Of a stretch of DNA of 64,000 nt, positions 1 through 64,000 are shown in pieces (the stretch's first letter is position 1; every line of letters starts with the position of its first letter). A program made the translations under genes and the position numbers. Source of the stretch: an uncultured Desulfatitalea sp. (lineage in GTDB: Bacteria > Desulfobacterota > Desulfobacteria > Desulfobacterales > Desulfosarcinaceae); assembly GCA_937868765.1 (NCBI GenBank), contig CALMNL010000006.1, positions 248,001-312,000 on the forward strand, written 5' to 3'. The notes under the pieces are model-generated. The model saw only the letters and a list, made by a program, of their open reading frames with translations. It was not told where the DNA came from and did no database searches.

Positions 1-512
1 ACTGCCACCCCGGCAACCAGACTCAGTGCAGCCGGTCCCTGCGCCACACCGCTGCCGACGGGAACTGCACAGAATGCCATGGGAACATGGCCAATGTGGC
101 CGGGACCATTACCAGCGGAAGGGTCCCCTGGGAAACCGAGCCCAAGTGCGTCGCCTGCCACACCGGGGTCCAGGGGGTGGATACCGGGACGACCCTGTAC
201 CGGAACGACACCGGCCACGGCGGTGTCTACTGCGCCGGCTGCCATCAGAGCCCCCACGCCATGGTGCCCTCGAGGGAGGCCACCGACAACTACCAGGCCC
301 TGCAATACCAGGATGCGGCCGTGACCATCGCCAGCTGCGCGGCTTGCCACGACAATTCCCGGGGGGAGGACGAAGGCATCTCCGGTTTCCGCGAAACCCA
401 TGCCGGCAGCAACCCCGAGCACCGCTCGGCCTGCAGTGTGTGCCATACGGCGCTGCCGGCCGATGTGAGTGCGGCGCAGTTCCCCCACCAGTTCACCTGG
501 CATGCCCGCTGA
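1..512 (+). CDS. multihaem cytochrome c, C-terminal part (5' end outside window)
   Basis: The reading frame is open from the first bases and stops at 510-512, so only the C-terminal ~169 residues are present. They carry five complete haem-binding CXXCH motifs (CTECH, CVACH, CAGCH, CAACH, CSVCH), and the first residues (CH at positions 3-8) look like the end of a sixth. Such proteins are periplasmic electron carriers in sulfate and metal reducers. The spacing and the lack of membrane segments fit a soluble or lipid-anchored multihaem c-type cytochrome. The exact family cannot be named without the N-terminus. It converges on a small putative b-type cytochrome-like membrane protein (585-845), with a shared hairpin terminator between them. 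Confidence 0.9.
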   Translation, partial: CHPGNQTQCSRSLRHTAADGNCTECHGNMANVAGTITSGRVPWETEPKCVACHTGVQGVDTGTTLYRNDTGHGGVYCAGCHQSPHAMVPSREATDNYQALQYQDAAVTIASCAACHDNSRGEDEGISGFRETHAGSNPEHRSACSVCHTALPADVSAAQFPHQFTWHAR

Positions 513-545
513 TTCGTTGGGACCTCAGCGCCCGGCCCTTTGGTG

Positions 546-591
546 TCCATCCGGAAACGAGATCGTGTCGTTTCCGGATGGATATTATTTT
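546..591. terminator. bidirectional intrinsic terminator between convergent genes
   Basis: A perfect 15-bp inverted repeat (546-560 with 568-582) with a 7-nt loop is followed by an AT-rich run ending in TTTT (583-591). It lies between the convergent cytochrome gene and the DUF4405-like gene and overlaps the stop codon of the latter. Confidence 0.8.
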
Positions 592-845
592 CGTCGGTAG
601 CGTTTCAGTTGGGTCTGGATGTAGCCCCAGTGCAGAGACCAGTGGGCCAGCATGCTGATGATGAAAAACAATGCGGTCCATGCATGGACATCTTGCATAA
701 AGTGTCGAAAGGAGACCATGAAGCCGCCCGCCTGGTATCCCCTGGGCAGCAGCCAGTTGATCAACCCGGTCAATGCTAAAACCGCCAACAGCACGAAGGC
801 GATCACGTTGACGGTCCATATCTTCAGTGCTTTATCGCTGGACAT
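585..845 (-). CDS. DUF4405-like small membrane protein
   Basis: The protein has 86 residues, starting at the ATG at 845, which has GGAGGAG six bases upstream. An in-frame ATG at 896 has no such site. Two hydrophobic segments are visible, at about residues 8-30 and 50-70. Histidines in FRHFMQ, DVHAW, LAHW and LHWG fit the DUF4405/cytochrome b561-like pattern, in which paired His residues bind haem b in the membrane. The RRK tail fits an inside-positive end. Its position tail-to-tail with a multihaem cytochrome suggests, but does not prove, a role in quinone-linked electron transfer. Confidence 0.75.
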   Translation of the reverse strand: MSSDKALKIWTVNVIAFVLLAVLALTGLINWLLPRGYQAGGFMVSFRHFMQDVHAWTALFFIISMLAHWSLHWGYIQTQLKRYRRK

Positions 846-1019
846 GCCCGGCTCCTCCAGAATCTCTGGGTTGAACGCAGCAGCGCCTGCTCCCAAGGCA
901 GACGGCGGGGACTTTACAAAATGCCCGGAATAAAAGCAAAGATTGTTTTTCTAGGCATTATGCGCTAAAGTTCCGGGCAGTTACGAGATGATGGCCTTAA
1001 GCCCAACAGAGAGGACCCC

Positions 1020-2561
1020 GTGACCGTGCGCGGATTCCGGACCAAGATTGCTTTCAATGTCGCTTTCCTGGTGCTCTTGTCGGCGCTCTTCACCGATGTC
1101 CTGGTGGTCCTGGTGGTCCAGGGGGTTATGGTGCGCAGCCGCCTCTCCGAAGAGCGCACCCTGATGGAGACCCTGGGCAACCTGGTGCTGGCGCCGCCGC
1201 CCGGCGCGGCGCCCGCCCCGGCCGATGTTCTGGGGCAAAAGAATTGGACGGCCGTGTTGTGCGTGGATGCCGGGGGGCATCATCTGTACGCTTTGAGCAA
1301 CGAGACCTACACCCTGGCCGATCTGACGGCCGGCACGGGGGCGGTGCTCAAATCCGGCGCCGGCCGCAGTGACTCGCTGGGGTTGACCTGGGGCGTCTTC
1401 TGGTGGCACCCGGAGGCAATCCGGGTGGCGACGCCCATCGGTCCCAACGGCGCTGTGCGCGGCGCCATGGCCAGCATCGTCCCCCTGGCACCGGTCTACG
1501 ACAAGCTGCGGCAGTACAACAAGCCGGTTTTCATTTACATCCTCATCAACACGGTGGTCCTGAGTTTCATCGGGCTTTACCGCATCTTCCGCATCTACCT
1601 GCGGCCCATCGACCGCATCGTGCGCCAGGCCGACGATTACGGCCGCGACGAAGACTTCTTCTTTACCTTCCGACAGGAAGACAACGAGCTGAACCGGCTT
1701 TCATCGGCCCTCAACCGCATGCTCCAGCGTATCTCCGAAGACAAACAGAAGCTCCAGTACACCGTCGCTTCCCTGGAGCGGGCCAACCGCGACCTCAGGC
1801 GGGCCCAGACCGAAATCATCCGGGCCGAGAAGATGGCTTCCGTGGGGCGTCTGGCAGCCGGCATCGCCCACGAGATCGGCAACCCCATCGGCATCGTGCT
1901 GGGATACATAGATCTGATCAAACAGCCCGACCTGGCCCGGGAGGAACTGGAGGATTTTGCCCGACGGGCCGAAAAGGAGATCCAGCGGATCAACACCGTC
2001 ATCCGCCAGCTGCTGGACCTGGCGCGGCCCAAGGAGGGGGCGCCCCGGGAGGTGGCGGTGCACGCGGTGATCGAAGAGATCGTCCAGGTGATGGCCCATC
2101 AGCCTATGATGGCCCAAATCCGGCTGCAGACCCGGCTGGAGGCCGCCCAGGACTGCCTGTGGGCCGACGGCGATCAGTTGCGGCAGGTATTTCTCAACCT
2201 GCTGCTCAACAGCGCCGATGCCATCCGGACGGCCGGGCGGCCCGGGACCGGCCTGGTCACCATCGCCACGGCTTTGGAGAACGGTGCCGGCCCGGCCGAA
2301 GAAAAATGGCTTGTAATCCGCTTCCAGGACAACGGCGAGGGAATCTCTGCGGAGCAGATCGACAATATCTTCGATCCCTTCTATACCACCAAGGAACCGG
2401 GCAAAGGCACCGGGCTGGGTTTGGCGGTGAGCTTCATGATCATCGAGAAACTGGGCGGCACCATCCGCGTGGAAAGCCAACTCGGACAAGGCACCGCCAT
2501 GGTCATCCATCTGCCATTGACCAAGTCCGGCAGCGCCGACCAAACGAGGGAGGCGCCATGA
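1020..2561 (+). CDS. sensor histidine kinase (NtrB/AtoS-like)
   Basis: This 513-residue membrane kinase probably starts at the GTG at 1020 behind AGAGAGG; a second GTG at 1026 is an alternative. The N-terminal membrane segment is at about residues 12-35. An extracytoplasmic sensor region without an obvious known domain follows, then a second membrane segment (~177-195) and a HAMP-like linker with a coiled coil (~240-275). HisKA carries phospho-acceptor His284 in the AHEIGNP motif. The HATPase domain shows the N box (NLLLNSADAI), DNGEGIS and the GKGTGLGL loop. The stop overlaps the start of the next gene (ATGA), which encodes a sigma-54 activator, so the two form a coupled two-component pair. 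The signal and target genes are unknown. Confidence 0.93.
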   Translation: MTVRGFRTKIAFNVAFLVLLSALFTDVLVVLVVQGVMVRSRLSEERTLMETLGNLVLAPPPGAAPAPADVLGQKNWTAVLCVDAGGHHLYALSNETYTLADLTAGTGAVLKSGAGRSDSLGLTWGVFWWHPEAIRVATPIGPNGAVRGAMASIVPLAPVYDKLRQYNKPVFIYILINTVVLSFIGLYRIFRIYLRPIDRIVRQADDYGRDEDFFFTFRQEDNELNRLSSALNRMLQRISEDKQKLQYTVASLERANRDLRRAQTEIIRAEKMASVGRLAAGIAHEIGNPIGIVLGYIDLIKQPDLAREELEDFARRAEKEIQRINTVIRQLLDLARPKEGAPREVAVHAVIEEIVQVMAHQPMMAQIRLQTRLEAAQDCLWADGDQLRQVFLNLLLNSADAIRTAGRPGTGLVTIATALENGAGPAEEKWLVIRFQDNGEGISAEQIDNIFDPFYTTKEPGKGTGLGLAVSFMIIEKLGGTIRVESQLGQGTAMVIHLPLTKSGSADQTREAP

Positions 2562-3958
2562 GCGCGGGGACCCCCCAAGGCAATCGGCCGACGGCCATCC
2601 TGATCATCGACGACGAAGAGAACATGCGCCACATGCTGGCCAGCATGCTCAAACGCGAAGGGTATGCCGTGGAGACCGCCGCCGACGGCCAGGAGGGGTT
2701 GGATAAAATCCGGGCTGCGCTTTTCGATTTCGTGCTGTGCGACATCAAGATGCCGCGCATGGACGGCATGGCTTTCCTCAAAGCTGCGCAGCCCGATGCC
2801 CAGGGCGCGACCATCATCATGATGTCGGCCTACGGCACCATCGACCTGGCCGTGGAGGCCATGAAGCTGGGGGCCTATGACTTCATCTCCAAGCCGTTCA
2901 AGAGCGACGAGGTGCGCCTGGCCATCAAGAAGGCCGAGGAGCGCGACCGGCTCAAACGCGAGAACCGGCTGCTGCGCGAGCAGGTGCGCCGTTTCGAGGC
3001 GCGCCACCGTTTCGGCAACCTGGTGGCCAGGAGCGCGGTCATGCAGAAAGTCTTCGAGCTGGCGACCAAGGTGGCCCAATACAACACCACGATCCTGATC
3101 ACCGGCGAGAGCGGCACGGGCAAGGAACTGGTGGCCCAGGCCATCCACCAGGCCGGACCGCGCCAGGCCAACCCCATGGTGCCGGTGAACTGTGGCAGCA
3201 TCCCCGAGACACTGCTGGAAAGCGAGCTTTTCGGATACGTCAAAGGGGCCTTCACCGGAGCCGACCACCACAAAAAGGGGCTGTTCGAAGAGGCGGACGG
3301 CGGAACGATCTTTCTGGATGAGATCGGTGACATGCCGGTTTCGCTGCAGGTCAAACTGTTGCGCGTTTTGCAGGAGGGGGAGATCCGGCCCGTGGGCCAT
3401 ACGGGCAGCCGGGCGGTGGATGTGCGCGTGATCGCCGCCACTGCATGCAACCTGGTGCAGATGGTGGCCCAGGGCACCTTCCGGGAAGACCTTTACTACC
3501 GGCTCAACGTGATCTGCATCGACCTGCCGCCGCTGCGCGAACGGGGCGAAGACATACCGCTGCTGTGCCAGCACTTCATCGCCCGCTTCAACGCCGCCCT
3601 GGACCGCAACGTCAAAGGCATTTCCCCCGAGGCCATGGCGCTGCTGCTGGGGCACCGCTGGCCGGGCAATGTGCGGGAATTGGAGAATGTCATCGAGCGG
3701 GCCGTGGTGCTCTCCGGCGACGAATGGCTCACGCCGGATAATTTCCAGCTGGCCGGCGCGCCCGACGCCTCGCTGTCGCCCGGAGAACAGATCCTGGACG
3801 GGTATTCCATCAAGAGTGCCCAAAAGCTCATGGAAAGAGAGATGATCGTCAAGGCCCTCAAGGCGACCCAGGGCAACCGCACCCAGGCCGCCCGCCTGCT
3901 GGAGATCAGCCATCCTTCCCTGTTGAGCAAGATGAAGGCCTACAGCATCGATATGTGA
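2558..3958 (+). CDS. sigma-54-dependent response regulator, NtrC family
   Basis: The protein has 466 residues. The start is set by the ATGA overlap with the kinase gene and by GAGGGAGG just upstream. A receiver domain (residues ~13-125) has Asp62 in CDIKMP as phosphorylation site. The AAA+ domain has Walker A near residue 183 (GESGTGKE), the sigma-54-contacting GAFTGA loop at 230-235, and a Walker B (GGTIFLDEIGD). A Fis-type helix-turn-helix lies at the C-terminus (GNRTQAARLLEISHPSLLSK). It should activate RNA polymerase-sigma54 promoters when phosphorylated by its neighbour kinase. I found no convincing -24/-12 promoter nearby, so its regulon cannot be assigned. Confidence 0.95.
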   Translation: MSAGTPQGNRPTAILIIDDEENMRHMLASMLKREGYAVETAADGQEGLDKIRAALFDFVLCDIKMPRMDGMAFLKAAQPDAQGATIIMMSAYGTIDLAVEAMKLGAYDFISKPFKSDEVRLAIKKAEERDRLKRENRLLREQVRRFEARHRFGNLVARSAVMQKVFELATKVAQYNTTILITGESGTGKELVAQAIHQAGPRQANPMVPVNCGSIPETLLESELFGYVKGAFTGADHHKKGLFEEADGGTIFLDEIGDMPVSLQVKLLRVLQEGEIRPVGHTGSRAVDVRVIAATACNLVQMVAQGTFREDLYYRLNVICIDLPPLRERGEDIPLLCQHFIARFNAALDRNVKGISPEAMALLLGHRWPGNVRELENVIERAVVLSGDEWLTPDNFQLAGAPDASLSPGEQILDGYSIKSAQKLMEREMIVKALKATQGNRTQAARLLEISHPSLLSKMKAYSIDM

Positions 3959-3970
3959 AAAGCGGCCTGC

Positions 3971-4597
3971 CTAGATCATCTTCGCTTGCTGAAAAAGCTT
4001 GATGAGATCCACCTTGTTGATGACGCTGGTGAAGATATCGCTCAGGGAGTCATCGGCTCCCTTGCGGCCGACGATGTAGGGTTTTTCGGCCTGGCCGCTG
4101 ACCGTCTCCCGGGCCACGATCTGGCTGTCCACGGAAAGGCTGGCCTCGTAACCGGCCTTAGCCGACCAGGTGCGCCCCTTCAAATCGACCTTCAGGGAGT
4201 TGATCAACACCTGGAACAGGGGAATCTGCGGATTGTCCGTGCTCACCACCTCGGCACCCATCTGTTCCAGCCGTTTTTTGAAGGTTTCCAGGAAGAGGTC
4301 CTGCAGATCCTTTTCGCCGGCCATGATCCGGTTTTTGTTCTGGCTCACCCAGGTCAGGCTGTAGCGGTTCTGGAAATTCTGGAAATGATCGGCCGCCGCG
4401 GGGGTGAAGACCTGGAGGTCCTGACGTACATCTTTAACCTCGATGCGCACCTTCTGACCGATGAGCTGGTCCGTCACCGGCGGCAACTGATAATCCACAA
4501 TGAGATAAGCCCGCGGACTGGCGCAGCCGCCGATGCAGGCGATGGCCAGCAAGATGGTCAGAAAAGCAAATCCCTGATGACGCAGACGTGCGTGCAT
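3971..4597 (-). CDS. YajG-like lipoprotein
   Basis: This 208-residue protein starts behind GGAGGA. It has a classical lipoprotein signal ending in IGGC, with the lipidated Cys at residue 25. The rest is soluble: a short proline-rich stretch, an alpha/beta body with the LQDLFLETFKKRLEQMGAEV helix, and a later strand region with VLINSLKVDLKG. This layout resembles the YajG lipoprotein family (a conserved envelope protein of unknown role), which has the same order of a ligand-like N-terminus, an FLxxxLxxxL helix and an LQVxIxxLxxD strand. The match is by eye only. It is convergent with the response regulator and divergent from the RND operon. Confidence 0.7.
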   Translation of the reverse strand: MHARLRHQGFAFLTILLAIACIGGCASPRAYLIVDYQLPPVTDQLIGQKVRIEVKDVRQDLQVFTPAAADHFQNFQNRYSLTWVSQNKNRIMAGEKDLQDLFLETFKKRLEQMGAEVVSTDNPQIPLFQVLINSLKVDLKGRTWSAKAGYEASLSVDSQIVARETVSGQAEKPYIVGRKGADDSLSDIFTSVINKVDLIKLFQQAKMI

Positions 4598-4899
4598 GGC
4601 AGATCCTCCGTGCTATTTAAAAGGTTCTTAAGGCGGGCCGATGGCCCCTTGCCGATGATGGTAACCACTGCCTTCGGCGGCGCGGCCTTGGCGAGCGCAT
4701 TCGCATTACGCTCCTCACTATCCGTTCGACCCGGCGGTGTCAAGATCCGGCGGGCATTTGCGGGGCAGATCGGCGGCCGGCAAGGATTCATTGACTTTTC
4801 GAAGCGAAGGGTTACTATCGGCCCATATTCGTCCAGCCGACCATGGGAAGGGGCCTGCGCGGAAAAAATTCCACAAAAGCGCGCGGGGAAGATGAGGCG
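4598..4899. other. 302-bp divergent intergenic region
   Basis: The region separates the minus-strand lipoprotein gene from the plus-strand RND operon. Apart from the promoter at 4791-4818 and the two ribosome-binding sites I see no gene. An ATG at 4843 in frame with the adaptor would add 19 residues of basic sequence with no ribosome-binding site, so I consider it non-coding. Confidence 0.6.
4791..4818 (+). promoter_or_regulatory. sigma70-type promoter for the first RND operon
   Basis: TTGACT (4791-4796) and TACTAT (4813-4818) are separated by 16 bases, about 80 bases before the adaptor start. It is the best -35/-10 pair in the intergenic region. Confidence 0.5.
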
Positions 4900-6033
4900 A
4901 TGACCAAACGCATAATCATCACCGTGATAGGGTTGCTGGTGCTCGCCGGTATGCTGGGGGGCACCAAGTTTTTACAGATTCGCAAGATGATCGCCCAGGG
5001 GGCGCAGTTTGTACCGCCGCCCGAAACCGTAACCACGGCCGAAGTGAAGGCCGACCAATGGGAATCGCTGCTCACCGCCGTGGGATCGCTCGAGGCGGTC
5101 CAGGGGATCATGGTCACGGCCGAACTCGGCGGCAAGGTGGCGCGCGTCGATTTCGAGCCCGGGGCCAAGGTCAAGGCGGGCGGTCTGCTGGTGCAGCAGG
5201 ATATCGCCGCCGAGAGCGCCCAGCTGCGGGCGGCCGAAGCCACCGCCGACCTGGCCAAGATCAATTTCGAGCGCATGGCCAAGCTGCTGCCGGAAAAGGT
5301 GGTTTCGCGGTCAGACTACGACAATGCCGATGCCCAGCTCAAGCAGGCCCGGGCCCAGGTCGACACCATCCGGGCGGCCATCGACAAGAAGACCATCCGG
5401 GCCCCCTTCGCCGGCCGTTTGGGCATCCGCCTGGTCCACCTGGGGCAGTTCCTGAATGCCGGCGATCCCATCGTATCCCTGCAGACCCTTGACCCCATCT
5501 ATGTCAATTTCCAGCTGCCCCAGCAGCAATTGGCCATGGTGCAACCGGGCATTCCCATTCGCGTGACCAGCAATGCCCAGGGGGCGGGGGTGATCGAAGG
5601 CCGCATCACGGCCATCAATCCAGAGGTGGACAGGGCGACGCGCAATGTGCGCCTGCAGGCGACCCTTTCCAACCAGGACGAACGGCTGCGGCCGGGCATG
5701 TTCGTCAATGTCACCGTGGTGCTGCCCGGCGATGAAAAAGTGCTGGCCATTCCGGCCACCGCCGTGCTTTACGCCCCTTACAGCAACTCTGTCTTCATCG
5801 TCGAAGAAAAACAGAAGGAGGGGGCGCAGGGGGCCGCCGGCAAGGTGGTGCGCCAGCAGTTCGTGGAGCTGGGCGAGCGGCGGGGGGACTTCGTGGCCGT
5901 GCGCACCGGGCTCAAAGCCGGCGAGCAGGTGGTGAGCACCGGCGTTTTCAAGCTGCGCAACGGACAGGCGGTGGTGGTGGACAACGCCCTGGCGCCGCCG
6001 TTCAAGCTGAGCCCTGAACCCACCGAGAGCTGA
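4900..6033 (+). CDS. RND efflux periplasmic adaptor (HlyD/AcrA family)
   Basis: The adaptor has 377 residues. ATG at 4900 is preferred because GATGAGG lies just upstream and the N-terminus then begins with a single signal-anchor helix (residues 4-22). A barrel-sandwich/lipoyl half-motif (GGKVARVDFEPGAKVKAGGL) comes next, followed by an alpha-helical hairpin (~residues 95-165). The second lipoyl half is TIRAPFAGRLGIR, and the beta-barrel contains LDPIYVNFQLP and LRPGMFVNV. The permease gene follows after 14 bases, so this is an adaptor-permease operon. No outer-membrane factor gene is in this operon; a TolC-like protein encoded elsewhere must complete the pump. Confidence 0.93.
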   Translation: MTKRIIITVIGLLVLAGMLGGTKFLQIRKMIAQGAQFVPPPETVTTAEVKADQWESLLTAVGSLEAVQGIMVTAELGGKVARVDFEPGAKVKAGGLLVQQDIAAESAQLRAAEATADLAKINFERMAKLLPEKVVSRSDYDNADAQLKQARAQVDTIRAAIDKKTIRAPFAGRLGIRLVHLGQFLNAGDPIVSLQTLDPIYVNFQLPQQQLAMVQPGIPIRVTSNAQGAGVIEGRITAINPEVDRATRNVRLQATLSNQDERLRPGMFVNVTVVLPGDEKVLAIPATAVLYAPYSNSVFIVEEKQKEGAQGAAGKVVRQQFVELGERRGDFVAVRTGLKAGEQVVSTGVFKLRNGQAVVVDNALAPPFKLSPEPTES

Positions 6034-6047
6034 GCGGCGGAACCACC

Positions 6048-9000
6048 ATGACGATAACCGATCTTTTCATCCGCCGTCCGGTGCTGGCCCTGGTGGTCAA
6101 CCTGGTGATCATCATCGCCGGCATCCAGGCCATCCGCACCCTTAACGTACGCCAATACCCCATCAGCGAAAATTCGGTGGTGACCGTCACCACGGCGTAT
6201 GTGGGGGCCAGCGCCGAACTGGTGCGCGGCTTCATCACCACGCCTCTGGAGCGGGCCATCGCCGCCGCCGACGGCATCGACTATATCCAGTCCCAGAGCT
6301 CCCAGGGCGTGTCCACCATCACCGCGCGGCTCAAGATCAACTACGATGCCATCAAGGCCCTGTCGGAGATCAGCTCCAAAGTCGACCAGGTACGCAACGA
6401 CCTGCCCCCCGAGGCCGAAGTGCCACTGATCAACGTGGAGTCGGCCGACAGTCAGTTCGCCTCGGCCTATCTGAGTTTCACCTCCAGCGTGCTGGCCCAG
6501 AACCAGATCACCGACTACCTGGTGCGCATCGTGCAGCCACGCCTCTCGGCTCTGGAGGGGGTCCAGCGCGCCGATGTGCTCGGCGGGCGAACCTTCGCCA
6601 TGCGCATCTGGCTCAACCCCGAGCTGATGGCAGCCTACAATATCAGCCCGGTGCAGGTGCGCCAGGCCCTGGCGGCCAACAACTTTCTTTCGGCACTGGG
6701 CCGCACCAAGGGGTCGCTCATCCAGGTGAACCTCACGGCCAACACCGACCTGCGGTCGGTGGAGGAGTTCAAACGGCTGGTGGTGCGCCAGCAGGAGGGG
6801 GCCGTGATTCGCCTGGAGGATATCGCCCAGGTGGTGCTGGGGGCCGAAGATTACGACTCGGCCGTGCAGTTCTCGGGCCAGACGGCGGTCTTCATGGGCA
6901 TCTATGCCCTGCCCAACGCCAACTCCCTGGATGTCATCAACCGGGTGCGGGCCGAGATGGATGCCATCCAGGCCGGCCTGCCCAGCGGTCTGGACGCCAG
7001 GGTGGCCTACGATGCCACGGCGTATATCCGCGATGCCATCCGGGAGGTGATCAAGACCCTGAGCGAAACCCTGGTCATCGTGGTGATCATCGTATTTCTC
7101 TTTCTGGGTTCCCTGCGCACCACCCTCATCCCGGTGGTGGCCATCCCCCTGTCCTTGATCGGGGCCGTCTTTCTGATGCAGGCTTTCGGCTTCACCCTCA
7201 ACCTGCTGACCCTCTTGGCCATCGTGCTTTCGGTGGGATTGGTGGTGGATGACGCCATCGTGGTGGTGGAGAATGTCGAGCGCCATCTGGGCGAGGGGCG
7301 CAAGCCCATGGAGGCCGCCCTGCTGGGCGCGCGGGAGCTGGTGGGGCCGATCATCGCCATGACCATCACCCTGGCCGCGGTCTATGCGCCCATCGGGCTC
7401 CAGGGCGGCTTGACCGGGTCGCTTTTCCGGGAGTTCGCCTTCACCCTGGCCGGCGCCGTGACCATTTCGGGGGTGGTGGCGCTCACCCTCTCGCCCATGA
7501 TGGCCTCGCGCATGCTCAAGCCGGGCTTGGGCGAGCGGGGCTTCGCCGGCAAGATCGCCCGGGATTTCGTGAAGATCAGAGCCTTTTACGGCCGCCTGCT
7601 GGATTTGACCCTCGATTCGCGGCCGGCCGTCTACCTCGTATGGGTCATGGTCAGTTTGCTGACCATACCCATGTTCATGATGTCGGCCAAGGAACTGGCC
7701 CCCAACGAGGACCAGGGGGTGATCTTCGGCATCATCGACGCCGCGGCCGACGCCACCCTGGACCAGACCCGCATCTTCGCCGAGGCGGTCAACCGGACCT
7801 ACCTGAGCGAACCGGAGACCCAGTTCACCTTCCAGGTCACCTTTCCCACCTCGGGCTTTGCCGGCATGGTGGTGGCGCCCTGGGAGAAGCGCGAACGCAC
7901 CATCTTCCAGATCCTGCCCGAGGTGCAGCGCAAGCTGGGGGGCATCCCGGCCATACGGGTGTTTGCCATCTCTCCGCCGCCGCTGCCCGGCGGCGGGCAG
8001 TTTCCCGTGGAGTTCGTGCTGGCCTCCACGGCCGAGCCGGAGCAGATCCTCGAGTTCGCCCGCCAGCTTCAGGCCAAAGCCATGCAGAGCGGCATGTTCG
8101 CCTTCCCGCCGATCATCGACGTGAAGATCGACCAACCCCAGTCCGAGGTGGTCATCGACCGCGACAAGGCGGCCGACCTGGGACTCAACCTGCAGCAGGT
8201 CGGCGCCGATATCGGCTCCATGCTGGGCGGCAATTTCGTCAACCGTTTCAACATCTCCGGCCGCAGCTACAAGGTGATCCCCCAGATCCAACGGGTGGAT
8301 CGCCTCAACCCCTACCAGCTGAAAAACATCTACGTCACAGGGCCCAACGGCCGCCTGGTGCCCCTATCGACCATCGCCACCATTCAAAACAGCGTGGTGC
8401 CCCGTTCGCTCAACCGCTTCCAGCAGCTCAATGCCGTGACCATCAGCGGTGTGCCCATGCGGCCGCTGGACCAGGCGTTGCGGTTCCTGGAAGAGGAGGC
8501 TGCCAAGATCCTGCCCAAGGGATATGCCATCGATTATACGGGGGAATCCAGACAGTTGCGCACCGAAGGCAACAAGTTCCTGCCGGCCTTCAGCCTGGCC
8601 GTGGTCATGATTTTCCTGGTGCTGGCCGCCCAGTTCAACAGCTTCCGGGACCCCTTCGTGATCCTGGCCGGTTCGGTGCCATTGGCGATTTTCGGCGCAT
8701 TGATCTTCACCTTCCTGAAGATCCCGGACCCCAATACGCCCTTCTGGACCAACGGGTGGACCACCACCATGAACATCTATTCCCAGGTCGGCCTGGTGAC
8801 CCTGGTGGGCCTGGTGTCTAAAAACGGCATTCTCATCGTGGAGTTCGCCAACCAGCTCCAGCGCCGCGGCCGATCCAAACGCCAGGCCGTGCGCGAGGCG
8901 GCCCTGACCCGCCTGCGTCCCATCCTGATGACCAGCGGCGCCACCATCGCCGGCCATTTCCCCCTGGTGCTGGTGACCGGTGCCGGTGCCGCGGCGCGCA

Positions 9001-9140
9001 ATTCCATCGGTCTGGTGCTGGTGGGCGGCATGGCCGTGGGCACCTTTTTCACCCTCTTTGTCATTCCTTCCATTTACATGCTGGTGGCGCGGGAGCATGC
9101 GGGAAACGAGGAGGAGGGCGTCGTTCAGAACAATACCTGA
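6048..9140 (+). CDS. RND multidrug efflux permease (HAE1, MdtB/AcrB-like)
   Basis: At 1030 residues it has the usual size for the family. The N-terminal helix after FIRRPVLALVVN, two large periplasmic loops and 12 membrane segments in the 1+5+1+5 pattern can be followed. The proton-relay Asp pair is intact in LVVDDAIVVVEN, and the TM10 lysine is present in VSKNGILIVEF, so an active proton-driven pump is expected. The substrate cannot be predicted. The last 16 bases overlap tail-to-tail with the GGDEF-like gene on the other strand. Confidence 0.95.
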   Translation: MTITDLFIRRPVLALVVNLVIIIAGIQAIRTLNVRQYPISENSVVTVTTAYVGASAELVRGFITTPLERAIAAADGIDYIQSQSSQGVSTITARLKINYDAIKALSEISSKVDQVRNDLPPEAEVPLINVESADSQFASAYLSFTSSVLAQNQITDYLVRIVQPRLSALEGVQRADVLGGRTFAMRIWLNPELMAAYNISPVQVRQALAANNFLSALGRTKGSLIQVNLTANTDLRSVEEFKRLVVRQQEGAVIRLEDIAQVVLGAEDYDSAVQFSGQTAVFMGIYALPNANSLDVINRVRAEMDAIQAGLPSGLDARVAYDATAYIRDAIREVIKTLSETLVIVVIIVFLFLGSLRTTLIPVVAIPLSLIGAVFLMQAFGFTLNLLTLLAIVLSVGLVVDDAIVVVENVERHLGEGRKPMEAALLGARELVGPIIAMTITLAAVYAPIGLQGGLTGSLFREFAFTLAGAVTISGVVALTLSPMMASRMLKPGLGERGFAGKIARDFVKIRAFYGRLLDLTLDSRPAVYLVWVMVSLLTIPMFMMSAKELAPNEDQGVIFGIIDAAADATLDQTRIFAEAVNRTYLSEPETQFTFQVTFPTSGFAGMVVAPWEKRERTIFQILPEVQRKLGGIPAIRVFAISPPPLPGGGQFPVEFVLASTAEPEQILEFARQLQAKAMQSGMFAFPPIIDVKIDQPQSEVVIDRDKAADLGLNLQQVGADIGSMLGGNFVNRFNISGRSYKVIPQIQRVDRLNPYQLKNIYVTGPNGRLVPLSTIATIQNSVVPRSLNRFQQLNAVTISGVPMRPLDQALRFLEEEAAKILPKGYAIDYTGESRQLRTEGNKFLPAFSLAVVMIFLVLAAQFNSFRDPFVILAGSVPLAIFGALIFTFLKIPDPNTPFWTNGWTTTMNIYSQVGLVTLVGLVSKNGILIVEFANQLQRRGRSKRQAVREAALTRLRPILMTSGATIAGHFPLVLVTGAGAAARNSIGLVLVGGMAVGTFFTLFVIPSIYMLVAREHAGNEEEGVVQNNT

Positions 9141-11800
9141 ATGTTCTTGACCCGCGCCACCATGTCGGCCAGCTGGTCGAGCAGTTGTCTGACGAAGGCT
9201 TTGGCCTCCAGGCCCTGCTGGACACTGTAAGCGGCGGCCACCCCGGCCACGCGCAACATCACCGGCACGCCATTGACCTCCAGGGGGGCGCCGTGGAGGA
9301 GCCGCAACACGCGTGCCAGGGCCTTGCGGCCCTCTTCGAAAGGGGTCATGGGCAGCAGGGCCAGCATCTTGTTGCGGCCGGTCTGGCCGATGAAGTCGCC
9401 GTCGCGGAAGGTGGCGGCCAGCTTCTTCAAGGCCGCTTCGATGACCGCATCGGTGGTGATGATCGCTTCCAGGGATTTCATCTTGGGCTTGGCGCTCACG
9501 AAGGAAAAGCCCAGCACCGAAAATGAGACCCCATAGCGCTTGGCCCGGGCGATCTCCTTTTCAAGGATGAACATCAGGTCCGCGGAGTCCAGCACCCCCG
9601 TGGGGATGGCGCTCTCCTCCTCGCCCCCCCGTCCGACGCCCTTGAGGCGGTTGATCTCCTCGTGGATCTGGGCGAAGTTGTTTTCCTCGATGTCACCGGC
9701 ATCGACCTTGGCGCGCACGCTTTTCAACACCATTGCCAGCTCTTCGTCATCGCCCACATTGTGTTCCAGGGTCTGCAGCACGGTGAGCATCTTGGGCTTA
9801 TCGGGGCCGGCGCCGGTCTGGGTTTGGAGCCACTGTACGCGCATGTTGTCCAGGATTGACTCCATGCGTTCGTTGATGCGCGTTTCCATGCGGGCGAGCA
9901 GGTCGGTGTTGACATTCATCTGGCCCAGACGCTTGAGCAGCGTGGATTCCACGTCCGCCAACACCTTTTTCATGTGGCCGTCGCCGTCGGGCCCACCCTT
10001 GTCGGAAGCCTCCTTGGCCATCTGCTGGCCCAGTTGCTCCACATACTCCACCAGGATGTTGGAGAGGGCGGCCTCGTCGCCGCTGCCCTTGCGGATCTCG
10101 GAGGCCAGGTAGATCAATTCGGCGGCCTGGGACGGGTTGCGCTTGACCTCGTCGATGAGGGTCTCGCCGTCCAGGCCGATGGCTTCGGAGCTTTCGGTGA
10201 GGATGCGGGTCAATTCTTCATTCTGCAGCTCGTTGCGCAGTTCGTTGAGCAAGGTGAGGTATTCGGCCGGCGACATGCCTTCGGCCAGCAGGGTCTTTTT
10301 GATTTTGGGCAGCAGGCGCCGGATTTCCACAGCTTCCGGAATCAGGCGCCGGATGATGTAGGCCAGGCGCTGGGTGGTGATTTTGCCGGCCTGGTACTCC
10401 TCCTTGATCAACTCCAGCAGCACTTCGTCGGCCAGTTTGTTGGCCGCCTCCCGTATCGCCGCCTCGTTGGCATAGGCCACGCCCAGCGCTTTCTGGGCCT
10501 GCAGCCCTTCGAGCAGCTGTTTCTTCATATCGAAGATCGCCTGGGCCAGGTCGCTGATGCCGACCTCCCCGTCGCCGTGCAGGTGCCGCTCCACCTCCTG
10601 GTGCATCAATTCCAACTGATGGATCAACAGGGTGCCGGGCCCCTGGCCCCCGGTGCCGGCACCCGCCTCTCCAGCGACTTCTACTGGAATTTTTTCGGCG
10701 CTGCCCTTACCCGAAACGGCGCTACTTCCCGGTTCACGCTGTCCGGATTGACCACCCAGTCCACCAGTTCCACCCGGGCCGCCGCCGAGGCCGCCGATGC
10801 CGCCAGCACCGCCACCCATGCCCAATCCCCCGCCGGTGCCTGCGCCTGCCCCGCCGGCCCCGCCCGGGCCAGTGCCTAGTCCTGCCGCCCCACCGGAGCC
10901 ACTTCCGAAACCGCCGCTGCCCTTGCCGCCGCCCGTTTCGGCGGCGTCATCCAAACCCAGGGTGTCGCCGGCGCCGAAATCCTCGGGGTTGATCAGGTTT
11001 ACGGTGGAATCCCCTGCGCTCAGGTTTTCCAGGCCATCCGGGCTCGTCCGGCCGCCGCCGGTTTCCGACGCATCCTCTGTCACCGCCATGGGCATAGTGC
11101 CGGTATCAGACCCGGCGCCATCGTCGCTGTCCAAGGCCTGTCCGCCCTGCATCTGTAAGGCGCCGTCCAGGTCGGCCTGGATCATCTTCTGGGTGAAGGC
11201 CGCTGGGTTGGCCATTAGGTTGGTGATGTTCAGCGTCTTGGCGAACTCCTCGGAAAGCACGCTTTCCAGCAGCGTTTCCATGAAGCGCTTGCGCTCTTCC
11301 TTGTTGTCCGCATCCAACATGGGCGTGACCTTTTTGAGCGCGTCCCGGGTGATGACCTGTTCGTCTTCGGTCACCTTCTTGAACACCACATGATTGACCT
11401 TGATGTTGAAGACGCCCCTTTTCAGAAGGGATTCCTTGATCGCGTCAGCGCTGGTGGCGCGGGTGAGGTTGGCGTAGAGTTCACAGAATATGGTCAGTTC
11501 GCCTTCGGTCAGGCCTTTTTCGAACGAAACCGACTGCAGGCCGCTGTTCTTGAAGAAATTCACGGTGCGCGAGACGTTGATGCGCGGGTCCAGGGGTTCT
11601 TCATCGATGAAGAACTGGCCGCGGTTGAGAATGAAGACCAGCGGCGAAGTCGATTCCAGAAGGCGGCTGGCGATGGGCAGGATCTCATTAATGGATTGTT
11701 TGATGACGGGATGGCTGGGCTGGTACATCATGGTGCGGTTGAGCAGCATGGCCAATGTGCGTCCGAAATGGCCCAACTGGTCTTTACGGCGGATAAGCAT
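9125..11800 (-). CDS. large cytosolic protein with glycine-rich linker and degenerate GGDEF domain
   Basis: The protein has 891 residues from the ATG at 11800 (AAAGGAAAA upstream). The N-terminal ~200 residues are mostly helical and resemble modules found before signalling domains in deltaproteobacteria. A glycine-rich low-complexity linker occupies about residues 286-354. A long helical region (~380-740) follows. The last ~150 residues follow the diguanylate cyclase fold: an opening like LMFILEKEIARAKRYGVSFS, then FRDGDFIGQTGRNK and LLPMT. The GGDEF signature is replaced by GRNKM, so cyclase activity is not expected. The gene starts 13 bases after a Hanks-type kinase gene and is probably co-transcribed with it. 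It may be a phosphorylation target or a nucleotide sensor; the function is unknown. Confidence 0.8.
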   Translation of the reverse strand: MLIRRKDQLGHFGRTLAMLLNRTMMYQPSHPVIKQSINEILPIASRLLESTSPLVFILNRGQFFIDEEPLDPRINVSRTVNFFKNSGLQSVSFEKGLTEGELTIFCELYANLTRATSADAIKESLLKRGVFNIKVNHVVFKKVTEDEQVITRDALKKVTPMLDADNKEERKRFMETLLESVLSEEFAKTLNITNLMANPAAFTQKMIQADLDGALQMQGGQALDSDDGAGSDTGTMPMAVTEDASETGGGRTSPDGLENLSAGDSTVNLINPEDFGAGDTLGLDDAAETGGGKGSGGFGSGSGGAAGLGTGPGGAGGAGAGTGGGLGMGGGAGGIGGLGGGPGGTGGLGGQSGQREPGSSAVSGKGSAEKIPVEVAGEAGAGTGGQGPGTLLIHQLELMHQEVERHLHGDGEVGISDLAQAIFDMKKQLLEGLQAQKALGVAYANEAAIREAANKLADEVLLELIKEEYQAGKITTQRLAYIIRRLIPEAVEIRRLLPKIKKTLLAEGMSPAEYLTLLNELRNELQNEELTRILTESSEAIGLDGETLIDEVKRNPSQAAELIYLASEIRKGSGDEAALSNILVEYVEQLGQQMAKEASDKGGPDGDGHMKKVLADVESTLLKRLGQMNVNTDLLARMETRINERMESILDNMRVQWLQTQTGAGPDKPKMLTVLQTLEHNVGDDEELAMVLKSVRAKVDAGDIEENNFAQIHEEINRLKGVGRGGEEESAIPTGVLDSADLMFILEKEIARAKRYGVSFSVLGFSFVSAKPKMKSLEAIITTDAVIEAALKKLAATFRDGDFIGQTGRNKMLALLPMTPFEEGRKALARVLRLLHGAPLEVNGVPVMLRVAGVAAAYSVQQGLEAKAFVRQLLDQLADMVARVKNIQVLF
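10740..10945 (-). repeat. glycine-rich low-complexity coding segment
   Basis: About 70 codons inside the GGDEF-like gene encode irregular repeats of GG, GAG, GTG and GLGG units with hardly any charged residues. The GC-rich tract has no frameshift, as the frame stays open through it. Confidence 0.85.
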
Positions 11801-11813
11801 CGATGTTTTCCTT

Positions 11814-12689
11814 TTAAGTCGGACTCGATATGAGATAATTCTCGATAGCCCGGGCGAACTCCCCGCAGGTCGCAAAGCGACGGTCCTTGTCGTAAGCGAC
11901 CGCCTTCATGACAATCGCATCCAGGGCCGCATCCACGCTGGGATTGGCCTGGGACGGCGTCTTGCTGAAGAGGCGGTCCTGCAGGCGCAGCTTGATCTTC
12001 AGTAACTTGACGGCCGAATCGTAGGGCGGGTAGGGCAGGCCGCCGCAGAGCATTTCCAGCAACATGACACCGGTGGCATAGACATCGGCGCGGCCGTCCA
12101 CGATGCCCGAGACGATCTGCTCGGGGGCCATGTAGGTAGGCGTGCCCACCATTACCCGGCTGTCGTCGCTGGCGCTGCCGTAGGACCGCGCCACGCCGAA
12201 ATCGGTGATGATCGGCCGCTTGGAATGGGATTCGATGAGGATGTTCCGCGGTTTGATATCCCGGTGCACGATGCCCAGTTTGTTGGCGTAGTCCAGGGCA
12301 TCCAGGATCTTGAGAATCATCTTCAGGGTCACGGGCACCGGCAGCATGCGCTTGGAGGGCAGTACGTTGCGCCGCGCCTGACGAATGTAGTACGCCAGCG
12401 ACCTGCCCTTGATCAGCTGCATGGTGAAGAAGAGAAACTCGTCGGTTTCACCCACCTCGTATACCGGAATGATGCACGGGTGGGAGAGAAAGGCCGCCGC
12501 CTCGGCCTCCTGGTGGAAGAGTTCGGCGACCCGCGGCGTGAGCAATGCCTTGGGCAGAATCTTGACGGCGATTTGACGCTTGAGGGTTTTCTGATAGGCC
12601 ACGAACACCACCGACATGGCGCCGTTGTCCAGCTTGTGCAACAGCCGGGAGGTGCCCACCGTCTGACCGATCAGGTGGTCGAAATTCAT
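11814..12689 (-). CDS. soluble serine/threonine protein kinase (Hanks type)
   Basis: The kinase has 291 residues from ATG 12689. A GTG six codons upstream, with GGAG and GAAGAG before it, is an equally good start. The kinase domain is complete: a glycine-rich loop variant (LDNGAMSVVF), the ATP lysine in IAVKILPK, the catalytic loop VHRDIKPRN, the metal-binding DFG in ITDFGVA, the activation loop GTPTYMAPEQ and the helix with DVYATGVMLLEML. There is no transmembrane segment and no PASTA or other sensor domain, so it is a minimal cytosolic kinase. The gene downstream on the same strand encodes the GGDEF-like protein, a likely partner or substrate. Confidence 0.93.
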   Translation of the reverse strand: MNFDHLIGQTVGTSRLLHKLDNGAMSVVFVAYQKTLKRQIAVKILPKALLTPRVAELFHQEAEAAAFLSHPCIIPVYEVGETDEFLFFTMQLIKGRSLAYYIRQARRNVLPSKRMLPVPVTLKMILKILDALDYANKLGIVHRDIKPRNILIESHSKRPIITDFGVARSYGSASDDSRVMVGTPTYMAPEQIVSGIVDGRADVYATGVMLLEMLCGGLPYPPYDSAVKLLKIKLRLQDRLFSKTPSQANPSVDAALDAIVMKAVAYDKDRRFATCGEFARAIENYLISSPT

Positions 12690-12851
12690 CGTCTTTATGG
12701 AGGCCACGGTTCTCTTCGCTCCAGGTTCAGGTAAGGATCGGCCGGCGTTGGGCGGGATGGCCCGATCGGGCGAACAGGGCATGCCCGCTGATCCGCCGCG
12801 GTATGTATCGCCTCTGTATCATGCGAATATCATACCAACAAGGCATCTTTT

Positions 12852-13070
12852 TCATTGATTGCCGAAGCCGTTGAGTTCTCCGCAATCCGGGCATTGCCAG
12901 GTGATGTGATTACACGACATGCCCCAGACATTCTCCTGCATGCAGCCCTGGCAGATTTCGAATCCACAGCGGCAGCGCCAGCAGAAAGAGAAGGTCTGGC
13001 CGCAGCAATGGCATTGCTGTTGGGTCGGCCGACGCCAGCGGCGTTTCCGGGAAGGGGAGGGGGTGGTCAT
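12852..13070 (-). CDS. small cysteine-rich zinc-binding-like protein
   Basis: This 72-residue protein begins with a basic tail (RKRRWRRP), followed by CHCCG, CWRCRCGFEICQGC and a final CNHITWQCPDCGELNG. The ten Cys and one His in pairs fit two zinc ribbon or treble-clef units. I do not recognise a named family. It probably binds nucleic acid or protein, judging from the basic start (inference). The ribosome-binding site is weak (AAGAG), and an overlapping ORF in another frame exists, but the ordered Cys pairs support this frame. Confidence 0.65.
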   Translation of the reverse strand: MTTPSPSRKRRWRRPTQQQCHCCGQTFSFCWRCRCGFEICQGCMQENVWGMSCNHITWQCPDCGELNGFGNQ

Positions 13071-13284
13071 AGCGATTCGCTCTTGCGCATAAAGTCGTAT
13101 CGTGCTGATGGTTAATGGATTTCCCGCGCAAACGCCCTGCCTTGTCGTTTGGAGGCATCCATGTTAGGTAGGGAGGCGGCCGGGAATTTTGCGCGCACGA
13201 AACTAAATCAAGCGCCGTGCGGTGTCAACCCGCCTGCCATCGCAGCGAATATCACAACCATAACCCCTATCCGCTGAGCGAACC

Positions 13285-15996
13285 ATGACTTCCCAACAAG
13301 ATCCCACAGCGGCGCGTCCGGCGCGTCCCCAGCTCTACCTCATCGACGGCAGCGCCTATGTCTACCGCGCCTTTCATGCCGTACGCGGCCTGTCCAACTC
13401 CAAGGGGCTGCCCACCAATGCGGTGTTCGGTTTCGCCCGCATGCTGATCAAGCTGATGCAGGAGCGCGCGCCGCACTACGTGGCCCTGTTCTTCGACGCC
13501 AAGGGCCCCACCTTCCGCCACGAGCTGTATCCCGAATACAAGGCCAACCGGCCGGCCATGCCCGATGAATTGGCCGTCCAATGGCCCTATGTCAAACGGG
13601 TGACGACCGGCTTCAACATTCCGGCCATCGAAATCCCCGGGTTCGAGGCCGACGATCTCATCGGTACCTATGCCCGTCTGGCCGTGGCGGCCGGTTTCGA
13701 CGTGATCATGGTCACCGGCGACAAGGATTTCATGCAACTGGTCAACGAGCACGCCTCCATCTGGGACCCCATGAAGGAGAAGGTCATCGACCTGGGCGCC
13801 ATATCCCGGGAGTACCAACTGGCCCCCGGGCAGCTCATCGACATGATGGGGCTTTCGGGCGATACCAGCGACAACGTGCCCGGCGTGCCGGGAATCGGTC
13901 CCAAGACCGCCCTTTCGCTGATTCAGCAGTTCGGCGGCATCGAAGCCCTGTACGAGCGCGTGGGGGAGGTGGCCTCGGCCAAACAGCGCGATCGGCTGCT
14001 GGCCCACAAGGCGCAGGCCCTGCTGAGCCGCCGGCTGGTGACCATCGATGATCGGGCGCCGGTGGACTTCGATCCCCAGGCCTTGCGCGCCCAGGACCCG
14101 GATGAGAAGGCCCTGGCCGAGGTGTTCCAGGAGTTGGAGTTCCGTCAGCTCCAGCAGGAGTTTCGGGCGGCGCCGAGACAGGCGCCGGAGACCCGCTATT
14201 CGGCGATCCTCACCCTGGAAGCACTGGAGAACCTGCTGGAAAAGCTGGGGCGCTGCCGCTTGTTCGCCGTGGATACGGAAACTACCTCCGAGAACCCCAT
14301 GGCCGCCGAGCTGGTGGGCATCTCCGTGGCCTGCGAGCGCCATGAGGCTGCTTATATTCCCTGTGGCCATCGCTATATCGGCGCTCCCGAGCAGCTTTCC
14401 CGGGAAATGGTGCTGACGCGGCTTAAGCCCGTGCTGGCCGATGGCCGCATCGCCAAGGTGGGCCAGAACATCAAATACGACTGGACCGTGTTCCGGCGCC
14501 ATGGCGTCGACCTGGCCGGCGTCACCTTCGACACCATGCTGGGTTCCTACCTGCTCAATCCTTCCAAGCGGGCCCATAACCTGGATCAGATCGCCCTGGA
14601 CTTTCTCGACCACAAGAACATCACCTTCGCCGACGTAGCCGGCAAAGGCAAGGGCGCCCTGACCTTCGACCAGGTGACCCTGGAGCAGGCCGTGCCCTAC
14701 GCCTGCGAGGATGCCGACATCACCCTGCGGGCCTACGAGGTGCTGCGCCCCCAGCTGGAATCGCTCGGGCTGATGGAATTGATGGAGACTGTGGAAATGC
14801 CGCTGGTGCCGGTGCTCATGGAGATGGAGATGGCCGGCGTGCGGCTGGACCGGGAGAAGCTGCACGAATTGTCCAAAAGCTTTTCCCACCAGTTGCATCA
14901 CCTGGAAGAGGAGATCTACCTGCTGGCCGGTGAGAAGTTCAACATCCAGTCTTCCCAGCAGTTGGGCCGCATCCTGTTCGAGAAACTCCAGCTGCCCACG
15001 GCCAAGAAGACGAAGAAGAAGACCGGCTACTCCACCGACGTGGAAGTGCTCACCCGGCTGGCGGAGCAGCACGAACTGCCGGCCCTGCTGCTGCGCCATC
15101 GCAGCCTGGCCAAGCTCAAATCCACTTATGTGGATGCGTTGCTGGAGCAGGTGGACCCGTCCAGCGGCCGCATTCACACCTCGTTCAACCAGACCGTGGC
15201 GGCCACCGGGCGCCTGAGCAGTTCGGACCCCAACCTGCAGAATATTCCCATTCGCACCGAAGAGGGGCGGGAGATCCGCAAAGCCTTCATCGCCCGGCCC
15301 GATTGGTATCTGCTTTCGGCCGACTACTCCCAGATCGAACTGCGCATCCTGGCTCACTGCGCCGAGGATGCCATCCTGATCCAATCCTTCGCGGACAACG
15401 AAGATATTCATGCCCGCACGGCCAGCGAAGTCTTCCACACCCCCCTGGACCAGGTGCCCGCCGAACTGCGGCGTCAGGCCAAGGTGATCAACTTCGGCAT
15501 CATCTACGGCATGAGCGCCTTCGGGCTCTCCCGCGAGCTGGGGATCAGCAACAAGATGGCCCAGACTTACATCGACAGCTACTTCGAGCGATACAGCGGC
15601 GTGAAAGCTTACATGGCCCGCGTGGTGGAAGAGGCCCGCCGCACCCAGCGCAGCAGTACGCTCCTGGGGCGTATCCGGCTGCTGCCGGACATCGCCAGCA
15701 GCAATCCCACGGTGCGTCAATTCGCCGAGCGCACGGCCATCAACACGCCCATCCAGGGCACGGCCGCCGATCTGATCAAGGTGGCCATGATCCGCATCGC
15801 CGCGCTGCTGAAAGCCCAGGGGCTCAGGACGACGATGCTGCTTTCGGTGCACGACGAAATCGTGTTCGAGGTGCCGCCGGAGGAACTGGAGACGGTCCGG
15901 CGGTTGATTCCCGAAACCATGGAGCAGGTCTGGGCATTGATGGTACCCTTGAAGGTCAATGTGGCCTGGGGCCGTAATTGGGCCGAAGCCCACTGA
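13285..15996 (+). CDS. polA: DNA polymerase I
   Basis: The 903-residue protein has all three activities. The 5' nuclease domain (residues ~15-300) contains YLIDGSAYVYRAFHA and the DTSDNVPGVPGIGPKTA helix-hairpin-helix. The 3'-5' proofreading domain (~305-495) keeps its acidic residues (VDTETT, NIKYDW, EDADIT). The polymerase domain (~520-903) has motif A (LLSADYSQIELRILAH), motif B (RRQAKVINFGIIYG) and motif C (SVHDEIVFEV). It fills gaps in Okazaki fragments and repair patches. It stands alone, followed in the same direction by an SppA gene. Confidence 0.98.
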   Translation: MTSQQDPTAARPARPQLYLIDGSAYVYRAFHAVRGLSNSKGLPTNAVFGFARMLIKLMQERAPHYVALFFDAKGPTFRHELYPEYKANRPAMPDELAVQWPYVKRVTTGFNIPAIEIPGFEADDLIGTYARLAVAAGFDVIMVTGDKDFMQLVNEHASIWDPMKEKVIDLGAISREYQLAPGQLIDMMGLSGDTSDNVPGVPGIGPKTALSLIQQFGGIEALYERVGEVASAKQRDRLLAHKAQALLSRRLVTIDDRAPVDFDPQALRAQDPDEKALAEVFQELEFRQLQQEFRAAPRQAPETRYSAILTLEALENLLEKLGRCRLFAVDTETTSENPMAAELVGISVACERHEAAYIPCGHRYIGAPEQLSREMVLTRLKPVLADGRIAKVGQNIKYDWTVFRRHGVDLAGVTFDTMLGSYLLNPSKRAHNLDQIALDFLDHKNITFADVAGKGKGALTFDQVTLEQAVPYACEDADITLRAYEVLRPQLESLGLMELMETVEMPLVPVLMEMEMAGVRLDREKLHELSKSFSHQLHHLEEEIYLLAGEKFNIQSSQQLGRILFEKLQLPTAKKTKKKTGYSTDVEVLTRLAEQHELPALLLRHRSLAKLKSTYVDALLEQVDPSSGRIHTSFNQTVAATGRLSSSDPNLQNIPIRTEEGREIRKAFIARPDWYLLSADYSQIELRILAHCAEDAILIQSFADNEDIHARTASEVFHTPLDQVPAELRRQAKVINFGIIYGMSAFGLSRELGISNKMAQTYIDSYFERYSGVKAYMARVVEEARRTQRSSTLLGRIRLLPDIASSNPTVRQFAERTAINTPIQGTAADLIKVAMIRIAALLKAQGLRTTMLLSVHDEIVFEVPPEELETVRRLIPETMEQVWALMVPLKVNVAWGRNWAEAH

Positions 15997-16094
15997 TGGA
16001 CGCTTCGGTTTTCCAGGTTCGATGATCGTTCGCAAATGGGATTAGAACCATGTCGCGCGCACGAGCACGACTTTTCCAAGGAGGTAAACGATCG

Positions 16095-17072
16095 ATGAAA
16101 CGTTGCTTTTGGTTGCTGATGGTTATGGCCGTTCTGATCACCGGATGTTCGCTTCCCAAGGTAACCCTTTTCGGCGAGGCGCAGGAGCCGCTGCAAGAGT
16201 ATGTGCTGCAGGGCAAAGGGCCGGGGAAAATACTGCTGCTCTCCATTGACGGGACCATTTCGGACCGGCCTCAGGAGCGGGTGCTGCGCACCCAACCGAG
16301 CATGGTGCAGCAGGCGGTTTCCTACCTCAAGCATGCCGAGCAGGATCCGGAGATCAAGGCGCTGCTCCTCAAGGTCAATTCACCGGGCGGCACGGTGACG
16401 GCCAGCGATATCCTCTACCACGAGATCAGCGCCTATAAGCAGCGCACCGGGGTCAAGATGGTGGTGGCCATGATGAATGTGGCCGCCTCCGGAGGGTATT
16501 ATATCTCGCTGCCCGCCGACTACATCCTGGCCCATCCCACCACGGTTACCGGCTCGGTGGGCGTGATCTTCATGCGGCCGGGGGTCAACGGGTTGATGGA
16601 AAAGGCGGGCTTGGAAATGAGGGTGAATAAATCCGGCCCCTTGAAAGACATGGGGTCGCCCTTCCGGTCTGCCACCGAGGAAGAGTTGACGATCTTCCAG
16701 GGGCTCACCGACGGACTGGCCAACCGGTTTTACGACCTGGTGAAGCAGCATCGCAAATTGCAGCCCGATCAGTTCGCGCAGGTGGCCACGGCCCGGGTCT
16801 ATCTGGCGCCCCAAGCCAAGGCCCTGGGGCTGGTGGATCAGATCGGCTATCTGGACGACGCGGTGGCCAAGGCCAAAGAGGTCGCCGGACTGGACCCCGA
16901 TGCCCGGGTCGTCACCTATCGACGCCACAAGGTCGAAGATGCCACGCTCTATAACCCGGCCATCCAGGCCGGTGGCGGCGATCTGCAGAGCCTGGTGCCC
17001 ATGCTGGCCCCGCTGGCGGCCACCGCCGAAGCCGGTTTTTACTATGTCTGGCCGGCTGCCGTAGGTCAGTAA
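16095..17072 (+). CDS. sppA: signal peptide peptidase SppA-like S49 protease (lipoprotein)
   Basis: The protein has 325 residues from ATG 16095, chosen because AAGGAGG stands ten bases upstream; an ATG at 16050 lacks a site. A signal with lipobox LITGC places the lipidated Cys at residue 18. The S49 core shows LLLKVNSPGGTVTASD and the nucleophile Ser132 in NVAASGGYY. The general base is probably Lys184 in SGPLKDMG. The 52-residue Ser-Lys spacing equals that of the short Bacillus SppA, so this is the single-domain form. It probably degrades leftover signal peptides or misplaced membrane proteins. A lipid anchor in place of a transmembrane helix is less usual. Confidence 0.9.
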   Translation: MKRCFWLLMVMAVLITGCSLPKVTLFGEAQEPLQEYVLQGKGPGKILLLSIDGTISDRPQERVLRTQPSMVQQAVSYLKHAEQDPEIKALLLKVNSPGGTVTASDILYHEISAYKQRTGVKMVVAMMNVAASGGYYISLPADYILAHPTTVTGSVGVIFMRPGVNGLMEKAGLEMRVNKSGPLKDMGSPFRSATEEELTIFQGLTDGLANRFYDLVKQHRKLQPDQFAQVATARVYLAPQAKALGLVDQIGYLDDAVAKAKEVAGLDPDARVVTYRRHKVEDATLYNPAIQAGGGDLQSLVPMLAPLAATAEAGFYYVWPAAVGQ

Positions 17073-17098
17073 CCAGACGTGATTATTCCCACAGCTTT

Positions 17099-17193
17099 CC
17101 CAGGACCAGGAAAGCATTCGGTCCTGGGGTGCGGCTCGGCTAAAGTTTCGCGGCAGCCATCCGATACTCCCTATACAGGGTAAGGGGCTGCCG
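17099..17193 (+). other. two strong stem-loops between sppA and the next gene
   Basis: Hairpin 1 pairs 17099-17107 with 17120-17128 (9 bp, 12-nt loop). Hairpin 2 pairs 17151-17158 with 17186-17193 (8 bp), with an inner CCCT-ATAC-AGGG stem. Neither is followed by a T-run, so they look less like terminators than like a structured leader or processing site. Confidence 0.5.
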
Positions 17194-17277
17194 CGGCCGT
17201 TTCGCTTCATTCGATCCCAAGATGTACGCCTCCAGATCGCCCCGCCCCCCGCAACCTATCCAGGAAGGAGTAACGAG

Positions 17278-18090
17278 ATGGAGACGACCGTTGCCAATCT
17301 GCCCACTTTGCGTGGCAACACGAATATGGAGAGCAGTCTGCGCAGCTTGCAGGCTGAACGCACCGCGCTGGCGGCCGTTAGCGGCGAACAGCACCTCGAC
17401 GTCACCCTGGTCACCGATGAGGGCGACAAGGTAACCATTTCTCTCGATGCCCGCGCCGCTGCCTTGTACGGGTCCTATGAAGAGGCGTCCGCCGATGGGC
17501 AGGGCTTCGCCGCGGCCAAGGGTGAGTTCAGCGCCGGGCTCTACGAACGCGAGATGACCTTCACCGTGGAAGGCGATTTGAGCGAAAAGGAACAGAAAGA
17601 TATCCGCAAGGCGCTCAAAACGCTGGACCGGATGATGCATAACTTCGTCAATGGCGACGTGAAGCCGATGCTGGCCAAAATGGGTAAACTCCAGGGACTG
17701 GAGAGCCTGGCCGGCATAGAGGCCAACATGTCTTACGAACGCACGGTGATAGTGGCCCGCCAGAGCCAGGCGGCGGCTACCTATGCACCCGAGACGGCGT
17801 CGACCCCGGCGGTGTCCCAAACCCCGGTGCACTCCGATGATGGCGCGGCGGTCCTGGCGCAAAAAGCCGATGAGATGGCGGATCGGATGGCCCGTGAGAT
17901 CGCCGCGGCCCAGACGCCGGCGGATCGCATGCTGGCCTTTGTGGAACAATTGATGGACGATTACCGCAAGCAGATGGCGGCACAGGATCCCATGGGCAGT
18001 CGCCTGATCGATCGCATGACCGGTCAGCTGCATGATGTGTTGGCCCAGTTCAACAGCCAGAGCCAAAGCGCCGCGCTGCCAACTGCTTAA
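17278..18090 (+). CDS. uncharacterised 270-residue soluble protein
   Basis: It starts behind AAGGAG. There is no signal peptide or membrane segment. Residues ~80-125 contain MTFTVEGDLSEKEQ followed by an amphipathic helix and VNGDVKPML. This resembles a VEGDLxxxE...GD pattern in uncharacterised proteobacterial proteins (possibly DUF5610-like, not confirmed). The centre (residues ~160-200) is Ala/Thr/Pro-rich and probably disordered, and the C-terminal ~70 residues are helical. The gene faces a small minus-strand gene seven bases away. No function can be assigned. Confidence 0.75.
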   Translation: METTVANLPTLRGNTNMESSLRSLQAERTALAAVSGEQHLDVTLVTDEGDKVTISLDARAAALYGSYEEASADGQGFAAAKGEFSAGLYEREMTFTVEGDLSEKEQKDIRKALKTLDRMMHNFVNGDVKPMLAKMGKLQGLESLAGIEANMSYERTVIVARQSQAAATYAPETASTPAVSQTPVHSDDGAAVLAQKADEMADRMAREIAAAQTPADRMLAFVEQLMDDYRKQMAAQDPMGSRLIDRMTGQLHDVLAQFNSQSQSAALPTA

Positions 18091-18096
18091 GCGTAT

Positions 18097-18348
18097 CTAT
18101 TGCTTGCCGGTACCGGCCTGCGGGCCGGCACCGGCAATGGACGCACCCCGCACCGTGGCATCGATGGCATCATAGATCGTCTTGAAAGTCTCGGCGAAAT
18201 TGCTGGGCGACAGCCTTCCCACCTCGATGAACTTGACGGCGATCTCCTTGCTGGCCCGCAGGACCTGTTCCTGGGTCGATTCTTTTCCCATGAGCGCACT
18301 CACTTTCGATGTGTAATAATTCTGGCTTGTTAACAGCTGAACCCCCAC
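18097..18348 (-). CDS. small conserved-looking hypothetical protein
   Basis: Up to 83 residues if it starts at the GTG at 18348; the ATG at 18291 would give 64. The core (QVLRASKEIAVKFIEVGRLS, then PSNFAETFKTIYDAI) is a clean amphipathic helical domain of the kind seen in small proteins of sulfate reducers. The end is Gly/Ala-rich. No function is known to me. Neither start has a strong ribosome-binding site. Confidence 0.6.
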   Translation of the reverse strand: MGVQLLTSQNYYTSKVSALMGKESTQEQVLRASKEIAVKFIEVGRLSPSNFAETFKTIYDAIDATVRGASIAGAGPQAGTGKQ

Positions 18349-18478
18349 CTGTCAAGCGCACAGCCGGTCTTCGGTGATGATGGTGTCCCCCTTGCCTGCC
18401 GACTCCGGCCAACCGCCGGCCTGTCTGCTGTTGTTGCCCGGGACTGATTTCCCCATATTTTCAGGCCTTGAACTCAGT

Positions 18479-18507
18479 TTGACACCCGTTGCGAAATTCT
18501 CTATGTT
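18479..18507 (+). promoter_or_regulatory. sigma70 promoter for queF
   Basis: TTGACA (18479-18484), 17-base spacer, TATGTT (18502-18507), about 55 bases before the queF start. Confidence 0.65.
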
Positions 18508-18564
18508 CAACAGGTTTTGGATCGTTCAGGCGATCCTTTATCCGTTGTCAGGAGAATTCCCCAT

Positions 18565-18975
18565 ATGGAGACCCAAACCCAGCACAGCGTGCCGTACGCC
18601 ATCGAAAAACCGGAAAGCGTGCGTACCGATCTGCTCCAGCCCATGCCATACGCTTATCAGGGCCGTCGGGATATCGTCGTGACCATCCGCCAGCCGGAAT
18701 TTACTTCGGTATGCCCCATGACCGGTCTGCCCGATTTCGGCACTATTTCCATCCGCTACCGGCCGGCGGCCAAGATCATCGAACTCAAGTCCTTGAAGTT
18801 TTATCTGCTCCAGTATCGAAATGTCGGGATCTTCTACGAGCATGTGGTCAACCGCATCCTGGACGACCTGGTCAAGGTGCTGGCGCCCCAATGGATGGAA
18901 GTTCAAGGCGTCTTCTCCGCCCGCGGTGGCATCACCACCGATGTGGTGGCGCGCTTTCCCGAAGAAAAACCCTAA
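18565..18975 (+). CDS. queF: NADPH-dependent 7-cyano-7-deazaguanine reductase (QueF)
   Basis: The protein has 136 residues from ATG 18565, with AGGAGA upstream. It is the short, monodomain, YkvM-like form. The catalytic Cys50 lies in FTSVCPMTGLPDFG, and the family motif follows as ELKSLKFYLLQYRN. It reduces preQ0 to preQ1 for queuosine in tRNA. No other queuosine gene is in the window. The next gene follows after 22 bases with its own AGGAGAGA and may be co-transcribed. Confidence 0.95.
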   Translation: METQTQHSVPYAIEKPESVRTDLLQPMPYAYQGRRDIVVTIRQPEFTSVCPMTGLPDFGTISIRYRPAAKIIELKSLKFYLLQYRNVGIFYEHVVNRILDDLVKVLAPQWMEVQGVFSARGGITTDVVARFPEEKP

Positions 18976-18997
18976 TCGACTCAGGAGAGAGTGGATC

Positions 18998-19924
18998 ATG
19001 CCCAGATCGTTTGCCCTGATCGTCTCCATGCTCGCGGTCATTCTGTTTTCGGGGGCCTGTGCGCAAGTCCGGAATGTTCGTGTCGAACCCCGTCAGGGAT
19101 TTTCCGAGGCCCCCGTCGTCGATCGCGACTATTGGAAAAAAGGTGCAATCACCATTAAATCCCTGGCGAAAACCCAATTCGAGCGCCAGGCCGAAGCGCT
19201 GCTGCTGCAAACGATCGCAACAACGATTGACCATGAGACGGAGCATTTTCGCCTGTTGTCCCCCGATGACAAGCAGTTTCCGGATTTCATGAAGAAGGCC
19301 GATCCCTTTTCCGACCCCACGGCGGCATTCGAACTGAACCAGCGGGCCCGCCGTCAGGGATTTAACTGCCTGCTCCAGGCCACGTTGCTGGATATTCAGC
19401 CGGTGGAAAAGAAAGAAGGCATCTGGTGGTTTCGCGGTACCAAATACTACTTGAACGTGGCGGTGGCGCTGGACCTCTACGACCCCTTCACGGCGGCCAA
19501 GATCTCCAGCCAGGTCATGGAATCGCTGGTCAAGATAAAGTCCGCCGCTCATGAGGATTACAAAGCCGGACTGATCAGCAACATCGAAGCGGTGGATGAA
19601 GCCATCGTCGATATGGCCCAGGAGATGGGCGAACGGGCCGCCGAGCAGATCGATTCCGATCATTGGATGGCGGTGGTCGTCGAGGTCCAGGGCCCCCAGG
19701 TGCGGCTGGCGGCCGAGGCCGATGCGGGCCTGGAACCGGGGGATCGCTTCGGCGTCTTCGAAGGCCGGCGAATCATGGAGGGTTTGAACGGAGAGAAATT
19801 CATCGTCCCCGGTTACAAAGTGGCGGATATCGAGATCGTAACCGTGGGAAACGACGGGGTCATTGCCCGAAGCGACGCTCCGGGCGATATCCAGCCCGGC
19901 GATATTGCCATTCCCATAAAATAA
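18998..19924 (+). CDS. putative lipoprotein of unknown function
   Basis: The protein has 308 residues, starting behind AGGAGAGA. An N-terminal signal (residues 1-21) ends in FSGAC, a slightly atypical lipobox. The middle region (~40-200) is alpha/beta, with FNCLLQATLLDIQPVEKK and LNVAVALDLYDPF resembling the CsgG/FlgT-type periplasmic fold. The last ~80 residues form a beta-rich module (VEVQGPQVRLAAEADAGLEP, then GDRFGVFEGR) that recalls the C-terminal domain of flagellar FlgT. This is a by-eye resemblance. It probably sits in the outer membrane facing the periplasm. Confidence 0.7.
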   Translation: MPRSFALIVSMLAVILFSGACAQVRNVRVEPRQGFSEAPVVDRDYWKKGAITIKSLAKTQFERQAEALLLQTIATTIDHETEHFRLLSPDDKQFPDFMKKADPFSDPTAAFELNQRARRQGFNCLLQATLLDIQPVEKKEGIWWFRGTKYYLNVAVALDLYDPFTAAKISSQVMESLVKIKSAAHEDYKAGLISNIEAVDEAIVDMAQEMGERAAEQIDSDHWMAVVVEVQGPQVRLAAEADAGLEPGDRFGVFEGRRIMEGLNGEKFIVPGYKVADIEIVTVGNDGVIARSDAPGDIQPGDIAIPIK

Positions 19925-19942
19925 TTGTTTCGGCGGCAGCCG

Positions 19943-20965
19943 CTAATCCCCCACCCTGATGCTGAAAATGGGAATCGGGGCGTCCAGACCTTTCACCGTC
20001 ACCGCCGGCAATGGAGTGGCCTGGATATCGGTCGCTACCTGCTCCATGGTGTGCTCGTCGAGCAGTATCTCGGTTCCCTGGGCCAGGGACTGCAGACGGG
20101 AAGCGATGTTCACCGCCATGCCCACCGACGTGAATTCTTTCTTGCGCAACGATCCCATGATGCCGGAGCAAACCTTGCCGCTGGCGATGCCGATGCCTGT
20201 TTGCAGCCGCAAATGGGGATGGCTTTGACGCAGCCGGCTGTCGATTTCGATGGCCCGGCGCTGCATGGCCACGGCGGTGCGCACGGCGCGCAGGGCATCG
20301 TCCGGCCGGGCCACGGGGGAGCCGAAGATCACCATCAGGCTGTCGCCGATATGCTTATCCAGGGTGCCCTGGTGCTGGTAGGCGATGTCGCCCATGGGGG
20401 TGAAGTAGTCGTTGTTCAGGAAATCGACCAGCTCCTGGGGGGTCACGTGCTGGGAGATATGGGTGAAGTTGCGGATGTCGGAGAAAAGAATCGTCACCTC
20501 GCTCAGCCGCGGGCCCAGGCTGGTGGGCGAACGGTTGATTTCGGCGTAGATCTGTTCGGAAACGAATTGGCGCAGGTGTTTGCGAATCCAGATCTCACGG
20601 ATTTTGGCGCGCAGTTCCACGTTGTCGAAGGGTTTGGTCAGGAAACCGTCGATGCCCGCGTTGGTGGCGTTGATGGCCGCTTCCATGGTGGCATAGCCGG
20701 TGAGGATGATGCGCGTGATCTCGGGGTTGATGCCGCCGATGATCTTGAGCGTCTCCAGTCCGTCCAGACCCGGCATGCGGTAGTCCGAGACCACGGTGGC
20801 GATATCCCGGGTATGCTCTTTGACGAAGTCGATGCCCTCCAGCCCGTTGGTCGCGGCGTAGACTTTATACGGTTCATGTTTCAAGGCCCGCTGCAGCGAG
20901 CGGCGCACCCCCTCTTCATCATCGATAAACAGAAGACCTTGCATCGTTGTTTGGGCGGTTTCCAT
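19943..20965 (-). CDS. response regulator fused to class III nucleotide cyclase
   Basis: The protein has 340 residues from ATG 20965 (weak ribosome-binding site). A CheY-like receiver (residues ~8-125) has the phospho-Asp in VVSDYRMPG and the conserved Lys in TKPFD. A linker helix leads to a class III adenylate/guanylate cyclase domain (~150-340). Its first metal-binding Asp is in VTILFSDIRNFT, the second in HIGDSLMVIFG, and the transition-state region reads SVGMAVNIASRL. The Asp usual in the VGD position is Met here. The output is presumably cAMP or cGMP controlled by phosphorylation. No partner kinase is adjacent. Confidence 0.9.
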   Translation of the reverse strand: METAQTTMQGLLFIDDEEGVRRSLQRALKHEPYKVYAATNGLEGIDFVKEHTRDIATVVSDYRMPGLDGLETLKIIGGINPEITRIILTGYATMEAAINATNAGIDGFLTKPFDNVELRAKIREIWIRKHLRQFVSEQIYAEINRSPTSLGPRLSEVTILFSDIRNFTHISQHVTPQELVDFLNNDYFTPMGDIAYQHQGTLDKHIGDSLMVIFGSPVARPDDALRAVRTAVAMQRRAIEIDSRLRQSHPHLRLQTGIGIASGKVCSGIMGSLRKKEFTSVGMAVNIASRLQSLAQGTEILLDEHTMEQVATDIQATPLPAVTVKGLDAPIPIFSIRVGD

Positions 20966-21169
20966 AGCTTTTCTGCTTTTTTGGGATACCAGGGAAAATG
21001 GATCTGCTCCGCACCGGCGGCTCTGTGAGGCGAAGGGGAGATGAACGGAAATGTCATTAGCGGAACGGATGAGAACAGTCCATGAAGCCGATATGGCTTC
21101 GGGTGGTAGCACATCTTGTCCATGGAAGGCAAATGGTCTTTGGGACTTGGCTTTTTCAGGCGGTTGGCG

Positions 21170-22147
21170 CTACCGCTGTAGGGTCTGCACCAGCGACGCC
21201 TCGTAGGCATCGATTCGGCGCAGGGCCTCATCTCCGGTAGCGAGCTGGTGAATGGCGGCCCGGAACTGGCTTGCCTGCGGCAGCCCTCTGGCAAACCAGC
21301 CCAGGCGGCTGCGCAACAGGTACCGGGCCGAGCTTTCGCCCACATGCGCGATGGTGGCCGCCGCATAGGCACGCATCACCTGGAAGCGATCGGCCGGTAT
21401 GGGGGCGGATGGGGCCCGCCCTTGGATCAGGTCGATGATCTGGCTGAAGATGAAGGGATTGCCGATGGCTGCCCGGCCGACCATAACGGCGTCGCATCCG
21501 GTCTGTGCCAGCATGCGGGCGGCATCTTCGGCACAGGTGATATCGCCGTTGCCGATCACCGGGATGCGCAGGGCCTTTTTTAGCCGCTCGATCACAGACC
21601 AGTCCGCGCGGCCGGTGAACCCTTGCCTCGCAGTGCGCGGGTGCAGAGCGACGGCATCCACGCCGCACGCCTGGGCCATGCGGCCCAATTCCAGTGCCTG
21701 ACAGCCCGAGGCATCCCATCCCGTGCGCATTTTAATGGTCAGGGGAACGGCCGTTGCCCGGCGTACGGCGCGAAGCACCTGTTCGGCCTTGGCCAGGTCT
21801 GCCATGAGCGCCACGCCCGCGCCGCTCTTGAGAATCTTCTTTACGGCGCATCCGAAATTGAGGTCCACGATATCGGCGCCGGCCGCCGTCACCCGCCGGG
21901 TAGCCTCGGCCAGCAGCTCCGCATCGCCGCCGAAGAGCTGCACCGCCAAGGGGCGCTCTTCGGGGCTGCTGGTCAGCAACTGGCAGGTTTTGGCCGAACC
22001 GTATACCAGACCATTGGCGCTGACCATCTCGGTATAGACCAGGGCGCAGCCGGCCCGCTTGGCAAGCAGGCGCATGGGCAGGTTGGTGATGCCGGCCAGG
22101 GGGGCCAATACCGTCGGGTTGTCCAATTGAATGGCGCCGATCCTCAT
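21170..22147 (-). CDS. dusB: tRNA-dihydrouridine synthase (DusB-like)
   Basis: The protein has 325 residues from ATG 22147 (GGGGAGG upstream; ATGA overlap with the preceding gene). It is a TIM-barrel flavoenzyme. LAPLAGITNLPMR lies at the N-terminus, then LFGGDAELL and VDLNFGCAVKKILKSGAG, where the Cys is the expected catalytic acid. FMN and RNA contacts follow in KMRTGWD, LHPRTARQGFTG, GNGDI and MVGRAAIGNP. It reduces uridines in the tRNA D-loop with NADPH. A helical C-terminal domain follows. It is the last gene of a three-gene minus-strand operon. Confidence 0.93.
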   Translation of the reverse strand: MRIGAIQLDNPTVLAPLAGITNLPMRLLAKRAGCALVYTEMVSANGLVYGSAKTCQLLTSSPEERPLAVQLFGGDAELLAEATRRVTAAGADIVDLNFGCAVKKILKSGAGVALMADLAKAEQVLRAVRRATAVPLTIKMRTGWDASGCQALELGRMAQACGVDAVALHPRTARQGFTGRADWSVIERLKKALRIPVIGNGDITCAEDAARMLAQTGCDAVMVGRAAIGNPFIFSQIIDLIQGRAPSAPIPADRFQVMRAYAAATIAHVGESSARYLLRSRLGWFARGLPQASQFRAAIHQLATGDEALRRIDAYEASLVQTLQR

Positions 22148-23055
22148 GCTGGGGCCTCCCCGACGCCCTGGTCGGCCGTCGGCGAACCGGGGTTGGCGTA
22201 ACAAAACAGACAACGGTGGGGACAGGGGTGCAACTGGTAGCTGCCGATGTCCCGGGAGACGCGGCAGCCGCACCCGGAAGCCACTCGTTGGCCCGTATCC
22301 CGGGCCAGGGACAGGTCGTCGCCATAGAGCATGGCCAGTTTATGGTTGGGAATACAGGCCGCGCCAACCACCGCAGCCTCCGGCGGAAGGGCGGTGAGCA
22401 ACGCTTGTTCGCAACACAATTGCAGTTGGATGCCCAGGGGCCGCAGCAGCCGTGTCATGGAGACGATCTGGTTGATCTTGCGGCCCAGAGGCGGATCGAT
22501 GAAAGTGATCCCGACTTGAGCCGAGCGGCGTCGCACCTTCTGGTACAGATCGACGAAGCTGGCAATGCAGGTCTGAATACCAAGCAGAGCCGCCTGCCGG
22601 GCAATCCAGGCGAACTGATCCAGGTTGTCACCTTCTTTAATATGGCCTTGCTCTCCGGATGCATGTTCGTAGAAGCAGATGGGATCGAATCGCCAATGAA
22701 CGGCCTCCGGCCCGAACCGATCCACCAGTTCGGCCAATTGCTCGAGGCGCACGCCGGTGGACGGCACACCGGGTTCCAGATGCGGATGGGAGGAGTTGAT
22801 GGTGAAATTGAAAAAGAGGTTGTATCCTCTCTCCACCAACTGCCGTCCATGGCCGCCTTCCAAAAATGGACCGAAATTCTTGGACCAAAAGACGATGGTG
22901 TGAATCCGGTCGACCTTATTCGGCACCCGGGTGCTTTTGCCGCTGAACGGATGACGCACATCGAAAAAGCCCTGTTCAATCTGCTGCATGAACCACGGCA
23001 TGTAGAAGGCAGGGATGTCGGTTCTGCGCGAGGCTGAAATGACGATCCGTTGCAT
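22144..23055 (-). CDS. DUF1848 family protein with C-terminal iron-sulfur-type cysteine cluster
   Basis: The protein has 303 residues. It begins IVISASRRTDIPAFYMPWF and contains HTIVFWSKNFGPFL, both hallmarks of DUF1848. The C-terminus carries CGCRVSRDIGSY, then CPHRCLFCYANP, whose CXXXCXXC spacing equals the radical-SAM 4Fe-4S motif, although at the wrong end of the protein. The function is unknown. Its stop overlaps the dus start (ATGA), which suggests translational coupling and possibly a role in RNA modification (inference). The preceding small gene ends with a stop codon directly touching this ATG. Confidence 0.85.
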   Translation of the reverse strand: MQRIVISASRRTDIPAFYMPWFMQQIEQGFFDVRHPFSGKSTRVPNKVDRIHTIVFWSKNFGPFLEGGHGRQLVERGYNLFFNFTINSSHPHLEPGVPSTGVRLEQLAELVDRFGPEAVHWRFDPICFYEHASGEQGHIKEGDNLDQFAWIARQAALLGIQTCIASFVDLYQKVRRRSAQVGITFIDPPLGRKINQIVSMTRLLRPLGIQLQLCCEQALLTALPPEAAVVGAACIPNHKLAMLYGDDLSLARDTGQRVASGCGCRVSRDIGSYQLHPCPHRCLFCYANPGSPTADQGVGEAPA

Positions 23056-23388
23056 CTATTTCTTTTTAAGGTCCTTGAGGGAGATTACCTTGCTTTTCTG
23101 GCTGCCGCCGTCGCTGCTTTCGGGGGGTGGTTCTTTTTCGGGTCTGTAACCCCCCTTGGGAGCCACAACTTTTTCCAGGCGGATGGGTTTGCCTTCCATG
23201 GTGAAGGTTTCGCCGTTGATGTAAACGTCGCGCAGGATCCAGGTGACGATGGTCAGCGGGATTTGCAGCAATAGCAGCTGAACATGGTACCAACCGCGCT
23301 TGATGTCCGGTTCGATGGCTTCGATGCGGGCAAAGGCCTGAGGCTTTTCCTCCATATAAATCAATACGATATCATTAATGTCGGCCAT
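23056..23388 (-). CDS. small uncharacterised protein, first gene of the dus operon
   Basis: The protein has 110 residues, with no signal peptide. Residues 1-80 form a compact beta-rich unit (VLIYMEEKPQAFARIEAIEP; IPLTIVTWILRDVYINGETF; MEGKPIRLEKVV). The tail is hydrophilic, rich in Pro/Ser/Lys and ends in KDLKKK. The stop codon (TAG) is immediately followed by the ATG of the DUF1848 gene, so the genes are co-expressed. I do not recognise the family, although the IPLxxVTWILRDxYINGE stretch has the look of a conserved domain. Confidence 0.75.
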   Translation of the reverse strand: MADINDIVLIYMEEKPQAFARIEAIEPDIKRGWYHVQLLLLQIPLTIVTWILRDVYINGETFTMEGKPIRLEKVVAPKGGYRPEKEPPPESSDGGSQKSKVISLKDLKKK

Positions 23389-23518
23389 CCGGATGCCTAT
23401 AAACAGGGTTGAAAATTCGGACGCATGATGTCATAAAGCCATGGTAAAGTAAAGGATCCAAGCAGGCGGCGCTCCTCCCCGGACATATGATTTTTCCCCA
23501 TGTTTACAGGTTTTGTTC

Positions 23519-23564
23519 TTGACACACATTTGCCAGTTCTGGTAACTGAATGAGCGTTCATTCA
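23519..23564 (+). promoter_or_regulatory. promoter with FadR/TetR-like palindromic operator upstream of beta-oxidation operon
   Basis: TTGACA stands at 23519-23524. Seventeen bases later the -10 region (weak, GTAACT) runs into the palindrome TGAATGAGCGTTCATTCA (23547-23564), two 7-bp arms around GCGT. It matches the consensus of Bacillus-type FadR, a TetR repressor released by acyl-CoA (TGAATGA...TCATTCA). Its position over the start of transcription would block RNA polymerase. The repressor gene is not adjacent. Confidence 0.75.
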
Positions 23565-23651
23565 TAATGGTTCGCAAGGGTCTCGATTAGTGCCGGCTCG
23601 GTTTTTTATAAGGCTCGGCGATTAAATAAAAGCTTGGTACGAGGAGGTGTC

Positions 23652-26060
23652 ATGGTTAGAAGAATAAGACAGGCAGCAGTCATCGGGTCCGGAATCATGG
23701 GGGGCGGCATCGCCGCGCTATTGACGGGCGCCGGCATTAAAACGCTATTGCTGGATATCGTTCCCTTCGATCTGAAAGAGGAAGAGAAGAAGAATCCCAA
23801 AGCGCGCAACAAGATCGTCACCAAGGGCCTTGAGGCGGCCATGAAAGCCAAGCCGCCGCTGTTCTACGACAAAAATAACGATTCCAACCTTCTTTCCACC
23901 GGAAACCTTGAGGACGACTTCGACAAACTCAAACAGTGTGATTGGATTGTCGAAGTGGTGGTTGAAAACCTGAAAATCAAGCAGCAGTTGTTCAAACGGA
24001 TCGACGCGATCCGCGCCGAGCACACCATCGTTTCCTCGAACACTTCCGGCATTCCCCTCAAGGAGATGTCCCAGGGGTTGAGCGCGGGCTTCAAGAAACA
24101 TTTTCTCGGCACCCATTTCTTCAATCCGGTGCGTTACATGCACCTGCTCGAAATCATCCCGGGCCAGGAAACCGATCCGGAGATCCTCGATTACATGGCC
24201 GCTTTCGGCGAAAAGAAGTTGGGCAAAGGCATCGTGTGGGCCAAGGACACTCCCAATTTCATCGGCAACCGCATCGGCATGCAGGGGATGGGCCGCACGA
24301 TCCAATTCATGGTTCAGGACGGTTTGACCATTCCTGAAGTCGATGCGCTGTTCGGACCCGCGGTGGGCCGACCCAAGACCGCCATTTTCAAGACCTCAGA
24401 CCTGGTCGGTCTCGATACCATGGCCCATGTGGCCGGAAATACCTATGAACTCGCCAAGGAAGATGAGGAGCGCGATGCCTTCCTGTTGCCCGAGTTCATC
24501 AAGAAGCTGATCGCGGACGGCAAACTGGGCAACAAAACCAAAGCCGGCTTCTATAAAAAGGAACTCACGCCCGAGTGGAAAACCATCCGCAAGGTGGTCA
24601 ATCCCCAGACCGGCGAGTATGAGACCTACGACAAGGTCTCTTTCCCCTGTATCGAAGCGGCCAAAAAGGCCAAGACCCTGCCGGAGAAACTCAAGGCGGT
24701 CGTTTACGGCGACGACAAGGGCGCCAAGTTTGCCTGGAAGTGCACCGCCAGCCAGATGATCTACTCGGCCAACCGGATTCCAGAAATCGCCGACACCGTC
24801 GTGGAGATCGACAACGCCATGAAGTGGGGCTACGGTTTCGAGATGGGGCCCTTTGAAACCTGGGATGCCATTGGCGTCAAAGAATCGGTGGCCAAGATGG
24901 AAAAAGAGGGCTTCAAGGTTCCCGAGAAAATCAAGGCCATGCTGGCTGCCGGCCACACCGCTTTTTACAAGATCGAAAACGGCAAGCGCGCCTTCTACGA
25001 CTTTGCCAGCAAATCCTACAAACAGATCAAAACCAGCAAGGACAACATCGTGCTGGCCGATCTGCGGGCGTCCGGCAAGGTGGTGAAGACCGCCGAAGCC
25101 GCTACGCTGTTCGACCTGGGCGACGGTGTGTACAATATCGAATTCCACACCAAGATGAACGCCATGAACAAAGCCATCGTCGATTTCATGGCCGAAGCAT
25201 CCGAATATGTATATAAAAACGGTGTCGGCCTGGTGTTCGGCAACCAGACCCCCGGTATGCCCGGCACCTTCTCGGCCGGCGGCGACCTGGCCTTCATGCT
25301 GGGTTTGGCCCAAGCCGGAAAATTTGACGAAATCAACGCCTTCATCGCCAAGGTGCACGAAGGCATCATGACCATGAAGTACGCTCCCATCCCCATCGTG
25401 GCAGCGCCCTACGGCCTGACCCTCGGCGGTGGCTGCGAAATCTGCCTGGCAGCCAGCCGGATCGTGGCCAATGTCGATCTCAATATGGGGTTGGTGGAAA
25501 TCGGCGCCGGCCTGGTACCCGGCGGCTGCGGCATGATGCATCTGTGGCAGCGATACGTCGATTCCGCACCGGCGGACGTCAAAATTGCAGACTACGGCGC
25601 TTATCTGGTGCCGGCTTTCATGAGCGTGGCGCAGGCCAAGGTTTCCATGTCCGCTCAGCAGGCCCGGGCCATGGGGTTCCTCAGGCCGTCGGACCGGATC
25701 GTTTTCAACCGAGACAATCTGATCGGTGAGGCCAAGAAAGAAGTGCTTCGAATGGTCGAAGACGGATATGCACCGCCGGCCAAGAAGAAGTATCCGGTCA
25801 TGGGGCAAGCGGCCCAGGGCATGGTATGGGCCCAGATGAACGATATGAAAAACGGCGGCTATATTCCTGCGCATATGGAATTCATCGCCAAGAAAGCGAT
25901 CTACTGCATGTCCGGCGGCGAGGCTACCCAGGGGCAGTTGGTTTCCGAAGAGTACCTGATGCGACTCGAGAGAGAAGCGTTCGTGGAGCTCTGGAAAACC
26001 GAAAACACCCAGAAGATGGCCGAGCATATCATGAAAACCGGCAAGCCGCTGATGATCTAA
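23652..26060 (+). CDS. fused 3-hydroxyacyl-CoA dehydrogenase / enoyl-CoA hydratase (FadN-like)
   Basis: The protein has 802 residues from ATG 23652 (GAGGAGG upstream). The domain order is dehydrogenase first: NAD-binding fold with VIGSGIMGGGIAALL, catalytic region with GTHFFNPVRYMHLLEI and NFIGNRIG. The second helical dehydrogenase domain extends to ~residue 430. An enoyl-CoA hydratase/crotonase domain then starts near 490, with the oxyanion loop in FSAGGDLAFML and the second one in LTLGGGCE, plus LVEIGAGLVPGGCG. It carries out the hydration and dehydrogenation steps of beta-oxidation. The thiolase follows after 25 bases. This order is FadN-type, not FadB-type. Confidence 0.95.
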   Translation: MVRRIRQAAVIGSGIMGGGIAALLTGAGIKTLLLDIVPFDLKEEEKKNPKARNKIVTKGLEAAMKAKPPLFYDKNNDSNLLSTGNLEDDFDKLKQCDWIVEVVVENLKIKQQLFKRIDAIRAEHTIVSSNTSGIPLKEMSQGLSAGFKKHFLGTHFFNPVRYMHLLEIIPGQETDPEILDYMAAFGEKKLGKGIVWAKDTPNFIGNRIGMQGMGRTIQFMVQDGLTIPEVDALFGPAVGRPKTAIFKTSDLVGLDTMAHVAGNTYELAKEDEERDAFLLPEFIKKLIADGKLGNKTKAGFYKKELTPEWKTIRKVVNPQTGEYETYDKVSFPCIEAAKKAKTLPEKLKAVVYGDDKGAKFAWKCTASQMIYSANRIPEIADTVVEIDNAMKWGYGFEMGPFETWDAIGVKESVAKMEKEGFKVPEKIKAMLAAGHTAFYKIENGKRAFYDFASKSYKQIKTSKDNIVLADLRASGKVVKTAEAATLFDLGDGVYNIEFHTKMNAMNKAIVDFMAEASEYVYKNGVGLVFGNQTPGMPGTFSAGGDLAFMLGLAQAGKFDEINAFIAKVHEGIMTMKYAPIPIVAAPYGLTLGGGCEICLAASRIVANVDLNMGLVEIGAGLVPGGCGMMHLWQRYVDSAPADVKIADYGAYLVPAFMSVAQAKVSMSAQQARAMGFLRPSDRIVFNRDNLIGEAKKEVLRMVEDGYAPPAKKKYPVMGQAAQGMVWAQMNDMKNGGYIPAHMEFIAKKAIYCMSGGEATQGQLVSEEYLMRLEREAFVELWKTENTQKMAEHIMKTGKPLMI

Positions 26061-26085
26061 TAAAATATACAGGAGGATATCTTCA

Positions 26086-27288
26086 ATGAGAGATGCATAT
26101 ATAGTTAGCGCCGTTAGGACGCCGGGTTGCAGAAGAGGCAAGGGTGCATTGGCCCAGACGCGGCCTGAGAAGCTGATTGTACAGGCGATCAAAGCTGCGG
26201 TTCAAAGGGCCAATATCGACCCGGGCATCATCGACGACTTTATGCTGGGATGCGCCTTCCCGGAAGCCGAACAGGGATTGAACCTCGGGCGCGTGGCGCT
26301 GCAAATGGCCGAATTTCCGGACAGCGTGACCGGCGCCACCATCAACCGGTTCTGCGCTTCGGGGTTGGAGTCCGTGGCCCAGTCCGCGCTGCGCGTCATG
26401 TCCGGATGGTCCGAAGTCACCATGGCCGGCGGCGTGGAATCGATGTCCATCGTGCCCATGGGCGGTAATTTTCCCCGGCCCTTGGCCGATTGGGCCAAGG
26501 TCAATCCGGATGTCTACGTTTCCATGGGCGTCACGGCCGAAAACGTGGCCAACCGCTATAAAATCACCCGCCAATTGCAGGACGAATTCGCTTTTGCTTC
26601 CCAGGCCAAGGCCGCAGCCGCGCAGAAGGCCGGGTATTTCACCGAAATCATTCCCACCACGGCGGATCGTTTTGTCGAAAAGCCCGACGGCACCATCGTG
26701 CGTGAGACTTTTGTCCAGACGTTCGACGATGGCGTGAGAGAGACCACCATGGAAGGCCTGGCCGGGTTGCGGCCGGTCTTCGCGGCCATGGGGTCGGTGA
26801 CCGCCGGCAATTCTTCCCAGACCACCGATGGTGCGGCGGCCTCCATCATCATGAGCGGCGACGCAGTCAAGAAGTACGGCGTGAAACCCATCGCCAAACT
26901 GGTGTGCTACACCACCGCCGGCTGCAAGTCGGATGAAATGGGGGTCGGCCCGGCCTATGCGGTGCCCAAGCTGTTGGACAAAGTCGGTCTGAAGGCTTCG
27001 GACATCGGCCTGTGGGAGCTCAACGAGGCCTTCGCGTCCCAGGCGCTTTACTGCGCCCAGCAGATCGGCATCGGTGACAAGAAGCTGTGGGCCGCGGACA
27101 GCCCGGATAAAATCATCAACATCAACGGCGGCGCCATTGCCCTCGGCCATCCGTTGGGCTGCACCGGCTCAAAGTTGCTGGCCACCTTGATGGCGAACAT
27201 GCAGCGCTTGGGCGTCAAGTACGGTGTCGAATCGATGTGCATCGGCGGCGGCATGGGTGCCGCGGCGCTGTTCGAACTCTGTGACTGA
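26086..27288 (+). CDS. acetyl-CoA C-acyltransferase (thiolase)
   Basis: The protein has 400 residues and starts behind AGGAGGA. The nucleophile Cys90 is in NRFCASGLE, the His in GGAIALGHPLGCTG and the second Cys in CIGGGMGAA. It cleaves 3-ketoacyl-CoA at the end of each beta-oxidation round. It is the second gene of the operon with the fused dehydrogenase/hydratase and is closed by the terminator at 27312. A biosynthetic role is less likely, given the context. Confidence 0.95.
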   Translation: MRDAYIVSAVRTPGCRRGKGALAQTRPEKLIVQAIKAAVQRANIDPGIIDDFMLGCAFPEAEQGLNLGRVALQMAEFPDSVTGATINRFCASGLESVAQSALRVMSGWSEVTMAGGVESMSIVPMGGNFPRPLADWAKVNPDVYVSMGVTAENVANRYKITRQLQDEFAFASQAKAAAAQKAGYFTEIIPTTADRFVEKPDGTIVRETFVQTFDDGVRETTMEGLAGLRPVFAAMGSVTAGNSSQTTDGAAASIIMSGDAVKKYGVKPIAKLVCYTTAGCKSDEMGVGPAYAVPKLLDKVGLKASDIGLWELNEAFASQALYCAQQIGIGDKKLWAADSPDKIININGGAIALGHPLGCTGSKLLATLMANMQRLGVKYGVESMCIGGGMGAAALFELCD

Positions 27289-27311
27289 TACGATTCTTTC
27301 GTAACATAGCG

Positions 27312-27345
27312 AAAAAGGCGGGCCCAAAGCCCGCCTTTTTCTTTG
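27312..27345 (+). terminator. strong intrinsic terminator of the beta-oxidation operon
   Basis: GGCGGGC (27317-27323) pairs with GCCCGCC (27329-27335) across a 5-nt loop. The stem extends with A5/T5 pairs and is followed by TTTTTCTTT. Confidence 0.9.
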
Positions 27346-27528
27346 GTTCGAGCGAAACGCGTTTTGCTTTCTCAAATGTATCGCCGCATTAATGGAAAAA
27401 GCGCGGAAGGGTGCCCCATGGGTGCATGGTGACGGAAGAGCGCGGAGAGCCATCTATTCAATACAATCGGGTGGGGTTGGGTGCGGCGGGGTCGTAACGT
27501 TCTACATGAAACTCGGGCGGTCCTGGGC

Positions 27529-28158
27529 TCAAGCGTGCGGTAATGGCGGGACCCAGACGATGGAAAGCGCGATCCAGCCGCCGGGGAATTCCAGATCGGA
27601 CAGACGGTCAGGAGAAAGTTCCCGACCATTCCATTGGCAGGTCTCGATGGGTAAAGAGGGCGCGGCTGCGATGCGCGAGACGATGGGGGACAGGGCCCCG
27701 CCATCAACCCATACGCCCTGGGACAGCAGGTGCGGTCCAAGCTCCTCGGCCACCAGGTTGAACAACTTCAGGGTGATCACGGTCTCTTGCATGCCGCCTT
27801 TCGAAGGGGCGTCGGCGTGATGGGAGATGTCTTCGCGAAAGGCGGACAACACGCCTCCCTTGCGGAAGGTGGCGCCCACGAGGCCGGGCATGGCCGCCGA
27901 AAGCGCCAGCACCGCATCGGCCGGAACAATGACCTGCTCGGTGCGGTCCACGGCCCGGTGATTCAGAAAAATGGTTTGAATGCGTTGGGCGACATATTCC
28001 GGCGCAATGGCGAGCTGACGGCACAGCAGATCCATCAGGGGGATGTCCTGGATGGTTTTGATGCCCACCCCGCTGCTGAATAAGGGGCTGAAATGATCGG
28101 CAGCGGCCTGGGCCAGGCGCATGACAAGAGCGGCGGCGGGTTGCATCATCATTAGCAT
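27529..28158 (-). CDS. uncharacterised protein following the AOR gene
   Basis: Up to 209 residues from the ATG at 28158; several neighbouring ATGs (MLMMMQ) make the exact start uncertain, and no ribosome-binding site is seen. It has no signal peptide or membrane segment. The central stretch (IFLNHRAVDRTEQVIVPADA, then VLALSAAMPGLVGA) looks like the second half of a beta-grasp fold of MoaD/ThiS type, but there is no C-terminal GG. It lies 55 bases downstream of AOR on the same strand, behind a GC-rich hairpin. A role in cofactor delivery or regulation of AOR is possible, but this is inference only. Confidence 0.7.
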   Translation of the reverse strand: MLMMMQPAAALVMRLAQAAADHFSPLFSSGVGIKTIQDIPLMDLLCRQLAIAPEYVAQRIQTIFLNHRAVDRTEQVIVPADAVLALSAAMPGLVGATFRKGGVLSAFREDISHHADAPSKGGMQETVITLKLFNLVAEELGPHLLSQGVWVDGGALSPIVSRIAAAPSLPIETCQWNGRELSPDRLSDLEFPGGWIALSIVWVPPLPHA

Positions 28159-28164
28159 ACGAAA

Positions 28165-28186
28165 GGGGCGCCGCGGACGGCGCCCC
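28165..28186 (-). terminator. GC-rich hairpin between AOR and its downstream gene
   Basis: A 9-bp perfect stem (28165-28173 with 28178-28186) with a 4-nt loop. On the minus strand it is followed only by TTTCGT, so it may reduce rather than stop transcription into the downstream gene, or act as an mRNA 3'-end stabiliser. Confidence 0.5.
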
Positions 28187-28213
28187 CGATGAGTATGGGT
28201 GCGCTTTGGTGCA

Positions 28214-29956
28214 TTAAAAATTGAAAACCTGATCCAACTCCTCGTCGCTGACGTCGAAGGTTACCTTGTGAGGTGTCAGCGGTTCGGTCTTGAAGTAATT
28301 GGGCAGTCGGTCATGAATTTTTGTCAGGCCGGCGGCCCGGTTGAAATCCCTCTCCAGCTTGAGGATGGATTTGCCCAGATTGGAGACATCGTCGGCCGTC
28401 AGGCTCAGGCCGGTAAAGCCATTGATCAAGTCCAGCAGGGCCTGGAAGGTCTCGGGCTGATCGAGAATGGCGAAGGCGATGAAGAGGCACATGCCCGTGC
28501 TGTCGATGGCCGTGGTGGCCACCTGCAGATTGCGCGACAGCTCCACCTGGCCCTGGGGTTTGAGCGGATTGACAGTGCCGCCCACCCCGAGCACATTGGC
28601 GGTTACGGCATACCCCGCAGTGTGGTCTGCGCCCATGGTGGTCGTGGCGTAAGTCACACCAATGCCTTTGACCGCCCGCGGGTCGTAAGCCGGCATGGAC
28701 TGACCTTTGACGACGGGAACCCGCTCGATGCCGAACACCTTGCCGGTGACCGCCGCGCCGCTGCCCAGGATGCGGCCCAGGGGCGTTCCCTGACCGATTT
28801 CCTTGATCAGGCGGATGGCCGCCTGGGCATCGCCGAATTTGGCCAGCCCTGCTTCCATGGCCACGGCGATGGTCGCGCCCATCTCGATGGTATCCAGGCC
28901 GAAATCATCATCCATGCGGTCCAGCTGGGCAATGGCGTCCAAGTCGTCGATGCCGCAATTGCCGCCATGGGCCCAGACGGTCTCATACTCCGGCTGTTTG
29001 GTGACAAAACGGCCGTTCTTGTCATAAAATGTGCCCGAGCAGCGAATTACGCAGCCGCGGTGGCAGCCGTGGGTGGCCGAACCTTCGCCCCCGCGCTCGT
29101 TTTCCAGCTTGGCCTGGGCTTCGCCGCTGATCTTGGCGGCACCCTCGAACTGGCCTTCCTTGAAATTGCGGGTGGGATAACCACCGGCTTCATTGATGAC
29201 GTTGGTCAACACATTGGTGCCGAAGGCCGGCAGGCCCTGGCCGGTGACCGGATGCTTGCGCAGGCCGGCCGTGAACTCCTTGTTGGCGGCTTTGAATTTA
29301 TCAGGGTCCTTGGGCGAGCGCATCTGGGTGCCGGCATCGTCGATGACAATCACCTTGACCCCTTTGGCTCCCATGACCGCACCGACCCCGCCGCGTCCGG
29401 CATGGCGCGTGGGTCGCAGTTCCATGTCGGTGAAGGCCACGGAGGCTGCGCTCAGCTTCATCTCTCCGGCCGGACCGATGGAAATGCAGCCGATCTTCTC
29501 GCCATGCTGGGCTTTCATCTTCTCCACCAGGTCGTAGTTCCCGAGCATCTTGAGTTCATTGGCCGGTGAGATGGTGACCCCGTCCTTGTTGATCAACACC
29601 TTGTACAGGGTGTCATCTTTGGGTTTGCCTTCCAGAATGATGGCCGCGTAGCCGAGCCGGGCAAGCATCTGGGAGGGTTGTCCCCCGGAATTGGCTTCTT
29701 TGATGCCGCCGGTCAACGGGCTCTTGCAGCCCACCGAAATTCGTCCGGACATGGCTGCTGCCGATCCGCTGAGCAATCCCGGCGCGATGACCAGCTTGTT
29801 CTCAGCGCTGAGGGCATGGCATGTGGGGGGGACCTCTTTGGCAACAACCGTCGAGGTCATGGCGCGACCGCCCAGCCCGGCGTAGGCACCCAGCGGTTCG
29901 GTTTTGAGTTCGGGGCCTTTGGCGCTTCCCATGTTGATCCGCAAGATTTTGTCCAT
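28214..29956 (-). CDS. aor: tungsten-type aldehyde ferredoxin oxidoreductase
   Basis: The protein has 580 residues and starts behind AAGGAGG. It has the AOR layout: an N-terminal beta domain binding the bis-pterin cofactor (GGRAMTST, SGRISVGCKSPLTGG), then SIGPAGEMK and HAGRGGVGAVMGAKGVK. The 4Fe-4S ligands are probably Cys298, Cys302 and Cys306 (CHRGCVIRC) plus Cys490. The first spacing is CX3C where the archaeal type has CX2C. It oxidises aldehydes to acids, or the reverse, with ferredoxin. The two MoeA genes at 52.7-55.8 kb could serve its cofactor. A candidate promoter lies about 110 bases upstream. Confidence 0.93.
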   Translation of the reverse strand: MDKILRINMGSAKGPELKTEPLGAYAGLGGRAMTSTVVAKEVPPTCHALSAENKLVIAPGLLSGSAAAMSGRISVGCKSPLTGGIKEANSGGQPSQMLARLGYAAIILEGKPKDDTLYKVLINKDGVTISPANELKMLGNYDLVEKMKAQHGEKIGCISIGPAGEMKLSAASVAFTDMELRPTRHAGRGGVGAVMGAKGVKVIVIDDAGTQMRSPKDPDKFKAANKEFTAGLRKHPVTGQGLPAFGTNVLTNVINEAGGYPTRNFKEGQFEGAAKISGEAQAKLENERGGEGSATHGCHRGCVIRCSGTFYDKNGRFVTKQPEYETVWAHGGNCGIDDLDAIAQLDRMDDDFGLDTIEMGATIAVAMEAGLAKFGDAQAAIRLIKEIGQGTPLGRILGSGAAVTGKVFGIERVPVVKGQSMPAYDPRAVKGIGVTYATTTMGADHTAGYAVTANVLGVGGTVNPLKPQGQVELSRNLQVATTAIDSTGMCLFIAFAILDQPETFQALLDLINGFTGLSLTADDVSNLGKSILKLERDFNRAAGLTKIHDRLPNYFKTEPLTPHKVTFDVSDEELDQVFNF

Positions 29957-30065
29957 GTCATGCCTCCTTTTTTAGGATGTCAGAAGACGTTCACCTGCGC
30001 GCTCGTTGAGCAGCCATTACCGGCGCGGTGGTTGCTGATGGTCGAATGGGCACCGCATAAAACTG

Positions 30066-30094
30066 TAAGTATGAGTATTTTGAGGTGATGTCAA
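30066..30094 (-). promoter_or_regulatory. possible AOR promoter
   Basis: On the minus strand TTGACA (30094-30089) is followed after 17 bases by TACTTA (30071-30066). CATACT at 15-base spacing is an alternative -10. The -35 is perfect and the -10 weak. Confidence 0.4.
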
Positions 30095-30254
30095 GAATTA
30101 CGAGGAATGACAATGGGAGGGTCCATACCTCTTTTGGGGGTAGCTTGCGGTACTTCCGGGAAACGGCTGGAAGCTCAGGCAGGTAGGTTGTAATTGCTGG
30201 AGGTCAAAGCGCCCCGGCTTACTGAAAACGAGCTCCCCTCAAAAAGAACGATTC

Positions 30255-30294
30255 ATAAAAAAAGAACCGGTGGTGCTGGGGACACCACCGGTTC
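30255..30294 (-). terminator. serC terminator
   Basis: A perfect 12-bp stem (30264-30275 with 30283-30294) with a 7-nt loop is followed on the minus strand by a run of seven T. Confidence 0.88.
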
Positions 30295-30326
30295 GCATGC
30301 GTCTGCGGAATATTGATTGAAGCCAA

Positions 30327-31415
30327 TCAGCCGTTTTTCCGGGCGAACGTTTTCATGAATTCCACCAGGGATTCCACGGCTTTTTCGGAAGTAGCGTTAT
30401 AGATCGAGGCCCGGCAGCCGCCCACGGAGCGGTGGCCCTTGAGCCCGCCCATGTCATTGGCGGTGGCTTCGGCGATAAATTTCTTCTCCAGCTCTTCACT
30501 GGGCAGCCGGAACGTGACGTTCATCATGGATCGGCTGTCCTTGTCCGCCGTGCCGCGGTAAAAATCGCTCTGGTCGAAGAGGTTATAAAGCATGGCGGCT
30601 TTCTTCCGGTTGATCGCCTCCATTTTCTCAAGGCCGCCCACCGTCTCCTCCAGCCACTTGAGCACCAGCTGGGCGGTATAGATGGAGAAGCAGGGAGGTG
30701 TGTTGTACATGGAATTCTGCTCGGTATGGGTCGTGTATTTGAGCATGGTGGGAAGGTTGCCCTGTTCAAGTTTGAGCAGGTCGTCGCGCACCACCGCCAG
30801 GCAGACACCGGCCGGTCCCATGTTTTTCTGGGCGCCGGCATAGATCAAACCGAAGCGGCTGGCATCGAAGGGGCGGGAGAAGATGTCCGAAGACATGTCG
30901 GCCACCAATGGGACGCTGCCGGTATCCGGAAACTCGGCCCACTGGGTTCCCTTGATGGTATTGTTGGAGGTGATGTGCACATATGTGGCATCTTTGGTAA
31001 AAGAGATATTCTTGGGGATGTAGGCGAAATTGCGATCTTCGGAAGAGGCCACGACCTTGATGTTCTTACCCAGAAGTTTGGCTTCCTTGATGGCTTTGGT
31101 GGACCATGTGCCGGTGTTGACATAGTCGGCGCTGCGGCCCTCTCCCAGGAAATTCATGGGAATCATGGCAAATTGCATGCTGGCGCCACCCTGGAGGAAG
31201 ACGACTTTGTAGCGATCGTCCAAATTGAGCAGCCGTTTGACCCGCGCGACGGCATCGTTGATCACTTCCTCGAACCACTTGGAACGGTGGCTGATTTCGG
31301 TGATGGACATACCCGATCCTTTGAAATCCAGAAAATCTCTTTGAATCTCTTCCAGTACGCTTTGGGGCAGGGCCGCTGGTCCGGCGTTGAAGTTAAAAAT
31401 CCGTTTCGGGCTCAT
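30327..31415 (-). CDS. serC: phosphoserine aminotransferase
   Basis: The protein has 362 residues from ATG 31415 (GGAGG upstream). It is a class V PLP enzyme of the SerC family: FNFNAGPAALPQSVLEE at the start, SHRSKWFEE, FLQGGASMQFAMIPMN, and the PLP lysine in YAGAQKNMGPAG. HRSVGGCRASIYNA near the end binds substrate. It converts 3-phosphohydroxypyruvate to phosphoserine. The gene stands alone with its own terminator; serA and serB are not in the window. Confidence 0.96.
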   Translation of the reverse strand: MSPKRIFNFNAGPAALPQSVLEEIQRDFLDFKGSGMSITEISHRSKWFEEVINDAVARVKRLLNLDDRYKVVFLQGGASMQFAMIPMNFLGEGRSADYVNTGTWSTKAIKEAKLLGKNIKVVASSEDRNFAYIPKNISFTKDATYVHITSNNTIKGTQWAEFPDTGSVPLVADMSSDIFSRPFDASRFGLIYAGAQKNMGPAGVCLAVVRDDLLKLEQGNLPTMLKYTTHTEQNSMYNTPPCFSIYTAQLVLKWLEETVGGLEKMEAINRKKAAMLYNLFDQSDFYRGTADKDSRSMMNVTFRLPSEELEKKFIAEATANDMGGLKGHRSVGGCRASIYNATSEKAVESLVEFMKTFARKNG

Positions 31416-31580
31416 TATATTGACCTCCATGTCATCTGAATTTTCGCCGTCAGGAGAGGCTGGCAGCATTCGATTTGATACACGAAATTGCCTTTTATCA
31501 TTGAATTCGGCCTTTAAGTCAATAAGAAAAACCGCTGCTGTGCGGCCTGGAGACATGTCTGAAAATGATCCCGGGCAGCC

Positions 31581-31615
31581 AAAATAAGAGGGCCTCGCAA
31601 CCGCGAAGCCCCCTC
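31581..31615 (-). terminator. terminator of the secreted acidic protein gene
   Basis: On the minus strand an imperfect stem GAGGGGGCTTCGC / GCGAGGCCCTC with a GGTT loop is followed by TTATTTT. Confidence 0.7.
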
Positions 31616-31647
31616 GTGTTCAGCTGCTTTTTGGGTCGAATCAGAAA

Positions 31648-32367
31648 TCAGTATGGCATGCCGTTGTATGGCGGATTTTCATCCGTCGGTGGTTCGCTTT
31701 CGGGATCGGTCGGTTGCGTCTCGTCTCCGTTGTCCCCGGTCTCCCCGCCTTGATCCACGACCTCGCCGCTTTCATCGGCGGGGCTCTCTTCTTCCGCTGG
31801 CGGTGTGACCTCCGGTTCGGGAGCCGGGCATCCATCGGTGTCCGTGAACCGAATCAATTGGTTGCCAACCAGATTGGCACGGCTCTCGGGATCGAAGAGA
31901 ACCCCTTCTTCACAATCCGCATCCTCGCTGGGTACAAGCATGATCATGGCGCCATTGGAGAAGTTGGGATCCTCTGCCACCGGAAGGCTGCAGATATCGG
32001 CCTTGGCGGTGATGTTGAGAAAGCCGGCCCGGTTGGTGGTGCCCTGGCCCAGGCAGGTCGTCGGGGCCGCATCGCCGGGGTAATAGACCAGCGTATAGGC
32101 CTGTCTACGCTGCAGGTTGAATCCGTTCAAGGTAAATTCGAACTGGCTGCCCGATTTTTTGTAGCTCATCATGCCCCATGAGAAGAAGAGGGGCATCCTG
32201 CGATGAGTCTCCAGCACCTGGGGAAGGAAATATACATGCCCAACGGGCGAGCGCTGGGACCAATAGGGGATGTGGTTGTGCCGGGGCGGTGCGGCCGGCG
32301 CGGCCGTGGCCAGCACCAGGGTCACGACCATGGTCAAGAGGAAAGAAGAACAAAGTTTGCTACGCAT
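31648..32367 (-). CDS. secreted protein with acidic proline-rich tail
   Basis: The protein has 239 residues. The signal peptide (residues 1-25, cleavage after APA) precedes a ~150-residue beta-rich domain with three Cys (TTCLGQG, DICSLP, ADCEEG). The last ~65 residues are nearly all Pro, Glu, Asp, Gly, Ser and Thr and should be disordered. I do not recognise the family. The composition suggests an extracytoplasmic protein, possibly binding cations (inference). It has its own terminator and is divergent from hisD across a 387-bp gap. Confidence 0.7.
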   Translation of the reverse strand: MRSKLCSSFLLTMVVTLVLATAAPAAPPRHNHIPYWSQRSPVGHVYFLPQVLETHRRMPLFFSWGMMSYKKSGSQFEFTLNGFNLQRRQAYTLVYYPGDAAPTTCLGQGTTNRAGFLNITAKADICSLPVAEDPNFSNGAMIMLVPSEDADCEEGVLFDPESRANLVGNQLIRFTDTDGCPAPEPEVTPPAEEESPADESGEVVDQGGETGDNGDETQPTDPESEPPTDENPPYNGMPY

Positions 32368-32517
32368 ACATCAGCTCCATTCAGTTTGGGGTGAGTCCGA
32401 TCCGGAACAAGAAGCAATCCAGTATCCCTCCTGCAAGTGCGGTCAGGGGTTGTGACCGCTCGCTTGAATTTGCGGGAAAAGGGGAGCAAGGCCTGTGCCG
32501 TTCTCTCTCCAGTTTTG

Positions 32518-32536
32518 TATTATGATAATGATATCG
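32518..32536. promoter_or_regulatory. possible Fur box
   Basis: TATTATGATAATGATATCG contains consecutive GATAAT-like hexamers and matches 12 of 19 positions of the classical Fur consensus. It is in the divergent gap; no iron gene flanks it, so confidence is low. Confidence 0.3.
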
Positions 32537-32700
32537 AAATGTTGTTGATGTGTGGCGAGTCGGGTCGGCCACTGAAAAGTTGCAAAAATGGGCATTTTTA
32601 TATACATCCGGTGTATCCTTCCGTATTCCCCCGTGTGGAATGGCGGTCGGCTTCGCGGCCTCGGGATGCGTCGCGATTTCACGGCCGTCTCTGTTCGGGC

Positions 32701-32729
32701 TTGACACCCATCCGTGAATTCCTCATATT
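32701..32729 (+). promoter_or_regulatory. sigma70 promoter of hisD
   Basis: TTGACA (32701-32706), 17-base spacer, CATATT (32724-32729); about 25 bases before the hisD ATG. Confidence 0.65.
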
Positions 32730-32754
32730 CCGGCTCCAAAGGAAAGGGGATGGC

Positions 32755-34065
32755 ATGATGAAGATTTTTGAGTATCCTTCCGAGGCGGCTGCCAAACGCC
32801 TCGGAAGCATCGTGGGACGCGGATTGGCTTACAGCCGCAAGGAGCTGAATGCCGTCCAGCGGATACTGGAAGAGGTCCGCGCGAAAGGCGATGAAGCTTT
32901 ATTGGCGTATACGCGCAAATACGATGCGCCCCGAATGGCGCTTTCCCAGGTAGAAGTAACTGCCGAAGAGATATCCCAGGCGATGCAGAAGGTGGATCGT
33001 GCTTTCAAGAAAGCGCTGAAACGGGCGGCGGATCAGATCGCCGCTTTTCACCAGAAACAGATGCCTCGTGCCTGGGTCGATGCGCCGCGTCAGGGCACCT
33101 TTCTCGGCCAGATGGTTCACCCGGTGGACGTTGCGGGCGTGTATGTGCCGGGAGGCAAGGGCGGTGAGACCCCCCTGGTCTCATCGGTCCTCATGGGCGC
33201 CATCCCAGCCAAGATCGCAGGGGTGCCCAAGATCATCATGGTGACGCCGCCCACCCGCGACGGCGGGGTCAGTCCCTATCTGCTGGCAGCCGCCCAGAAG
33301 GCGGGTGTCGACAAGGTTTACAAAGCCGGGAGCGCCTGGGCCATAGCGGCCATGGCCTTTGGAACGGCCACCATTCCCAGGGTGGATGTCATCGTCGGTC
33401 CCGGCAACATTTATGTGACCCTGGCCAAGAAGCTGGTGGCCGGCATGGTGCAGATCGACATGATCGCCGGCCCCAGCGAAGTGCTGGTGATTGCTGACGC
33501 GCAGGCCGATCCGGAGTTCGTGGCCGCTGATCTGCTCTCCCAGGCCGAGCACGACCCCAGGGCCTCGGCGGTACTGTTGACCAATGACAGGGCGCTGGCC
33601 GAAGCGGTGCGCAATGCCATCGCACGACAGGTCGCCCAATTGCCGCGCCGCGAGATTGCCGAGCAATCCCTGGGAGCTTACGGTGCCCTCATCGTGGTGC
33701 CGGACATGGACGCGGCCATTGAGCTGGCCAACCGCATCGCCCCCGAACATCTCGAACTCCAGGTGCGCGAGCCCTTCGCTTTCATCGGCCGCATCCGACA
33801 TGCCGGCGCCATTTTCCTGGGGGATTATACCCCCGAACCGGTGGGCGATTATGTGGCCGGCCCCAACCACGTGCTGCCCACGGCCGGAACCGCTCGATTC
33901 TCCTCGGCCCTTTCGGTTCAGCATTTTCTGAAAAAAAGCAGCATCATCCATTACACCCCCGATGCGTTTCGTGCGGAGGCCAGGGATATTCTTTGTCTGG
34001 CCCGCATTGAGGGGCTGGAGGCGCATGCGCGCACCATCGACCTGAGGATGAAGAAAAAAGGTTAG
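32755..34065 (+). CDS. hisD: histidinol dehydrogenase
   Basis: The protein has 436 residues from ATG 32755, or the ATG directly after it (AGGAAAGGGGA upstream). Family motifs are PVDVAGVYVPGGKGG, VDVIVGPGNIYVTLAKK, IAGPSEVLVIAD, LLSQAEHDPRASAVL, IAPEHLEL and VGDYVAGPNHVLPTAGTARF. The last includes His residues for zinc and catalysis. It makes histidine from histidinol with two NAD+. It stands alone, outside a his operon, so it may instead be an orphan paralogue, but all motifs are intact. Confidence 0.95.
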   Translation: MMKIFEYPSEAAAKRLGSIVGRGLAYSRKELNAVQRILEEVRAKGDEALLAYTRKYDAPRMALSQVEVTAEEISQAMQKVDRAFKKALKRAADQIAAFHQKQMPRAWVDAPRQGTFLGQMVHPVDVAGVYVPGGKGGETPLVSSVLMGAIPAKIAGVPKIIMVTPPTRDGGVSPYLLAAAQKAGVDKVYKAGSAWAIAAMAFGTATIPRVDVIVGPGNIYVTLAKKLVAGMVQIDMIAGPSEVLVIADAQADPEFVAADLLSQAEHDPRASAVLLTNDRALAEAVRNAIARQVAQLPRREIAEQSLGAYGALIVVPDMDAAIELANRIAPEHLELQVREPFAFIGRIRHAGAIFLGDYTPEPVGDYVAGPNHVLPTAGTARFSSALSVQHFLKKSSIIHYTPDAFRAEARDILCLARIEGLEAHARTIDLRMKKKG

Positions 34066-34091
34066 ATGTGCAGGCCCAGGCGGCGAATGGT

Positions 34092-34120
34092 TTGACACCG
34101 CGCTTGTCTGGCTTTATTCT
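34092..34120 (+). promoter_or_regulatory. sigma70 promoter for the REC/HD-GYP gene
   Basis: TTGACA (34092-34097), 17-base spacer, TATTCT (34115-34120). It implies a leader of about 215 nt before the gene at 34341. Confidence 0.55.
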
Positions 34121-34340
34121 GAAAGCCAGTCAGCGGAATGTAACTCCCAGCGCATCCACGATTTGGTTCGCCGCCGCACCTGCTCTCTCTTCCTGATTTG
34201 TTCGAATCGACGCGCAACCAGCCGTTGCGGCCTGCCCTGAAAGTCGAGATCATCCGCCGAGAGGCCGGGGGGACCTGATTGTCAGGCTCCGTGGTATCGA
34301 ACCTTTCAGACCCCTGCCGGGGCGTGGAAAGGAGGACCGG

Positions 34341-35360
34341 ATGGTCCCATCAAACCAAGAAAAATCCTTCGATATCCTGGTGGTGGACGACGAAGAGGCC
34401 ATCGGACGTATGTTGCAAGCCGGCATCCAATTGGCCGGTTACCGGTGCAGGGTGGCGGACGGCCCCCGTTCGGCTTTGCGGCTGTTGGCCGAGCACCCGG
34501 TGGACGTGATGGTGGCCGATATCCGGATGCCCGAAATGAGCGGCATCGAACTGGGGCGCATCGTCAAAGCCCGCTACGATGCCGATGTCATCATCATGAC
34601 CGGGTATGTGGACGACTTCAATTATGAAGATATCGTGCAGCAGGGGGCCAGTGATTTCATCCAGAAACCGGTTCGCATCGCCGAGTTCATCGCCCGCTTG
34701 AAACGGGTGATCGGAGAGAGGACCGCCAAGCAGGACCGGATTAAAGCCCTGCATGAACTCGAACTCAACCTGAACAAGCTGCATCGGGCCATGGATGGTA
34801 TCGTACAGGCCATATCGGTTGTGGTCGAGAAGCGTGATCCTTATACGGCCGGACACCAGCAGCGAGTGGCGGAACTGGCCTGTGCCGCGGCCCGGGAATT
34901 GGGACTGGGCGAAGACGATATCTATGGCTTGCGGATGGCCTGCGTGATCCATGATTTAGGTAAAATTACCGTACCGGACGGCATTCTGGCCAAACCCGGA
35001 CGACTGTCCGACTTGGAATACCAACTTATCAAGAATCATGTGCAGGCCGGATACGATATCCTCAAGCAGATCGAGTTCCCCTGGCCTCTTGCCAAAATCA
35101 TTTTGCAGCATCACGAGCGATTGGACGGCAGTGGTTATCCCAATGGGCTCCGGGGTGGCGATATCCTGATCCAGGCTCGCATTCTGGCAGTGGCCGATGT
35201 GTTCGAAACCATCGCCTCCCATAGGCCCTATCGCCCCTCGTTGGGAATGCAGCGGGCCGTGGACGAACTGCGCGACAACAGCGGGACGCTTTACGACCCG
35301 CAGGTGGTTTCGGTGTTCTTGCGCCTGGTCGAGGAGGGGCGCTTTCCGGATTACAATTAG
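34341..35360 (+). CDS. RpfG-like response regulator with HD-GYP phosphodiesterase domain
   Basis: The protein has 339 residues and starts behind AAAGGAGG. The receiver domain has phospho-Asp60 (VADIRMPEMSG) and IQKPV. After a short coiled coil comes the HD-GYP domain (~155-330) with HQQRV, His204-Asp205 in VIHDLGKI, and H257-H258 followed by ERLDGSGYP. It should hydrolyse cyclic di-GMP when phosphorylated. No GGDEF enzyme with an intact active site is in the window, and no partner kinase is adjacent. Confidence 0.94.
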   Translation: MVPSNQEKSFDILVVDDEEAIGRMLQAGIQLAGYRCRVADGPRSALRLLAEHPVDVMVADIRMPEMSGIELGRIVKARYDADVIIMTGYVDDFNYEDIVQQGASDFIQKPVRIAEFIARLKRVIGERTAKQDRIKALHELELNLNKLHRAMDGIVQAISVVVEKRDPYTAGHQQRVAELACAAARELGLGEDDIYGLRMACVIHDLGKITVPDGILAKPGRLSDLEYQLIKNHVQAGYDILKQIEFPWPLAKIILQHHERLDGSGYPNGLRGGDILIQARILAVADVFETIASHRPYRPSLGMQRAVDELRDNSGTLYDPQVVSVFLRLVEEGRFPDYN

Positions 35361-35457
35361 CCATCTGCCGGGGTTGGCGACGTGGCAGAAGTGAAGGTCG
35401 GATTTTGACCCGCTGCCGCGCAGGCGGGCCGCGGCCCTAATGCCTTCGAGGGGCCGA

Positions 35458-35838
35458 TTAAACAGCCGGAGCCCCCGCGGCCAGGATGTTTCCCACCATT
35501 TTTATGATACCTTCGATGCTGTTGCCCTTTTTTTCCACGAAGTAGACGCCGCCTCCACTCAGGCATCGCAACTGATCATCCGGATGACTATGTACGACAA
35601 TGGGGATTACGGGGACCCGCTGGCGCAGATGCTCGAAAAGCGCCTCGGCCTCCATATCCGGCAGGTCCAGGTCGACGATGGCTAGATCCAGGGCGGTGTG
35701 GCGATCGATCCAGAAGAGGACCTGCCGTCCACTCTCGGCCATCAGCACCTCATAGCCGGCATTGGCAAGCTCCCTTTGCAGAAAACGACGGACGTAGGGA
35801 TTACGATCAGCGATAAGTATAGTCGGCATATTTTTCAC
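35458..35838 (-). CDS. single-domain response regulator
   Basis: The protein has 126 residues from the GTG at 35838 (GAGAGG upstream; an ATG three codons later is possible). It is a receiver only: ILIADRNPYVRRFL, the phospho-Asp in LAIVDLDLPD and the conserved Lys region as FVEKKGNS. There is no output domain. It converges on the HD-GYP gene, separated by 97 bases. It could feed phosphate between proteins or act by binding. Confidence 0.85.
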   Translation of the reverse strand: MKNMPTILIADRNPYVRRFLQRELANAGYEVLMAESGRQVLFWIDRHTALDLAIVDLDLPDMEAEALFEHLRQRVPVIPIVVHSHPDDQLRCLSGGGVYFVEKKGNSIEGIIKMVGNILAAGAPAV

Positions 35839-35992
35839 CGTTTACCTCTCGAGCGCGCTAACTGCAGCCGCAGCAAACCCTGTGCCACAAGAAGTGTCCT
35901 CCTCCTCGGGGTGGAAACCCTTGACCCATGGTTTCCCGGCACCCGCCAAGGACTTGGGGCCGGCGTTTGGGATAGGCTTCAATGTCCGGAAT

Positions 35993-36009
35993 TTTTACAA
36001 TTTGTAAAA
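35993..36009. promoter_or_regulatory. perfect palindrome upstream of the divergent cyclase gene
   Basis: TTTTACAATTTGTAAAA is a perfect 17-bp palindrome, 76 bases before the ATG at 36085. It contains TTACA-N3-TGTAA, a core found again at 60948-60960. A dimeric repressor of TetR or a similar type is a likely ligand (inference). Confidence 0.55.
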
Positions 36010-36084
36010 CATCGCATATATGGACTTATGGCAGTATTTATGTTAGGTTAGCGCCACTTACAGACGTGATGCAGCGGCCCATCG

Positions 36085-38421
36085 ATGAAAGCTTCGAATA
36101 TGATCAAACATTTCTTTCAACCCAAACCCCTGCCGCCGCTGGATGATTTTTCACTCAAAGACTACAGCGTCTCTTTTTCCTTGGAACGGCTCATACCGGG
36201 GGTGGACAACATCCGCAGCGATGTCCTGATCAGCCCAATATTCACCAGCGCGACGCGCAAGCTTGTCGCCCAGCTCGTCGCCCGTCATGCCGGGGTCGAG
36301 AAACGAGGTGCGGACACGCCATCGGTCAGCTTCATCAAAGAAGTGGGCAGTTACAAGCAGCTCTACAAGGAAGTAATGGTGGATGCGGTCAATAAAGCCA
36401 AGGCCCGCCACGAACCCCAGATCGAATACCTGGCGCAGGCATCCGTTATCAAAATGCTGCTCGAGGAGATCCGGCTGCAATACGACCATCTGGTGGGCAG
36501 CATGAAAAAGACGGTGCGCAAGACCGACCTGACGGTGCACAACGATTGGACCGAGGCGCCCAAACTTAAAGACAAGCTTCAGCTGGTCATGCAGGACCGG
36601 GAGACCATCCTCCAGCGGGTAGGACTGGAAATCTGCAGCTACTGGGCCGAAGCCGAGCGCAAGGAGATCCGGGTCATGCGTGAGGCCATCTTCGGCAACC
36701 GCTCGACGTTCTTCGAAGACCTGCTCACCACCCCCTTGCTGCATATGCAAAACCCGGAGAATGAGATCTTCATGCTGGGGGAGTTCGACATCGCCCTCGG
36801 CCGGCGGGTCGAGGACCCGGACAAGTATGGAAACCTGCTCTATTTCATCCGTGAACTGATCCATCAGGTGGACCATCAAACCGCTCCCGATCGAAAAACG
36901 CCCCTGGACAAGCGCCTGCCGGCGCCGGAATTGAATGCGCCGGAGATTTCGGAAACCGACCAGAAGGCTTATGCCCAGAAAGTGGACGGCTGGCTGCGCT
37001 GCCTGGGCAACATCGACCTGCTGCTCAACTGGCAGCGCACCGAGGCGGAATGGCGCAACGCCAAAAAACAAAAGGCGGACCCCTCTGAAATCGCACAGCT
37101 CAAAAAGCAGGCGCTCAGACAAAAGACGGTCCTTAATTTTTTCTACTCCCAATTTCGTCAGAAGGGGGTCATTGACCGTATCGCCGCCTGTTACGAGATG
37201 CAGCCGGAATACCTAGAGTATTGCCCACCGCTGGTACCCCAGCAGATCATGCAGTACCTGGTCATGCCCAAGGCCCGCAAAGCCATCAAAGCGCGCTTGA
37301 AACGGCTGGGCAATGTATACGGCCGTGAATTTTTACTGTCGCCTCTGAACAAGAAAATCAAGGCCATGGAACAGATGTCGGCGGCCAAGCGCAAAACGTA
37401 TCTGGTCCGCTTTCTGAATGGCTTTGCGCGCTATCATCGCGATTTGAGCAACAGCGGCGTCATTCGCGAAGCCATGGAGCGGGTCCATCTGGCCGTCGAA
37501 GAGAAGACCATCACGCTTTCCCGGGAGAACAACACCCTCTACGAGTTTTTACTGAGTCATGAGCAGGAGACCTCTAAAAAGCCCATCATCAATCATGTGG
37601 TGATCAAAGCCGACGTGCGTGGTTCCACAGATATCACCCACCGCATGAATGAACGCGGGTTGAACCCGGCCTCCTATTTCAGCCTCAATTTCTTCGATCC
37701 CATTTCAGAAATTCTGTCCGAATACGACGCGGTCAAAGTCTTCATCGAGGGCGATGCCATTATTCTTTCGATTTTCGAAAGAGAAGACTCCCCCAGCGAC
37801 TGGTACGGCGTAGCGCGTGCCTGCGGCATCGCCATCAATATGTTGATCATCATCCAGCGCTACAATGAAAAAAGCCGACACAACGAGTTGCCCATCCTGG
37901 AACTGGGCATCGGCATCAGTTACCTGGGCAAGTCGCCGACCTTCCTTTTCGACGGCAACAACCGCATCATGATCTCCCCGGCCATCAACCAGGCCGACCG
38001 CCTCTCGAGCTGTTCCAAGACTGCCCGCAAGGTGTTCGCCCGCGACAGAGGGCCGTTCAACCTTTTCGTGGTGCAGAATAGATCCGACGAAGAACTGGCG
38101 GCCACGTCCGATGATCTGAATGTGCGCTACAACGTGAACGGTATCGAATTAAGCGCCGCCGCATTCGAAAAGCTCTCCAAGGAGATCGATCTGAAGGTGC
38201 TGCCCGCTGATATCCACGATCTCCACGGCATAAAGGCCATCTTGTATGTCGGCAAATTCCCCACCAAAAGCGGTCGCTACCAGCGTCTCATCGTGCGTGA
38301 AGCGCAGATTCCGGTGGTCGATCCCCAGACCTTCAAAGTGAAGCGGCTCTCTTCGCGCAAATACTACGAAGTGTGCACCCACTCGAAGCTCTACCAACTG
38401 GCCCGCGAAGCCCAGATCTGA
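36085..38421 (+). CDS. large protein with divergent class III cyclase-like C-terminal domain
   Basis: The protein has 778 residues, with no signal peptide or membrane segment. The start is uncertain: ATGs at 36085 and 36100, neither with a good ribosome-binding site. The N-terminal ~500 residues are helix-rich and basic, and unlike any domain I know. Residues ~505-690 follow the class III nucleotidyl cyclase plan: metal-type Asp510 in IKADVRGSTD, Asp557 in FIEGDAIILSIF, and MISPAINQADRLSS as the VNxAxRL helix. The last ~80 residues are beta-rich. Both Asp residues are present, so metal binding is plausible, but the product is unknown. The gene stands alone behind a perfect palindrome. Confidence 0.8.
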   Translation: MKASNMIKHFFQPKPLPPLDDFSLKDYSVSFSLERLIPGVDNIRSDVLISPIFTSATRKLVAQLVARHAGVEKRGADTPSVSFIKEVGSYKQLYKEVMVDAVNKAKARHEPQIEYLAQASVIKMLLEEIRLQYDHLVGSMKKTVRKTDLTVHNDWTEAPKLKDKLQLVMQDRETILQRVGLEICSYWAEAERKEIRVMREAIFGNRSTFFEDLLTTPLLHMQNPENEIFMLGEFDIALGRRVEDPDKYGNLLYFIRELIHQVDHQTAPDRKTPLDKRLPAPELNAPEISETDQKAYAQKVDGWLRCLGNIDLLLNWQRTEAEWRNAKKQKADPSEIAQLKKQALRQKTVLNFFYSQFRQKGVIDRIAACYEMQPEYLEYCPPLVPQQIMQYLVMPKARKAIKARLKRLGNVYGREFLLSPLNKKIKAMEQMSAAKRKTYLVRFLNGFARYHRDLSNSGVIREAMERVHLAVEEKTITLSRENNTLYEFLLSHEQETSKKPIINHVVIKADVRGSTDITHRMNERGLNPASYFSLNFFDPISEILSEYDAVKVFIEGDAIILSIFEREDSPSDWYGVARACGIAINMLIIIQRYNEKSRHNELPILELGIGISYLGKSPTFLFDGNNRIMISPAINQADRLSSCSKTARKVFARDRGPFNLFVVQNRSDEELAATSDDLNVRYNVNGIELSAAAFEKLSKEIDLKVLPADIHDLHGIKAILYVGKFPTKSGRYQRLIVREAQIPVVDPQTFKVKRLSSRKYYEVCTHSKLYQLAREAQI

Positions 38422-38450
38422 TTCCATCCGCCAACCAAAAGCACTGGCTG

Positions 38451-41141
38451 TCATACATCATCGGGAAGCTGGTCCAGATCCATCTTGAACTCATACTCCC
38501 CGCTGTCTGGCTGCCGCTGGATTTTGAATTTGAGTTTGCGCCCCAGGGCAATCATCTGAGTGTTGTCTGATACCACCGTGCCCCAGATATGTCGAACGCC
38601 TTGGGATTTGGCGATTTTCAAGCACCAGCGCAGCAGGGCCGCACCGATGCCTTTGCCGTGCCAACGGTCGCCTACGAGGATTGCGAATTCGGCCAGGCTG
38701 GGGTCGAGCCCCTTGATGATGCGGCCCACGGCGAGCATCTCTTCTTCCTGGCCGTTGCCTTCGCGAATGGCCACCATGGCGATTTCGCGGTCATAGTCGA
38801 TCTGTGTGAACCTGGCCAGCATCTCGGCGGGCATTTCCTTCAACGGGGTGAAGAAGCGAAAGTAAATACTGCGGGCCGACAGCGTGGTGAAGAGGCCCTG
38901 CAGCAGCGAGGCGTCTTCCGGGCGGATGGGGCGGATGAGGATCGTGCCCAGGCCGTTGACCGGAAGATTCATTTCGTACTCGTTGGGGTAAGGCGCGATC
39001 ACCAGATGGAAGGGGGCCGGCACCGGCGGCGTATGGATCATCACCCGGGCGCTGACGGCGCAAAAGGCGGTGCCAACCACCATCAGCGGATTGATCTCCA
39101 GGGCCTGGATTTCGGCGAAATCGGTGGCCAAGCGCCCCAGGCGGACCAGGATTTCTTCCAGCAGCAGCAGATCGGCCGGGGCATGGTCTTGATAACCGCG
39201 CAACAGGCGATGGATCCGGGTGCCCTCCACCATGCGCCGGGCCAACAGCCGATTGATGGGGGGCAGGGCCACCACCTGATCGGCGGCAATATCGGTGGCT
39301 GCGCCGCCCCAGCCGAAGGTCAAAACCGGCCCGAAACAGCTGTCTTTTTTGATGCCCAGGCGGAGTTCGGCACTAACCGGGCCCACCATCGGCTGCACGG
39401 TAACCGCTACGGGTCGATCAGGGCGGATATGGGAGCGTCCATTGGCGGTGAGTTGCTCGTACGCCTGACGTACGGCCGCCGCACTGCCCAGATTGAGGCG
39501 CACGCCGCCCCAATGGGATTTGTGCGCATGGGCCGGTGAATCGACCTTCAGGACCACCGGGTAGCCCAACCGGTCCGCCAGGGCTGCGGCTTGTTGCGCG
39601 TCAGCAGCCGCCAATGTCCGGCTGACGGGAATGCCATACGCGTCCAGGAGTTGTTTGGCCTTGATTTCTCCCAAATAGGGATCGTCGCTGCGCAATTGCT
39701 CCTGGATGATCTCCTCGGCCCGTTCCCGTTCGAATGTCAGGCGACCGGGCAACTTGACCGGGATCTGCTGCAACAGCTCCAAATTGCAGCCGTAGTGGTA
39801 AAGATCCATGAACGCGCGTACGGCACGCTCGGGGCTGTCGAAGGTGGGGATTCCGGCCAGGTTGAAAATCTCCCGTCCCCTTTCGGCCGCCGTACCGCCC
39901 AGCCAGGCCGTAACCACGGGAATGCCGGAATTGTGCAACCGCTCCACCAGCAAATGGGCCGTGTGGGTGGGATCGGACAGGGCATGGGGGGCCAGCATCA
40001 CCAGGAGGCCGTCGGTCTCAGGCGCTTTGAGCAGACACTCCACCACTGCCAGATATCGGTGGGGGGTAGCGTCGCCACGGATGTCGACTGGGTTGGCCCT
40101 GCTCCACAGGGGGGATAAGATCTGTTCCAACTGGGCGGTGGTCTCAGCGGAAAGGCCCGCCAGTTCGACGCCATGGTCGCCCAATGCATCGGCGGCCATC
40201 ACCGCCGGCCCACCGGCATTGCTTACGATAATCAAGCCGGCTTTCTGGGGCCGGGGGTGCTTGGCCACCAGTTCGGCGCAATCGAACAGTTCTTCGAAGG
40301 TGCGCACGCGCAGAATGCCGGCCCGCTTGAAAGCCGCATCGTAGACCGCATCTTCTCCGGTTTCGGCACCTGTATGGCGGGCCGCGGCCCGCTCGCCGGC
40401 AGCGGTGCGACCGGCTTTCAAGGCGATGATCGGCTTGATGCGCGAGACCGCCCGGGCGGCACTCATGAAACGACGGCCATGGGTCAGCTGCTCCATGTAC
40501 ATCACGATGCTGCTGACCCGGGGGTCGTTGCCCAGGTAGTCGACGGCATCGCCGAATTCGATATCCATCATGGACCCCAGGCTAACGAAGTAGCTGAACC
40601 CGATGCCCTCCTTCTCGGCCGAGTCGAAGATCGATGTCGCCAGGGCACCACTCTGGGAAATGAAGGCAAGGCGCCCGGCGGGCGGAAGGCGATGGGCTGC
40701 GGTGACATTGAGGTTGCAGCGGGCACAGGTCACCCCCAGGCTGCTGGGGCCGATGATGCGCAGGTTGCTGCCGGCCGCGGCCTCGAGAATCTGGGCTTCC
40801 ATCTCCAGGCCGTGGCCGCCGGTCTCCTTGCCGCCGGACGAAATGATCACCGCGCCGCCCACCCCCGCCTGGGCGCACTGCTGGATGATGCGTGGCACCG
40901 TGGTGATACGTGTAGCGATCACCGCAAGGTCCACCGGCCCTGCAATATCGGTCACCGCGCGGTGGCAGGGATGACCCCACAAGGTTCGATAGCGCTGGTT
41001 GATCGGGTGGACCTGACCCTTGTATCCCCCCTCGACCAGATTGCGCATCAGAACCGCACCAACGGTCTGGGGCCGCTCGCTGGCGCCGATGACCGCCACC
41101 GAGCGGGGATGAAAGATTCGCTCCAGATGGTGAATACTCAT
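38451..41141 (-). CDS. Pat-type protein lysine acetyltransferase (acyl-CoA synthetase-like plus GNAT)
   Basis: The protein has 896 residues. An N-terminal CoA-binding Rossmann domain (SVAVIGASERPQTVGAVLMR) is followed by succinyl-CoA ligase-like domains (ISQSGALATSIFDSAEKEG) and an ATP-grasp region (~490-700; GYPVVLKVDSPAHAHKS). A GNAT domain ends the protein (~720-890), with acetyl-CoA loop DRWHGKGIGAALL. This is the layout of Salmonella Pat/PatZ, which acetylates and silences acetyl-CoA synthetase. The ligase part is usually inactive in that family. It is probably co-transcribed with the stress protein gene 35 bases upstream. Confidence 0.92.
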   Translation of the reverse strand: MSIHHLERIFHPRSVAVIGASERPQTVGAVLMRNLVEGGYKGQVHPINQRYRTLWGHPCHRAVTDIAGPVDLAVIATRITTVPRIIQQCAQAGVGGAVIISSGGKETGGHGLEMEAQILEAAAGSNLRIIGPSSLGVTCARCNLNVTAAHRLPPAGRLAFISQSGALATSIFDSAEKEGIGFSYFVSLGSMMDIEFGDAVDYLGNDPRVSSIVMYMEQLTHGRRFMSAARAVSRIKPIIALKAGRTAAGERAAARHTGAETGEDAVYDAAFKRAGILRVRTFEELFDCAELVAKHPRPQKAGLIIVSNAGGPAVMAADALGDHGVELAGLSAETTAQLEQILSPLWSRANPVDIRGDATPHRYLAVVECLLKAPETDGLLVMLAPHALSDPTHTAHLLVERLHNSGIPVVTAWLGGTAAERGREIFNLAGIPTFDSPERAVRAFMDLYHYGCNLELLQQIPVKLPGRLTFERERAEEIIQEQLRSDDPYLGEIKAKQLLDAYGIPVSRTLAAADAQQAAALADRLGYPVVLKVDSPAHAHKSHWGGVRLNLGSAAAVRQAYEQLTANGRSHIRPDRPVAVTVQPMVGPVSAELRLGIKKDSCFGPVLTFGWGGAATDIAADQVVALPPINRLLARRMVEGTRIHRLLRGYQDHAPADLLLLEEILVRLGRLATDFAEIQALEINPLMVVGTAFCAVSARVMIHTPPVPAPFHLVIAPYPNEYEMNLPVNGLGTILIRPIRPEDASLLQGLFTTLSARSIYFRFFTPLKEMPAEMLARFTQIDYDREIAMVAIREGNGQEEEMLAVGRIIKGLDPSLAEFAILVGDRWHGKGIGAALLRWCLKIAKSQGVRHIWGTVVSDNTQMIALGRKLKFKIQRQPDSGEYEFKMDLDQLPDDV

Positions 41142-41176
41142 GCTGCTACCCCGCTCGGCGCCTGGGGGCCGTCGTC

Positions 41177-41629
41177 TTATTCAGTCGCAAAGGGGTTGAC
41201 CACCAGCACCGGTACCCGGGAACTCTTGATCACCCGTTCGGCCACCGAGCCGAACAACACCCGGTCCAGGCCTTTGCGGCCATGGGTGCCCATGACCACC
41301 AGGTCGATCTTGTTCTCGGCAATATAGTTCATGATGGCATCCGAGGGGTCGCCCAGCACTACTTCCCCATGGGTCTGGGGCAGGCCGCCGAATTGGGCAC
41401 TGACGAATTCGCCCATCTTCCGGCGGGCCCCTTCGACCAGTTCGTTTTCGAAAATGGAGATGGAGGGGGGTGCCACGTAGATGTCGGTGAAATATTGGAA
41501 AATGCGCACGACGAAAAGAACGTGCACCTCAGCGTTGAATTTCTGGGCCATGGTCGTGACATGCGGCACCAGGCGCTCCGAACTTTCGGTCAAATCCACG
41601 GGGAAAAGAATGCGTTGAATGTTCTTCAT
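41177..41629 (-). CDS. universal stress protein (UspA family)
   Basis: The protein has 150 residues from ATG 41629 (AAGGAGC upstream). The fold is standard: RILFPVDLTESSERL at the start, VHVLFVV, and the nucleotide-binding GTHGRKGLDRVLFGSVAERV followed by PVLVVNP. The G-2X-G-9X-G(S) motif suggests ATP binding. It precedes the acetyltransferase gene, a pairing in line with control of central metabolism under stress (inference). Confidence 0.95.
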   Translation of the reverse strand: MKNIQRILFPVDLTESSERLVPHVTTMAQKFNAEVHVLFVVRIFQYFTDIYVAPPSISIFENELVEGARRKMGEFVSAQFGGLPQTHGEVVLGDPSDAIMNYIAENKIDLVVMGTHGRKGLDRVLFGSVAERVIKSSRVPVLVVNPFATE

Positions 41630-41933
41630 TGGTTTGCTCCTTTTTTTTGAGAGTCGTGGGCTCGGCGGCGACACCCCCTGATGGCCAAGGCCTGCCCGGT
41701 TGAGGTTCTTTTTGATTCCCGAGTCCACGGCGAGGTGTTGCCCATGGAATGGCAACGTTCATGCCAGAAGGAAGATGAACTCCATTATAAGCATAACGTC
41801 TCATTTTGAAAGCAGAAAGTCAATCGAGCCGGCCCGGGTCCGACCCGCGGGCCGGTCCGGGCCGTCAGTGAATTTTCCATGGTGTAAAATGCGGCAGGTC
41901 CTAAGTTTTTTTCTGGATGGCGGGCCGCGCGCT
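41630..41933. other. 304-bp intergenic region
   Basis: It lies between the stress protein gene (minus) and the end of the TolC-like gene (minus). It holds the candidate usp promoter -10 at 41784-41789 and a GC-rich hairpin (41829-41836 with 41848-41855) that could end the TolC-like transcript, although it has no T-run. No gene is seen. Confidence 0.6.
41784..41789 (-). promoter_or_regulatory. -10 element of the usp/acetyltransferase operon
   Basis: On the minus strand a perfect TATAAT lies ~155 bases before the usp start; the best -35 17 bases upstream is only CTTTCA. Confidence 0.45.
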
Positions 41934-43592
41934 TCAAAAAGCGCCACCGGGTTCGCCCGGGGCGGCGATGCCGCGGCGTTCGAGCAACGTTCCATCCTGT
42001 CGGTAGAGTTCGATCAAGGCCTGGAGGTAGTTGACCAGGGCCCGGACTTCCGCGATGCGGCTGGAAAGAAGATCCCGCTGGGCCTGGGCCACCAGGAAAC
42101 TGGTGGATTTACCCACGCGCATCCTTTCGGTTTCGATGCGCAGCTTTTCTTCATTGTACATGCGGGTGGCCGACGAGGCGGATATCTGCTGGTGGGTGCG
42201 GTCCACCTCGATATGGGCCTTGCGCACATCGACCTCCACCAGCTGGGAGAGGTCGGCCAGCATGCTCTGCGCCTGCTCGCGGGTCAGCAGCGCCCGGCGA
42301 TGCCGTGCCTTGGCCTCGCGGTTGAAAAGGGGAAATTGAAGGCGCACACCGGCCAGGGCGTCGTAGCTGTCGCCGTCGGTGGCCTCGATCGACCGGCCGA
42401 AGGCATCGGCATATCCGCTCTTGCCTAAAGCGACGAACAGGTCCATCAACGGCAGCAACCCGTTCCTGGTCTTTACCAGTTCAAGGTCGCCGCGCTGCAC
42501 TTCCAGGCGCGCCTGGTTCAAGAGCGGCCGCATGCGCAGGGAAACCGCCACATGCGTCTCCACCGGTTCCAGCGGAAGGTCGGGCAGGGTGGGTTGATGA
42601 ACCAGCGACACTTCCCGCCGCCAGAGGTCCGGGCCGGCTGGATTGAGCAGACGCAAGAGCTGCAGCCGCATGGATTCCGCGTTGGCGCGGGCCTCGATCA
42701 GGGCCTGCTCCTGGGCGGCCACTTCGGCCTGAACGGCTGCAAGTTCGGCGCGGGCCAGGCGGCCGACCCCGATCAACTCATGGGTTTCAGCCAGTTGCTG
42801 GCGGGCGACCTTCAACGACTCTTCCACGATTTCGATCTGGCGCCGCGCTTGGGCATACTCCCAGTAAGCGTTCTCCACTTCGGCCACCAGCGCTTCGGTG
42901 TAGCCGCGCAGCTCGTATCCGGACATGGCCGTGTCCAGGCGTGCCTGACGCAGCTCGACCCAGTTGACCTCAGGACCAAAGCCGCGCAGCAGGGACTGGT
43001 TCAAGCCTACCCCCAGACGGGAGCTGTAAAACCTTTCATCATATAGCGAAGAGTCTTCCATCTGCGAAGTTGCTTCCAGCGTCACCTGGGTACCGGTGGG
43101 GAAGTACTGCGCCAGAGAGATGCCGCCTTGTGCCGAGTCGTTGGTGAACCCTTCGGTTTGCGATCCGGATCGGGCCAGTTTTTCGCCTTTTTCACGGCCG
43201 GCCGAAAACTCTGCGCCCACAGTGGGGTCGAAACGTGATCGGGCCTCGTCCTCGAAGGTTTTTCGAATCTGGGGATTGAGCCTTTGTACAGCCAGAGCGC
43301 GGTTGTTCTCCAGGCACAACAGCACTGCCTGGCCTACGGTCAATTTCAAAGCGCCAGAGGCCGGCATGATGGTTCGAAGGGCGGGGGGATCCTGCGAGGC
43401 CGGCGCCTCCGCGAGGGTTTCCGCGGCCACAGGCGGCAAGGCGGCGGGCCCCTCGGTCGGTTTCAAGGCCGCACGGCAGCCCGACACCGCCAGAAGCAAA
43501 ACAAAGCCAAACCACAGCGGCAATTTTTTTCTTTGCAATATAACACTCAAAACTGCAATACTCCTTGCGATCGGATAAGTTTGACCCATCAT
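41934..43592 (-). CDS. TolC-family outer-membrane factor (putative lipoprotein)
   Basis: Up to 552 residues from the ATG at 43592. A TTG at 43550 behind AAGGAG would give a more typical signal (ILQRKKLPLWFGFVLLLAVSGC region). The lipobox AVSGC puts the Cys at residue 39 of the long form. Two homologous halves with long amphipathic helices follow, such as LVAEVENAYWEYAQARRQIE and LVEVDVRKAHIEVDRTHQQI, as expected for the TolC barrel. It is divergent from adaptor and permease genes and should be their outer-membrane partner, giving a complete tripartite pump. Confidence 0.9.
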   Translation of the reverse strand: MMGQTYPIARSIAVLSVILQRKKLPLWFGFVLLLAVSGCRAALKPTEGPAALPPVAAETLAEAPASQDPPALRTIMPASGALKLTVGQAVLLCLENNRALAVQRLNPQIRKTFEDEARSRFDPTVGAEFSAGREKGEKLARSGSQTEGFTNDSAQGGISLAQYFPTGTQVTLEATSQMEDSSLYDERFYSSRLGVGLNQSLLRGFGPEVNWVELRQARLDTAMSGYELRGYTEALVAEVENAYWEYAQARRQIEIVEESLKVARQQLAETHELIGVGRLARAELAAVQAEVAAQEQALIEARANAESMRLQLLRLLNPAGPDLWRREVSLVHQPTLPDLPLEPVETHVAVSLRMRPLLNQARLEVQRGDLELVKTRNGLLPLMDLFVALGKSGYADAFGRSIEATDGDSYDALAGVRLQFPLFNREAKARHRRALLTREQAQSMLADLSQLVEVDVRKAHIEVDRTHQQISASSATRMYNEEKLRIETERMRVGKSTSFLVAQAQRDLLSSRIAEVRALVNYLQALIELYRQDGTLLERRGIAAPGEPGGAF

Positions 43593-43613
43593 TTCCCTGT
43601 ATCTCTGGAGAGA

Positions 43614-44846
43614 ATGGTGAAGGATATTTTTAGCATGAAAGCGGCTAGCCCTAAACGCTTAATTGCGATCACGCTCTGTATTTGTGCTTGCGCGGGTCTG
43701 CTCTGGGTTGCCGGGGGCTGGCTTAGGGGCCGGGAAGGTTCGCGGCGTGTCAAATCCAAACAGCCTGCGCCGGTAGAGGCGGTGGCCATCGAGCGCGGCC
43801 CCATCACCCTGCGGCGTACCTTCAGCGGCGAACTTGAGCCCCTGGCACAGTTCGTGGTGGCGCCCAAAGTTGACGGCCGGGTCAAACTCATGCATGTGAA
43901 GATTTCCGATTCGGTAACGCGCGGCCAGGTGGTAGCCGAGTTGGACAACGATGAATATGTCCAGGCCGTAGCCCAAGCCCAGGCCGATCTGACCGTTGCC
44001 AGGGCCAATCTTTCCGCCGCCCGCAGCGCTTTCGAAATCGCCGACCGTGAATTTCAGCGCACTGCATCCCTTCTTAAACGCGGCATCGCTTCGGACTCCC
44101 AGTTCGACGCGGCCCAGCAGGAGCAACTGGCCAAGCGGGCGGAACTGCAGGTGGCCGAGGCACAGGTAGCCAAGGCCGATGCGGCATTGCAGACCGCCAA
44201 TATCCGGTTGGGCTACACCCAGGTGACGGCCGGCTGGAGCGGCGGCAACGAGACCCGCGTGGTGGCGGAACGCTATGTGGACGAAGGCCAGACCGTGGCG
44301 GCCAATGCGCCCCTGCTGCTGATTGTGGAGCTCGATCCCATCGTGGGCGTGGTCTATGTCACCGAAAAGGAATACGCCCGGCTGCAGCCGGGACAACCCA
44401 TCGAGCTGACCACCGACGCCTTTCCTAACGAGCGGTTTGCGGGCCGCGTCGACCGTATCGCCCCCATCTTTCGTCAGGCCACGCGCCAAGCCCGGGTGGA
44501 GATGCGCATCGACAATCCCCGGGTGCAGCTCAAACCCGGCATGTTCATTCACGCCACGGTGGTCCTGGCACATGTGTCCGAGGCGGTCATTGTGCCCAAG
44601 CAGGCCCTGACCCAGCGCGATGACCGCACCGGCCTTTTCGTGGTCGGCGAAGATGGCTGCACCGTGCACTGGCGCGAAGTGAAGGTCGGCATCCGCGAGG
44701 GCCGCCGGGTACAGGTGGAAGGTGACGGGATTGCGGGGCAGGTGGTCACCCTGGGCCAGCAACTGGTCAGCGACGGTTCATTGGTCACGGTGACGGCCGG
44801 GCAACCGCTTGCCGTGGGCGACGAACCGAAATCAGAGGCACCATGA
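43614..44846 (+). CDS. RND efflux periplasmic adaptor (HlyD/AcrA family)
   Basis: The protein has 410 residues from ATG 43614, or 403 from ATG 43635, which has AAGGAT better spaced. It has an N-terminal membrane anchor (~residues 15-35), a lipoyl half ([20 protein letters not shown]), an alpha-hairpin (~105-185) and a second half with [10 protein letters not shown]. The usual APF after the hairpin is replaced by a [11 protein letters not shown] loop. The beta-barrel contains [15 protein letters not shown] and [13 protein letters not shown]. The permease start overlaps the stop (ATGA). The start is only 21 bases from that of the divergent TolC-like gene. Confidence 0.93.
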
Positions 44847-47800
44847 ATCTGCCCCAGTTCAGCGTCAAGCGGCCGATATTCACCACCATGGTGACCTTGA
44901 TCCTGGTGATTCTGGGGGGTGTTTCCCTCAGCCGTTTGCGCATCGACATGCTGCCCAACATCGAGATGCCCACCTTGAGCGTGCGCACCGAGTACGAAGG
45001 GGCCAGCCCCGAGGTCATGGAGCGCCTGGTGACCCGCATCATCGAAGAGATCGTGGCCACCGTGCCCGGCGTGGAAGAGATTACCTCCACCTCGTCCGAG
45101 GGCAGCAGCGACATCCGGGTGACGTTCGTCTGGGGTACCTCCATCGACACTGCAGCCATCGACGTGCAAGGCAAGATCGAAGACGAGATCAACGAACTGC
45201 CCGAAGATATCCTGCGGCCGCGGATCCGCAAGTTCGACATCGCCAGCTTTCCGGTGGTGGTGCTGGGTGTCTCCAGCCGGCTGGATCCTGTGGAGTTGAC
45301 CGAGTTGATCGAAAACCAGATCCGTTATCGCTTTGCCCGCATCCCCGGCGTGGCCCAGGTGGATGTGTGGGGTGGTTTCAACCGCGAGGTGCGCATCGAG
45401 CTCGACCCCGAGCGGCTCAAATCCGTGAGCCTGCCTCTGGACCGCGTACTGCAGGCCATCCGCGACGCCAACCTTGACCTGCCGGCCGGTACCATAGAGG
45501 AGGGGCGTTACGAGGTGACGCTGCGGGCCCCGGCGGAGTTCGTCAACCTGGACCAGATTCGCAACACAGTGCTCGAACGGCGCGACGGCAGTGGTATCCG
45601 GCTGGGGCAGATCGCCGAGGTGGTCGACACTTACGAGAAGTTGGTCCGCCTGGTGCGTGTCAACGGCGAGCGCGGCCTGCGCGTGGCGATCCGCAAGCAG
45701 GCCGATGCCAACACGGTGGAGGTGGCCCAGCGGGTTCTGGCCGAGATCGAAGCGGCCAACCGGGCCTTCCCCCAGATTCACATCGTGCCGGTGACCAATC
45801 AGGGCAACTACATCGAACGGGCCATCACCAACGTGGCTCACTCGGTCCTTTACGGCGGCCTGCTGGCAGTGCTGGTACTGCTCTTTTTCATGCGCAGCAT
45901 CCCCAGCACGCTGGTCATCTCGCTTTCCATCCCCATTTCTGTGATTACTACCTTCGCCCTGATCTTCTTCGGCGGTTTCACCCTCAACCTGATGACCCTG
46001 GGGGGCCTCGCCCTGGGGGTGGGCATGATGGTGGACAGCGCCATCGTGGTACTGGAGAATATCTTCCGCCGGCGCAACGAACACCAGCAGAGCGTGCAGG
46101 CGGCGGCCGTGCAGGGTGCGTGGGAGGTGGGGCCGGCCATCGCCGCCAGCACCCTCACTACGCTGGTGATTTTCCTGCCGCTGATCTTCGTACGCGGGGT
46201 GGCCGGCATGCTGTTTAAAGAACTGGCCTATGTCATCATTTTTTCTCTGGTGTGCGCGTTGCTGGTGGCCCTGAGCCTGGTGCCCATGCTGGCGTCCAGG
46301 CTGCTGGCGGTCGGTTCCCGAGCTCCCCGATTTCCGGGCCTGGCCATTCACCGCTGGTCGGCCGCCGCCGGCGAAATCTATGGCCGCATCGAAGCTGGTT
46401 ACTTGAATTTGCTGCGCTGGGCGGTGAGGCATCGCCGGGCCACCTTGATCATCGCCGCAGGCCTGCTGGGGTTCAGCCTGGCGCTGCTGCCCTTCATCGG
46501 CAGCGAATTCCTGCCGCCCAGCGATGAGGGCCAGGTGCGGGTCACCGGCAAGATGGAGGTCGGTACGCGTCTGGAACTGGTGGATCAACAGACGCGCCTG
46601 ATGGAAAGAATCGTGCTGCCGGCCGTCCCCGAACAGATTTCCGCGGTGGTCAGTGTGGGATCCACCGGCTGGCGGGCCGGCGCCCCCGAGGGGGATTTGG
46701 CTATAAACCTGACTTCGGCCGCTCGACGCCACCGATCCAACGAGGAGATCGCCCAGGCGTTGCGGCCGCTGGTGGCGGGCAAGGTCCCGGGCATGGAGAT
46801 CCGTGTATCGGCCCCCCAGGGACAGTTCATCCTGGAGCGCATTTTGGGGGCCGATCAAGGACTCAAAGTAGAGATCTACGGATATGAGCTTGGCGTTCTT
46901 GACTTGCTGACCGTCAGAGCCGCCAACGCCATCCGCGACGTGCGGGGCGTCATTGATCTTGAAACCAGTCAGGAAGCCGGCACCCCCCAGCATGAAATCC
47001 TCGTCAACCGCGACAAAGCGGCCGATCTGGGCCTGAGCGTGCGCGATGTGACGCAACTGCTGCAGACCGCAGTGGCCGGTGCCACCGCCGGCGAATACCG
47101 CACGGGCGGCAATTCCTATCGCATTCTGGTGAAGCTCAAAGAGGCCGAAAAACGGTCCCTGGACGAAATCCTCAACCTGACCCTCGCCACCCCCACAGGA
47201 GAAAAGGTGGCCCTGCGCAATGTGGTCGACGTCGAAGCCGGTCGCGGCCCGATCCTTATCGAACGCAAGGACCAGCAGCGCCTGGCGACCATCGACGTGA
47301 ATGTCTCCGGCCGCGACCAGGGTTCGGTGGCCAAAGAGATTCAGTCCCGACTGGATCGTCTGCCCCGTCCGACGGGCTACGACCTGCGTGTGGGCGGCAG
47401 TTTCGAGGCACAGCAGAAGGCCTTCAGCGAGTTGAAGGTCTCGCTGGCGCTGGCCCTGGTCCTGGTCTATATGGTTCTGGCCTGCCAGTACGAATCCCTG
47501 CGCGACCCGCTGGTGGTCATGTTCTCTGTTCCCCTGGCCGCCATCGGTGTGCTTGTGACCCTTTTTCTCACTGGTACCACGCTCAATCTGCAATCCTACA
47601 TCGGCTGCATCATGCTGGGCGGCATCGTCGTCAACAACGCCATCCTGCTGGTGGACCAGGCCGGTCGCCTGGTCGCCGAGGGCCTGGCCGCGCGCGCCGC
47701 CGTCGTCGAAGCCGGCCGCCGCCGCCTGCGTCCCATCCTCATGACCACCCTCACCACCCTGCTCGGCCTGTTGCCCCTGGCCCTGGGCATCGGTGAAGGA

Positions 47801-47926
47801 GCCGACGCCCAGGCGCCTCTGGCCCGGGCCGTGGTCGGGGGGCTGACATCCTCCACCTTGATTACGCTCTTACTGATTCCTGTGATCTATACCTTCTTTC
47901 ACCCAGATCCCAAGAACAAAGCTTAA
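44843..47926 (+). CDS. RND efflux permease (HAE1 family)
   Basis: The protein has 1027 residues with the standard 12-helix RND plan; it starts [22 protein letters not shown]4 reads [15 protein letters not shown], with a single Asp where AcrB has two. The TM10 position of the AcrB lysine is [11 protein letters not shown], with Asn instead. It therefore belongs to the branch with a modified proton relay, unlike the permease at 6048-9140. Substrate unknown. It is translationally coupled to the adaptor. Confidence 0.94.
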
Positions 47927-47952
47927 CGAGCCAGCGCGTCGGTGGTGATGAG

Positions 47953-47981
47953 TTGACATCCCCCCTGGGGGTTGTTAACGA
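47953..47981 (+). promoter_or_regulatory. possible promoter of the radical SAM gene with a palindromic spacer
   Basis: TTGACA (47953-47958) and TAACGA (47976-47981) with 17-base spacing; the spacer holds CCCCCCTGGGGG. The -10 is weak, and the C/G stem could instead be part of a terminator for the RND operon. Confidence 0.35.
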
Positions 47982-48071
47982 TCAGGGCTGTTTTTGATCT
48001 TTGTTGCGACAGTCCACGGATCCACCGGCGGAGGGCCGCAGATTCCAGCGAAGGCATCCAGGAGCTCGAAC

Positions 48072-48941
48072 ATGCATTACGAAGGCAACATCATCCGGCC
48101 GCCCAGCGAGGCCAACTCCATATTGCTGCAGGTCACCGTGGGCTGTTCCCACAACAAGTGCGCCTTCTGCGGCACCTACCGCGGCGAACGCTTCAAGATC
48201 AAGCCCGACGAGATCGTCATGGCCGATATCGACTTCGCCGCCCAGTACTGCCGCCGCCAGCGCCGGGTCTTCCTGTGCGACGGCGACGCCCTGATCATCC
48301 CCCAGAAGCGCCTGCTGACCATCCTGCAGGCCATCCGCGAGCGGTTGCCGTGGGTCACCCGCATCGGCGCCTATGCCAACACCAAAAGCATCTCCATGAA
48401 AAGCGACGAGGAGCTCAAGATCCTCCACGACTACGGCCTGGGCATTCTCTACATGGGCCTGGAAAGCGGCGATGACGAGACCCTCAAGGCCATCACCAAG
48501 GGCGCCGACGCCGAGCGTATGATCGCCATGGGACGCAAGGCCAAGCAGGCCGGCTTCAAGCTCTCCATCACCGTGATCCTGGGCGTGGCCGGCCGGGAGC
48601 GCTCCCAGGTCCACGCCCGGGAGACCGGCCGGGTGCTCACCCGGATCGACCCCGACTACGTGGGCGCCCTGAGCCTCATGCTGGTGCCCAACACCCCCAT
48701 GTACGAAGATTACCGCACCGGCCGCTTCCCCCTGCTGGGGCCGGACGAGATGCTGCGCGAACTGCGCACCATCTTCGCCGAAACCCACCTTTCCCAGGGG
48801 TTGTTCCACGCGAACCACGCTTCCAACTATCTGCCCATCCGCGCCCGCCTGCCCCGGGACCGGGAAGCGGTGCTGGCGCTCATCGACCAGGCCCTGGCCG
48901 GCCGTGTGGCGCTCAAGCCGGAGTGGATGCGGGGGTTATGA
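48072..48941 (+). CDS. radical SAM protein with CX4CX2C cluster motif
   Basis: The protein has 289 residues; AGGAG precedes the ATG. The 4Fe-4S motif is CSHNKCAFC (CX4CX2C instead of the usual CX3CX2C), close to the N-terminus after RPPSEANSILLQVTVG. The barrel continues with RRVFLCDGDALI, TRIGAYANTKSI, the GLESGDDETLKAITKG region and ITVILGVAGRE. The family is widespread and related to Elp3/HemN-like radical SAM proteins, but its reaction is not known. It lies alone between an RND permease and transketolase. Confidence 0.9.
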   Translation: MHYEGNIIRPPSEANSILLQVTVGCSHNKCAFCGTYRGERFKIKPDEIVMADIDFAAQYCRRQRRVFLCDGDALIIPQKRLLTILQAIRERLPWVTRIGAYANTKSISMKSDEELKILHDYGLGILYMGLESGDDETLKAITKGADAERMIAMGRKAKQAGFKLSITVILGVAGRERSQVHARETGRVLTRIDPDYVGALSLMLVPNTPMYEDYRTGRFPLLGPDEMLRELRTIFAETHLSQGLFHANHASNYLPIRARLPRDREAVLALIDQALAGRVALKPEWMRGL

Positions 48942-49061
48942 CGCGCCTCCGTCAAGACGAGGCTTGCAACCATCGCCGATCCATTGTAACAAACGCGGCG
49001 TCCTACGCGGAACCCTATGCGGTCACAACTTACCGGAATAACTCCAAAAGGAGAAAATGCG

Positions 49062-51083
49062 ATGAAATGCCGGACCACCGAAAACACCAACGAACTCGAC
49101 CAATGTTGCGTCAACGTCATTCGGACCTTGAGCATGGATGCCGTCCAGAAGGCCAATTCGGGCCATCCAGGGGCGCCCATGGGGCTGGCTGCGGCCGGCT
49201 ATGTGCTCTGGACCCGGGTCATGAACCACAATCCGCGCAACCCCGACTGGCCCAACCGCGACCGCTTCGTGCTCTCCGGCGGGCACGCCTCCATGCTGCT
49301 CTACAGTCTTCTCTATCTGACCGGCTATGACGTCAGCCTGGAAGATCTCAAGAATTTCCGCCAATGGGGCAGCAAGACCCCGGGGCATCCCGAATACCGC
49401 CACACACCGGGGGTGGAGACCACCACCGGCCCGCTGGGACAGGGGGTGGCCAATGCCGTGGGCATGGCCATGGCCGAGCGCCACCTGGCAGCCCGTTTCA
49501 ATAAGCCCGAACACGAAATCGTGGGCCATTACACCTACGTGATCTGCGGCGACGGCGACATGATGGAGGGCGTGACTTCGGAAGCGGCCTCCCTGGCCGG
49601 CCACCTGGGATTGGGGCGCCTGATCTGTATTTACGACGACAACGGGATCTCGATCGAGGGTTCCACCGACATCGCTTTCACGGAAGATGTGGCCAAGCGG
49701 TTTGCGGCGTACAACTGGCAAGTGCTCAGCGTGGCCGATGGAAACGATCTGGCAGCCATCGAAAAGGCCCTGCATGAGGCCCAGGCCGACACCCAGCGCC
49801 CCTCGCTGATCGTCCTGCGCACCCATATCGCCTACGGCAGCCCCAACAAGCAGGATTCGGCCGAAGCTCACGGCGCACCCCTGGGCGAAGCCGAGGTGTG
49901 TCTGACCAAGGGCTTCCTGGGCTGCGACAAGGATCTGCTGTTCTGCGTGCCCGAGAATGTGTTGGATCACTGCCGCCATGCCGTGGATCGCGGCCACGCC
50001 AGCGAAGCCCAGTGGCAGGAGCGATACAATGCCTATGCCAAGCGCTATCCCGAGTCGGCCGATGAATGGGTCAACGGTTTGAGCCATTTTCTGCCCCGGG
50101 GCTGGGACCAGAACCTGCCGACCTTCAAACCGGAAGATGGCGCCGTGGCCACCCGCGCTGCGTCGGGCAAGGTGGTCAACGCCCTGGCCCAGCGCATCCC
50201 GGCCCTCATGGGCGGTTCCGCCGACCTGGCGCCGTCCAATAACACTTTCCTCAAGGGCTTGCCCGAATTCCAGCGCGAGAGCTACCATGGCCGCAACATC
50301 CGCTTCGGCGTGCGCGAGCATGCCATGGGCGCCATCATGTCCGGCCTGTTCCTGCATGGAGGTATCCGGCCTTACGGCGGCACATTCCTGGTCTTTTCCG
50401 ATTACATGCGGCCGGCCATCCGCGTGGCGGCCCTGATGAAACTGCCGCTGATCTTCGTCTTCACCCATGATTCCATTGCCGTGGGTGAAGACGGTCCCAC
50501 CCATCAGCCGGTGGAGCACCTGGCCGCCCTGCGGGCCATTCCCAACCTGCTGGTTCTGCGGCCCTGCGACGCCAACGAGACCGTGGATGCCTGGCTTCAA
50601 GCCATCCGCAGCAACAACCGGCCGGTGGCGCTGGCCCTGAGCCGCCAGAATCTGCCGGCGCTCGATCCCAAGCAGACCGGCGGACGTCTGGCCCGGGGCG
50701 GCTACATCCTCTCCGACTGCCAGGGCACGCCGGACATCCTGCTCATCGGCACGGGCGCCGAAGTGCATCTGGCCCTCAAGGCTCAGAAGATGCTGGCCGA
50801 GAAGAAGATTGCGGCCCGGGTGATCAACATGCCCAGCTGGGAGTTGTTCGAGGAGAATGACGAGGATTACAAAAAGGAAGTTCTGCCGCCCCAGGTAACC
50901 GCCCGTCTGGCCGTGGAAGCCGGTATCCCCATGGGTTGGGAACGCTACGTGGGCGACGCCGGCCAGGTGATCGCCATGACCGGTTTCGGCGCTTCGGCGC
51001 CCGGCAACACAGTGCTGGCCAAATTCGGCTTCACCGCCGAGAACGTCGCCGCCCGGGCCGAAGAAATGGTGAAAAGAAAATAG
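49062..51083 (+). CDS. tkt: transketolase
   Basis: The protein has 673 residues from ATG 49062 (AAAAGGAG upstream). Thiamine pyrophosphate binding is seen in [20 protein letters not shown]...[10 protein letters not shown], with substrate residues in [10 protein letters not shown] and [13 protein letters not shown]. The pyrimidine-binding domain has [14 protein letters not shown] and [19 protein letters not shown]. It moves two-carbon units in the pentose phosphate pathway, the main source of ribose and erythrose phosphate in an anaerobe. It is closed by the terminator at 51244. Confidence 0.97.
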
Positions 51084-51243
51084 AGATCCCGGCGTCATGG
51101 AACGGTGCCCCTCTCGGCTGCCGCTTCACCCGACCGGTCAACCCGGCCTACGGCGACGACCCCACCCGCTACCTGGATGATCCGGATTATGCCGCGGTTT
51201 GCACAGGCAGTACACCGTAGCCATTCCGCACTGGACCAGAACG

Positions 51244-51275
51244 AACGGACAGGCGCAACGCCTGTCCGTTTTTTT
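51244..51275 (+). terminator. transketolase terminator
   Basis: A perfect 12-bp stem (AACGGACAGGCG / CGCCTGTCCGTT) around a CAA loop ends in a run of seven T. Confidence 0.9.
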
Positions 51276-51305
51276 ATGGCCTCCCGTGCGGATGTACTTT
51301 TTTCG

Positions 51306-51914
51306 CTAGCTATTCTCCGAGACCGCCAGAATCGCCTTGGTCGTATACTCCCCCACATCGGCCAGGGCGTCGGTGGGCAGGAATAGGTTTGCATTCTGAG
51401 AATAGAGGCAGGTGACACCGGCCGGAAAATCTTCATCGGCCAGGTAGCAGACATAGCACAGGCTGATTTTGGGCAGCGGTCGCACCACGAAGGCCAGGTC
51501 GCCGCTCACCGCGGCGGGGGCCGCCATGCCCCCCAGACGGTTGCGGATTTTTTCGCGGACGCCCGCCAGGCGGCCCACGGCCGGCACCAGAGCTTGTTCG
51601 GTGCGGTTGGCGAAAGCCCCCGCGTAGGGCGCACTGTTGGGAACTTCCTTGAAGGACTTGAAGGGCTCCATCACCGGCGGTACGCTCACCGCATGCAGGG
51701 CATACAGGGAAATGATGATGCCCCGCGGTCCCTCTTCGGGCGCACCGTCCAGAAGGATGCCGCCAGACGTGATCCGGCAATCGGTACCGAAGGCTTGCAG
51801 CAGCAGGAAGTTCTCCTGGCGCCGGGCCGCCATGGCATCGGCCCGCTGGCCCAGATCCTGTGCGTACAACTTCTTCAAGTTCTCCCGAACGATGGCCGCG
51901 TAGGCAGTGGTCAT
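51306..51914 (-). CDS. DUF3786-like protein
   Basis: The protein has 202 residues, starting behind GAGG. It has no signal peptide. Features are ISLYALHAVSVPPVMEPFKS, then FKEVPNSAPYAGAFANRTEQ, and near the end ISLCYVCYLADEDFPAGVTC and FLPTDALADVGEYTTKAIL. This fits DUF3786, a family common in anaerobes and sometimes fused to or placed near iron-sulfur or corrinoid proteins. The function is unknown. It forms an operon with the HTH-like gene 18 bases upstream. Confidence 0.8.
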   Translation of the reverse strand: MTTAYAAIVRENLKKLYAQDLGQRADAMAARRQENFLLLQAFGTDCRITSGGILLDGAPEEGPRGIIISLYALHAVSVPPVMEPFKSFKEVPNSAPYAGAFANRTEQALVPAVGRLAGVREKIRNRLGGMAAPAAVSGDLAFVVRPLPKISLCYVCYLADEDFPAGVTCLYSQNANLFLPTDALADVGEYTTKAILAVSENS

Positions 51915-51932
51915 GGCGTTTCCTCTCTTGTG

Positions 51933-52469
51933 CTATGCAATCATCCGCCCGATGCGATCGGCGGTATCTTTGGCGGTCGCCCTGGTCAGGGCGGTTTGCA
52001 GGGCGCGCAGTACTTCCCGGATGACGGCGGTTTTGGCCCGCGGCGAGAGCAGGTGGACCTCGGCGGTTTTGACATCCAGGATTATTTCTTCCAGTTGGGC
52101 ATACTCCGCTTTGACCGAAGCCATGCTTTGTTTGACTTCGGTCAGGATCTTTCCCACGGCGTCACGTTCCGGCTCTGTGAGCAGCAGTGCACTGCCCAGT
52201 TTGGTCAATGAACCGCCGCCGGCATCGCCGGCACCTTCCTGCCGGGCCGCCTCGATGCCCTCTTCTGTCAGGCCGATGCCTCCCGAAAGGGTTTTGATCT
52301 CGATCCAGCCTTTGCCGATGAGGTCTTCGGCGGTTTTGCCGGCCTGCGCCCTGTCCAGGCCGATGGCGGCGCCGATGGTGTGCATGGAGCGCTGGACGCC
52401 CGGTGCACCGTCGGCGCTGCGGTAAAGCTCAAGCAGGAACGCCTTTTGGGTTTCGTTCTCGAAGGTCAT
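51933..52469 (-). CDS. winged-helix-like protein upstream of DUF3786
   Basis: The protein has 178 residues; AAGGAA precedes the ATG. Residues 1-75 look like a winged helix-turn-helix (FLLELYRSADGAPGVQRSMH, then IGAAIGLDRAQAGKTAEDLI and the wing WIEIKTLSGGIGLTEEG). The rest is helical and would dimerise. It could regulate its own operon or bind the DUF3786 product. There is no known family by eye. Confidence 0.7.
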   Translation of the reverse strand: MTFENETQKAFLLELYRSADGAPGVQRSMHTIGAAIGLDRAQAGKTAEDLIGKGWIEIKTLSGGIGLTEEGIEAARQEGAGDAGGGSLTKLGSALLLTEPERDAVGKILTEVKQSMASVKAEYAQLEEIILDVKTAEVHLLSPRAKTAVIREVLRALQTALTRATAKDTADRIGRMIA

Positions 52470-52656
52470 GGGATATTCCTTATATTGGGTTGGCCGGGCC
52501 GTCCGTCCATCGGCCGGCGTCCCACCTTAACACACCGCGGGTGGGAAGGGAAAGGTTTGGTGGCGCGGCCTCTTTGTGATTGAAAAGCGTGGCGAATACC
52601 AATAGATAGGAGGCCATGCGTGAAAATTCGGTTTCAGGAAGCATGACGGGAGAGCC

Positions 52657-53880
52657 ATGAAAGAATTCTTCAACGTGACGACCATCGAGGCGGTGCTGGC
52701 ATTAAGACAAACGTTTGGGCCCGTCGTCTCCCAATCGGTTTCGCTGGAACAGGCTTTGAATCGGGTGCTGGCGACCGATGTAGCGGCCGACCGGGATATC
52801 CCCGGCTTCGACCGTGCCACCGTGGACGGCTACGCTGTATGTGCCGCCTCCACCTATGGCGCCAGCGAAGGCGCCCCGGCCTACCTCACGGTGGTGGGCG
52901 CGGTGGAGATGGGCCACACACCCGGCGGCACTGTGGGCCCTGGTCAGGCCACGCGTATCGCCACCGGCGGCATGCTGCCAGCCGGAGCCGATAGCGTGGT
53001 GATGGTGGAGCACACCGGCGTCATCGACAAAGGCACCATCGAAGTTTACCGCAGCGTGGCGCCCGGCCAGCACGTGGTGACCCGGGATGAAGACGCCGCC
53101 AAGGGGCAGCTCTTGTTGTCGGCCGGCATTCGCTTGCGCCCCCAGGAGCTGGGTATGCTGGCGGCTTGCGGCATGAAGGATGTGATCGTTCACCAACGGC
53201 CCCGGGTGGGGATCATTTCGTCAGGGGACGAAGTGGTGCCGGTGACAGTTGATCCTGCGCCCGGCCAGGTCCGGGATGTCAACTCCCATACCCTTGCGGC
53301 GCTGGTGCGCCAGGGCGGCGGGGTGCCCACCTGCTATGGTATCGTTCCGGATCGGTTCGAGGACTTGCTCGACATGTGTCGCAAAGCCCTGGCGCACAAT
53401 GACATGGTGCTGGTTTCCGGCGGCAGTTCGGTGGGTACCCGCGATCTCACCGTGGAGGTGTTGGGCGCTTTGGAGCAGAGCCGGATTCTGGTGCACGGCG
53501 TGAGCATCAGCCCCGGCAAACCCACGATCCTGGCTCAGTGTGGCGCCAAACCCTTCTGGGGGCTGCCGGGCCATGTGACATCGACCATGGTGGTGTTTAT
53601 GGTGTTGGTACGGCCGTTTCTGTCACGCCTGACCGGCTGGATCAACGATGCGCCGGTGCGCGTCCCTGCGCGCCTGACCCGCAATGTGGCTTCGGCCCAG
53701 GGCCGGGTGGATTTCGTGCGGGTGGCATTGAGACACCAGGCCGGCGAGACGTGGGCCGAACCCATTCTGGGTGCTTCGGGGTTGATCCGCACCATGGTGG
53801 CGGCAGACGGCCTGATCGCTATCGCCCTCAACGACGAAGGACTGGAGCAGGGCGCGGCGGTTGAGGTGATGCTATTTTGA
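52657..53880 (+). CDS. moeA: molybdopterin molybdotransferase MoeA
   Basis: The protein has 407 residues; GGGAGAG precedes the ATG. All MoeA landmarks are present: DIPGFDRATVDGYAV, TGGMLPAGADSVVMVEHT, RPRVGIISSGDEVV, the MPT-binding LVSGGSSVGTRDLT, and SPGKPTILAQ plus GLPGHVTS. It inserts molybdate or tungstate into adenylated molybdopterin. The second MoeA gene follows after 28 bases, so the two are one operon. Confidence 0.95.
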   Translation: MKEFFNVTTIEAVLALRQTFGPVVSQSVSLEQALNRVLATDVAADRDIPGFDRATVDGYAVCAASTYGASEGAPAYLTVVGAVEMGHTPGGTVGPGQATRIATGGMLPAGADSVVMVEHTGVIDKGTIEVYRSVAPGQHVVTRDEDAAKGQLLLSAGIRLRPQELGMLAACGMKDVIVHQRPRVGIISSGDEVVPVTVDPAPGQVRDVNSHTLAALVRQGGGVPTCYGIVPDRFEDLLDMCRKALAHNDMVLVSGGSSVGTRDLTVEVLGALEQSRILVHGVSISPGKPTILAQCGAKPFWGLPGHVTSTMVVFMVLVRPFLSRLTGWINDAPVRVPARLTRNVASAQGRVDFVRVALRHQAGETWAEPILGASGLIRTMVAADGLIAIALNDEGLEQGAAVEVMLF

Positions 53881-53908
53881 AAGGTGTGACCCAATCAAGG
53901 AAACGACT

Positions 53909-55831
53909 ATGTGCACCAAGCGCAATATCTATCTGCAGATGAAGTCCCTGGAAGAAGCTCGGCGCATCGTGCTGGACAGCTTCGGCGACCGCTTGATGCC
54001 GGCTGAGATCGTAACTGCGCCGGAGGCGGTCGGGCGGGTGCTGGCCGAACCGGTGGCCGCGCGGCTTTCATCACCCCATTTTCATGCCGCGGCCATGGAC
54101 GGTATCGCGGTCAAGGCCCAAACCACCTTCGGCGCGCATCCGTCGCGCCCCAAAACGCTACAGATCGACCGCGACGCTTTTTTCGTCAACACCGGCCGCG
54201 TGCTGCCCGCCGGCACCGACGCCGTGATCATGATCGAACAGGTCCAGCGGCTGGACGATCGCCGCATCCAGATCGAGGCACCGGCTTTTCCATGGCAGCA
54301 TGTACGCAAAATGGGCGAGGATATCGTGGCCACCGAAATGCTCTTCGCCCGGCAGCACCTGGTAACCCCCTATTGCGTAGGCGCCTTGCTGGCCGCCGGG
54401 CGCTTCGAGGTGAAGGTGCTGCGGCGACCGCGGGTGGTCATCATCCCCACCGGATCGGAGCTTGTGGAATGGCACGGAAAGCCTCAGGTCGATCTGCGCC
54501 CCGGGCAGGCCATCGAATCCAACGCCTATGTACTGGGCAAGCTTACCGAAACCGCCGGTGGAAGCTATGAACGGCTGTCGCTGTTGGGGGATGAGGTGGG
54601 ACGCATCGCCGATGCCATCCGCAAAGCGGTTCGGGATGCCGACCTGGTGATGCTCGTGGGCGGATCGTCGGCGGGCTCCGAAGATTTTGCCCGTGGCGCC
54701 ATGGAACAGCAGGGAGAAATACTGGTGCACGGCATCACCATGATGCCGGGCAAGCCGACCATCGTGAGTCGCGTGGAGGGCAAACCGGTATTCGGCATGC
54801 CTGGCTATCCGGTTTCGACCATCATGGCCTTCGAACAGCTGGTCCAGCCGTTGCTGGCGCGTATGCTGGGGCAGCCGCCGTTCCAACGCCCCACGGCCCA
54901 GGTGCTGCCCACCCGCAAAATCGCCTCCAAACTGGGGGTGGAAGAGTTCGTGCGCGTCAAGATCGGCCAGGTGGGCCGGCGACTGGTGGCTACGGCCCTG
55001 CCCCGGGGGGCCGGCCAGATCACCAGCATCACCGAAGCCGACGGCATCATCCGTGTACCGGCCCATGTGGAAGGGCTCGCCGAGGGCCAGCCGGTGACGG
55101 CCGAGCTGCTGCGGCCCCTGGCCGCCATCAACCAGACCCTGGTGGCGGTGGGCAGTCATGACAACACTCTGGATTTGCTGGCCGACGAACTGCGCGCCCA
55201 GGCCGCTCACCTGTCGCTCTCGTCGAGCCACGTGGGCAGCATGGGCGGGCTGATGGCGGTCAAGCGCGGGGTATGCCACCTGGCCGGCACCCATCTGCTG
55301 GATGAAGCCGACGGCAGCTACAATGTCACCTATATCCGTAAGCTGCTGCCGGATCTGCCGGTGCGCCTGGTCCATCTGGTGATGCGCGATCAGGGTTTGA
55401 TCGTGCCTGCCGGCAATCCCAAAGGCATCCGCGGCATCGAAGACCTGGCCCGGAACGGTGTGGTCATGATCAACCGCCAGGGGGGCTCGGGAACACGCAT
55501 TCTGCTGGATTACAGGCTCAAGCAGCTGGATATCCCGCCCGAGCGCATCGCGGGGTATGGCAACGAAGAGTTCACGCATATGGCGGTGGCCGCCGCCATC
55601 ACCAGCGGGGCCGCCGACGTGGGCCTGGGGATTCAAGCCGCCGCCCGGGCCCTGGGCCTGGACTTTATCCCCGTGGTCACCGAGCAGTATGACCTGCTGA
55701 TCCCCGAGGTCCACTTCGAAACGGCGGCCGTGCAGGAACTCCTGACCGTTATCCGCAGCGAGCGTTTCAAGACGCGGGTGGCGGACCTGGGCGGTTACCA
55801 TACGGAACGGACGGGCGAGGTATTGCTGTAA
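53909..55831 (+). CDS. MoeA paralogue fused to periplasmic-binding-like (LysR substrate-type) domain
   Basis: The protein has 640 residues; AAGGAAA precedes the ATG. Residues 1-410 are a second MoeA, with SPHFHAAAMDGIAVK, GRVLPAGTDAVIMIEQV, IIPTGSELV, MLVGGSSAGSEDF, MPGKPTIVSR and GMPGYPVST. Residues ~420-635 form a substrate-binding-protein-like domain (VGSHDNTLDLLADELR, RQGGSGTRILLDY, DVGLGIQAAARALG, IPVVTEQYDLLIP), without a signal peptide, so cytosolic. The architecture occurs in anaerobes and archaea; the domain may sense or deliver oxyanion. It could make this copy specific for tungsten (inference), as AOR is present. Confidence 0.93.
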   Translation: MCTKRNIYLQMKSLEEARRIVLDSFGDRLMPAEIVTAPEAVGRVLAEPVAARLSSPHFHAAAMDGIAVKAQTTFGAHPSRPKTLQIDRDAFFVNTGRVLPAGTDAVIMIEQVQRLDDRRIQIEAPAFPWQHVRKMGEDIVATEMLFARQHLVTPYCVGALLAAGRFEVKVLRRPRVVIIPTGSELVEWHGKPQVDLRPGQAIESNAYVLGKLTETAGGSYERLSLLGDEVGRIADAIRKAVRDADLVMLVGGSSAGSEDFARGAMEQQGEILVHGITMMPGKPTIVSRVEGKPVFGMPGYPVSTIMAFEQLVQPLLARMLGQPPFQRPTAQVLPTRKIASKLGVEEFVRVKIGQVGRRLVATALPRGAGQITSITEADGIIRVPAHVEGLAEGQPVTAELLRPLAAINQTLVAVGSHDNTLDLLADELRAQAAHLSLSSSHVGSMGGLMAVKRGVCHLAGTHLLDEADGSYNVTYIRKLLPDLPVRLVHLVMRDQGLIVPAGNPKGIRGIEDLARNGVVMINRQGGSGTRILLDYRLKQLDIPPERIAGYGNEEFTHMAVAAAITSGAADVGLGIQAAARALGLDFIPVVTEQYDLLIPEVHFETAAVQELLTVIRSERFKTRVADLGGYHTERTGEVLL

Positions 55832-55897
55832 GAGAAGTTCAAAGCCAGGCATGGAAAGTTCGAAGACGCGGCTTTGCTCCGCTTGGTACAGAGAAAA

Positions 55898-56332
55898 ATG
55901 AAGGCTGCAAAACATTATTATGAACTGTTCGACCACACCGCCGATCTGGGCATAGCCTTCTTCGGCAAGGATGCCACGGCCTTGTTCGCCCATGCCGGGC
56001 GCGCCCTCTTCGACGTGATGATTTCCCGGCAAGGGCATCGGGCCAGGGCGCTGCACCATTACCACTTCATTCTGCAGGGCGAGGATTGGGCCGATCTGCT
56101 GGTCAACTGGCTGCGGGAGCTGCTCTTTCTCTTCCATGGACACCGGCAGCTGCTTCATCAGCTGCGCATCACATCGCTTTCTTCCACCGAGCTGCGGGCC
56201 GAAGTGACCACCGACGATTTTCTTCCCGAACGGCACCGGATCGAGCAGGATATCAAGGCTGTGACCTACCATCAGGCAGCCGTATCGCAAAATCCTGACG
56301 GTTGGCAGGCGCGAATCATTTTCGACATCTGA
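55898..56332 (+). CDS. archease
   Basis: The protein has 144 residues from ATG 55898. Archease features are YYELFDHTADLGIAFFGK at the start (Asp-His-Thr-Ala-Asp), a central WADLLVNWLRELLFLF helix and IKAVTYHQAAV near the end. It is the activator of the RtcB ligase and promotes its guanylation. The rtcB gene follows after 75 bases, the usual partnership. Confidence 0.93.
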   Translation: MKAAKHYYELFDHTADLGIAFFGKDATALFAHAGRALFDVMISRQGHRARALHHYHFILQGEDWADLLVNWLRELLFLFHGHRQLLHQLRITSLSSTELRAEVTTDDFLPERHRIEQDIKAVTYHQAAVSQNPDGWQARIIFDI

Positions 56333-56407
56333 TTCGGCTTGTCGGGCGCAGGCTGGGGATGCTTCATTCCGTTGGCCATCAACCCTCAGCTTCGGCAGGA
56401 GGTAACC

Positions 56408-57841
<1,434 letters not shown>

Positions 57842-57932
57842 GGCTGCCGGTATTCATAGCCCGTTTGCATTGGCCACGCTCATCTGTTAGAAATGCATTC
57901 GTCAATTCCATCCGCGCGAAAAGGAGAAAGGC

Positions 57933-59300
57933 ATGCTGAATCCCGAAATTTTCCGGCAGTACGATATCCGCGGCATTGCCGGTAAAGACCTGAGCGACGA
58001 CGATGTGGAGCAGCTGGGGCGCGGCATAGGGACCTACCTGAGCCGGCAGGGGCATCGGCTGATCGCCGTCGGTCGCGACTGTCGTCTGACGTCGGACGAC
58101 TATGCCCGACGGATCATGGATGGCCTTGCGGCCAGCGGTTGTCGGGTGGTGGACATCGGGGTGTGCCCCACGCCGGTGGCCTACTTTGCCATTCGGCACC
58201 TGCCGACCCAGGGGTGTGTCATGGTCACGGCCAGCCACAACCCCCCTGAGTATAATGGTTTCAAGATCTGCGCCGGTGTGGATTCGGTCTATGGCGAGCA
58301 GATCCAGCAGATCCGCAAGCTGATCGAGACCCGGGACTTCGAACAGGGGCGGGGTGGTGTGGAGAGCAATGAAATTCTTCCGGCCTATGTAGATTACCTG
58401 GTGGAGAATATCGAACTGTCGCGCCCGCTGCGGGTGGGCATCGACGCCGGCAACGGTACCGCCGGGCTGACCGCGGTGCCGGTGATCGCCAACCTCGGTT
58501 GTGAACTCCACGAACTTTATACCGAGATGGATGGCACCTTTCCGCATCACGAGGCCGACCCGACCGTGGCGGCCAATATGGCCGATCTGGTGGCGCTGGT
58601 CAAAGAGAAGCAATTGGATGTGGGCCTCGGTTTCGACGGCGACGGCGATCGTTTGGGAGTTGTGGATGCCGATGGCCGGCTGATCTACGGCGACCAGTTG
58701 ATGATACTCTTCAGTCGGGAGATCCTGTCACGCAAGCCCGGCGCAACGTTCATCTCCGAGGTCAAGTGCTCCCAGACGTTGTATGACGATATCGCCAGGC
58801 ACGGCGGCCAGCCGATCATGTACAAGACCGGACACTCCATGATCAAGAAGAAGATGAAAGAGTGCCATGCCGAACTGGCCGGCGAGATGAGCGGCCATCT
58901 CTTCTTCGCGGATCGCTATTTCGGTTTCGACGACGCCACCTATGCCGCCTGCCGCTTGCTGGAAATCCTGGCCGCCGAAGGCAAAAGCATCGGTGAACTC
59001 CTGGCCGACGTTCCCAAGACCTTCAATACGCCCGAAATCCGCATGGATTGCCCGGACGAGGTAAAGTTCCAAGTCGTGGCCCGGGTGACCGAATACTTCG
59101 CCGCGCGGGAGAAGGTGATCGACATCGACGGTGCCCGGGTGCTTTTCGATGGCGGCTGGGGCCTGGTGCGCGCCTCCAATACCCAGCCGGCCCTCGTGTT
59201 GCGCTTCGAGGCGGTCTCTCCCGAACACCTGGACCGCATCCGTCGGACCGTAGAGACGGCCCTGGAGAAGATCAAAGCGCAGGTTTCGAAACCAAGCTGA
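57933..59300 (+). CDS. phosphomannomutase/phosphoglucomutase
   Basis: The protein has 455 residues; AAGGAGAAAGG precedes the ATG. The alpha-D-phosphohexomutase family is shown by FRQYDIRGI, catalytic phosphoserine Ser101 in VTASHNPPEYNG, the metal loop DGDGDR at 235-240, GEMSGH for sugar binding and RASNTQPALVLRFEA for phosphate. It interconverts hexose 1- and 6-phosphates for envelope polysaccharides, AlgC-like. The next gene starts nine bases after its stop. Confidence 0.94.
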   Translation: MLNPEIFRQYDIRGIAGKDLSDDDVEQLGRGIGTYLSRQGHRLIAVGRDCRLTSDDYARRIMDGLAASGCRVVDIGVCPTPVAYFAIRHLPTQGCVMVTASHNPPEYNGFKICAGVDSVYGEQIQQIRKLIETRDFEQGRGGVESNEILPAYVDYLVENIELSRPLRVGIDAGNGTAGLTAVPVIANLGCELHELYTEMDGTFPHHEADPTVAANMADLVALVKEKQLDVGLGFDGDGDRLGVVDADGRLIYGDQLMILFSREILSRKPGATFISEVKCSQTLYDDIARHGGQPIMYKTGHSMIKKKMKECHAELAGEMSGHLFFADRYFGFDDATYAACRLLEILAAEGKSIGELLADVPKTFNTPEIRMDCPDEVKFQVVARVTEYFAAREKVIDIDGARVLFDGGWGLVRASNTQPALVLRFEAVSPEHLDRIRRTVETALEKIKAQVSKPS

Positions 59301-59308
59301 GGAAATCC

Positions 59309-59800
59309 ATGGCCGCCATCGTCATGAACCCCATCGGCACCATTTGCACGCCCTATCGTACTGTCGAGGAGATGCCCATACAGCCCATCGGCGCAGCTGC
59401 AGCCCAGGGAAAGATCGTCCTTGAGGCGGCTTATGCCGAGGGGTTGGACGACATCGAAGGTTTTTCTCATCTGATATTGATCTACCAGTTTCACCGTGCC
59501 AAAGGGTTTGATCTGAAGGTCAAACCCTTCCTTGACGACCAGGTCCATGGCCTTTTTGCCACACGTGCCCCCCGGCGCCCCAATCCCATCGGCCTGTCCG
59601 TGGTCCCCCTGCTGCGCAGGGAAGGAAACCTGCTCTGGGTCGGTGCCATCGATGTGCTCGATGGAACGCCCCTGCTGGATATCAAGCCTTTCGTCCCCGA
59701 CTTTGACGCCCCCGCAGTGACATCCATCGGGTGGCTGACCGGGAAAAAGAGGCAGGCAGAAAAGGTTCGATCCGACCGCCGATTTGCACCCAGCGGATGA
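59309..59800 (+). CDS. trmO: tRNA (adenine37-N6)-methyltransferase TrmO (TsaA/YaeB family)
   Basis: The protein has 163 residues from ATG 59309 (GAGGAAAT before it). Motifs: PIGTICTPYRT, LEAAYAEGLDDIEGFSHLIL, TRAPRRPNPIGLSVV, AIDVLDGTPLLDIKPFVPDFD. It is the SAM-binding beta-barrel that methylates t6A37 in tRNA. Some proteins of this family in anaerobes have been linked to other methyl transfers, so the substrate is inferred. It is probably co-transcribed with the phosphohexomutase. Confidence 0.92.
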   Translation: MAAIVMNPIGTICTPYRTVEEMPIQPIGAAAAQGKIVLEAAYAEGLDDIEGFSHLILIYQFHRAKGFDLKVKPFLDDQVHGLFATRAPRRPNPIGLSVVPLLRREGNLLWVGAIDVLDGTPLLDIKPFVPDFDAPAVTSIGWLTGKKRQAEKVRSDRRFAPSG

Positions 59801-59831
59801 ATGCCAATAATTTTATAAATAGCTCTTGTGA

Positions 59832-59848
59832 AACATCGCCATGATGTT
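59832..59848. promoter_or_regulatory. inverted repeat upstream of the TetR gene
   Basis: AACATC-N5-GATGTT lies ~105 bases before the TetR start and is a candidate site for autoregulation. The arms are only 6 bp. Confidence 0.35.
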
Positions 59849-59953
59849 GTAAGTAGTGGCCGATTTCAACTTGCCTGTCTATTCCCGTTGCATTATTCGA
59901 TTTTCGTTTTGATATGGTGTGAATCAAAAAGCTGTAATGCATAGGATGTGTGC

Positions 59954-60589
59954 ATGACTCCCAAGATCACCAAGAGAAAAGAGATTCCATTAGTTAAGGC
60001 GCTGGCCAATCCGGAGCGCGCCCAGGCGACGCCCCTGGATGTGTTTAAACTGGCACGGAAATTCTGGCTGGAAGGCCGTCGGATTTCCATCGGCGATCTG
60101 GCCAAAGGGGTGGGGGTGAGCCGTGTGACCCTCTATCGCTGGGTCGAAAGCAAAGATCGGCTGGTGGAAGAAGTGCTGTGGTCCTTTGCCAAACCCACTT
60201 TCGAGAACGCCATCAAGGAATCGCCGGGCAGCGGCATCGATCATGTCGTCGAGGTGCATCGCCGCTTCATGAACTCTTTGGGTACCTTCGAGCCCATGCG
60301 GCGTTTCATTCACGACAACCCCAAAACGGCAATCCGCATTCAGACCAACGATCCACGCAGTGCCCACGGTCGCATCATAGAGATCACGATAGCCCATCTC
60401 AACGATCAGGTGGCCAAAGGAAAGTTGAAGTTACCCGCGCCGGTTCGGGAAGTGGCCGAAATGATGACATTCACCGGCGGCGCCTTGCTTTACAGTGCCA
60501 TTATCGGGGGCCGTCCGCCCGGCCCGGCCGTCGAGCAGTCCTGCATGATCATGCGCTTGTTTTTGCAGGGCAAACTCACTAAGAAATAA
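59954..60589 (+). CDS. TetR-family transcriptional regulator (QsdR-like)
   Basis: The protein has 211 residues from ATG 59954 (AGGA seven bases upstream; a GTG two codons before is weaker). The N-terminal helix-turn-helix is RISIGDLAKGVGVSRVTLYRWVESKDRLVEE. The C-terminal part (~80-205) resembles the QsdR-type ligand domain. There is no adjacent operon in the same direction within 600 bases. It might act on the efflux gene at 61189 or, more remotely, on the fatty-acid operator at 23547, but neither is shown. Confidence 0.9.
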   Translation: MTPKITKRKEIPLVKALANPERAQATPLDVFKLARKFWLEGRRISIGDLAKGVGVSRVTLYRWVESKDRLVEEVLWSFAKPTFENAIKESPGSGIDHVVEVHRRFMNSLGTFEPMRRFIHDNPKTAIRIQTNDPRSAHGRIIEITIAHLNDQVAKGKLKLPAPVREVAEMMTFTGGALLYSAIIGGRPPGPAVEQSCMIMRLFLQGKLTKK

Positions 60590-60737
60590 TCCTCATCGGT
60601 CCAGGGGCTTCCACATTTTCCGTCCGTATTTTTTGGCGCCTTTCACGATAGCCAAATGTGGTTCTCCCATAGCCAGAGATTACAAAAAAGGGTAAGCCGA
60701 CCGCCGATCGACCCGCCTGGTCCATCTCCCGCGATAC

Positions 60738-60777
60738 ACCTTTGCCTCCGAAAGGAAAGGTTTATCACGTTTTTTTT
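60738..60777 (+). terminator. bulged hairpin with GAAA loop followed by T8
   Basis: ACCTTT (60738-60743) pairs with AAAGGT (60756-60761), with an inner CC-GAAA-GG and a 4-nt bulge. T8 starts eight bases after the stem. It may be the tetR terminator or the end of a small RNA. Confidence 0.4.
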
Positions 60778-60947
60778 GAAGAGGGTAAGTCGCGCCGGGT
60801 CCATGGTGCGCACTTGCGCAAGGTGGATATCGGGGGCGACCGATCGGGAAAATTCCCCATGCCACGATGAGCCGGGCAGATTTTTACCTGCCACGACTTG
60901 GTAATTCCCCTAGTTGCCAGGGATCTGCGCCATGTAGTATGTGTGAA

Positions 60948-60960
60948 TTACACTTTGTAA
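60948..60960. promoter_or_regulatory. TTACA-N3-TGTAA palindrome
   Basis: TTACACTTTGTAA has the same 5-3-5 architecture as the core of the palindrome at 35993-36009. It lies 116 bases before the -35 of the outer-membrane factor gene. Confidence 0.4.
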
Positions 60961-61075
60961 CCATGTTGGCACATTGTTAAAGGCCATGAACCGGAAACAA
61001 GGTTCAGGGCATCAGAATCGTTGGTTTGCGCGGCACCGATTTGTTTCCCTGCTTTTCGGATCTACTTGAGCTTTT

Positions 61076-61103
61076 TTGTCAGGCTTCATCATCATTCTAA
61101 AAT
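61076..61103 (+). promoter_or_regulatory. sigma70 promoter of the NodT-type gene
   Basis: TTGTCA (61076-61081), 16-base spacer, TAAAAT (61098-61103): five of six matches in each element. Confidence 0.6.
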
Positions 61104-61188
61104 GAATCCGGGGCAGCCCCGTCAATATGCTGCGCCCCGCGCAGCGACTTCATCGGACCGATTCCAAACGACGTTTCATGAGGCATGA

Positions 61189-62712
61189 ATGAGCGATTCC
61201 AACAGAAAGTTCTACCTTCGAAAACTGATCCGGATGCCGGCGTTACCATGGATGCTCCTTTTCGGACTGTGGTGTTCGACCCATTTCGGCTGTTCGGCAG
61301 GCCCCGACTACGTGCAACCGGAACTGTCACCACCTGATGCCTGGCATGCGTCCCTGGCTGACGGTTTGCAGTCGGCTGCGCTTTCGCCTGAAACGCTGGC
61401 GCACTGGTGGGCGACCCTCAACGACCCGCAGCTGTCCGACATCATCCAAAGAGCGGTCAGGGGCAATCTCGATCTCCAGACCGCCCAGGCACGCGTCAGG
61501 GAAGCCCGTGCCCGACGTGGAATCAGCCAGGCAGCATATTTTCCCACCGTGGACGCCACCGGTTCATACGCCAAGACCCATGTCCGGGAAGCGGAGAGAA
61601 TCGGGGGCACAGAGGCGTATGAGCTCTATTCTGCAGGATTGGATGCCGGATGGGAAATCGACCTCTTCGGCGGCGTCCGCCGTTCCGTGGAAGCCGCCGA
61701 TGCCGACCTGGCCGCCACCCAGGAGGACCTCAACAGCGTCCTCGTGTCCCTGCTGGCAGAAAGCGCTCTGAATTATGTTGAGGTGCGCAGCCTGCAGACC
61801 CGACTGGAAGTGGCCGAAGCCAACGTTCAGGTGCTCGAAGAAACCTATCAACTCACCCAGTCGCGGTTCAAGGCGGGTTTGACCGACCAGTTGGCGGTGC
61901 AGGGGGCGCTTTATGCACTGGATGGTTTTCGAAGTCAAATTCCGATCTTGAAGACGAACCTGGAGGCGGCCATGAACCGCATCGCCGTGCTGCTGGGAGA
62001 ATATCCCGGGGCATTGCACGCCGAGCTTTGGCTCAAAAAGCCGGTGCCGGTGCCGCCCAAAAACATCGCCGTGGGCGTACCGGCCGAAACCCTGCGCAAC
62101 CGCCCCGATGTCCGCCGGGCCGAGCGGCAACTGGCAGCCCAGACGGCCCGTATCGGTGTCGCCAAGGCCGATCTCTATCCGCGGTTCAGCCTGATCGGCA
62201 CCATCGGCTATCAATCCACTGAATCCGATCATCTCTTCGAGAGCGAAAGCCTGGGCTGGGCCTACGGTCCGAACCTGCGCTGGGGCATCTTCAGGGGCGG
62301 GGCGGTATTGCGTAACATCGACGTGCAGGAGGCCCGCCAGGAGCAAGCCTTGAAGCAATACCGCGCAACGGTGCTCGGCGCATTGGAGGAAGCCGAAAGT
62401 GCCATGACAGCCTATGTGGGCGAACAAGTCCGGCGCGATGCCCTGATCACCGCCACCCAGGCCGCCGCCCAGGCCTTCACCCTGGCACGCAATCAATATG
62501 AAGCCGGCCTGGTGGACTTCAGTGTCGTGCTGATCGCCCAGCAATCGATGCTCTCCTACAAGGATCAGCTGGCCCAGAGCGAAGGCACGGTCACCACCAA
62601 TCTGGTGCGTCTATATAAATCCCTGGGCGGTGGTTGGTCGGTCCTGGGCAGTGCGGCCCTGCATCCAGACGCGGCCAAACCAATGGGAATAAATGAAAAC
62701 GCGAAAAAATAA
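61189..62712 (+). CDS. NodT-family outer-membrane efflux lipoprotein
   Basis: The protein has 507 residues. The lipobox HFGC (Cys at residue 35) is followed by AGPDYVQPELSPPDAW, a NodT/OprM signature. Two repeats of the OMF fold follow with LAHWWATLNDPQLSDIIQRA, the YSAGLDAGWEIDLFGGVRRS turn, FKAGLTDQLAVQ and QYEAGLVDFSVVLIAQQ. It should form an outer-membrane exit duct. It has no adjacent adaptor or pump; directly downstream is only the remnant of an adaptor. It may therefore serve the adaptor-permease pair at 4.9-9.1 kb, which lacks its own duct (inference). Confidence 0.93.
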   Translation: MSDSNRKFYLRKLIRMPALPWMLLFGLWCSTHFGCSAGPDYVQPELSPPDAWHASLADGLQSAALSPETLAHWWATLNDPQLSDIIQRAVRGNLDLQTAQARVREARARRGISQAAYFPTVDATGSYAKTHVREAERIGGTEAYELYSAGLDAGWEIDLFGGVRRSVEAADADLAATQEDLNSVLVSLLAESALNYVEVRSLQTRLEVAEANVQVLEETYQLTQSRFKAGLTDQLAVQGALYALDGFRSQIPILKTNLEAAMNRIAVLLGEYPGALHAELWLKKPVPVPPKNIAVGVPAETLRNRPDVRRAERQLAAQTARIGVAKADLYPRFSLIGTIGYQSTESDHLFESESLGWAYGPNLRWGIFRGGAVLRNIDVQEARQEQALKQYRATVLGALEEAESAMTAYVGEQVRRDALITATQAAAQAFTLARNQYEAGLVDFSVVLIAQQSMLSYKDQLAQSEGTVTTNLVRLYKSLGGGWSVLGSAALHPDAAKPMGINENAKK

Positions 62713-62751
62713 GGACACAAATAAGGCCAATAATGAGATCGCCAATGTGCT

Positions 62752-62889
62752 CGGACTGGACCAGAAGCCGCCGAAGCCGATCTGCGGCGCGCCAAAGCCG
62801 ATGCCAACGCGGCCCAGGCCGGCATCCCACAGGCCAGGGCGCGGCTCAAGATCGACGAAACAAACCTTTATCAGCCGGCGAAAATGATG
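62752..62889 (+). pseudogene. remnant of an efflux membrane-fusion (MacA/HlyD-like) adaptor
   Basis: In the frame starting at 62764 the translation reads EAAEADLRRAKADANAAQAG, then IPQARARLKIDETNLYQPAK. This is the heptad-rich hairpin of efflux adaptors, which in intact genes continues into an APxDG strand. Here it runs into unrelated sequence and a stop at 62980. Upstream, a TAA at 62731 and a likely frameshift (VLGLDQ fits in another frame) leave no start. The fragment lies 40 bases after the outer-membrane factor gene, where an adaptor would be expected, so an operon has probably decayed by deletion. Confidence 0.75.
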
Positions 62890-63180
62890 GTTAGGTCATG
62901 GTCACTTGCAAAGGTGCCGCATATCAGCTCGTGCTGCCCATCAATGCGGAAACGGCCGAGAGGCAGGTGCTGGCGCCGCTGATACCAGCCGGAAATGACG
63001 CCGACTATACGGTGTCCAGGAGTACTACCGCCTGCCCCGTGTTCTTTGGTGAAGCACCGCTTACCGAGGACGACTGTCTCTGGACACCCGACCTGGTGGT
63101 CCAATGTAATCGGATTCCGTAATCGCAAATCCAGCCAAGCCCCCGGGCCCTTCGACCGGGGCCTTGGTCCCAACGGTTGC

Positions 63181-63216
63181 TTTCGGGCCCTTCCCGTAGT
63201 ACGGTGTGGCCCGAAA
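63181..63216 (+). other. stem-loop upstream of the last gene
   Basis: TTTCGGGCC (63181-63189) pairs perfectly with GGCCCGAAA (63208-63216); the loop holds a second small palindrome, CCGTAGTACGG. It ends 33 bases before the start at 63250. No T-run follows. Confidence 0.45.
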
Positions 63217-63249
63217 ACTTTAATTGCCACCCTTAGCGGAAATGGACTT

Positions 63250-64000
63250 ATGACTACTCCCATCAGCATCGAAGAGCAGTACAAAATGGCCGGCGGCGCC
63301 ATCAGCACGGCCGGTGGAACGCCCATCCCCGTCAACGACACGGTCGTCAAACTGCTGCGCTATTATATCAACGAGGACGAGCTGGATTTCGTCATCGCCT
63401 TCAAGGACCGCAAGTCCCAGAGTATGGAGCAGCTCAAACAGAGCACGGGGCTTTCGGAAGATGAAATTTTGGCCAAAGCCAAAGGATTGGCTGCCCGGGG
63501 AGTGATCTTCAACCAGCCCAACAGCGCAGGGGTCATGGTCTACCGGTTGCTGCCCCTGCTGAATGTCGGCACCTTCGAATATACCTTCATGGGCAAAGTG
63601 GAGCACAGCGAACGCAACCGCGAGATCAGCAGATTGTTCGAGCAGCTCTTCAATGAACTCAACCAGATGATCCAGCACAATTATGACCAGCTGGTGCCGT
63701 TTCTGCTCAAGGGGCCGGCCGTGGATCGCACCGTGCCGGTCAGGGTCAACAAACCCACCGGCCAGGGGGTGACCATCGTGGTGAACAAATCCCTGGGAAC
63801 CCCCGTGGAGCGCATTGTGCCCACCCAGGAGGTTACCCAACTGATCGAAAAGTTCGACGAGATCGCCCTGGGGCACTGCTTCTGCCGGCATCACAAGGAT
63901 TTGATCGGTCATTCCTGCCGTCAGACCGATCTGCGCGAGACCTGCTTCACTTTCGGCAAATCGGCCCGCTATACCACCCAGCAGGGGTTCGCGCGCATGG
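63250..64000 (+). CDS. putative iron-sulfur protein, N-terminal part (3' end outside window)
   Basis: The frame is open from the ATG at 63250 to the end of the window (250 residues). The first ~100 residues look like a winged helix (NDTVVKLLRYYINEDELDF, MEQLKQSTGLSEDEILAKAK, LAARGVIF), then a region with helical pairs. From ~residue 215 comes ALGHCFCRHHKDLIGHSCRQ, then LRETCFTFG, a Cys/His-rich stretch as seen in 4Fe-4S proteins of sulfate reducers in which ferredoxin domains follow. The continuation is needed to confirm this. The reaction is unknown. Confidence 0.8.
   Translation, partial: MTTPISIEEQYKMAGGAISTAGGTPIPVNDTVVKLLRYYINEDELDFVIAFKDRKSQSMEQLKQSTGLSEDEILAKAKGLAARGVIFNQPNSAGVMVYRLLPLLNVGTFEYTFMGKVEHSERNREISRLFEQLFNELNQMIQHNYDQLVPFLLKGPAVDRTVPVRVNKPTGQGVTIVVNKSLGTPVERIVPTQEVTQLIEKFDEIALGHCFCRHHKDLIGHSCRQTDLRETCFTFGKSARYTTQQGFARM

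Follow-up and report, generated by a model that had tools for sequence, protein, structure and literature searches.

Cyclic pyrimidine nucleotides have phage defense as their best-supported role in bacteria. Among the class III nucleotidyl cyclases, a Lys together with an Asp selects ATP, and guanylyl cyclases have a Glu at the first base-selecting place and varied residues (C, S, T, H, A, or G) at the second, according to excerpts of PMC4215837. For the pyrimidine cyclases of the Pycsar systems, excerpts of PMC11224242 give F100, R142, and Q144 as the selecting residues of EaPycC, with Asp at 102 and 146, and F60, K104, and F109 as those of AnPycC, with Asp at 62 and 106; by subtraction of these residue numbers, one selecting position lies two residues ahead of the first Asp, and the others lie four or two residues ahead of the second Asp or three residues beyond it. 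A divergent branch recognized by computation, the DUF2652 cyclase-like proteins, is described in the accessible part of PMC4886424 (Biol Direct 2016) as about 250 aa in length, nearly all single-domain, and found in Actinobacteria, Bacteroidetes, and Proteobacteria; the paper lists an HD phosphohydrolase (PF01966) next to one of these proteins, W8FCI6.

Here, we describe a 778-residue protein encoded in a 64,000-nucleotide stretch of DNA from an uncultured Desulfatitalea sp. (the window, contig CALMNL010000006.1, with positions counted from its first letter), in which a predicted helical domain without a recognized fold precedes a predicted, divergent class III cyclase domain. Its catalytic residues are conserved, and its predicted base pocket is of neither the adenylyl nor the guanylyl type. 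Among the papers examined from full-text searches of the open-licence literature, none describes this cyclase family, and no paper in these searches pairs Desulfosarcina with adenylate cyclase.

A conserved gene for a 778-residue protein

The gene occupies positions 36085 to 38421 of the forward strand, exactly the reading frame delimited by a first-pass annotation made from the letters alone; it opens with ATG, encodes 778 aa, and is real and conserved in many sulfate reducers. An alternative start at M6 (36100) is possible, and several orthologues also have Met there. The highest 19-residue hydropathy is 1.36, so there is no clear membrane helix.

Pfam returned only a sub-threshold chance match to the protein, NCBIfam none, and a sequence search against solved structures nothing significant, adenylate cyclase 2w01 appearing at E 3.1 only. 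The Pfam Guanylate_cyc model has no match to the protein at E up to 10, and only 3 of 42 relatives match it, at best with E 0.011. The DUF2652 model was not listed for the protein (E up to 10), nor among 25 of the 39 families listed for the 42 relatives, in a search whose HMMER filters drop most weak matches. PADLOC reported PycC over residues 504-644 (E 2.7e-4, 18.6 bits), a model that 14 of the 42 relatives also match (E up to 1).

A scan of genome contigs confirmed 264 stretches, of which the best 80, together with the window locus, make up the 81 relatives aligned here; the other 184 lie outside the alignment. Record titles of these best 80 of 264 loci are mostly Desulfobacterales, and also include Smithella, two Syntrophaceae bins, and one Desulfobulbaceae bin. 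Of 60 sampled genomes, with the one under study counted, 34 carry a full-length or near full-length relative, namely all 11 of the genus, 16 of the 19 other family members, and 7 of the 30 from elsewhere in the order. Across the family, the gene is present in 27 of 30 sampled genomes with one full copy per genome, and wherever it is found among the 60 genomes it has a single architecture and a single full copy. Some match is seen in 39 of the 60, five of these having short matches only. Five of 297 sampled genomes of the phylum carry the gene, including that under study and G039, which also belongs to the 60-genome set.

Short gene fragments were noted in two genomes, one at G051:C169:10294-10458, with a stop inside and no full copy elsewhere in that genome, and the other at G020:C9:10766-10936, a second, C-terminal piece beside a full copy; perhaps these represent loss in progress or assembly ends. 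A split gene in G025 and G192 was considered and rejected, since both matched pieces lie within one open frame (750 and 760 aa). Searches by tblastn of 50,697 phage records and 72,556 plasmid records found no relative, none of the 25 stretches of viral contigs fitting a short pattern was confirmed as one, and PHROGs gave E 0.001 and 0.088 only, on short stretches; we therefore reject a phage or plasmid origin.

The C-terminal domain is predicted to have a class III cyclase fold

A whole-protein structure model was built from 42 sequences, with a mean pLDDT of 85.3 and a pTM of 0.62, the latter leaving the relative orientation of the two halves unsure. This model predicts a class III nucleotidyl-cyclase fold for residues 497-770, within a C-terminal domain of residues 484-778 (37534 to 38418, forward strand). 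Foldseek matched the C-terminal part to CyaC (1wc4) at E 1.7e-7, with BcPycC (7r65) at rank 50 (E 6.0e-5), and VIA-align with residues 498-770 gave Z scores of 17.3 to rhodopsin guanylyl cyclase 6aob (rmsd 3.2, 172 aligned), 17.3 to 5oyh, and 17.1 to CyaB 3r5g. All 50 VIA-align matches listed are adenylyl or guanylyl cyclases, that is, class III mononucleotide cyclases, and an oligonucleotide-making enzyme, which the first-pass annotation had entertained, finds no support among them. Aligned by profile to 15 class III domains, of which the same genome supplies six, the C-terminal domain reaches a probability of 96-97%; 16 domains had been found, and L122 was left out because its matched stretch is under 100 aa. 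The predicted fold, the profile alignment, and the catalytic residues described below all uphold the divergent class III cyclase-like domain originally proposed. Neither outcome named beforehand as counting against it, a model lacking the cyclase fold or homologues without the two Asp, was seen in the structure prediction or in the 81 relatives.

A tree of 12 of the 42 family members and 14 class III domains separates the 12 as a single clade (100/99), whose branch measures 4.9 changes per column. The point at which they join class III is supported at 74/59 only, and long branches meet there, so we claim no sister group. The phylogeny against known cyclases that had been suggested as a check thus gives one separate family clade and no clear link to PycC.

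The N-terminal domain has no recognized structural relative

Residues 1-489 (36085 to 37551, forward strand) were also modeled alone (pLDDT 86.3, pTM 0.83) and are predicted to form one helical domain, nearly all helix, without a recognized fold. Foldseek against the PDB gave nothing significant with this model (best E 0.23), nor did a comparison with viral structure models (best E 0.088); the best VIA-align Z score was 5.8, which according to the tool may reflect just a common arrangement. The N-terminus is thus of no recognized kind, as the first-pass annotation held, and a missing structural match is no proof of a new fold. Ten of its residues (G39, N42, D46, R241, D244, P381, P382, D453, S479, and N482) are present in 81 of 81 relatives, counting the best 80 of 264 loci and the window. 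Searched alone, the N-terminal part is present in 35 of the 60 genomes, 34 times in the same genes and once, in G051, as the 55-residue fragment with a stop, such that the domain has so far been seen in this cyclase family only.

Catalytic residues are conserved and base-selecting residues are non-canonical

The two Asp residues and the N-x-A-D-R-L motif that first pointed to a cyclase are where they had been placed, and lie in three short segments of the forward strand. The first, K508-A-D510 (37606 to 37614), carries the first metal-binding Asp; the second, F553-I-E555-G-D557 (37741 to 37755), carries the second; and I628-M-I-S-x3-N635-x-A-D638-R639 (37966 to 38001), followed by Leu, carries the transition-state Asn and Arg. 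In the profile alignment with the 15 class III domains, D510, D557, N635, and R639 pair with the canonical metal Asp and transition-state Asn/Arg residues. Among the 81 relatives (the best 80 of 264 loci plus the window), D510, D557, N635, and D638 are invariant, neither Asp being lost in any, and R639 is kept in 79, with K in one and Q in one. Such conservation puts the cyclase-like motifs far beyond chance.

The first-pass annotation also held that other usual residues are missing, which is correct for the base-selecting residues and not for the catalytic ones, all of which are present. Two before the first Asp, K508 is found in all 81 relatives (again the best 80 of 264 plus the window), where 12 of the 15 comparison domains have F. 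Four before the second Asp, at the Lys place of adenylyl cyclases, F553 occurs in 75 of the 81 and C in six, as against K in nine, Q in five, and S in one of the comparison domains. E555, two before the second Asp, is present in 81 of 81 in place of the I, V, L, or M of 14 of the 15, and I628, seven before the Asn and at the second base-selecting position, is likewise present in 81 of 81, where nine of the 15 have S or T. Hydrophobic residues stand at this last position in two comparison domains, Leu in L125 and the set's one Ile in L123, the PycC of a Pycsar pair discussed below; in the 14 cyclases other than L123, the places of K508, E555, I628, and F553 hold F/Y/N, I/V/L/M, S/T/A/L/R/D, and K/Q, respectively. 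The adenylyl-type pair of Lys with Asp, Thr, or Ser is not present, F553 and I628 occupying its places, nor is the guanylyl-type Glu four before the second metal Asp, where there is F or C, with Glu two before instead (E555).

Judged from the aligned sequences, the base pocket K508/F553/E555/I628 therefore fits neither the adenylyl nor the guanylyl type. The constancy of K508, E555, and I628 among the 81 relatives suggests that they are under selection, and an invariant, non-canonical pocket makes a cyclic nucleotide enzyme with a new base preference, as first imagined, more plausible. However, K508 and E555 might only pair structurally with each other, and the pocket could still suit an ordinary purine, since guanylyl cyclases vary at the second position and two of the 15 comparison domains are hydrophobic there.

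The window contains a second class III cyclase domain (L117, 19988 to 20506, reverse strand), in a 408-aa frame that matches PF00211 at E 4.2e-26 and has the usual Lys and Thr as its base-selecting residues.

Comparison with Pycsar cyclases

The PADLOC PycC profile scores higher with an adenylyl-type cyclase of the same genome (L115, with Lys and Ser at the base-selecting places) than with the window protein, at 48.8 versus 18.6 bits, and it matches something in 54 of 60 relatives. Ten loci taken from the PycC profile search comprise eight with ordinary-type residues (L124-L131), a short frame with an internal stop (L122), and one real Pycsar PycC (L123). Because the profile reaches 54 of the 60 relatives and matches ordinary cyclases, its match to the window protein is not specific.

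A Pycsar pair is encoded in the related genome G022 (G022:C2, 475-2097, on a contig of 147,797 bases), in which the 237-aa cyclase L123 (PycC E 2.6e-93, 309.8 bits) lies directly behind a 302-aa protein matching PycTIR (E 6.9e-104). L123 has Tyr two before the first Asp, Asp two before the second, and Ile seven before the Asn; the window protein lacks a Tyr or Phe at the first of these places (K508), has a polar residue at the second (E555), and its best PycC E value is 2.7e-4 against the 2.6e-93 of L123. Among the families listed for 81 upstream neighbors of 42 loci (25 of 42 from PADLOC and 25 of 90 from Pfam) there is no PycTM or PycTIR, L123 being found as a positive control, and the Pfam families listed for downstream neighbors (25 of 95) include no Pycsar effector. 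With a weak and non-specific profile match, no effector among the listed neighbors, and a real pair that looks quite different, we reject membership of Pycsar; a CRISPR or Pycsar role, which the first-pass annotation had raised, finds no support.

An HD-GYP gene recurs upstream of the cyclase

The gene had been described as standing alone, and the next gene upstream, coding for a single-domain response regulator (35458 to 35838), is indeed on the opposite strand, an arrangement repeated in some loci of the genus (cluster c10). However, a same-strand gene for a response-regulator HD-GYP phosphodiesterase-like protein (34341 to 35360, forward strand) ends about 0.7 kb ahead of the cyclase gene, and a gene of this kind is the immediate neighbor in some relatives. 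A comparison of neighbors in 43 loci (42 plus the window, out of the 81) revealed no universal partner gene.

In about 888 kb of sequence flanking the 81 loci (the best 80 of 264 plus the window), we found 18 HD-GYP genes, 17 of them upstream at no more than 0.9 kb from the cyclase (16 on its strand) and none downstream; 1 kb of flank is present upstream in 72 and downstream in 70 of the 81. The genome under study has 11 HD_5 matches, two of them side by side in one frame, or about 10 genes in 5.36 Mb, a density from which we calculate an expectation of about 1.7 HD-GYP genes for the whole of the flanks and only a fraction of a gene immediately upstream. The profile used was built from 12 of the neighboring HD-GYP domains and could favor neighbors; it nonetheless recovered all nine of the other HD-GYP genes in the genome, none with an E value above 6e-20, and with a cut-off of 1e-3 in place of 1e-8 the flank count stayed at 18. 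The HD-GYP neighbor is missing in 64 of the 81 loci, in some because the contig ends. Of 84 upstream and 83 downstream proteins, the Pfam scans took in 81 and 78, respectively, leaving out those of the duplicate L106, the downstream proteins of the near-copy L066, and a single far protein from both L108 and L111. HD_5 shares first place among the upstream families (10 of 81, among 25 of 90 families listed), and Usp is the commonest downstream (5 of 78, among 25 of 95).

Two HD-GYP architectures are represented, a response-regulator form on the Desulfatitalea side and a receiver-less form (gap 26-82 bp) in Smithella and one Syntrophaceae, the latter lying behind a HEAT-repeat gene (Pfam was run on L104 only, the other loci being assigned by BLAST cluster); L110 has a PAS-HD-GYP gene on the opposite strand. 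At L104 (4746-7942), L106, L111, and L114, the HEAT-repeat gene, receiver-less HD-GYP gene, and cyclase gene stand in a row with gaps of a few to 82 bases, resembling an operon. The usual HD-GYP motif is HHExxDGxGYP, in place of which the Smithella and Syntrophaceae proteins have HHLNPDMTGYP. The L104 and L106 proteins are identical (from one Smithella assembly) and L114 is a near copy, so these count as one case; on the tree, the HD-GYP loci fall into two clades plus L110, indicating few independent events, and the cases may come down to two or three.

The palindrome noted ahead of the gene is confirmed as a perfect 17-nt sequence, TTTTACAA-T-TTGTAAAA, at 35993 to 36009, 75 bp before the ATG. 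Its 15-nt core, TTTACAANTTGTAAA, has its sole exact site in the 5.36-Mb genome here; it is kept at the two closest orthologue loci (L035 and L066), and, judged by eye, L036 and L043 have imperfect forms of the palindrome, a possible operator. We looked for a regulon through exact sites and found none, the core having this single one. A sigma-70 consensus scan of 35300-38600 found no promoter match; by eye only, a hexamer resembling TGGACT and, after it, an AT-rich hexamer seem common to several of the orthologue upstream regions.

Discussion

We propose that the protein is probably a second-messenger cyclase with no part in defense, whose product is possibly not a purine. It would be a class III cyclase, soluble and probably acting as a homodimer, that produces a 3′,5′-cyclic mononucleotide as an internal second messenger, with a helical N-terminal domain of about 490 residues sensing a signal and controlling the C-terminal cyclase. 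D510 and D557 would hold the catalytic metals, and the Asn and Arg of the partner subunit would stabilize the transition state. Known HD-GYP substrates are c-di-GMP and cGAMP; the HD-GYP protein, whose gene several lineages carry right ahead of the cyclase gene, may antagonize the cyclase signal or break it down, and its position as a neighbor suggests that it could cleave the product, a functional partnership that we advance tentatively.

That the protein is an active nucleotidyl cyclase we regard as probable. Pseudocyclases are expected to lose some of their catalytic residues, and here the metal Asp pair and transition-state Asn are in 81 of 81 and the Arg in 79 of 81 relatives (best 80 of 264 plus the window), so a dead class III fold serving as a binding module, with the N-terminal domain as the working part, seems improbable, even with an unusual charged pair in the base pocket and a Guanylate_cyc model that reaches only three of the 42 relatives. 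An ordinary adenylyl or guanylyl cyclase with a drifted base pocket, supplying cAMP or cGMP to the cNMP-binding proteins of the cell, has nearly even chances: its catalytic residues are complete, the genome has 20 cNMP-binding matches and six PF00211 cyclase matches, and the 50 listed structural matches are all of these two kinds. The absence of both the adenylyl pair and the guanylyl Glu from their places argues against it, as does the constancy of K508, E555, and I628, which suggests selection on them. With a pocket of neither type, the enzyme could well make something other than cAMP or cGMP, an outcome that we consider a credible minority prospect.

A more specific version, in which the enzyme makes cUMP or cCMP for housekeeping signaling instead of defense, is rather unlikely. 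Consistent with it are the PycC match of the protein and of 14 of the 42 relatives, the polar residue two before the second Asp that E555 shares with Q144 of EaPycC and K104 of AnPycC (in the excerpts of PMC11224242) and with the Asp of L123, and the Ile seven before the Asn common to the family and L123. However, in 54 of 60 relatives the PycC profile finds some match, and the corresponding places in eight of its ten loci (L124-L131) and in L115 hold K or Q and a hydrophobic residue, as in ordinary cyclases. The family has Lys where pyrimidine cyclases have Tyr or Phe two before the first Asp, and the tree gives no clear link to PycC (74/59, long branches). An anti-phage cyclase of the Pycsar kind has the weak profile match in its favor, and is very improbable given one full copy in each of 27 of 30 sampled family genomes, no PycTM or PycTIR upstream among the 25 of 42 PADLOC families listed, and a related genome's pair that scores E 2.6e-93 and 6.9e-104.

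In its most ambitious form, the second-messenger reading that we favor is doubtful: Desulfobacterales and Syntrophales would share, as a core messenger unconnected with defense, a non-canonical cyclic nucleotide with a pyrimidine or another unusual base, its synthesis controlled by a sensor with a new fold and its signal ended by an HD-GYP hydrolase dedicated to it. A near family-wide cyclase whose base pocket is invariant and of a new type can be assayed directly as a candidate source of a core messenger besides cAMP and cGMP; in its N-terminal domain it would have a sensor with no recognized structural relative, and the recurrent HD-GYP neighbor together with the cyclase offers a testable make-and-break pair.

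Compared with described systems, the protein resembles class III cyclases (PF00211; CyaC 1wc5, CyaB 3r5g, and RhoGC 6aob) in its predicted fold over residues 497-770, its two metal Asp residues, and its Asn-x3-Arg pair, but it differs in having its own base-selecting residues, no Pfam match at cut-off, an extra N-terminal domain, and a separate long-branch clade. With the DUF2652 proteins, as described in the accessible part of PMC4886424, it shares the standing of a divergent class III branch recognized by computation, and one member of that group lies beside an HD phosphohydrolase; those proteins are about 250 aa and nearly all single-domain, whereas the window protein has 778 aa. Like PycC of Pycsar, it has a predicted class III fold, a polar residue two before the second metal Asp, and a weak PADLOC match; unlike PycC, it has no effector in the listed results, Lys for Tyr or Phe two before the first Asp, a core-like distribution in the family, and 778 aa with an extra domain as against about 237 aa for L123.
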